DNA of 20,247 nucleotides from a virus. The first letter of the stretch is position 1; each line of letters starts with the position of its first letter. This document shows positions 1 to 20,247 of the stretch, piece by piece. Both the position numbers and the translations under genes were made by a program. The DNA lies in the IMG/VR virus record IMGVR_UViG_3300038557_000019, positions 1 through 20,247 of that record; one strand, given 5' to 3'. The notes under the pieces were generated by a model. The model made no database searches. It was not told the origin of the DNA and was given only the letters and a program-made list of their open reading frames with translations.

Positions 1-50
1 CAACTCACATAGCTGAACAAGGCCGCCGTCTGCCCATCCGCACCACGCAT
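1..50 (-). CDS. IS transposase N-terminus, partial (runs off window)
   Basis: The start codon is at 50-48 on the minus strand, and the visible product is MRGADGQTAALFSYVS followed by the window edge. It is identical to the fragment at the right end. N-termini of the type M-R-G-x-D-x-[RQ]-x-x-x-LFSYV are familiar from IS5-like DUF772 transposases, where they precede a helix-turn-helix region and a DDE catalytic domain. The family assignment rests on these 16 residues only. A GGGAG motif about eight bases upstream supports the start. Only the beginning of the gene lies in the window, so intactness cannot be judged. Confidence 0.7.
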   Translation of the reverse strand, partial: MRGADGQTAALFSYVS

Positions 51-126
51 CCGCCGTCTCCCGCTAACAGGGACAGCGAATCACACCCGTCGTGACCAGC
101 GCGACCGTTTTTCAGCAGCCTGCTAG
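1..126 (-). mobile_element. Insertion sequence end (left, partial)
   Basis: This stretch is the reverse complement of 20123-20247 apart from one extra G (in gaccGttttt, near position 107). Homology stops abruptly at a CTAG (123-126), which marks the element boundary or its target duplication. Read on the minus strand it holds a terminal sequence beginning ctagcaggctgctgaaaaa, a non-coding leader with a GGGAG ribosome site, and then the start of a transposase gene running off the window. The element name cannot be given from this fragment. The style of the encoded N-terminus points to the IS5-like/DUF772 transposase group. Confidence 0.85.
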
Positions 127-131
127 AGCCG

Positions 132-638
132 ATGCTGGTCGACAAACGTGGTGGTGCCTGGGTCGAGCTCGACCGGACAGGCGAGCGCCTGGTCAGGAAA
201 GACATCGGGCGCAAACTCGATGCCGAGCGCACGCGCCGCCACGACGTGATCCTCCGCCTCATCGCCGAGGAGGCTGAGGAAGGCCGGCTCTGCACCGCCA
301 ACGCCTTCGCGTCGAAGTTCGAGAACAAGCGCGGGCTCGGTGGCAAGGACAACATCCGCGAGCGGATCGGTGTCCTGGCCATGAAGGGCTACATCAAATA
401 CCGGCGCGAAGCGCGCGACCTCGGGCAGCCCTACACCAAGTCGAAGAACGGCTATCTCGTTGTCCAGGACATGCTCCTCGGCACTGGCGAGGAGACCATC
501 GATCCGGAGACTGGCGAGATCATCCCGGCCACCGTCCGGGTGCTCCCGAGCCACTTCCAGTGCCCCCGGAGCGAGGCGCTGCTCGAGGTCGAGAACCCCG
601 AGGTGTGGGTGCTGCACGACCCCGAGGAGCCCGCCTGA
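132..638 (+). CDS. Phage protein, winged-helix-like, probably 5'-truncated by the IS
   Basis: The frame encodes 168 residues rich in charged amino acids. Residues about 30-100 (AERTRRHDVILRLIAEEAEEG through NIRERIGVLAMKGYIKYRR) look like a helical segment followed by a winged-helix-type recognition unit; this is a visual impression, not a database match. The C-terminal part is acidic and proline-containing. No ribosome site precedes the ATG at 132, which lies only six bases inside the IS boundary, and the frame stays open into the IS. The original gene may therefore have started further upstream and lost its 5' end. Its place upstream of a RuvC-like resolvase and an iterated-repeat array would suit a replication or regulatory protein, but no function is recognised. 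Confidence 0.65.
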   Translation: MLVDKRGGAWVELDRTGERLVRKDIGRKLDAERTRRHDVILRLIAEEAEEGRLCTANAFASKFENKRGLGGKDNIRERIGVLAMKGYIKYRREARDLGQPYTKSKNGYLVVQDMLLGTGEETIDPETGEIIPATVRVLPSHFQCPRSEALLEVENPEVWVLHDPEEPA

Positions 639-667
639 TGGCCCTCTCGATGCGACTCCGCACTGAC

Positions 668-859
668 CGAAACTGCGCCCGAAACTGCGCAGTTTCGGTC
701 CGAATCTGCTCCCCTGCCAAAACTACGAAACTGTTTTTCGTCAATCAGATCAACGGCTTCTGGCCGAAAGCAGTTCCGCGTAACGAATCTGTCCGAAACT
801 GCTCCGAAACTGCTTTTTCTGACGTGAAATCAGTTACTTGGAGCAGTTTGGCAGATTCG
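668..859. repeat. Iteron-like array of CGAAWCTG (nine copies, both strands)
   Basis: CGAAACTG occurs at 668, 680, 726, 794 and 804 and inverted at 690. The variant CGAATCTG occurs at 701 and 784 and inverted at 852. The wider consensus is roughly YCCGAAWCTGCBC. Adjacent copies are spaced 10-12 bases apart (668/680/690/701 and 784/794/804), about one helical turn. The stretch is visibly less GC-rich than the flanking genes. Nothing in it looks coding. Arrays like this serve as initiator iterons at replication origins or as multi-site operators; which applies here is unknown. Confidence 0.8.
679..698. promoter_or_regulatory. Perfect 20-nt palindrome in the repeat array
   Basis: ccgaaactgcgcagtttcgg reads identically on both strands and is formed by two abutting copies of the array motif in opposite orientation. 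It is the most symmetric site in the window and a natural dimer-binding operator or origin core site. No experimental equivalent is known to me. Confidence 0.6.
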
Positions 860-870
860 GTTTTTCGCCT

Positions 871-917
871 CCCCCCTACGGGGGGTGTGCGTGCGCGCCT
901 CAACGGCGCGAGCACAC
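871..917. other. Two overlapping inverted repeats upstream of the resolvase gene
   Basis: Six C (871-876) and six G (880-885) flank a three-base loop. Directly after, gtgtgc (885-890) plus cgcgcc (894-899) pair with ggcgcg (905-910) plus gcacac (912-917). There is no T-tract, so a simple intrinsic terminator is unlikely. The remaining non-coding DNA to 1057 shows no gene; only the ribosome site of the next gene at about 1048-1051 is evident. Confidence 0.45.
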
Positions 918-1057
918 CACACCTCGGGCGACCGGGTTGGGCGCGTGGGCCGCCCACGCTGGGGCCACCCGACCCTAAGCCGGGCAGCGACGGCGAGCTC
1001 CGCCAAGAACCGCGCCGTCGCTGCCCTCACCAAGATCATCCCCTCTCGGAGACCACC

Positions 1058-1606
1058 ATGGCACCCGCGACTCTCACCATGCCCGCCGCCCATGCAAGCG
1101 GCCCGCCCATCGCCCTCCCGCCCGCGATCAGCCTGGCGCATCACGCCGTGCTCGCCCTGGATCTCGGCACTACCACCGGCTGGGCGCTGCGTTCGCGTGA
1201 CGGCGGCATCACCTCCGGCACCATGACCTTCAAGCCGACCCGCTTCGAGGGTGGCGGGATGCGATTCCTGCGCTTCCGCGGATGGCTGGCCGAGGTCGCC
1301 GCCCTGTCCGGCGGTGTGGCGCGTATCGTGTTCGAGGAAGTGCGCGCCCATGCCGGGACGGACGCGGCGCACATCTATGGCGGCTTCCTCGGCACCCTGA
1401 CCGCCTGGTGCGAGGAGCACGAGGTCCCCTACGAGGGCGTCCCGGTCGGCACGATCAAGCGCTACGCCACCGGCAAGGGCAACGCCGACAAGGCGAAGAT
1501 GGTCGCTGCCATCCAGGCCCGCGGCTTCGCGCCGGCAGACGACAACGAGGCGGATGCGATCGCGCTCCTGTTGTGGGCAACCGAGCCCACCGGAGGCCGT
1601 GCATGA
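1058..1606 (+). CDS. RuvC-like Holliday junction resolvase (phage type)
   Basis: This 182-residue protein has the RNase H-like fold signatures of RuvC endonucleases, which cleave four-way DNA junctions with a metal-ion active site. The first strand is LALDLGTTTGWAL with the catalytic aspartate at about D35. The second acidic element is VFEEVRAH with E93/E94. The C-terminal acidic pair lies in DDNEADAIALLLWA (D162, D166). In phages such enzymes resolve replication or recombination intermediates before packaging. The start was chosen at the ATG preceded by GGAG with eight-base spacing; the frame is open further upstream, but that extension crosses the repeat array and is not coding-like. The stop overlaps the next ATG (ATGA), suggesting translational coupling. 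Length matches bacterial RuvC (about 170 residues). RuvC-like is secure; the exact subfamily is not. Confidence 0.85.
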   Translation: MAPATLTMPAAHASGPPIALPPAISLAHHAVLALDLGTTTGWALRSRDGGITSGTMTFKPTRFEGGGMRFLRFRGWLAEVAALSGGVARIVFEEVRAHAGTDAAHIYGGFLGTLTAWCEEHEVPYEGVPVGTIKRYATGKGNADKAKMVAAIQARGFAPADDNEADAIALLLWATEPTGGRA

Positions 1607-1833
1607 GGCTCCCTGGCGCACCGCTGCCGCCCCGCTCGTGCCTCGACCGCGGGACGCGTAGCCCGACCAACGACAGCGAGGTGAACGCCATGCGCGCGGC
1701 CGCCTGGCATCGGCACGGCGTGGCCGCGCTGCCTGTCGCCGACATCACGGACGACTGGCTCCGTCAGGCCATCACCAACGAGGCCAACCGACGCTGGGGG
1801 CGTCGCAACGGGGCGAGCCACAATGGCAGGTAA
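1603..1833 (+). CDS. Small phage protein of unknown function
   Basis: The 76-residue product overlaps the resolvase stop by four bases and has a GGAGG site six bases upstream of its ATG. The informative part is the C-terminal half (HGVAALPVADITDDWLRQ, then AITNEANRRWGRR), which resembles short uncharacterised proteins I associate with alphaproteobacterial prophages. The first 29 residues look low in information, so an alternative start at 1690 (47 residues), with GAGG eight bases upstream, is equally plausible. The stop overlaps the downstream gene by 11 bases. No domain of known function is visible, and no membrane segment or signal peptide is present. The gene probably belongs to one transcription unit with its neighbours at 1058 and 1823. 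Confidence 0.6.
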   Translation: MRLPGAPLPPRSCLDRGTRSPTNDSEVNAMRAAAWHRHGVAALPVADITDDWLRQAITNEANRRWGRRNGASHNGR

Positions 1834-2377
1834 GCGGAAGCCCAAGGCGTCGAAGCCGAAGCACGACGATCTGGCGAAGCCCTCGAAGTGGCGACTGCAA
1901 CACGGCGGCTTCTCCGAGCCGGTCCGCGACGCGGATCCGGACACCGGCTCACCCGTCGCCCATCGTCGTGCCGTCGACACGCTCGGGCTGATGCTGGCCA
2001 ATGGCAGCATCACGCCGCAGATGCATGAGGCCGGGGCGATGTTCCGTGTGACCTTCCGCCTCGCCGCACTGGACGGCATGCGCACTACGCAGTTGCTCCG
2101 CATCCAGGGCGGTGGCGCCGACCTGCTGGGCGAACGCCAGGCTGCGGCACGGCGTCGGTTGGCCGCGGCCCTGGACCTGTTCGGTGGCGCGGACAGCGCC
2201 GGCGGAAGCTGCCTGTGGCACGTGCTCGGCCTCGAATGCTCCCTGCGGGAATGGGCACTGCGGCAGAGATGGTCGGGACGTCCGGTTCATCACGTGCAGG
2301 CGCAGGGCATCCTGCTCACGGCGCTCGGCGTGCTGGCGGCCCATTATGGCCTGCAACCGCGCGAGCGTGCCGCGTGA
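1823..2377 (+). CDS. DUF6456-like phage protein
   Basis: The 184-residue protein opens with a lysine-rich basic tail (MAGKRKPKASKPK) that could contact nucleic acid. A helical middle follows (GLMLANGSITPQMHEAGAMF; RVTFRLAALDGMR). The C-terminus (CLWHVLGLECSLREWALRQR, then HHVQAQGILLTALGVLAAHYG) matches the pattern of the DUF6456 domain, found in alphaproteobacterial chromosomal regulators and prophages. DUF6456 has no established biochemical role. The start at 1823 has only a weak purine-rich upstream region and overlaps the previous gene by 11 bases, so translation is probably coupled. It ends three bases before the convergent toxin gene, and no terminator hairpin fits between the two. The family call is by eye. 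Confidence 0.65.
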   Translation: MAGKRKPKASKPKHDDLAKPSKWRLQHGGFSEPVRDADPDTGSPVAHRRAVDTLGLMLANGSITPQMHEAGAMFRVTFRLAALDGMRTTQLLRIQGGGADLLGERQAAARRRLAAALDLFGGADSAGGSCLWHVLGLECSLREWALRQRWSGRPVHHVQAQGILLTALGVLAAHYGLQPRERAA

Positions 2378-2380
2378 GCC

Positions 2381-2884
2381 TCAGCCCAGGGCGGCCTTCA
2401 GGTCGGTCATAGTGGCCATCAGCGTCATTGGGTCGATCGGTGACGGCGCAAAGCCGCAGGCCTGGTAAAAGCGCTGGGCGTCTGCGTTCAGGGCCTGCAC
2501 CAACACGCCGCGCACCGCCAGCACCTCGCTGGCCTGCAGCACGCGCAAGACCGCATCCCGCAGCAGGGCCCGCCCGATGCCCTGGCCGTGCAGGCTGCGG
2601 TCCACCGCCAGTCGGCCCAGCATCGCCATCGGGACCGGGTCTGGCATGTTCCGCTTCACACGGCCTGGAGCGGCGGTCACGGCCACAGCCCCCGCCGCCA
2701 GGCAGTAGAACCCCACCACGAAGCCGGCGCGGCACACCACGAAGGTCCGTGATGCGCCGGCCGCCTGATTCGCCCGCGCACGCCGCCGTAGCCAGTCATC
2801 GAGCGTGGCCTCGCCGCTATCGAACAACGCCAGGTCGTGCGTGTCGTCGAGCGGCGTCGGCGCGCTTAGCCGTTCGGCACTCAC
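2381..2884 (-). CDS. GNAT acetyltransferase toxin, TacT-like
   Basis: The 167-residue protein has the layout of TacT-type toxins, which acetylate the amino group of charged tRNAs and block translation. Residues 15-34 (THDLALFDSGEATLDDWLRR) match the conserved N-terminal segment of this family. LGRLAVDRSLHGQGIGRALL (89-108) carries the acetyl-CoA pyrophosphate-binding loop Q/R-x-x-G-x-G. R138-F139-Y140 supplies the usual catalytic tyrosine. The GTG start at 2884 overlaps the antitoxin stop by four bases (GTGA); a second GTG six bases upstream is possible. Reading the frame back to 3358 would run through the antitoxin gene and is rejected. The gene runs against all neighbours and forms a two-gene unit with the upstream antitoxin. 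tRNA specificity cannot be read from the sequence. Confidence 0.88.
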   Translation of the reverse strand: MSAERLSAPTPLDDTHDLALFDSGEATLDDWLRRRARANQAAGASRTFVVCRAGFVVGFYCLAAGAVAVTAAPGRVKRNMPDPVPMAMLGRLAVDRSLHGQGIGRALLRDAVLRVLQASEVLAVRGVLVQALNADAQRFYQACGFAPSPIDPMTLMATMTDLKAALG

Positions 2885-3204
2885 TCCCACGGAGGCGCGG
2901 TTTCCAGCAGCTTGCGAAGCCGGCCGTTCGGGTTGGGCGGCGCGTCGAGTAGCGCCTGGAACTTGGCGTACGCAGCCGGCTGGGTGCGGAACAGCGTGCG
3001 GTCGAGAATGGCGTCGGTCGCAGCGCGGCGCGCAGCCTCTAGCATGAACTCGGAGCGCGACTTCCCCGAGAGCACGGCGGCCTGGTCGATCAGGGCGCGC
3101 TCCTCGGGCCGGACGCGGATGTTGATCGCGCCGACGGTGATGGCGGGCTGGGCCTTCGCCGGGCGGCGGGTCGGGGTGGTGATGCGCTTGGCGGGTGTGG
3201 GCAT
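2881..3204 (-). CDS. DUF1778 ribbon-helix-helix antitoxin, TacA-like
   Basis: This 107-residue protein has a basic N-terminal tail (1-20). A ribbon-helix-helix DNA-binding unit follows (INIRVRPEERALIDQAAVLS, then GKSRSEFMLEAARRAA, about residues 28-64), the hallmark of DUF1778 antitoxins. The C-terminal region contains the segment TLFRTQPAAYAKFQALLDAP, a conserved DUF1778 stretch expected to wrap around and inhibit the partner acetyltransferase. Antitoxins of this type also repress their own operon. A GGAGG motif lies about six bases upstream of the ATG, and its stop overlaps the toxin start, keeping the two products coupled. The 3238-3250 palindrome upstream is a good candidate for its operator. 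Confidence 0.88.
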   Translation of the reverse strand: MPTPAKRITTPTRRPAKAQPAITVGAINIRVRPEERALIDQAAVLSGKSRSEFMLEAARRAATDAILDRTLFRTQPAAYAKFQALLDAPPNPNGRLRKLLETAPPWE

Positions 3205-3221
3205 GGTGGCCTCCGGGGCTG

Positions 3222-3250
3222 CTTCTACGATTCTGTATGGACATTGTCCA
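3222..3250 (-). promoter_or_regulatory. Candidate promoter of the toxin-antitoxin pair
   Basis: On the minus strand TGGACA (3250-3245) and TAGAAG (3227-3222) are separated by exactly 17 bases. They match the sigma-70 consensus at 5/6 and 4/6 positions. The implied transcript would start near 3215, almost at the ribosome site, so the leader would be very short. This is prediction only. Confidence 0.45.
3238..3250. promoter_or_regulatory. Palindromic operator candidate upstream of tacA
   Basis: tggacattgtcca is a perfect inverted repeat of six-base arms around one central base. It covers the putative -35 box of the toxin-antitoxin promoter, where a ribbon-helix-helix antitoxin would be expected to bind for autorepression. 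The linkage to TacA is inference. Confidence 0.5.
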
Positions 3251-3342
3251 CCACGCAGTCGCGGCGCTGCTGAAACCCGATTGCGGCACCGGAACCAGAA
3301 AGGATAGTGTTTCGACAGTCGTTGAATTGCGACCGCAGCCGA

Positions 3343-3392
3343 GTGGCTCCCGAGCCACCGGCCCGCTGATCAGCCACGGTGGCTCTCGAGCC
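3343..3392. repeat. Paired dyads between the TA pair and the methyltransferases
   Basis: Two sites of the form ggctc-NN-gagcc occur. gtggctcccgagccac (3343-3358) has seven-base arms, and ggctctcgagcc (3381-3392) has five-base arms. They lie 38 bases apart, and between them agccac/gtggct (3372-3377/3379-3384) forms a third dyad. A loop of two bases makes a hairpin unlikely, so protein-binding sites are more plausible. The rest of 3205-3565 contains the elements listed separately and no gene. Confidence 0.5.
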
Positions 3393-3473
3393 GATGGTTC
3401 CTTCCGGGCCCCGCTGTATGCGGGGGGCGGAAGCGCGCAAGGTCGCTAGCGCCAGGCTGAAAATATGGGTTGC

Positions 3474-3555
3474 GGTTTGCAGCCTTGGCCCACCGCCTCA
3501 AACGGTTAGCTGCAAACCATCGCCGCGCCGCGGCCCTGCAAACCACCTGCAAACC
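3474..3555. repeat. Four-copy CTGCAAACC array abutting the methyltransferase start
   Basis: CTGCAAACC occurs at 3510-3518, 3536-3544 and 3547-3555 and inverted at 3474-3482. The last two are 11 bases apart, and the final copy ends ten bases before the ATG at 3566, where no good ribosome site is visible. The position suits an operator array controlling the methyltransferase pair, possibly by autoregulation. Confidence 0.65.
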
Positions 3556-3565
3556 GGATGGCATC

Positions 3566-5035
3566 ATGACGCTTCCCTGGATGGCGGCGAAGATCCTGCT
3601 GCGTCCGGTGGCGGAGCTGCGCCCGCATGCCGGGAACGCTCGCGTGCACAGCGCCGAGCAGCTGGAGCAGATCAAGTCCAGCATGCTGGCTTTCGGCTTC
3701 ACCAACCCGCTGCTGGTGGATGAGGAAGGCGTGCTGATCGCCGGCCATGGTCGCCTCGAGGCGGCGTCCGCACTCGGCATGGCGAAGGTGCCGGTGATCG
3801 TGGTGCGGCACTTGTCCGCCGCGCAGAAGGAGGCGCTGCGGCTCGCCGACAACCGCATCGCGGAGAACGCGACCTGGGACCAGGCGCTGCTGCGTGACGC
3901 GCTGGCCGCGGTGCAGGCGGCGCAGGACATCGACCTCCCCGCGCTCGGCTTCTCGGCGGATGAGCTCGCGGACATCCTCGCGGCGGCTGGAGATGCCGTG
4001 TCCGACGGCGACGCGCCCGAGGCACTGTCCGCGGATCCCGCCGAGGGGGGCGGCGCGACTGGCGCGGCGGATGCGGAGGAGACGGCGGAGGATCCCGCCG
4101 ACGCCGATCCGGAGCCGCCGCGCCAGGCCGTCACCCGTCCCGGCGATCTCTGGCTGCTGGGCGACCACCGCCTTCTGTGCGGCGACAGCACCGACACGGC
4201 CAGCGTGGCGCGCGTGATGGGTGAGGACCGCGCGGCGCTGCTCTTCACGAGCCCGCCCTACGGGAACCAGCGGGACTACACGACCGGCGGCGTCACGGAT
4301 TGGGACGCGCTGATGCAGGGCGTGTTTCAGCATCTCGACGCTGCTATGCGTCCGGACGGCCAAGTGCTGGTGAACCTCGGGCTGATCCATCGCGACAATG
4401 AATGGCAGCCCTATTGGTCCGGCTGGCTCGACTGGATGCGCGGCCGCGGCTGGCGCCGGTTCGGGCTCTACACCTGGGACCAGGGGCCCGGCCTTCCCGG
4501 CGACTGGAACGGGCGGCTGTCGCCCGCATTCGAGCTTCTGTTCCACTTCAATCGGGAATCCCGCCGCCCGAACAAGATCATCCCCTGCCGTTGGGCTGGG
4601 CACGTCAACTCCGAGAAGGGTGGCCTCCGCGCGAAGGACGGCACCGTCGGCGAATGGCAGCACGCCGGCCAGGGCGTCCAAGAGACCCGGATCCCGGACA
4701 ACGTGCTGCGCATCACCCGGCACAAGGCCCGCGGCATCGAGACGGAGCATCCCGCGGTGTTCCCCGTCGCGCTGCCTGACTTCCTGATGCGCGCCTATGC
4801 CGACGACGGCGACGTGGTGTTCGAACCCTTCGCTGGCGCCGGCACCACCATCATCGCCGGCCAGCGGACCGGCCGCCGCGTGCGGGTGATCGAGCTCGCG
4901 CCGGCCTATGTCGATCTGGCCGTGGCCCGGTGGCGCATGCTGCATCCTGACCTGCCGGTGACGCTGGCGGACGACGGTCGCGATTACGACGCCGTGGCCG
5001 CGGCGAGGCAGGAGGTCACCGCCAGTGCAGCCTGA
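3566..5035 (+). CDS. ParB-like / DNA methyltransferase fusion (SPPY type)
   Basis: The 489-residue protein joins two parts. Residues 10-130 form a ParB/sulfiredoxin-like N-terminal domain (VLIAGHGRLEAA, GHGR at 60-63; ALRLADNRIAENATW). An acidic alanine-rich linker runs to about 185. A methyltransferase domain then begins at GDLWLLGDHRLLCGDST. Catalytic motif IV is TSPPYG (228-233), and the S-adenosylmethionine-binding motif FEPFAGAGTT lies at 419-428. Motif IV before motif I is the beta-class order. SPPY is commoner in N4-cytosine enzymes and DPPY in N6-adenine enzymes, so the target base is uncertain. No restriction partner is next to it, so it is probably an orphan modification enzyme protecting phage DNA or altering expression. 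A TTG start at 3470 would run through the repeat array and was rejected. Its stop overlaps the paralogous gene by 11 bases. Confidence 0.87.
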   Translation: MTLPWMAAKILLRPVAELRPHAGNARVHSAEQLEQIKSSMLAFGFTNPLLVDEEGVLIAGHGRLEAASALGMAKVPVIVVRHLSAAQKEALRLADNRIAENATWDQALLRDALAAVQAAQDIDLPALGFSADELADILAAAGDAVSDGDAPEALSADPAEGGGATGAADAEETAEDPADADPEPPRQAVTRPGDLWLLGDHRLLCGDSTDTASVARVMGEDRAALLFTSPPYGNQRDYTTGGVTDWDALMQGVFQHLDAAMRPDGQVLVNLGLIHRDNEWQPYWSGWLDWMRGRGWRRFGLYTWDQGPGLPGDWNGRLSPAFELLFHFNRESRRPNKIIPCRWAGHVNSEKGGLRAKDGTVGEWQHAGQGVQETRIPDNVLRITRHKARGIETEHPAVFPVALPDFLMRAYADDGDVVFEPFAGAGTTIIAGQRTGRRVRVIELAPAYVDLAVARWRMLHPDLPVTLADDGRDYDAVAAARQEVTASAA

Positions 5036-6293
5036 TCTCGTCGTTTCCGCTCTGCCGGTCGCTTCCCTCGTGCCCTATGCCGAAAACGCGCGCACGCATT
5101 CGCCGTCGCAGGTAGCGCAGATCGCGGCCTCCATCGCCGAGTTCGGCTTCGTGAACCCGGTGCTGGTCGATGCCGAGGGCGTGCTAATCGCCGGCCACGG
5201 CCGCGTCATGGCGGCAAAGCAGCTCGGGCTGGCCGCCGTGCCGGTGCTGCGGCTTGGCCATCTGTCCCCGCCGCAGGCGCGTGCCCTGCGCCTGGCCGAC
5301 AACCAGATCGCGTTGAACTCGGGCTGGGACGAAGCGCTGCTGACCGCCGAGATCGCGCGCATTCGCGACGAGGCGGTGGTCGACCTGGACGTGCTCGGCT
5401 TCTCCGGCATGGAATTGGACCGACTGCTGGCCGCCGCTGATGCTGGCCTCGGCGATGATGCCGACGAGGCGCCGCCGCTACCGGCGATCCCCGTCACGCG
5501 CACCGGTGATCTCTGGCGCTGCGGCGATCACCGGGTGCTGTGCGGCGACGCGACAAAGCTGGCGGACGTTCAGCGCGCCCTCGGCGCTGGCCACCTGGCG
5601 GACATGGGCTTCGTCGATCCGCCCTATAATGTCGCCTACGAAGGCGGCACCGCGGCCAAGATGACCATCGCCAACGACGCGCTCGGCGGCGGCTTTCCCG
5701 AGTTCCTGCGCCCCGCGCTGGCCAACCTGCTCTCGGTCACCAAGGGCGCTTGCTACGTCTGCATGTCCTCCTCCGAGTGGCCGACGCTGCATCGGGTCTG
5801 GCAGGAGGCGGGCGGCAAATGGTCCAGCACCATCATCTGGGCGAAGAACACCTTCGCGCTCGGCCGCGCCGACTACCACCAGCAATTCGAGGCGATGCTG
5901 TACGGCTGGAAGGCCGGCGCGCAGCACTACTGGTGCGGCGCGCGCGACCAGGGGAATGTTTGGCACTTCGACAAGCCGGCCCGCAACGACCTGCATCCCA
6001 CCATGAAGCCGGTGGCGCTGGTCGAGCGCGCGATCCGCAACAGCAGCAAGCCGCGGGACACGGTGCTAGACTGCTTCGGCGGGTCGGGCACCACGATGAT
6101 CGCGGCGGAGCGCACGGGACGTCGCGCAGTGCTGCTGGAGATCGATCCCGCCTATGCCGACGTGATCGTGCGGCGGTGGCAGGAGACCACCGGCGAAGCC
6201 GCCGTGCTGAAGGGCGATGATCGCATCTTCGCCGATGTCGCCGCGGCCCGCGGCATTGTCGATCATGATGTGATCCAGACCGCCGAATCATAG
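5025..6293 (+). CDS. ParB-like / DNA methyltransferase fusion (DPPY type)
   Basis: This 422-residue protein is a diverged paralogue of the preceding gene with the same architecture. The ParB-like domain occupies about residues 8-130 (NARTHSPSQV, VLIAGHGRVMAAKQLG with GHGR at 57-60, LRLADNQIALNSGW), joined by a much shorter linker. In the methyltransferase domain, motif IV is VDPPYNVAY (D198-Y201), HPTMKPVALVERAI follows at 324, and the cofactor loop is DCFGGSGTT (349-357). DPPY and beta-class motif order point to N6-adenine methylation. The GTG start has GGAGG nine bases upstream and overlaps the previous stop by 11 bases, so the pair is co-translated. The recognition sequence cannot be inferred, and no nuclease partner lies nearby. 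Confidence 0.88.
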   Translation: MQPDLVVSALPVASLVPYAENARTHSPSQVAQIAASIAEFGFVNPVLVDAEGVLIAGHGRVMAAKQLGLAAVPVLRLGHLSPPQARALRLADNQIALNSGWDEALLTAEIARIRDEAVVDLDVLGFSGMELDRLLAAADAGLGDDADEAPPLPAIPVTRTGDLWRCGDHRVLCGDATKLADVQRALGAGHLADMGFVDPPYNVAYEGGTAAKMTIANDALGGGFPEFLRPALANLLSVTKGACYVCMSSSEWPTLHRVWQEAGGKWSSTIIWAKNTFALGRADYHQQFEAMLYGWKAGAQHYWCGARDQGNVWHFDKPARNDLHPTMKPVALVERAIRNSSKPRDTVLDCFGGSGTTMIAAERTGRRAVLLEIDPAYADVIVRRWQETTGEAAVLKGDDRIFADVAAARGIVDHDVIQTAES

Positions 6294-6317
6294 CAGTCTC
6301 ACGACGCTGCATCTTGC

Positions 6318-6396
6318 TTGGCTCGTGCGCGCCACAGCGCGAATGGTCCGTCATACGCAGAGCACCCCGCCCTGCACCAAGACGGAGACGACCATG
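6318..6396 (+). repeat. Leader repeat copy 1
   Basis: The leader from ttggct to the ATG at 6394 is closely repeated at 7608-7684 in front of an unrelated small gene. Shared blocks include cacagcgcgaat, gtccgtca, cgcag, cccgcc and gacggagacgac, in the same order and nearly the same spacing. It holds the ribosome site (GGAG at 6384-6387) and probably a promoter or leader-RNA element. Confidence 0.7.
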
Positions 6397-6630
6397 ACCG
6401 ATCGCGAAGCCCGCGCCGCCCGCAACCAGGAAAACAGCCTGGCCGCCTTCCTGGCGAAGAAGGCGGAATTCGATGCCCTTCTCGCGGAACTCACCCAGGC
6501 CAGCGCGGACCATTTCGGCGCGGACCCTGAGACGGTGCTTTGGGGCGAAGCGGCCTGGCTTTCGGATGCCACCGCGAAGCTGAAGGACATCGCGGACCAG
6601 CATTTCCGCCGGGGCGAATACGAAGCCTGA
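6394..6630 (+). CDS. Small hypothetical phage protein
   Basis: The 78-residue product is predicted almost wholly helical (ARNQENSLAAFLAKKAEFDA, then LLAELTQASADHFGADPETV) with no membrane segment or signal peptide. The C-terminus is charged (DIADQHFRRGEYEA). The ATG is preceded by CGGAGACGACC, a ribosome-site block shared with the genes at 1058, 6726 and 7682. An earlier in-frame start at 6325 would read through the repeated leader and is not preferred. I do not recognise a family. Its position between the methyltransferase pair and a DUF3489 protein in the accessory block suggests a non-structural early function, which is inference. Confidence 0.65.
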   Translation: MTDREARAARNQENSLAAFLAKKAEFDALLAELTQASADHFGADPETVLWGEAAWLSDATAKLKDIADQHFRRGEYEA

Positions 6631-6725
6631 AGCGGACCACTCCCGCACCGCCCCGACCGGCGAGGCCGGCGGGGCTCCCGGCAGTAGGGGCCGATGACCG
6701 GCACCCGGAACCGGAGACCACCACG

Positions 6726-7535
6726 ATGACCAAGCTTTCCGACAGCCAGCGCGTGATTCTCAGCGCCGCCGCGCAGCACGAGATGGGCCTCGCCCGCGCG
6801 CCGAAGACCCTGCCGGTTGCCGCGCGCAACGCGGTCTTCCGCAGCCTGATCAAGAACAACCTGCTCACCGAGATCAACGCCCCGCGCGAGCATGTCGGGC
6901 TCGGCTGGCGGCAGGATGAGGACGGCACCTGGATCGTGGCGCGCATCACCGACGAGGGGCTGCGCGCGATCGGCATCGACCCGAACGAGGGCGACGCGGA
7001 GGCCGGCGAGCCCGACTGCTCCGGCATCGAGGGTAGCGTGCCCGACACGGCGCCCGCGGGCGCGGACGACGCCGCCGAGGGGGATGCCTCCGCGGAGGAA
7101 GCCGAACCCGCCCAGGGCGTGCCCACACCCGCCCCGCGCGCGAGCCTGCGCGACGCCGCCGCGGCGGTTCTGGTTGCCTGGGACGCCAGCCCGGCGCAGG
7201 ACGCGACCGACAACCCGATCAGCCGCGCCATCGAGGCCCTCCGCGCCGCCCTCGCCGGCAAGCCCGCCCGCACCGCCCGCGAGCCGGGTGCGCCGCGCAA
7301 GCCTCGCGAGGGCACCAAGCAGGAGCAGGTGCTGGCCATGCTGCGCCGCCCCGAGGGCGCCACGGTCGCGCAGATCGCCGAGGCGACGGGCTGGGCGCAG
7401 CACACGGTCCGCGGCTTCTTCGCCGGGCTGAAGAAGAAGGGCCACGCGGTCGAGGTGCGCGAGCGCATCCGCCAGGTCGGCCCGAACAAGACCGGCGCGA
7501 AGGGGTCCTTCACCGTCTATGCCTTGGCGGAGTGA
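6726..7535 (+). CDS. DUF3489 domain protein
   Basis: The 269-residue protein has three parts. The N-terminal domain (1-90; KLSDSQRVILSAAAQHE, GWRQDEDGTWIVARITDEGL) reads like a winged-helix module of the DUF3489 type. A low-complexity acidic, alanine-rich linker covers about 95-190. The C-terminal DUF3489 domain (KQEQVLAMLRRPEGATVAQI, then AEATGWAQHTVRGFFAGLKK) has a clear helix-turn-helix with conserved W and TVRGFF. DUF3489 proteins are common in alphaproteobacterial chromosomes and phages and are assumed to bind DNA; their targets are unknown. The ATG has GGAG nine bases upstream. A strong hairpin with a short T-run follows 33 bases after the stop, closing this transcription unit. The high negative charge of the linker is typical of the family. 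Confidence 0.82.
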   Translation: MTKLSDSQRVILSAAAQHEMGLARAPKTLPVAARNAVFRSLIKNNLLTEINAPREHVGLGWRQDEDGTWIVARITDEGLRAIGIDPNEGDAEAGEPDCSGIEGSVPDTAPAGADDAAEGDASAEEAEPAQGVPTPAPRASLRDAAAAVLVAWDASPAQDATDNPISRAIEALRAALAGKPARTAREPGAPRKPREGTKQEQVLAMLRRPEGATVAQIAEATGWAQHTVRGFFAGLKKKGHAVEVRERIRQVGPNKTGAKGSFTVYALAE

Positions 7536-7567
7536 AGCGCCTCAGCCACAGCATCGAACATCATCGG

Positions 7568-7600
7568 AAGCGCCGGGGATCATCCAGATTCCCGGCGCTT
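7568..7600 (+). terminator. Intrinsic terminator-like hairpin after the DUF3489 gene
   Basis: aagcgccggg (7568-7577) and cccggcgctt (7591-7600) form a perfect ten-base-pair stem with a 13-base loop, followed by tatcg. The T-tract is short, so efficiency is uncertain. It separates the DUF3489 gene from the second leader repeat. Confidence 0.65.
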
Positions 7601-7607
7601 TATCGAG

Positions 7608-7684
7608 TTGGCTGCGCTCCGACACAGCGCGAATCGTCCGTCACGCGCAGGGGCATCCCGCCCCGCCAGACGGAGACGACGATG
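7608..7684 (+). repeat. Leader repeat copy 2
   Basis: This is the second copy of the leader seen at 6318-6396, starting ttggct and ending at the ATG of the gene at 7682. It follows directly on the terminator hairpin, so it must supply a new promoter if the downstream genes are transcribed separately. Copy 2 is two bases shorter than copy 1. Confidence 0.7.
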
Positions 7685-7882
7685 AGCACCAGCACCCTCC
7701 CGCATGAGACTGCCGAAGGCCCGCAGGACCGCGCCGCCTGGCAGCAGCTTCTCGCCACAGCGCCCCGCAGCACCGACAGCGTGGGCCGCGCCACCATCCA
7801 GGTCTGCACCGCCAGCGACGGGCGCGGGATCTTCGCCACGGTGGAATACGCCACCTGGCAGACCGAGAAGGAGGAGGGCTGA
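7682..7882 (+). CDS. Small hypothetical phage protein
   Basis: This gene encodes 66 residues, with DRAAWQQLLATAP helical and VGRATIQVCTASDGRGIFAT followed by VEYATWQTEKEEG probably a beta-hairpin. The ATG has CGGAGACGACG upstream within the repeated leader. The stop codon overlaps the next start (TGATG), so the two small genes are probably co-translated. No signal peptide, membrane helix or known motif is visible. Sharing a leader with the unrelated gene at 6394 implies common control rather than common function. Confidence 0.6.
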   Translation: MSTSTLPHETAEGPQDRAAWQQLLATAPRSTDSVGRATIQVCTASDGRGIFATVEYATWQTEKEEG

Positions 7883-8163
7883 TGCCCTCCGAGCGCCGCT
7901 GGATCATCCTGGCGCAGGATGGCCGGCACGTGACCATGGGCCGCGCCGCGCCGCCCAGCGAGGCGGAGGTCGAAGCCGCCGCCGCGGCGCTTGTAGCGCA
8001 GGGGCTGGCCGGCTGGCTTGCGACGCTGGACGGGAACTACTGGTCGCGCCGCCGCGTGGTCCTCGCACCGGTGCAGATGCTCGGCGACGGCGCCACGCTG
8101 GATTGGCCCGCTGCCATCACCGCCTTTGAAGCCGCCCGCCAGCGCGCCCTTCGTCCCCTCTGA
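7882..8163 (+). CDS. Small hypothetical phage protein
   Basis: The 93-residue product begins RRWIILAQDGRHVTMGRAAP, a probable beta strand pair. A helix follows (SEAEVEAAAAALVAQGLAGW), then a strand-rich part (LATLDGNYWSRRRVVLAPVQ) and a C-terminal helix (AAITAFEAARQRALRPL). GAGGAGGG about three to nine bases upstream is the ribosome site, overlapping the end of the preceding gene. Its place directly before the small terminase gene is typical of small phage proteins of unknown role. I do not recognise a family, and the product is likely cytoplasmic. Confidence 0.65.
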   Translation: MPSERRWIILAQDGRHVTMGRAAPPSEAEVEAAAAALVAQGLAGWLATLDGNYWSRRRVVLAPVQMLGDGATLDWPAAITAFEAARQRALRPL

Positions 8164-8203
8164 GAAGGCCGGCATCGCCATCACGCGCGGCGGCTTGCGG
8201 GCC

Positions 8204-8225
8204 CCCATCGCGGCTCCGCGATGGG
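8204..8225. promoter_or_regulatory. Perfect inverted repeat before the small terminase gene
   Basis: cccatcgcgg (8204-8213) and ccgcgatggg (8216-8225) are perfect ten-base arms around ct. The right arm contains the ATG at 8221 and abuts the GGAGG ribosome site (8224-8228). No T-run follows, so an operator or an RNA fold hiding the ribosome site is more likely than a terminator. Confidence 0.55.
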
Positions 8226-8241
8226 AGGCAGAGTCGCCGCC

Positions 8242-8757
8242 ATGCCGGAAATGACCGCCTCCACGCGCGAGGCCGCGCGCCGCCTCGGCGTCAGCGACAC
8301 CGCCATCCACAAGGCCGAACGGGCCGGCCGCATCGCCCGCGAGCCGGACGGCAGTTGGGACATCGACAAGACCCGACGCCGCCTGACCGAGACTGCCGAT
8401 CCCGCACGCTCGCCCCTGGCCAGCGGCGCCGGCGCCGAGGGCACGCCCTTCGCCCGGCTGAAAGTGGCGCAGCTCGCGCTGAAGGTGGAGGCGCAGCGCC
8501 TCTCGCTGGATGAGACCAAGCGACGGCTGGTCGATGTCACCGAGGCTAATGCCGCGCTGGACGAAATCGGCAGCACGATGCGCGACGCGCTGCTGAACTG
8601 GCCCGCCCGCGTCTCCGGCCTGATCGCGGCCGAGATCAGCGTCGACCCGCATCTGCTGCAGACCATCCTGCAGAGCCACATCAACGACCTGCTGACGGAG
8701 GCGGCCGATCGCTTCGATCCAGCAGGCCTCGGAGGGGACCGGTCTTCGCAGCCGTGA
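8242..8757 (+). CDS. Terminase small subunit, Nu1-like
   Basis: The 171-residue protein starts with a helix-turn-helix (TASTREAARRLGVSDTAIHK, residues 4-23) like that of lambda gpNu1 small terminases, which recognise the packaging site on phage DNA. A long charged helical segment follows (about 70-115, AQLALKVEAQRLSLDETKRR), suited to oligomerisation. The C-terminal helices (LNWPARVSGLIAAEISVDPH onward) probably contact the large subunit. The gene lies just upstream of the large terminase. Starts at 8221 and 8251 are also possible; 8242 was taken because GGAGG lies upstream, although 13 bases is a long spacing. The call rests on the helix-turn-helix plus genomic position. Confidence 0.78.
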   Translation: MPEMTASTREAARRLGVSDTAIHKAERAGRIAREPDGSWDIDKTRRRLTETADPARSPLASGAGAEGTPFARLKVAQLALKVEAQRLSLDETKRRLVDVTEANAALDEIGSTMRDALLNWPARVSGLIAAEISVDPHLLQTILQSHINDLLTEAADRFDPAGLGGDRSSQP

Positions 8758-8761
8758 GCAT

Positions 8762-10696
8762 GTGCGCCGCCGTGTCGGCGCGATGCTGCGCCCGCCGCCG
8801 CAGCTCACCGTCTCGGAATGGGCCGAGCGCCACCGCATGCTGGGCAGCCGCGCCTCGGCGGAGCCCGGCCCCTGGCGGACCAGCCGCACGCCCTACCTGA
8901 AGGACGTGATGGACGCGCTCTCGGCGGTGCATCCCGCCCGGCGCGTCGTCTTCATGAAGGGTGCGCAGGTCGGCGCCACCGAGAGCGGCAACAACTGGCT
9001 CGGCTACATCATGCATCACGTGCCGGCACCCGCCCTGGCGGTGCAGCCGACCGTGGAGCTGGCCAAGCGCTTCTCGCGCCAGCGCATCGACCCACTGCTG
9101 GAGGAAACCCCGGCGCTGCGGGAACGGGTGGCGCCGGCCCGCGCGCGCGACAGCGGCAACACCATGCTGTCGAAGGAATTCCCCGGCGGCATCCTGGTGC
9201 TCACGGGCGCCAACAGCGCGGTCGGGCTGCGCTCGATGACGGCGCGGTTCCTGTTCCTGGACGAGGTGGATGCCTATCCCGGCGACGTTGCCGGCGAAGG
9301 TGACCCCATTGCCCTGGCCGAGGCCCGCGCCCGCACCTTCGGTTGGCGGCGCAAGGCCTTCCTGGTCTCGACGCCCACCATCGCCGGCCGTAGCCGGATC
9401 GAGCGCGAGTATCTCGCCTCCGACCAGCGGCGCTTCTTCGTGCCGTGCACGGCCTGCGGCGAGATGCAGTGGCTGCGCTTCGAGCGGCTGCTCTGGGAGA
9501 AGGGGGCGCCGGAGACGGCTCGGTATCACTGCACCGCCTGTGACCACCCCATGCAGGAGCACGACAAGACCGCCATGCTCGGCGGCGGCGAATGGCGCGC
9601 GACGGCCGAGGGCCAGGATCCGCACACCATCGGCTTCCACATTTCGGCGCTCTACTCGCCGGTGGGCTGGCTCTCCTGGGAGCAGATCGCCCGCGATTGG
9701 GAGGCCGCCCAGGGCAAGCCCGAGGACATCAAGACCTTCAAGAACACGGTCCTCGGCGAGACCTGGCAGGAGCAGGGCGAGGCGCCGGATTGGGAGCGGC
9801 TCGTCGAGCGCCGCGAAGATTTCGTCATGGGCGTGGTGCCGACCGGCGCCTTGGTGCTCACCGCCGGCGTGGACGTCCAGGACGACCGCCTCGAATGCGA
9901 CGTCTGGGGCTGGGCGGAGGGCTTCTCCTCCTGGCTCGTCGATCACGTGGTGATCCCCGGCAGCCCGAGGGACCGCGAGCCCTGGGACGAACTGGCTCGG
10001 GTGCTGGCGCGCGACTGGCCCCGCCATGGCGCTGGCGCGATGCGCATCGCCCGGCTCTGCGTCGATACCGGCGGCCGGGACACCGCCGCCGTCTATGGCC
10101 ACCTCCGGCGGCTGCGGGATCCGCGCATCGCCCCGACGAAGGGGATCGATGGCTGGAACCGGGCGCAACCCGTCCAGGGCCCGACGCCGGTGGACGCGCT
10201 GGTCAACGGCCAGAAGCTGCGCCGCGGCCTCAAGCTGTGGACCGTCTCGGTCTCGACCTGGAAGGCAGACCTCTATCGCCGGCTCTGGCTCGGCCGCGGC
10301 GACGCGGAGGAGCTGCCGCCCGGCTGGGTGCATCTGCCGCGCGCGATCGACGTCGAATGGGTCAAGCAGCTGGTCGCCGAGCAGCTGCGCACCACCAAGG
10401 ATCGCCGCGGCTTTGCCCGGCAGGAATGGGCCAAGCTGCGCGAGCGGAACGAGGCGCTGGACTGCGCCGTGCTGGCCCGCGCCGCGCTCTGGCTGCTCGG
10501 CGCCGATCGCTATGGCGAGCGGTTTTGGCAGCAGCTGCGCGACCAGATCGCCGATGCACCGCTTCTGCCGAGCGAACTTCCCACCGCAGGGAATGTCGCT
10601 GATCCATCACCACCATCGCAGGCCGCGCGGGCGCAGGCGCTCGACGCCCAGCGCCCGCGGGGTTGGCTGGCGCCGCGCAGTGGCTGGCTTCGCTGA
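8762..10696 (+). CDS. Terminase large subunit, GpA family
   Basis: The 644-residue protein is the packaging motor and nuclease that cuts and pumps DNA into the prohead. The N-terminal ATPase domain shows a Walker A-like loop MKGAQVGATES (65-75) and Walker B FLFLDEVD (163-170), followed by the coupling stretch FLVSTPTIAG (200-209). A CTAC pair (229-232 and 257-260) forms the zinc-binding insertion typical of GpA relatives. The nuclease domain has acidic residues in AGVDVQDDRLE (D371, D374/D375), CVDTGGRDT (D435) and NEALDCAVLARAA (D567). Length agrees with lambda gpA (641). The GTG start at 8762 has no close ribosome site, so translation may be coupled to the small subunit; ATG 8783 is an alternative. 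The proline/alanine-rich tail beyond residue 600 is variable in the family. Confidence 0.95.
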   Translation: MRRRVGAMLRPPPQLTVSEWAERHRMLGSRASAEPGPWRTSRTPYLKDVMDALSAVHPARRVVFMKGAQVGATESGNNWLGYIMHHVPAPALAVQPTVELAKRFSRQRIDPLLEETPALRERVAPARARDSGNTMLSKEFPGGILVLTGANSAVGLRSMTARFLFLDEVDAYPGDVAGEGDPIALAEARARTFGWRRKAFLVSTPTIAGRSRIEREYLASDQRRFFVPCTACGEMQWLRFERLLWEKGAPETARYHCTACDHPMQEHDKTAMLGGGEWRATAEGQDPHTIGFHISALYSPVGWLSWEQIARDWEAAQGKPEDIKTFKNTVLGETWQEQGEAPDWERLVERREDFVMGVVPTGALVLTAGVDVQDDRLECDVWGWAEGFSSWLVDHVVIPGSPRDREPWDELARVLARDWPRHGAGAMRIARLCVDTGGRDTAAVYGHLRRLRDPRIAPTKGIDGWNRAQPVQGPTPVDALVNGQKLRRGLKLWTVSVSTWKADLYRRLWLGRGDAEELPPGWVHLPRAIDVEWVKQLVAEQLRTTKDRRGFARQEWAKLRERNEALDCAVLARAALWLLGADRYGERFWQQLRDQIADAPLLPSELPTAGNVADPSPPSQAARAQALDAQRPRGWLAPRSGWLR

Positions 10697-10708
10697 AGGA
10701 GGACGACC

Positions 10709-10945
10709 ATGGACCCGACCGTCCTCGCCTGGGCGCTGGCGCAGCCTGCCGGCACCCGCGCCGCCGTCCTGGCCGCGGCCTTCACCGGCGGCACCACGCG
10801 CGTGACCTTCGACGGCCGCACCGTGGAATACCGCTCGCTGGATGAACTCGGCCGCGCGCTGTCGGTGCTGCACGGCGCCGAGAACGCTGCCGCGCGCCGT
10901 CCCAACGTCACCTTCGCCAGCTTCTCGCGCGAGGGCAGCAGGTGA
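10709..10945 (+). CDS. gpW-like head-tail joining protein
   Basis: The 78-residue protein sits between terminase and portal, the place of gpW in lambda-like phages. It has a helix (PTVLAWALAQPAGTRAAVLA), a beta-hairpin (TRVTFDGRTVEYRS) and a second helix (LDELGRALSVLHGAE), which is the gpW topology. Such proteins plug the portal and form the platform for tail attachment. The ATG has AAGGAGG six bases upstream, the strongest ribosome site in the window. The stop overlaps the portal start (TGATG). Assignment is by topology, size and position; sequence similarity to lambda gpW itself is weak. Confidence 0.72.
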   Translation: MDPTVLAWALAQPAGTRAAVLAAAFTGGTTRVTFDGRTVEYRSLDELGRALSVLHGAENAAARRPNVTFASFSREGSR

Positions 10946-12438
10946 TGGGCCGCCTTCGCGATGCCTGGCACGCCCTGCGCGGCTATGCCGCCGCGCAGGA
11001 CAGCCGCGCCTCGAGCTGGGCGGCATCGGGCGGCAGCGCCACGGCCGAGGTGGGTGCCGCCGCGCCCACCGTGGCGCGCCGGGCCCGCGACGCCGTCCGC
11101 AACGACCCCTACGCCGCCCGCATCGTCGATCTCTGGACCGGCAACGCGGTGGGCGCCGGCATCACCACCCGCTGGCCGGACAAGCCCCACGCTGAGGCCT
11201 GGCGCCGCTGGTCCGACAGCACCGCCTGCGATGCCGAGGGCCGGCTCGACCTTTATGGCCTCCAGGCGCTGGTCATGCGTGCCGTGGTGGAGAGCGGCGA
11301 ATGCTTCGTGCGCCTGCTGCCGGCTGACATCACGCCGGCGAACCCGATTGGGCTGCGGCTGCAGGTGCTGGAAAGCGACCACCTCGACACGGCGCGGCAG
11401 GGCGTCATCGACGGCGTCCCCACGCTGCAGGGCATCGGGCTGGGTGAGGCTGGCGAGCCGGTGGGCTATTGGCTGCATCGCGTGCACCCGTGCGCGTCCT
11501 GGGTCCTGCCCGGGGGCACCACCTGGCTCAGCAGCCAGCGCGTCCCCGCCCGCGACGTGCTGCACATCTATCGCAAGCGCAGGCCCGGCCAGCTGCGCGA
11601 CGTGTCGTGGCTGGCACCGGTGCTGACCCGACTGCGGGATCTCAGCGACTACGAGGCCGCCCTGCTCATGAAGGCCAAGATCGAGGCCTGCCTGGCGGCG
11701 GTCGTCTCCGAGGATGGCGACGACGCCATGACGGGCCCGGCGTCTGGCCTGCTGCGCGATGCCCAGGGCCGCACCGTCGAGAGCTTCGAGCCGGGGATGA
11801 TCCTGTATCGCCGCGGCATGGGCAGCGTGGAGGTGGTGAACCCGAGCGGCGGTGGCAGCCACGCTGCCTTCGCTCGCCGCGCGCTGGAAGCCTCCGCGGT
11901 GGGCACCGGCCTGACCTACGACCAGGTCGCGGGCGACCTGACCCAGGCGAACTACTCCTCGCTTCGGGCCGGTAAGATCGAATTCCGCCGCCTGTGCGAG
12001 CAGGTGCAGTACGGCATGCTGATCCCGATGCTGGTGCGGCCCATCGCGGACCGATTCCACGCCCAGGGCGCGCTGCTCGGGCTGTGGGGTGCCGAGATCC
12101 CGGAGGGCCTGTCCCACGTCCCGCCCGCACACGAGATGATCGATCCGCTCAAGGACACCACGGCGCTCATCGCGCAGGTCCGTGCCGGCTTCGTGCCGCA
12201 GCCCGAGGCGGTCGGCGCCTTCGGCTACGACTTCCGCCAAGTCGTCGAGATGATCCGCGAGGCCAATGCCCTGCTCGACGAGGCGGGCCTCTCGCTGGAC
12301 AGCGATCCGCGCCGCGTCGCGAAGTCCGGCGCCGCACAGGATGCGGCCCAGCTCGCCGCCATCGAGATCGCCGCCACCGGCGCTGCTTCGCCGCGTGCGG
12401 ATGCGGGCGCTGCCCCCAATCCAGGAGCATCCCAATGA
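10945..12438 (+). CDS. Portal protein, lambda family
   Basis: The 497-residue protein forms the dodecameric ring through which DNA enters and leaves the capsid. Family features in order are: the N-terminal RRARDAVRNDPYAARIVDLW stretch with GNAVGAGITTR (about 46-74); the WRRWSDSTACDAEGRLDLYG region; VVESGECFVRLLP; LESDHLDTA; the VLHIYRKRRPGQLRDVSWLA segment; and the C-terminal GLTYDQVAGDLTQANYSSLR with SLRAGKIEFRR, diagnostic for lambda-type portals. A C-terminal alanine-rich tail follows residue 470. The ATG at 10945 overlaps the upstream stop; a GTG one codon earlier is an alternative. The stop overlaps the next ATG (ATGA). Length is close to lambda gpB (533). Confidence 0.94.
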   Translation: MGRLRDAWHALRGYAAAQDSRASSWAASGGSATAEVGAAAPTVARRARDAVRNDPYAARIVDLWTGNAVGAGITTRWPDKPHAEAWRRWSDSTACDAEGRLDLYGLQALVMRAVVESGECFVRLLPADITPANPIGLRLQVLESDHLDTARQGVIDGVPTLQGIGLGEAGEPVGYWLHRVHPCASWVLPGGTTWLSSQRVPARDVLHIYRKRRPGQLRDVSWLAPVLTRLRDLSDYEAALLMKAKIEACLAAVVSEDGDDAMTGPASGLLRDAQGRTVESFEPGMILYRRGMGSVEVVNPSGGGSHAAFARRALEASAVGTGLTYDQVAGDLTQANYSSLRAGKIEFRRLCEQVQYGMLIPMLVRPIADRFHAQGALLGLWGAEIPEGLSHVPPAHEMIDPLKDTTALIAQVRAGFVPQPEAVGAFGYDFRQVVEMIREANALLDEAGLSLDSDPRRVAKSGAAQDAAQLAAIEIAATGAASPRADAGAAPNPGASQ

Positions 12439-13928
12439 TCGCAGGGGCCTACGACTGGACCGACGACATGCTCAAGATCAAGAGCATGCAGAAGAAGTTC
12501 CGCGACAGCTTCAACGGCACCGAGATCAACCCAGCGCGGTGGGAGATCGCGGCGACCGGCGGCGGCATCACCCACACCGTCGCCGACGGCGCGGTGACAA
12601 TCTCCACCGGCACCACGCTCGACGATGAGCTGACGCTCACCAGCCGCACCACTTTCACCATCCCGCTCCGGGTCATGGTGGCGGTGAATATGAGCCAGCG
12701 CATCGTCGGCCAGTCGGTGTGGCTCGAGCTCGTCAGCATCGATTCCACCACCGCCCAGCCGGATGGGCGCAGCGCGGCGGCCTGGCGGCTGGACGGCGCC
12801 AGCCCAACGCTCGCCAACTACGAGGTGGGGAGCGAGGGCGCGCCCCGCCTCGGCAGCGCCTCGGGCAGCACCATCCCGACCACGGCGCCCGCGGGCTGGT
12901 CCGTGCTGGAGATCGAGCCGACCAACGACGAGTGCTACTTCCACGGCCGGCTGCTCGACACCACGGCGGCGCGCTCGAACTCCTACGTCCGCCACCAGCA
13001 GATTCCCGAGCCGAATGCGCTGTATCGGTTCCGGATCCGGGTGCGGAACCGGCAGGTCATCAACGGCATCTCGGCGGTGGCCAACAACGGCAGTGGCGCA
13101 GTGCGCATCACCCGCGCGGCGCATGGCTTCGCGACGAACGATGTGGTCACGGTGGCGGACGTGTCGGGCGTGCCCGGGGCGAACGGCAGCTTCACCATCA
13201 CGGTCATCGACGCCAACAGCTTTGACCTGGTGGGCTCAACCTTCAGCGGCGCCTATCTCAACACCGGCTGGGCCTCGGTCAGCCGCAACCTGGCGCCGGC
13301 CTCGAATACCGACATCAGGGTCCAGTTCGTCACCATCGCCGACTATGCCGAGCTGACGACGGAGATCACCGCCGGCCGCGGCCAGTCGGTCGCTGGCCAG
13401 GGGCTGGGCGTGAACGTGCTCAGCACCATCCCGCCGGCGGTCACGCCGGTGGGTGGCCAGGCGCGCAACACGGCCGGCGCCGTGCCGGTGCTGGCCGCCA
13501 CTGGCTACTCGGCCAACCCGATTGCCGTCACGACAGCGCGTGGTGTGGATCTGCTGGCGACGCTGATCGGCGCGCTGGTCACCAAGCCCTATGCCATCCC
13601 TGAGGCCGACTGGCAGACCGCGGCCGCGGCGGGCGGGATCATCACGACCACCGACGTGGTGCTCCGGGCGGCGGCTGCGGCCGGCATCCGCAACTACGTG
13701 ACCTCGATCGACCTCCGCAACGCGCATCCGACGGTGGCGACCGAGGTGGTGATCAAGGATGGGGCGACGGTGATCTGGCGGCAGTTGCTGGCGGCGGCGA
13801 TGCCGACGCCGGTCGAGATCACCTTCCCGACGCCGCTGCGCGGCACCGCGGCCACGACGATGAACGTCGCCTGCATCACCACCGGCGCGCAGGTCTACGT
13901 CAACGCGCAGGGCTTCGCCGCGCCGTAA
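12435..13928 (+). CDS. Phage structural protein with lectin-like and FCCH-like segments
   Basis: This 497-residue protein is placed between portal and capsid protease. Residues 18-205 (DSFNGTEINPARWEI, VSIDSTTAQPDGRSAAAWRL, LYRFRIRVRNR) read like a beta-sandwich of the concanavalin/LamG type. Residues about 222-275 (VRITRAAHGFATNDVVTVAD onward to FDLVGSTFSGAY) match the small FCCH-like beta module seen in many phage surface proteins, apparently inserted into the sandwich. Residues 283-325 resume it (VQFVTIADYAELTTEITAGR). The C-terminal domain (415-497, SIDLRNAHPTVATEVVIKDG onward) is another beta domain ending NVACITTGAQVYVNAQG. AGGAG upstream supports the ATG, which overlaps the portal stop. 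It is probably exposed on the virion as a decoration or adhesion protein. Domain names are by eye. Confidence 0.7.
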   Translation: MIAGAYDWTDDMLKIKSMQKKFRDSFNGTEINPARWEIAATGGGITHTVADGAVTISTGTTLDDELTLTSRTTFTIPLRVMVAVNMSQRIVGQSVWLELVSIDSTTAQPDGRSAAAWRLDGASPTLANYEVGSEGAPRLGSASGSTIPTTAPAGWSVLEIEPTNDECYFHGRLLDTTAARSNSYVRHQQIPEPNALYRFRIRVRNRQVINGISAVANNGSGAVRITRAAHGFATNDVVTVADVSGVPGANGSFTITVIDANSFDLVGSTFSGAYLNTGWASVSRNLAPASNTDIRVQFVTIADYAELTTEITAGRGQSVAGQGLGVNVLSTIPPAVTPVGGQARNTAGAVPVLAATGYSANPIAVTTARGVDLLATLIGALVTKPYAIPEADWQTAAAAGGIITTTDVVLRAAAAAGIRNYVTSIDLRNAHPTVATEVVIKDGATVIWRQLLAAAMPTPVEITFPTPLRGTAATTMNVACITTGAQVYVNAQGFAAP

Positions 13929-13950
13929 GGCGCCGCCCCAGGAGCATCCC

Positions 13951-16056
13951 ATGACAGAGCCGATTGACCCGGGCGGGGGCTCCCCCGCGCCGGAGGCCAC
14001 GCCATTGCCCGATCGACTGCCCATCGCTGGGCAGTCGATCGCCGCCTGCCGCGCCCTGGCCGCGCCCGTTACCGTCGACCGTGCCGCGCGCACCGTCGAG
14101 GTGGTGTGGTCCACCGGCGCCCGCGCGCGGAACTTCGTGCCCCCGCTCGGTCCTATCATCGAGGAGCTCGACATGCGGCCGGAGGCGGTGCGCATGGACG
14201 CGCTGCGCTCGGGCCGCGCGCCCGTCCTCGACACGCACCGCCGCGCCGGGACGCGGGATGTGCTCGGCCGCGTCACCGCCGCCCGCCTCGAGGCCGGCCG
14301 CGGCTACGCCACGCTCCAGTTCAGCGGCGCGGACGACGTCGAGCAGGTCTGGCAGCGCGTCGCGGACGGCACGCTGCAGTCCGTCAGCGTCGGCTATCGC
14401 GTTCATCGCTACGAGCCCCGGCCCGACGCCGCCACCGGCCAGACCATCCACCGTGCCGTGGATTGGGAGCCCTACGAGATCTCGATCGTGCCGGTGCCGG
14501 TGGACGGCTTGGCCGTGGTCCGTGGCGAGGGGGATCAGGGCACCCCCGCCACCGCCATCGAACCCGCCCTGACCATCCCCGAGGAAACACCCATGCCCGA
14601 GACGACGCCGGCTTCGCCGGATCCCGCGCCGGCGCCGCCCGCGCCGCCCAGCACCCCGCCCCAGGAGAGCCCCGTGACCACCACCGCCCCGCCGGAACCC
14701 ACCCGCGCCGCGCCGACCCCGCCCGATCTCGACGCCATCCGCGCCGAGGCGGACCGCGCCGCCGTCGAGCGCATCGCCGCCTATGAGCCGGTGCTGGCCG
14801 GCGCCCGTGGCCTGGTGACCCCCGACATGCTCGACGCCATGCGCGAGGCCGCCATCCGCGACCGCATCTCGCCCGAGGTGCTGCGTGGCCGCCTGTGGGA
14901 CGCCTTCGCCCAGAGCGCGCCGCGTCCCTCCCTGCCGGCGAGCCCGGAGACCGGCCCCGGCCAGGACGACCCGGCCAGCCTGCTCGACGCCATGGCCGAG
15001 GCGCTCGCCGCCCGCTCCATGCCCGGCTACCACGCGCCCAGCACGGGCCCCGGCGCCGGCCGCCACGTCGAGTTCATGGGTTGGCGCCCCTCCGACATGA
15101 TGGGCGAACTGCTCCGCGCCCGCGGCGAGCGCAACATCCCCCGCAACCCGACCATCCTGGCCGAGCGCGCCTTCCACACCACCAGCGACTTCCCCGCGCT
15201 GCTCTCGGCCGCGGCCAACAAGATGCTGCTCGCGGCCTACGCCCCGGCGCAGCCGACCTATCGCACGCTGTTCCTCCGCCGCGATTTTCGGGACTTCAAG
15301 CCGCACCGCCACCTGCGCGTGGGGGATTTCCCCAACCTCGTAGCGCTGTCCGAGAACGGCGAGATCCAGGCCGGCACCATGTCGGAAAGCCAGGAGCTGG
15401 TGTTCCTGCAGACCTTCGCGCGGCGCATCCGCGTCACGCGGCAGATGCTGGTCAACGACGACCTCGGCGCCTTCACCGACTTCGCCAGCATGATCGGCCG
15501 GCGCGTCGCCGACTTCGAGAACGCCACGGCCTATGCGCTGGTGAACAGCGCCACCGGCGACGGCCCGACGCTGGTGACCGGCGCGGCGCCGGTCTTTGCC
15601 ACCGGCGCCGCGCGGCTGAATAAGGCCACCGCCGGCACGCTGCTCGACCTGGGCAATCTCGCGCTGGGGCGTGCAGCGGTCATGCGCCAGCGGACGCTGG
15701 ACGGGCTGCCCATCGCGGTGGGCTCCCAGATGCGCCTGCTGGTCGGGCCGAACCAGGAGCTCGCCGCGCGGCAGCTCACCGTCTCGGTGCAGGCGACGCA
15801 GACCAGCAACGCCAACGTCTACGCGGGCTTCGTGCAGCCACTCGTCGAGCCGCTGATCCCGGCCAACCGCTGGTACCTGTTCTCCGATCCCTTCGCGGCA
15901 CCGGTCTATGTCTACGGCTACCTCAACGGGGCAGAAGGGCCGCAGGTCACCACCGGCAACGTCCAGGGCGTGGATGGCGTCGAGGTCAGCGTGATCTTCG
16001 ACTTCGGCGTCGGCGCAATCGACTGGCGCGGCGCCTGGTTCAATCCGGGCACCTGA
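13951..16056 (+). CDS. Prohead protease / major capsid protein fusion
   Basis: The 701-residue protein joins two normally separate functions. Residues 40-195 form an HK97-type prohead protease: APVLDTHRRAGTRDVLGRVT (catalytic H96), LQSVSVGYRVHRYEP (probable nucleophile S146) and WEPYEISIVPVPVDGLAVV. A proline/threonine-rich linker covers about 210-260. A charged helical scaffold or delta-domain-like segment (DAIRAEADRAAVERIAAYEP) runs to about 340. Residues 370-701 form the capsid subunit (DFPALLSAAANKMLLAAYAP, LFLRRDFRDFKPHRHLRVGD, RIRVTRQMLVNDDLGAFTDF, and a C-terminal FDFGVGAIDWRGAWFNPGT). The protease would cut itself and the linker during prohead maturation. CAGGAG seven bases upstream supports the start. 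An internal in-frame ATG at 14593 could give a separate capsid precursor. A strong hairpin follows the stop. Confidence 0.92.
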   Translation: MTEPIDPGGGSPAPEATPLPDRLPIAGQSIAACRALAAPVTVDRAARTVEVVWSTGARARNFVPPLGPIIEELDMRPEAVRMDALRSGRAPVLDTHRRAGTRDVLGRVTAARLEAGRGYATLQFSGADDVEQVWQRVADGTLQSVSVGYRVHRYEPRPDAATGQTIHRAVDWEPYEISIVPVPVDGLAVVRGEGDQGTPATAIEPALTIPEETPMPETTPASPDPAPAPPAPPSTPPQESPVTTTAPPEPTRAAPTPPDLDAIRAEADRAAVERIAAYEPVLAGARGLVTPDMLDAMREAAIRDRISPEVLRGRLWDAFAQSAPRPSLPASPETGPGQDDPASLLDAMAEALAARSMPGYHAPSTGPGAGRHVEFMGWRPSDMMGELLRARGERNIPRNPTILAERAFHTTSDFPALLSAAANKMLLAAYAPAQPTYRTLFLRRDFRDFKPHRHLRVGDFPNLVALSENGEIQAGTMSESQELVFLQTFARRIRVTRQMLVNDDLGAFTDFASMIGRRVADFENATAYALVNSATGDGPTLVTGAAPVFATGAARLNKATAGTLLDLGNLALGRAAVMRQRTLDGLPIAVGSQMRLLVGPNQELAARQLTVSVQATQTSNANVYAGFVQPLVEPLIPANRWYLFSDPFAAPVYVYGYLNGAEGPQVTTGNVQGVDGVEVSVIFDFGVGAIDWRGAWFNPGT
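14580..14595 (+). promoter_or_regulatory. Possible internal ribosome site and start in the protease-capsid gene
   Basis: gaggaaacacccatg places GAGGA about eight bases before an in-frame ATG (14593-14595), exactly at the boundary between protease and proline-rich linker. Initiation here would yield a 487-residue scaffold-capsid product without protease, supplying the excess of capsid protein needed per prohead. This is prediction only. Confidence 0.45.
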
Positions 16057-16087
16057 TCCCGGCTCCTCTCTCCCATCGTGAACCGAT

Positions 16088-16117
16088 GCAGAGGGCGTCC
16101 TTCGGGACGCCTTCTGC
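16088..16117 (+). terminator. UUCG-loop hairpin after the capsid gene
   Basis: Thirteen bases on each side (16088-16100 and 16105-16117) pair fully, with one G-U pair, around a TTCG tetraloop, followed by ctttctgg. The stem includes ggcgtcc/ggacgcc next to the loop. It lies 31 bases after the capsid stop and 22 bases before the next ATG. The weak T-tract suggests partial termination or an mRNA-stabilising 3' structure. Confidence 0.75.
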
Positions 16118-16138
16118 CTTTCTGGAGACCTCATCCCC

Positions 16139-16486
16139 ATGCGCAACTATGTCCAGCCGGGCAACAGCCTGGCCATTGCCGTCCCCTATGCGGGCGGCAT
16201 CCTCTCCGGCCAGGGCGTGCTCGTCGGCGCGCTCTTCGGCGTGGCCGCCGTCGATGGCGCGCAGAACGCCGTCATCGAGGCTGCCACCCAGGGCGTCTTC
16301 GACATCACCAAGGAGCCGGCGCTCGCCATCACCGCCGGTGCCCGCGTCTTCTGGGACAACACCAACCGCCGCATCACCACCACCGCCACCGGCAATTTCC
16401 AGGTCGGCATCGCCAGCCTGGCGGCGCTGGCCGCGGACACCACCGTCCGCGTCTGGCTCAACCGCGTGCCGGCGCTCGGCACGTGA
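16139..16486 (+). CDS. DUF2190 capsid decoration-type protein
   Basis: The 115-residue protein shows the DUF2190 pattern: an N-terminal YVQPGNSLAIAVPYAGGILS, then GQGVLVGALFGVAAVDGAQN, a middle ATQGVFDITKEPALAITAGA followed by RVFWDNTNRRITTTATGNF, and a C-terminal VGIASLAALAADTTVRVWLN. Proteins of this family sit next to capsid genes in many phages and are thought to decorate or stabilise the capsid. GGAG lies 12 bases before the ATG, somewhat distant. It begins right after the UUCG hairpin, so its expression may be set below that of the capsid or depend on read-through. The GTGA overlap links it to the next gene. Confidence 0.88.
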   Translation: MRNYVQPGNSLAIAVPYAGGILSGQGVLVGALFGVAAVDGAQNAVIEAATQGVFDITKEPALAITAGARVFWDNTNRRITTTATGNFQVGIASLAALAADTTVRVWLNRVPALGT

Positions 16487-17136
16487 GCTCGGGCCCCAAG
16501 GCGATGGATCCGAAGGCGACGCGGGGCTATCGCAACCGCAATCCGGGAAACATCGAGCACGTCCCGGCCAACAAGTGGCAGGGGCTGGCCGATCCCCCCT
16601 CGGACGGCCGCTTCTGCCGCTTCACCAGCCATGAGTTCGGCATCCGCGCGCTGGCTGCGCTGCTGGTCACCTACCAGGACCGGCACAAGCTGCGGACGCC
16701 TCGCGCGATCATCGAGCGCTGGGCGCCCAAGGTGGAGAACGACACCGCCGCGTACATCGCCGTGGTGGCGCAGCGCATTGGCGTCGGGCCGGACGATGCG
16801 ATCGACCTGCATCGGCACGATCACCTGCGCCCGCTGGTCGAGGCCATCATCCACCATGAATGCGCGGGGCTGGCCTATCCGGCCGGCGTCATCGATCGGG
16901 CGCTGACGCTCGCGGGCGTTCCTCCGGCCGCGCCCGTGACGCTGCGGGAGGTCGCCGCCGTCACAGGCACCGGCCGCGGTGCGGTGCTGGTGGGTGCCGC
17001 GGGCATCGCCACGGCGGTGGCGCAGGCCGCACCGGCGATCCAGGCGCTGGGCACGCTGGCGCCAGCCGTCGCCATCGCGGTCATCGTCGCCGCGGTGGTG
17101 GGCGTTCTCGCCTGGCGGCTGCGGCGGCCAGCATGA
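16483..17136 (+). CDS. P5-like phage protein with C-terminal membrane segment (lysis or virion-associated)
   Basis: The 217-residue protein contains YRNRNPGNIEHVPANKWQGL at about residues 15-34. RNRNPGNI followed by a W, and then FTSHEFGIRALAALLVTYQD, is the signature I associate with proteins annotated as structural protein P5 and related lysozyme-like phage proteins. HECAGLAYPAGVIDRALTLA ends that domain. The C-terminus (about 170-217, GAVLVGAAGIATAVAQAAPA onward to VIVAAVVGVLAWRLRRPA) holds one clear and one possible membrane helix ending in arginines. It could be a membrane-anchored cell-wall enzyme, but a catalytic glutamate cannot be assigned safely. The GTG start overlaps the DUF2190 stop (GTGA); ATG 16504 is an alternative. 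The stop overlaps the next ATG. Confidence 0.7.
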   Translation: MSSGPKAMDPKATRGYRNRNPGNIEHVPANKWQGLADPPSDGRFCRFTSHEFGIRALAALLVTYQDRHKLRTPRAIIERWAPKVENDTAAYIAVVAQRIGVGPDDAIDLHRHDHLRPLVEAIIHHECAGLAYPAGVIDRALTLAGVPPAAPVTLREVAAVTGTGRGAVLVGAAGIATAVAQAAPAIQALGTLAPAVAIAVIVAAVVGVLAWRLRRPA

Positions 17137-17441
17137 GTGCCTTCGCCGCGGCCATGGACGCGCTCGCCGCGGATCCGAACATCGGTGCGGATGCGACCTA
17201 TCGCGCGGGTGGGACGGGGGCTCCGGTCCTGCTTCGTGTGGTCCGCTCGGCACCGGATCGGCTGGGCGATGCCTTCGGCACCAGCGTCATCCAGGCCAGC
17301 GACGTGCTGACCGTCGCCATCGCCGTGCTGCCCAGCGTCGGGGCGGACGACACCTTCACCCTCGGCGCCGACATCCTGACCGTCCAGCACGCCGAGCGCG
17401 ACGCCGCCGGCGTGGCCTGGCGCGTCTTCTGCCGCCGATAG
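17133..17441 (+). CDS. Probable head-tail connector protein
   Basis: The 102-residue protein begins with a short helix (SAFAAAMDALAADPNIGADA). Beta strands follow (VLLRVVRSAPDRLGDAFGTS, VLTVAIAVLPSVGADDTFTL, GADILTVQHAERDAAGVAWR). This layout, ending in a stretch of the type V-x-x-x-x-R-D-x-x-G, is typical of small head-tail joining proteins such as lambda gpFII relatives, which bridge the portal complex and the tail. The location between head genes and tail genes fits. It overlaps the previous stop by four bases. Sequence alone does not prove the assignment; another small virion protein remains possible. Confidence 0.62.
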   Translation: MSAFAAAMDALAADPNIGADATYRAGGTGAPVLLRVVRSAPDRLGDAFGTSVIQASDVLTVAIAVLPSVGADDTFTLGADILTVQHAERDAAGVAWRVFCRR

Positions 17442-17451
17442 GAGCACCGCC

Positions 17452-17751
17452 ATGATCGACCCCGAGCGCATCGGCGGCATCGTCGGCGAGGCGCTGCTCG
17501 CCGGCGCCCTGGGCGCGCTCGGGGCGATGGCGCGCTTCTCCTCCACCGACCGGCCACTGCTGACCCGCGCCTATCTGCTGCACGCGCTGGCCGGCGGCAG
17601 CCTGGGCACCGGCGCCTGGCTCATCGCCCATGCCTTCGAGCTCGATGGCTGGTGGCTCTTCGCCGTCGCGTGGCTGGCCGGCACGCTCGGCTATGCCGCG
17701 CTGCACGATCTGCTGCTGCGCATCCTCAGCCGCAAGTTCGGCGGGCGCTGA
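17452..17751 (+). CDS. Small membrane protein, holin-like
   Basis: The 99-residue protein has several hydrophobic stretches: GGIVGEALLAGALGALGAMA, AYLLHALAGGSLGTGAWLIA and WWLFAVAWLAGTLGYAALHD. It has three probable membrane helices and a basic C-terminal tail (RILSRKFGGR). Size, helix number and tail are those of phage holins, which open the inner membrane for lysis. A holin/P5 grouping (with 16483-17136) would form a lysis pair, although a connector gene separates them. AGGAG seven bases upstream supports the ATG. No holin family is recognised with certainty. A membrane-located phage accessory protein is the alternative. Confidence 0.6.
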   Translation: MIDPERIGGIVGEALLAGALGALGAMARFSSTDRPLLTRAYLLHALAGGSLGTGAWLIAHAFELDGWWLFAVAWLAGTLGYAALHDLLLRILSRKFGGR

Positions 17752-17754
17752 TCC

Positions 17755-18480
17755 ATGCGGCTCGGCGCCAGCATCGTGGGCGACCTGCGCAAGGTGCTGG
17801 CGGACGAGGTGCGGGCTGGCGAGCGGGTGGCCATGTCCGCCATCCGCGCCGAGACCGATCAGGTGAAGGCCGAGTTGCGCCGGCAGGTCACCACCGCCTT
17901 CTCGGGCAACGCGCGCGGTATCGCCAATGCCTGGCGGTCGATGACCTTCCCGCGGTCTGGGCAGTCGCTGCGGCCGGCGGGGCTGGTCTTCACCAAGGTG
18001 CCAAACGTCATCGACGCCTTCGAGCGCGGCGCGCTGATCCGGGCGAAGGGCGGCGGGAAGTTCCTGGCCATCCCGACCGGCTTCAATGCGGCGCGCGGAC
18101 GCCGGGGGCGTGGCGAGAAGGGCATGCGCGTGACGCCGGCCCAGATGGTCGCTTCCGGTCAGGCCTTCCTCCGGCCGTTCAAGTCGGGCCGGGGCTTCGT
18201 CTGGTGCCTGCCACTGCGGCAGGGCGAGCAGACGGGGCGGCGTCGCCGGACCCGGCTGGTGGCGGGCGGCGTCACCGAGGTCGGCACCGCCAACCGCAAG
18301 GGCCGTGAGGCCTGGGCGCGCGGGCTACTGGAGCAGGGGATGGTGCCTATGTTCCTGCTGCTGCCTCAGGTGAAGCTCGCCAAGCGCCTCGATGTGCGCG
18401 GCGCCGCGGAGCGCGGGCTGCGCCGCCTGCCCGGCCGCTTCGTGGCGGCTTGGGAACGCGAGAGCGGGAGAGCAGCATGA
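17755..18480 (+). CDS. DUF6441 phage protein
   Basis: The 241-residue basic protein shows the DUF6441 pattern: an N-terminal helix (VGDLRKVLADEVRAGERVAM), a segment LRRQVTTAFSGNARGIANAW, then VPNVIDAFERGALIRAKGGG and KFLAIPTGFN. The C-terminus is VPMFLLLPQVKLAKRLDVRG followed by RFVAAWERE. This arrangement, with a beta-rich core between two helical ends, recalls HK97 gp10-type tail-completion proteins and would fit the position before the tail terminator. DUF6441 itself has no proven role. The ribosome site is weak, and the ATG follows the holin-like stop by three bases. The stop overlaps the next ATG (ATGA). Confidence 0.75.
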   Translation: MRLGASIVGDLRKVLADEVRAGERVAMSAIRAETDQVKAELRRQVTTAFSGNARGIANAWRSMTFPRSGQSLRPAGLVFTKVPNVIDAFERGALIRAKGGGKFLAIPTGFNAARGRRGRGEKGMRVTPAQMVASGQAFLRPFKSGRGFVWCLPLRQGEQTGRRRRTRLVAGGVTEVGTANRKGREAWARGLLEQGMVPMFLLLPQVKLAKRLDVRGAAERGLRRLPGRFVAAWERESGRAA

Positions 18481-18923
18481 GCGCGCGCGAGACCGCCATC
18501 GCGGCGCTGCACAGCCGGCTCGTCACGTCACTGGCGGTCAGGAACCCGACGCCGATCGTGCTGCGCGGCGAGACCATCCCGCAGCGCATCCCCGCCGGTG
18601 GGCTGGTGGTCGTTCGCGACGGCGAGACGGTGGAGGAGACGCCCATCCTCTCCCCGCTCGCCTGGCAGATCGAGCATCGCGCCGAGGTCGAGATCACCGT
18701 CGCCGGTGCCACGCCGGCCGCTCGCAACACCCTGCTCGATGCGCTGCTGGTGGATATGGGCGCGGCGATCACCGCCAACCGCACCCTCGGCGGCGCCGTC
18801 GAATGGGCGCAGCCCGGCAGCGCGTCCTTCGAGGATGTCGAGTTCGAGGGCGCTGCTGCGGCCCGTGCTGCCGCCATCCCCGTCACGCTCTGGTTCACCG
18901 TCGCCGGCTCGCCGCTGGCCTGA
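18477..18923 (+). CDS. Probable tail terminator / minor tail protein
   Basis: The 148-residue protein has an N-terminal helix (SARETAIAALHSRLVTSLAV). Alternating strands follow (GGLVVVRDGETVEETPILSP, WQIEHRAEVEITVAGATPA), then a helix (ARNTLLDALLVDMGAAITAN) and a final strand pair (AIPVTLWFTVAGSP). The helix-strand layout and the position between DUF6441 and the tail tube match tail terminator proteins, which cap the tail tube during assembly. Similar phage proteins sometimes carry the misleading label acyl-CoA transferase. The start overlaps the preceding stop by four bases. The fold-level assignment is inference. Confidence 0.6.
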   Translation: MSARETAIAALHSRLVTSLAVRNPTPIVLRGETIPQRIPAGGLVVVRDGETVEETPILSPLAWQIEHRAEVEITVAGATPAARNTLLDALLVDMGAAITANRTLGGAVEWAQPGSASFEDVEFEGAAAARAAAIPVTLWFTVAGSPLA

Positions 18924-18944
18924 TCCCCCTCCAGGAGAAAGCCC

Positions 18945-19898
18945 ATGCCCCGTGCCATCGGCGCGAACTGCCGCCTGCTCATGCTGCCCGAGACCACCTA
19001 CGGGACCGCGCCCGGCAGCAACTGGCGACGCATGCCGTTCCTGTCCTGCGATCTCGGGGCGGAGCAGCCGCTGCTCGATGCAGACGTCATCGGCGTCGGC
19101 AGCAACCGCGATCCGGCAGCGCCTTTCCTCGACACGGTGACGGTCGCCGGCCAGGCGGTGGTGCCGGTGGACCTCATCAACATCGGGCACTGGCTCCGCC
19201 TGCTGCTCGGCGCACCCACCACCACCGGCACGACCAACTTCATCCACACCTTCGCCTCGGGCGCGGCCTCACTGCCCAGCAATGCGATGGAGATCGGCTA
19301 TCCCGACGTGCCGTCCTTCGACGTCTGCACCGGGGTGCGCGCCGACACGCTGGAGATGGACTTCACGCCGACCGGCGCGGCGACGGCGACCTTCGGGCTA
19401 CTGGGCCAGGGATCCGTGCGCACCGGCGCCAGCTCGGGCGGCACGCCGACCGGCGCGGCCTACACGGCATTCAACAAGGCGCAGGGGTCCATCACCCGCA
19501 GCGGTTCGGCGCTGGCGCAGGTCACCGGCGCGCGGCTCACCTATGCCAACGGCATGGAGGCGGTGCGCACCATCCGCGCCGATCGCCGCGTGGAGGGCGT
19601 GGATCCCGGCATCGCGCGCTGCACCGGCCAGATCACCGTGCGCTTCGAGAACACGACGCTGCTCGCCCAGGCGCAGGCCGGCACCTCGGCGGAATTCGCC
19701 ATGGCCTTCACCATCGACGCCAACCGCAGCCTGACCATCACGCTGCACGAGGTCTATCTGGCGCTGGCGAAAACGCCGATTGAGGGGCCCGCAGGGGTGG
19801 AGGCCAGCTTCGACTTCCGCGCGGCGTTCAACACGACAGCGACGCGGATGATGACCGCGGTGCTGCGGAACCAGCAGGCGGGGACAGAGTATGCGTGA
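18945..19898 (+). CDS. Phage tail tube protein
   Basis: The 317-residue protein has the opening seen in many major tail proteins (LLMLPETTYGTAPGSNWRRM, then a segment with PLLDADVIGVGSNRDPAAPF). A central part follows (VDLINIGHWLRLLLGAPTTT; PSNAMEIGYPDVPSFDVCTG; GVRADTLEMDFTPTGAATAT). Repeated beta-barrel strands end in FRAAFNTTATRMMTAVLRNQ. The polymerised barrel forms the tail channel through which DNA is ejected, indicating a siphovirus or myovirus. CCAGGAG nine bases upstream supports the ATG. The C-terminus looks complete (TEYA). No tail assembly chaperone or tape measure gene follows, which is unusual because these normally come next. Confidence 0.85.
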   Translation: MPRAIGANCRLLMLPETTYGTAPGSNWRRMPFLSCDLGAEQPLLDADVIGVGSNRDPAAPFLDTVTVAGQAVVPVDLINIGHWLRLLLGAPTTTGTTNFIHTFASGAASLPSNAMEIGYPDVPSFDVCTGVRADTLEMDFTPTGAATATFGLLGQGSVRTGASSGGTPTGAAYTAFNKAQGSITRSGSALAQVTGARLTYANGMEAVRTIRADRRVEGVDPGIARCTGQITVRFENTTLLAQAQAGTSAEFAMAFTIDANRSLTITLHEVYLALAKTPIEGPAGVEASFDFRAAFNTTATRMMTAVLRNQQAGTEYA

Positions 19899-20122
19899 GC
19901 CCCGTACTCGACAATGAGAGTCCGAGAAGGGCGGGAACCGGACGTCGCCTCTGCCCGAGGCAAAGGCCGTGGCCGTGTCCTAGCCGTTTCTCATATCTTC
20001 AACTCAATCGGGCCATTGCGGGGAAGGTGATTTTGGAACAGGTTTTAGGAGCGTGGGACATACTCCTGCTATCCTAGCCGCGACGGGTGCGGCCTTCCAG
20101 TTCCCGAGTAAGCTGGGCACGG
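19899..20122. other. Non-coding junction segment between tail tube gene and IS
   Basis: No frame here looks like a phage tail gene. The composition is more mixed and less GC-rich than the phage genes. A short inverted pair aggag/ctcct (around 20048-20068) is visible. The segment is probably chromosomal or other mobile DNA joined to the truncated phage, or degraded remains of downstream tail genes. Confidence 0.5.
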
Positions 20123-20247
20123 CTAGCAGGCTGCTGAAAAAGGTCGCGCTGGTCACGACGGGTGTGATTCGCTGTCCCTGTTAGCGGGAGACGGCGGATG
20201 CGTGGTGCGGATGGGCAGACGGCGGCCTTGTTCAGCTATGTGAGTTG
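20123..20247 (+). mobile_element. Insertion sequence end (right, partial)
   Basis: This is the plus-strand copy of the element end found inverted at 1-126. Boundary CTAG (20123-20126) is followed by caggctgctgaaaaa, a leader, a GGGAG ribosome site near 20187 and a transposase start. It lacks one G present in the left copy, so the two ends come from two slightly different element copies. Confidence 0.85.
20198..20247 (+). CDS. IS transposase N-terminus, partial (runs off window)
   Basis: The ATG at 20198 begins MRGADGQTAALFSYVS and is cut by the window edge. It is identical in protein sequence to the fragment on the minus strand at 1-50, and the N-terminal pattern is that of IS5-like DUF772 transposases. 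GGGAG about eight bases upstream is a convincing ribosome site. Together with its mirror copy it shows that the phage segment is bracketed by the same element in opposite orientation. Confidence 0.7.
   Translation, partial: MRGADGQTAALFSYVS

Follow-up and report, generated by a model that had tools for sequence, protein, structure and literature searches.

Paired ParB-methyltransferase fusion genes before the terminase of Acetobacteraceae prophages: a conserved SPPY-DPPY order and exchange of the second catalytic half

A phage that carries two adjacent methyltransferase genes, each fused to a ParB-like domain, raises the questions of whether the two enzymes place the same mark on DNA and what the ParB half does. 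We analyzed such a locus in a virus record of 20,247 bases (hereafter the window, meaning this whole stretch). Gene A (3566..5035; ATG start, 489 aa) and gene B (5025..6293; GTG start, 422 aa) are encoded on the plus strand and overlap by 11 bp (5025-5035). Both were assigned from the open reading frames, domain matches and AF2 models (pLDDT 78 for A and 83 for B) as fusions of a ParB fold with a beta-class amino-methyltransferase, with TSPPY as motif IV in A and DPPY in B. A Shine-Dalgarno-like AGGAGG for gene B (5010..5015, plus strand) is located within the 3′ end of A, 9 bases 5′ of the GTG. The ParB/Srx domain has about 140 aa and a GHGR motif in A and B alike. In A, it covers approximately residues 1-140 (3566..3985, plus strand), with GHGR at 60-63 and a box III DN at 95-96. 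It is followed by a long low-confidence linker (approximately residues 143-191; 3992..4139, plus strand; pLDDT below 50 over 143-174) and by the methyltransferase domain (4142..5032, plus strand), which contains TSPPY (228-232), the recognition region and motif X/I, HPAVFP...FAGAGTT. In B, the ParB/Srx domain (5025..5438, plus strand; GHGR at 57-60) is joined to a methyltransferase domain (5499..6260, plus strand) with DPPY (198-201) and FGGSGTT.

The domain searches gave the same picture. The Pfam family PF01555 (N6_N4_Mtase) was matched by A (E-value 1.9e-20) and by B (2.2e-24), and ParB_N was matched weakly, under the Pfam cut-off, by both (7e-5 and 6e-4). The family phrog_498 ("DNA methyltransferase") spans residues 4-484 of A (4e-105) and 9-407 of B (1e-141), and phrog ParB families match at 4e-50 and 2e-51, respectively. 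In both proteins, a motif IV of the form (S/D/N)PP(Y/F/W) precedes an F.G.G motif I (FAGAGTT in A, FGGSGTT in B), as in the beta class. The distance from GHGR to PPY is about 170 residues in A and 141 in B, and each spacing is typical for its own family; thus, the longer linker of A is real. The ORFs, Pfam and phrog_498 therefore bear out what an earlier note on this DNA had read from the letters, namely adjacent genes with an 11-base overlap and a common two-domain design, and its contrasts of SPPY against DPPY, which mark separate catalytic subfamilies, and of a long against a short linker stand as well. The same note had called the design unusual. This is not so in phages, where hundreds of records exist (PMC6536676; PMC12704722).

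To place A and B relative to each other, a maximum-likelihood tree of 44 representatives was examined. The SPPY and DPPY proteins form two clades (support 100/99), each of which includes members from Acetobacteraceae and Acidithiobacillus. Recent local duplication is thus ruled out, bar a single tree row. Of the term "tandem paralogues" used earlier, the common design holds and the local duplication does not, since the tree shows ancient subfamilies. Between A and B of the window, identity is 54% in the ParB half, 23% in the middle part (motif V to the recognition region) and 40% in the C-terminal part with motif X/I. Gene conversion homogenising the ParB halves was considered and rejected: A/B ParB identity is 54.4% within a locus and 52.9% between loci. 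The sole misplaced row belongs to the only reversed pair (L308:3624-6488), in which a DPPY gene stands upstream of an SPPY gene. Both proteins of that pair cluster together in the full-length tree, possibly because of a shared or converted ParB half.

We then asked whether the pair is a unit. Loci were collected with three queries: A, B and the A gene of Acidithiobacillus phage AcaML1, which is 50% identical. The order SPPY to DPPY was found in 168 of 169 distinct adjacent pairs. Among about 165 related pairs, 133 are inferred to have the 11-bp overlap, and its recurrence shows that the arrangement is not due to chance. When genes were selected on A, a downstream DPPY ParB-methyltransferase was present for 124 of 132 distinct related genes; the others had a partner fragment (3), no partner despite room (4) or a position at the contig edge (1). 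Among 72 distinct B genes, 70 had upstream room, and none of these lacked an upstream A. In four AcaML1-like phages (L257, L259, L260 and L265), about 480 bp are inserted between A and B. Solitary B-like genes occur in Wolbachia WO, Streptococcus and environmental phages, and solitary A-like genes in L291-L303. Thus, A and B are a conserved, translationally coupled unit in some phage groups, and the pairing is not obligatory.

Pairing and translational coupling would also suit a catalytically dead helper that assists its partner, as METTL14 does for METTL3. However, SPPY and the motif-I F.G.G are invariant in 50 A sequences, as are DPPY and F.G.G in 37 B sequences. The median dN/dS of A is 0.20 in the ParB half, 0.19 in the methyltransferase half and 0.44 in the linker; that of B is 0.145 and 0.116 in the ParB and methyltransferase halves. 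Because the catalytic motifs are invariant and the genes are under purifying selection, neither A nor B looks dead, and judged from their sequences both look like working methyltransferases. The invariant motifs and low dN/dS in both genes, together with the solitary occurrence of each kind, make a dead partner hardly credible. Inactivity of one enzyme, which the earlier note had named as an outcome that would speak against two different activities, is likewise disfavoured.

The target bases were approached by profile and structure searches. The profile of A matched TTHA0409 (TSPPY, putative) first, and then PvuII and rotifer enzymes, both of which are N4-cytosine methyltransferases. The profile of B matched M1.HpyAVI and CcrM, which are both N6-adenine enzymes. 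In the structure search, A and B fall among beta-class enzymes; m6A and m4C enzymes rank about equal for A, whereas M1.HpyAVI and CcrM are on top for B. Motif IV foretells the target base only statistically. The best guess is that A most likely forms m4C and B m6A, and the two enzymes probably act on different bases or sites. Our search of the open-access literature for a methylome of any Roseomonas-group phage found none.

A different explanation is that A and B serve one asymmetric site, A methylating C on one strand and B methylating A on the other. Such M1/M2 pairs of strand-specific methyltransferases are known in type IIS systems. The pairing and order are fixed across a wide phage range, and the best solved relative of B, M1.HpyAVI, is known as one half of an adjacent pair of this kind; both facts fit this explanation. 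We looked at how the two genes vary within one phage group, namely 134 pairs in which the methyltransferase half of A is at least 70% identical to that of the window. The methyltransferase half of B is of the window's type in 117 of these pairs and of another type, 44% identical, in 17. The other type is akin to solitary enzymes such as gp67 of Aurantimonas phage AmM-1. In the 17 pairs, the ParB half of B is mostly 73-95% identical to that of the window (64-66% in L173 and L020), and gene A is 80-90% identical where the methyltransferase half of B is replaced. The DNA of L037 is 86.5% identical to the window over 3345-5434, shows no match until 6260, and then resumes at 84%. In the closest swapped relatives, the breakpoint lies at about 5404-5435, which is the end of the ParB domain of B. 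Parsimony on the tree of B ParB halves, a rough estimate from few columns, gave 8 type changes, at least 4 of them on well-supported branches. The methyltransferase half of B has thus been replaced four or more times, with little change in its ParB half or in A.

The exchange is one-sided. Where ParB halves are at least 85% identical, the methyltransferase halves are less than 60% identical in 786 of 5660 comparisons of B and in 0 of 5295 comparisons of A. Since pairs were sampled by similarity to A or B, we considered a sampling artefact; as a partial check, selection based on B likewise gave only A-type partners. The converse swap, a replaced ParB half with a methyltransferase half at least 85% identical, is seen in gene A of two loci (L151, L281) and gene B of two others (L261, L270), and the ParB halves in the examples listed are 51-58% identical. 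In one strain of Siccirubricoccus deserti, two prophages (L176/L024 and L180/L037) carry different types of B methyltransferase with near-identical A and B ParB halves. In this strain, SYSU D8009, L176/L024 has B of the DPPYNVAY type and L180/L037 B of the DPPYGVNY type; between the two prophages, identity is 91-94% for A, 95% for the ParB half of B and 47% for its methyltransferase half. The same two-type pattern, with more divergence, was found in Roseococcus sp. SDR (L187 and L189).

The repeated replacement of the catalytic half of B next to an unchanged A speaks against a common site, because a change in B alone would break it. In addition, solitary forms occur among close relatives of B (Wolbachia, Streptococcus and other phages) and among relatives of A (L291-L303), and no restriction endonuclease was matched among the neighboring genes checked by Pfam, phrog and PADLOC, although a wholly novel type is possible. 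We accordingly consider strand-specific methylation of a single asymmetric site highly unlikely. Labelling the pair as a defence system was also tried and dropped, PADLOC giving just generic type II or orphan methyltransferases.

The swaps at the ParB-methyltransferase joint direct attention to the ParB half, and suggest that it is a constant adaptor to which different specificity modules can be joined. By sequence profile and by structure, the fold matches CDP-bound Spo0J and Noc. In an alignment to CDP-bound B. subtilis Spo0J, GHGR falls on GERR and DN on the box III EN. Of the 50 A sequences, 48 retain the P-motif arginine and 47 the box III N; of the 37 B sequences, 36 retain each of these residues. 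The box III E is replaced by D. ParB/Noc CTP-dependent DNA clamps thus share the N-terminal fold, the P-motif arginine and the box III N with A and B. They differ in that the domain scan of A and B gave just ParB_N and methyltransferase, with no HTH or C-terminal dimer domain, and in GHGR for GERR and D for the box III E. In a 2025 survey of the ParB fold, 11 of 28 purified proteins bound CTP, ATP or GTP and 17 bound no nucleotide; binding required the P-motif arginine (PMC12704722). The same survey found fusions to N6/N4 methyltransferases enriched in phages and prophages and suggested an anti-defence role, and the binders described in its text include no named phage N6/N4-methyltransferase fusion (PMC12704722). 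The earlier note had left the role of the fusion in phages as unexplained, but a proposal that ParB fusions steer modification at packaging was already in print (Iyer et al. 2013, cited by PMC6536676).

The ParB domain might equally have lost any switch and be a relic, a plain DNA-binding or dimerisation piece, a nuclease or a kinase. GHGR stands in place of GERR, the boxes are partly conserved, an older annotation is nuclease, and NTP binding was absent from many proteins of the fold (PMC12704722). Nevertheless, the arginine required for NTP binding in the tested members of the fold and the box III N are kept at the frequencies given above, and dN/dS is as low in the ParB half as in the catalytic half. 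A ParB domain that is no nucleotide switch is therefore rather unlikely, and nucleotide-gated DNA loading near packaging may be its role.

That position is just upstream of the terminase. The terminase small subunit (phrog_57; 8221..8757, plus strand) and the large subunit gpA, with ATPase and nuclease (8762..10696, plus strand), follow the pair, and portal and capsid genes come after them. Among the 99 related pairs whose sequence extends far enough, 98 have TerL downstream. From this context, the locus counts as ParB-Tls. No adjacent parA was found among the scanned genes of the window. In phages of Rhodobacter, E. coli and Vibrio, this position ahead of the terminase is taken by stand-alone ParB-fold genes, approximately 45-52% identical to the present ParB domain, and RcBaka has one there without a methylase; thus, the slot may not concern methylation. 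A DUF3489 protein (PF11994, phrog_10315; 6540-7535) is encoded downstream of gene B, ahead of the terminase genes. Upstream of A, on the minus strand at 2381-3204, there is a likely toxin-antitoxin system with a TacA-like antitoxin (PF08681, 1e-23) and a GNAT acetyltransferase. The relatives L037 and L044 have no DNA matching the region of about 2345-3345, which therefore looks like an inserted module. Farther downstream (13951-16056), a head maturation protease and a major capsid protein are joined in a single 701-aa frame that matches phrog_4523, "major head and protease protein".

The relatives that reach 95% identity reside as prophages in Roseococcus, Roseomonas and other Acetobacteraceae, and the phage is a member of this prophage group of Roseomonas and relatives. 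Six host genomes gave 2 to 9 matches apiece, mostly adjacent pairs, with a maximum of four complete pairs per genome. Several of these genomes have three or four complete pairs, that is, several prophages, and a few further copies contain in-frame stops.

Temperate lifestyles and the many prophages with the pair would also fit enzymes that methylate promoters or origins, of either the phage or its host, and so steer lysogeny or replication instead of protecting packaged DNA. CcrM-like phage enzymes are thought to be regulatory in this sense, and those with GANTC specificity are located in replication modules (PMC5537653). In contrast, the present pair stands before the terminase. Besides its ParB fusion gp67, Aurantimonas phage AmM-1 encodes a distinct methyltransferase, gp62, of a group reported to be GANTC-specific. 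GANTC specificity was not assigned to this fusion, because the accession in PMC6536676 is that of gp62. Moreover, exchange of specificity is easier to reconcile with an arms race than with a regulatory site that stays fixed. A regulatory role is thus unlikely.

Taken together, we favor, with moderate confidence, the reading that both A and B are functional solitary methyltransferases, likely for m4C and m6A, respectively, that act on different sites and give independent protective marks before packaging; here the target bases, the sites and the protective purpose are inferred parts of the explanation. Both enzymes would be made from the coupled gene pair just upstream of the terminase, their expression being late to judge from this position. 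The ParB domains may load them on DNA through nucleotide gating. Each enzyme would then place its own mark on replicated phage DNA ahead of packaging, and the marks would protect the DNA injected into the next host. Swapping the catalytic half of B would alter one mark and leave the adaptor undisturbed. A more specific version can be put forward only tentatively: a fixed nucleotide-gated ParB adaptor would be tied to the terminase/packaging locus, with the methyltransferase halves as plug-in specificity cassettes. Within this phage group, the first enzyme would stay constant, and recombination where ParB meets the methyltransferase would switch the second.

The fusion type, its genome position and its spread across phages are already known. 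ParB-Tls fusions (phrog_498; Paracoccus prophages, PMC6536676) likewise join ParB to an m6A/m4C methyltransferase upstream of the terminase; as described there, they are single genes with the target unspecified, whereas the present locus is an SPPY-DPPY tandem with exchange in the second gene. Wolbachia phage WO met1/met2 (PMC3089641) encode ParB with a DPPY methyltransferase 43-45% identical to B, upstream of the terminase, but as a single gene, and the locus inspected showed no A-type partner. M.PvuII and rotifer N4CMT (for A) and M1.HpyAVI and CcrM (for B) have the same beta-class cores with motif IV before motif I, but lack a ParB domain and are about 16-24% identical in structural alignment. 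The fixed two-gene form exists unremarked in GenBank as gp24/gp25 of AcaML1, which are also in the order SPPY to DPPY before the terminase, 50% and 54% identical, with a 4-bp overlap instead of 11 bp, and annotated merely as DNA modification methylases. No description of the A/B pair as a unit or of the half-gene exchange was found in the open-access literature. Both the fixed pairing and the recurrent replacement of the catalytic half of B behind a constant ParB half thus appear undescribed.

Solitary methyltransferases of phages are usually catalogued singly. Here, two chemically distinct ones are fixed and coupled in many phages. The function of a ParB/CTPase fold on a phage methyltransferase becomes a directly testable question, and natural pairs that share A and the ParB half of B but differ in the methyltransferase half of B provide material to test the role of ParB. 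If the adaptor proposal is true, phages, and even two prophages of one strain, would bear the same adaptors but different DNA marks.

Follow-up and report, generated by a model that had tools for sequence, protein, structure and literature searches.

The mom operon of phage Mu has GATC sites upstream of its promoter and a hairpin that masks the Shine-Dalgarno sequence, and the late promoters of phages P2 and 186 have Ogr/Delta sites. For T4 (genes e, soc, 49 and I-TevI) and Aeh1 (mobE), two papers describe a late promoter placed inside a Shine-Dalgarno-masking hairpin (PMC3014915, PMC2988022). The SAS/ESAS elements of cluster K mycobacteriophages are 13 bp long and number 11-19 per genome, and their repeats were not supported as acting as RNA (PMC3203893).

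The element described here comes from a virus record, IMGVR_UViG_3300038557_000019, whose whole 20,247 nucleotides (the window) were analysed; our search of the literature on its hosts and possible regulator found no paper on this element or on the regulation of its phages. The unit is about 135 bp long, usually occurs one to three times per phage, and consists, in this order, of a palindrome, TTGGCT, GCGCGAA (13 or 14 nt further on), TCCRTC, usually a hairpin, GAYGGAG and ATG. We give a probability of roughly 55% to the reading that this is a portable promoter and ribosome-binding-site cassette with built-in Shine-Dalgarno masking, carried by a large group of Acetobacterales temperate phages. 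As in the T4-type genes, the likely promoter sits by the gene and the 5' arm of the masking stem is placed such that RNA from that promoter would lack it (PMC3014915, PMC2988022), but here one standard cassette with an upstream palindrome is common to many unrelated genes and phages. T4 late promoters use gp55; the start site of the present element is only predicted. With SAS/ESAS the cassette shares one repeated leader with a Shine-Dalgarno before genes of different families, and an upstream inverted-repeat feature in about half (PMC3203893). It differs from them in its ~135-bp unit, its usual one to three copies per phage and its partial stem covariation; we claim no sequence relation, and on reading the two leaders of the window we did not find the 13-bp SAS repeat GGGATAGGAGCCC. 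Upstream GATC sites, a Shine-Dalgarno-masking hairpin and nearby DNA-modification genes recall Mu mom in layout; no Com-like protein was identified here, and the role of GATC is putative. An upstream dyad is likewise found at the late-type promoters of P2 and 186, with a different sequence and at a different distance.

Two related leaders precede unrelated genes

The initial annotation had pointed out two leaders of about 78 nt that align along their full length through the ATG, in front of unrelated small genes. All of this was borne out: the leaders run from TTGGCT at 6318 (copy A) and 7608 (copy B) to the last base of the ATG at 6396 and 7684, their alignment scores 44.5 where none of 5000 mononucleotide shuffles exceeded 18.0, and BLASTP gave no alignment at E<=100 between the proteins behind the leaders (78 and 66 aa). 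When copy B was compared with its own record by blastn, copy A was retrieved with 81% identity (E=1.5e-12, query 17-81), together with one further weak match (E=0.017). The 60 nt 5' of both leaders are also alike (7 of 5000 shuffles were equally good), and the element is in fact larger than the leader: in many copies a palindrome precedes TTGGCT by exactly 57 bp. Rfam 15 gave no match at the gathering score in the window and none at E<=1 within 6200-7900.

All features of the two copies lie on the plus strand. Copy A is preceded by an exact match to the palindrome GATCATGATGTGATC (GATC-N7-GATC; 6261-6275), a presumed regulator site 57 bp before its TTGGCT, and by an A/T-rich block CATAGCAGT (6289-6297; consensus CATAGCAAT) that might be an UP-like or protein site. 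Its promoter-like core (6318-6347), recognised by conservation and spacing, comprises TTGGCT (6318-6323), GCGCGAA (6337-6343) and a -10-like AATGGT (6342-6347). The arm TCCGTC (6347-6352), which covaries in relatives, complements GACGGA at 6381-6386; between the two, RNA folding places an inner hairpin GCAG...CTGC (6357-6375), and the Shine-Dalgarno GACGGAG with its ATG spans 6381-6396, a layout that relatives share. The first gene (6394-6630; 78 aa) belongs to phrog_14596, which has no known function, and is followed by a DUF3489 gene (6726-7535; PF11994, E=4.6e-24). Copy B (core 7608-7637) repeats this arrangement with TTGGCT at 7608-7613, GCGCGAA at 7627-7633, AATCGT at 7632-7637, the arm TCCGTC at 7637-7642 complementing GACGGA at 7669-7674, a predicted inner hairpin GGGGC...GCCCC at 7650-7664, and GACGGAG with ATG at 7669-7684, in front of a 66-aa gene (7682-7882) without a Pfam, PHROGs or PADLOC match.

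The leader is widespread among Acetobacterales

We then looked for further copies in virus and genome collections, as the initial annotation had proposed. The pattern GCGCGAATNGTCCGTCA matched at least 119 IMG/VR stretches and TTGGCT-N13-GCGCGAATNGTCC at least 119 stretches of the genome collection, so the likeness is not confined to two copies in one genome. By title, the genome matches listed were mostly Roseomonas and relatives, Roseococcus, Elioraea, Rubritepida, Asaia MAGs and Acetobacteraceae bins, with some titled as broader Rhodospirillales, Alphaproteobacteria or Proteobacteria bins; two species looked up at NCBI are Acetobacterales, as are most of the other hosts titled. Five of the genome matches listed carried other labels: L144, L167, L221 and L224 look like chance, as an arm paired with a Shine-Dalgarno is missing from them, while the Microbispora bin L162 carries a DUF3489 gene. 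INPHARED phages gave no match to the leader, and PLSDB gave six partial leader matches only (E 0.6), which we took as chance.

All 29 host genomes inspected, picked because each holds a copy, have one to eight copies of the spacing-13 pattern (the backwards control gave 0 in each), and several of their leaders are paired, ~1.3-1.9 kb apart. Roseococcus suduntuyensis DSM 19979 carries leaders at 448234 and 449569 of NZ_JACIDJ010000001.1. A single phage contig (L082, 10859-13349) has three leaders with a different small gene behind each. At L141, L162, L169, L190 and L347 we noted likenesses of the promoter core without the usual Shine-Dalgarno and gene, perhaps decayed or reused.

A first filter kept 301 of the 320 matches from a scan that ignored the arm. 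Curation left 289 distinct copies, 269 with spacing 13 and 20 with spacing 14, after removal of copies in which no Shine-Dalgarno was found and of loci judged chance, decayed or odd (L144, L162, L163, L167, L190, L204, L221, L224, L251); the choice of start codon was weighted by a bonus for ATG.

A promoter-like core with a spacing of 13 or 14 nt

The distance between the two conserved blocks hardly varies. The GCGCGAATNGTCCGTCA scan did not require TTGGCT, yet of the 119 distinct matches listed 113 had this hexamer upstream, at 13 nt in 96 cases and at 14 nt in 17; five had none and one lay at an edge. Over 332 records, the arm-ignoring scan gave 284 matches with spacing 13 and 20 with spacing 14, a ratio biased by the fact that the loci were mostly fetched with spacing-13 patterns; two matches at spacing 12 and 14 at spacing 15 appeared chance-like. 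A control pattern with a wrong spacing (+2) found only 10 stretches.

Counting the first T of TTGGCT as 0, T29 is invariant in 217 of 217 distinct leaders, position 28 is G in 210, position 26 is T in 189 and G in 28, and position 27 is variable, whereas A24 and A25 were fixed by the search patterns. The -10-like block keeps A25 and T29 while its middle varies. Taken as a -10 element, AATNRT would have 18 or 19 nt of spacer before it and would place the RNA start near A35. TTGGCT and AATNRT at this distance have a weak likeness to a sigma-70 promoter; a simple scan for TTGACA/TATAAT 16-18 nt apart found no consensus site in 6000-8300. The core is likely to be a promoter, and the cassette as a whole can be taken for a two-part promoter joined directly to a ribosome-binding site, next to a gene for a DUF3489 protein of apparent winged-helix type.

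A palindrome is locked to the core from upstream

Conservation upstream of the leader was counted on 61 representative upstream contexts. The palindrome, allowing up to four mismatches, stood at exactly -57 in 22 of the 61, TGATC at -47 in 29, and CATAGCAAT, with up to two mismatches, at -29 in 33. Of these contexts, 30 have GATC at -46 and 15 have it at -57, where 0.2 would be expected, and 29 have it at neither position. A search with the upstream part only returned 40 stretches, every one of which had TTGGCT at +57, and GCGCGAA followed 13 nt after TTGGCT in 38, with one or two base differences in the other two; for the 14 newly fetched stretches among them the figures were 14/14 for TTGGCT and 12/14 for GCGCGAA. 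In eight host genomes, 18 of 20 exact palindromes lay 57 bp before a leader (15 before called leaders, three before spacing-14 leaders), and two were not at leaders. These two (L362, L363) are exact 15-bp palindromes in two host genomes, each within one common longer sequence.

In the window, the exact palindrome is present at copy A only, and copy B has TCATC upstream where relatives have TGATC. The putative operator of copy A contains two GATC sites. Ending just 5' of copy A are two adjacent, mutually similar genes for ParB-N plus N6/N4 DNA methylase proteins (3578-6290).

An upstream arm complements the Shine-Dalgarno

The arm TCCGTC complements the Shine-Dalgarno GACGGA, and one arm is common to most copies. 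Other pairings include TCCATC with GATGGA in 12 copies, TCCGTC with GATGGA (a G-U pair) in six, TCCTC with GAGGA, and TCCTGTC with GACACAGGA (L082, L323); compensated arms are of four kinds in total. For a test of stem energy, 290 copies were reduced to 217 distinct leaders, with six loci left out. In 25 clusters the mean duplex energy with the own partner was -9.02, against -7.97 (sd 0.28) with permuted partners, and none of 2000 permutations was as low; the same was true with 73 clusters (0/2000), and with 13 clusters six of 2000 were as low. In 45 sequences, 92.3% of cells were paired compared to 90.2% (sd 0.4) after shuffling (0/500 as high) and 34.6-54.2% with slid partners. Six cells were changed on both sides, compared to 1.4 in shuffles, but the number of pairs changed on both sides (2) was not above the shuffled level (109/500).

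A covariance analysis for a conserved RNA fold had been suggested, and its outcome was divided, in that part of the stem covaries and RNAalifold found no consensus structure. The stem is weak or broken in 47 of 263 copies, whole clades included. Despite these clades and the lacking consensus, an upstream arm that complements the Shine-Dalgarno and is conserved as pairing, as in the T4-type gate, is present here. Averaged over 73 representatives, GGAG was paired with a probability of 0.70 with the arm, 0.47 without it and 0.60 with a permuted arm, and the values with and without the arm differed by more than 0.3 in 22. Copy B, paired from 7637, folds at -21.3 kcal/mol with the whole arm and at -14.0 without it; the corresponding values for copy A are -11.8 (with four of the six arm bases) and -9.2. 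An 83-nt fold of copy A retains the stem, and an 81-nt fold of copy B prefers a different pairing. We also considered a stem extended to the start codon via position 27 and rejected this, because among the 217 leaders 81 combine G27 with a C in front of the ATG and 69 with a G there.

The leader could instead be a promoter with a strong ribosome-binding site and nothing more, in which TCCRTC persists because the promoter needs it as DNA, and its ability to pair with the Shine-Dalgarno is a by-product. The arm indeed overlaps the -10-like block and the discriminator, and the single arm shared by so many copies, the unpaired clades and the RNAalifold result would fit this too. We nevertheless regard it as rather unlikely, given the four kinds of compensated arms and the duplex energies and pair counts that lie beyond those of shuffles. 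A stem that masks the Shine-Dalgarno is probably real.

A possible gate dependent on the start site

How a masking stem could work in the promoter and ribosome-binding-site cassette may be pictured as follows. A regulator would bind the palindrome, RNA polymerase would use the -35-like TTGGCT that follows 57 bp on together with the -10-like AATNRT 18 or 19 bp on, and RNA would start approximately at the conserved A six bases past the -10. Since the first base of TCCRTC is the last of the -10 and its end lies just before the predicted start, RNA begun at the cassette would lack the arm and be translated, while RNA entering from elsewhere would carry it, pair it with GAYGGA and be translated poorly. 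That such a gate is the reason for the stem is a tentative proposal, which we hold to be possible though somewhat doubtful. In the complete scheme, the -10 and discriminator double as an anti-Shine-Dalgarno and restrict translation to RNA from the cassette's own promoter, the cassette has been ported to many unrelated genes, and control is exerted through GATC-N7-GATC, perhaps by the DUF3489 protein or the phage methylases; this scheme has to be considered speculative. If the gate exists, it would show that a T4-type trick can come as a ready-made module and need not arise anew for each gene.

An arm that serves to silence read-through RNA would be expected to degenerate next to divergent upstream genes. 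Upstream gene directions were called roughly, from codon-position GC. Of all 263 copies, 122 of the 141 co-directional ones and 94 of the 122 divergent ones had an intact arm (Fisher p=0.053), with a difference in stem energies by upstream direction (Mann-Whitney p=0.0007). In confident contexts without clustering the numbers were 96/111 and 49/70 (p=0.012), and with one copy per cluster 25/34 and 19/29 (Fisher p=0.59). The unclustered lean fits the gate, but it comes from few clades and relatedness can explain it; most divergent copies keep the arm, so it persists even beside genes that do not read into the leader. Judged by the direction of the upstream gene, the gate gained no clear support.

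The similar retention of the arm in the co-directional and divergent representatives would also be expected if RNA started at or before TCCRTC, so that the arm belongs to the cassette's own RNA and the hairpin controls translation via a protein, temperature or coupling. Retention of the arm in copies behind a strong hairpin and its covariation with the Shine-Dalgarno would agree with this too. So early a start, however, would put the conserved GCGCGAA within -8 to -1, where sigma-70-type promoters are not known to have such a conserved block, and the spacing and G(-13) of sigma-54 promoters are not found either, which makes this explanation unlikely in our view.

Hairpins and genes around the leaders

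The second leader had been said to follow a terminator hairpin. A hairpin does precede it (GCGCCGGG/CCCGGCGC, 7570-7598, then TTTAT; the feature ends at 7603; -27.8 kcal/mol), and as a terminator it is only likely, because the T-run is short and a simple terminator scan does not list the site. Leaders of the 66-aa group typically lie behind a hairpin (median -25.6 kcal/mol), with at least three T in the next 8 nt in 20 of 25 and at least four in 4 of 25 only; those of the phrog_14596 group do not (at least three T in 11/152, at least four in 0/152).

First genes behind the leaders formed 19 groups by BLASTP, or 14 without spurious or odd loci, eight of which have three or more copies. The largest is that of the phrog_14596 protein of the window (188 of 289 copies), followed by the 66-aa protein of copy B (32 of 289), and some single-copy groups may be distant kin of larger ones. 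The cassette would provide a precise, searchable signature of regulated genes in a large prophage group and predicts which small genes are co-controlled.

In a Roseococcus prophage, with genes named by likeness to window genes or to PHROGs/Pfam, all recognised genes from excisionase to capsid run in one direction: recombination and replication genes, two ParB-methylases, leader A, a phrog_14596 homologue, DUF3489, leader B, terminase, portal and capsid. A crude ORF list has minus-strand ORFs there too, most of them doubtful. In a second architecture (L006 and others), the terminase genes point away from the leader: of 266 copies, 71 show this for TerS and 65 for TerL.

Among the functions originally proposed (portable promoter, antitermination or RNA-regulatory cassette), the comparison favours a promoter or RNA-regulatory cassette, because the invariant blocks stand 13 or 14 nt apart behind a position-locked palindrome, because copy B would make a new start right 3' of a strong hairpin, because the first genes are many and unrelated, and because a strand complementary to the Shine-Dalgarno covaries with it in part; nothing specific speaks for antitermination. 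A put/qut-like processive RNA element, altering RNA polymerase for transcription of the late operon, would suit the co-directional architecture, where the leader precedes the terminase genes and has a DNA-binding-like gene as its neighbour, but is highly improbable considering that copy B lies 3' and not 5' of its hairpin, that TerS so often diverges, and that the invariant blocks show no consistent pairing by eye. Equally remote is a sigma-54 or phage RNA polymerase promoter, as might be suspected from a TGGC followed at 12 nt by a conserved C and from the long contiguous core: sigma-54 promoters (GG at -24, GC at -12) have a fixed spacing, while here it varies between 13 and 14 and the would-be -13 G is G in only 99 of 228 copies, and neither a phage RNA polymerase nor a sigma factor was found among the scanned ORFs of the G001 prophage (10 compared with PHROGs and 10 with Pfam, partly the same ones; not exhaustive).

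A DUF3489 gene lies on the same strand within 3 kb of 88 of 95 leaders; by coordinates, three of the other seven are cut by a contig end. Of the 112 DUF3489 genes, 67 lie no more than 3 kb from a called leader. The modelled DUF3489 protein has winged-helix-type helix-strand ends and a disordered middle (mean pLDDT 73.4, pTM 0.35); compared with the PDB it gave many MarR-type matches, all insignificant (E>=0.035), and a profile search gave one MarR match (E=0.08). The DUF3489 protein is a candidate regulator of the cassette, and one that can be tested. A search of four window genes for anti-defence families returned as its sole match a weak one of CARF to the DUF3489 protein (E=8.6e-5).

Another possible regulator is encoded upstream of the methylases by a DUF6456-like gene (1823-2374; E=2.3e-5, just under the Pfam cut-off), which is present in the Roseococcus prophage too. 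On the minus strand (2384-3204), a gene for a TacA-like antitoxin (PF08681, E=1.1e-23) adjoins one for a GNAT acetyltransferase, likely a toxin-antitoxin pair opposite to the run of phage genes. Finally, the contig ends (1-111 and 20137-20247) are 111-nt inverted repeats, 99% complementary, perhaps an assembly fold-back.
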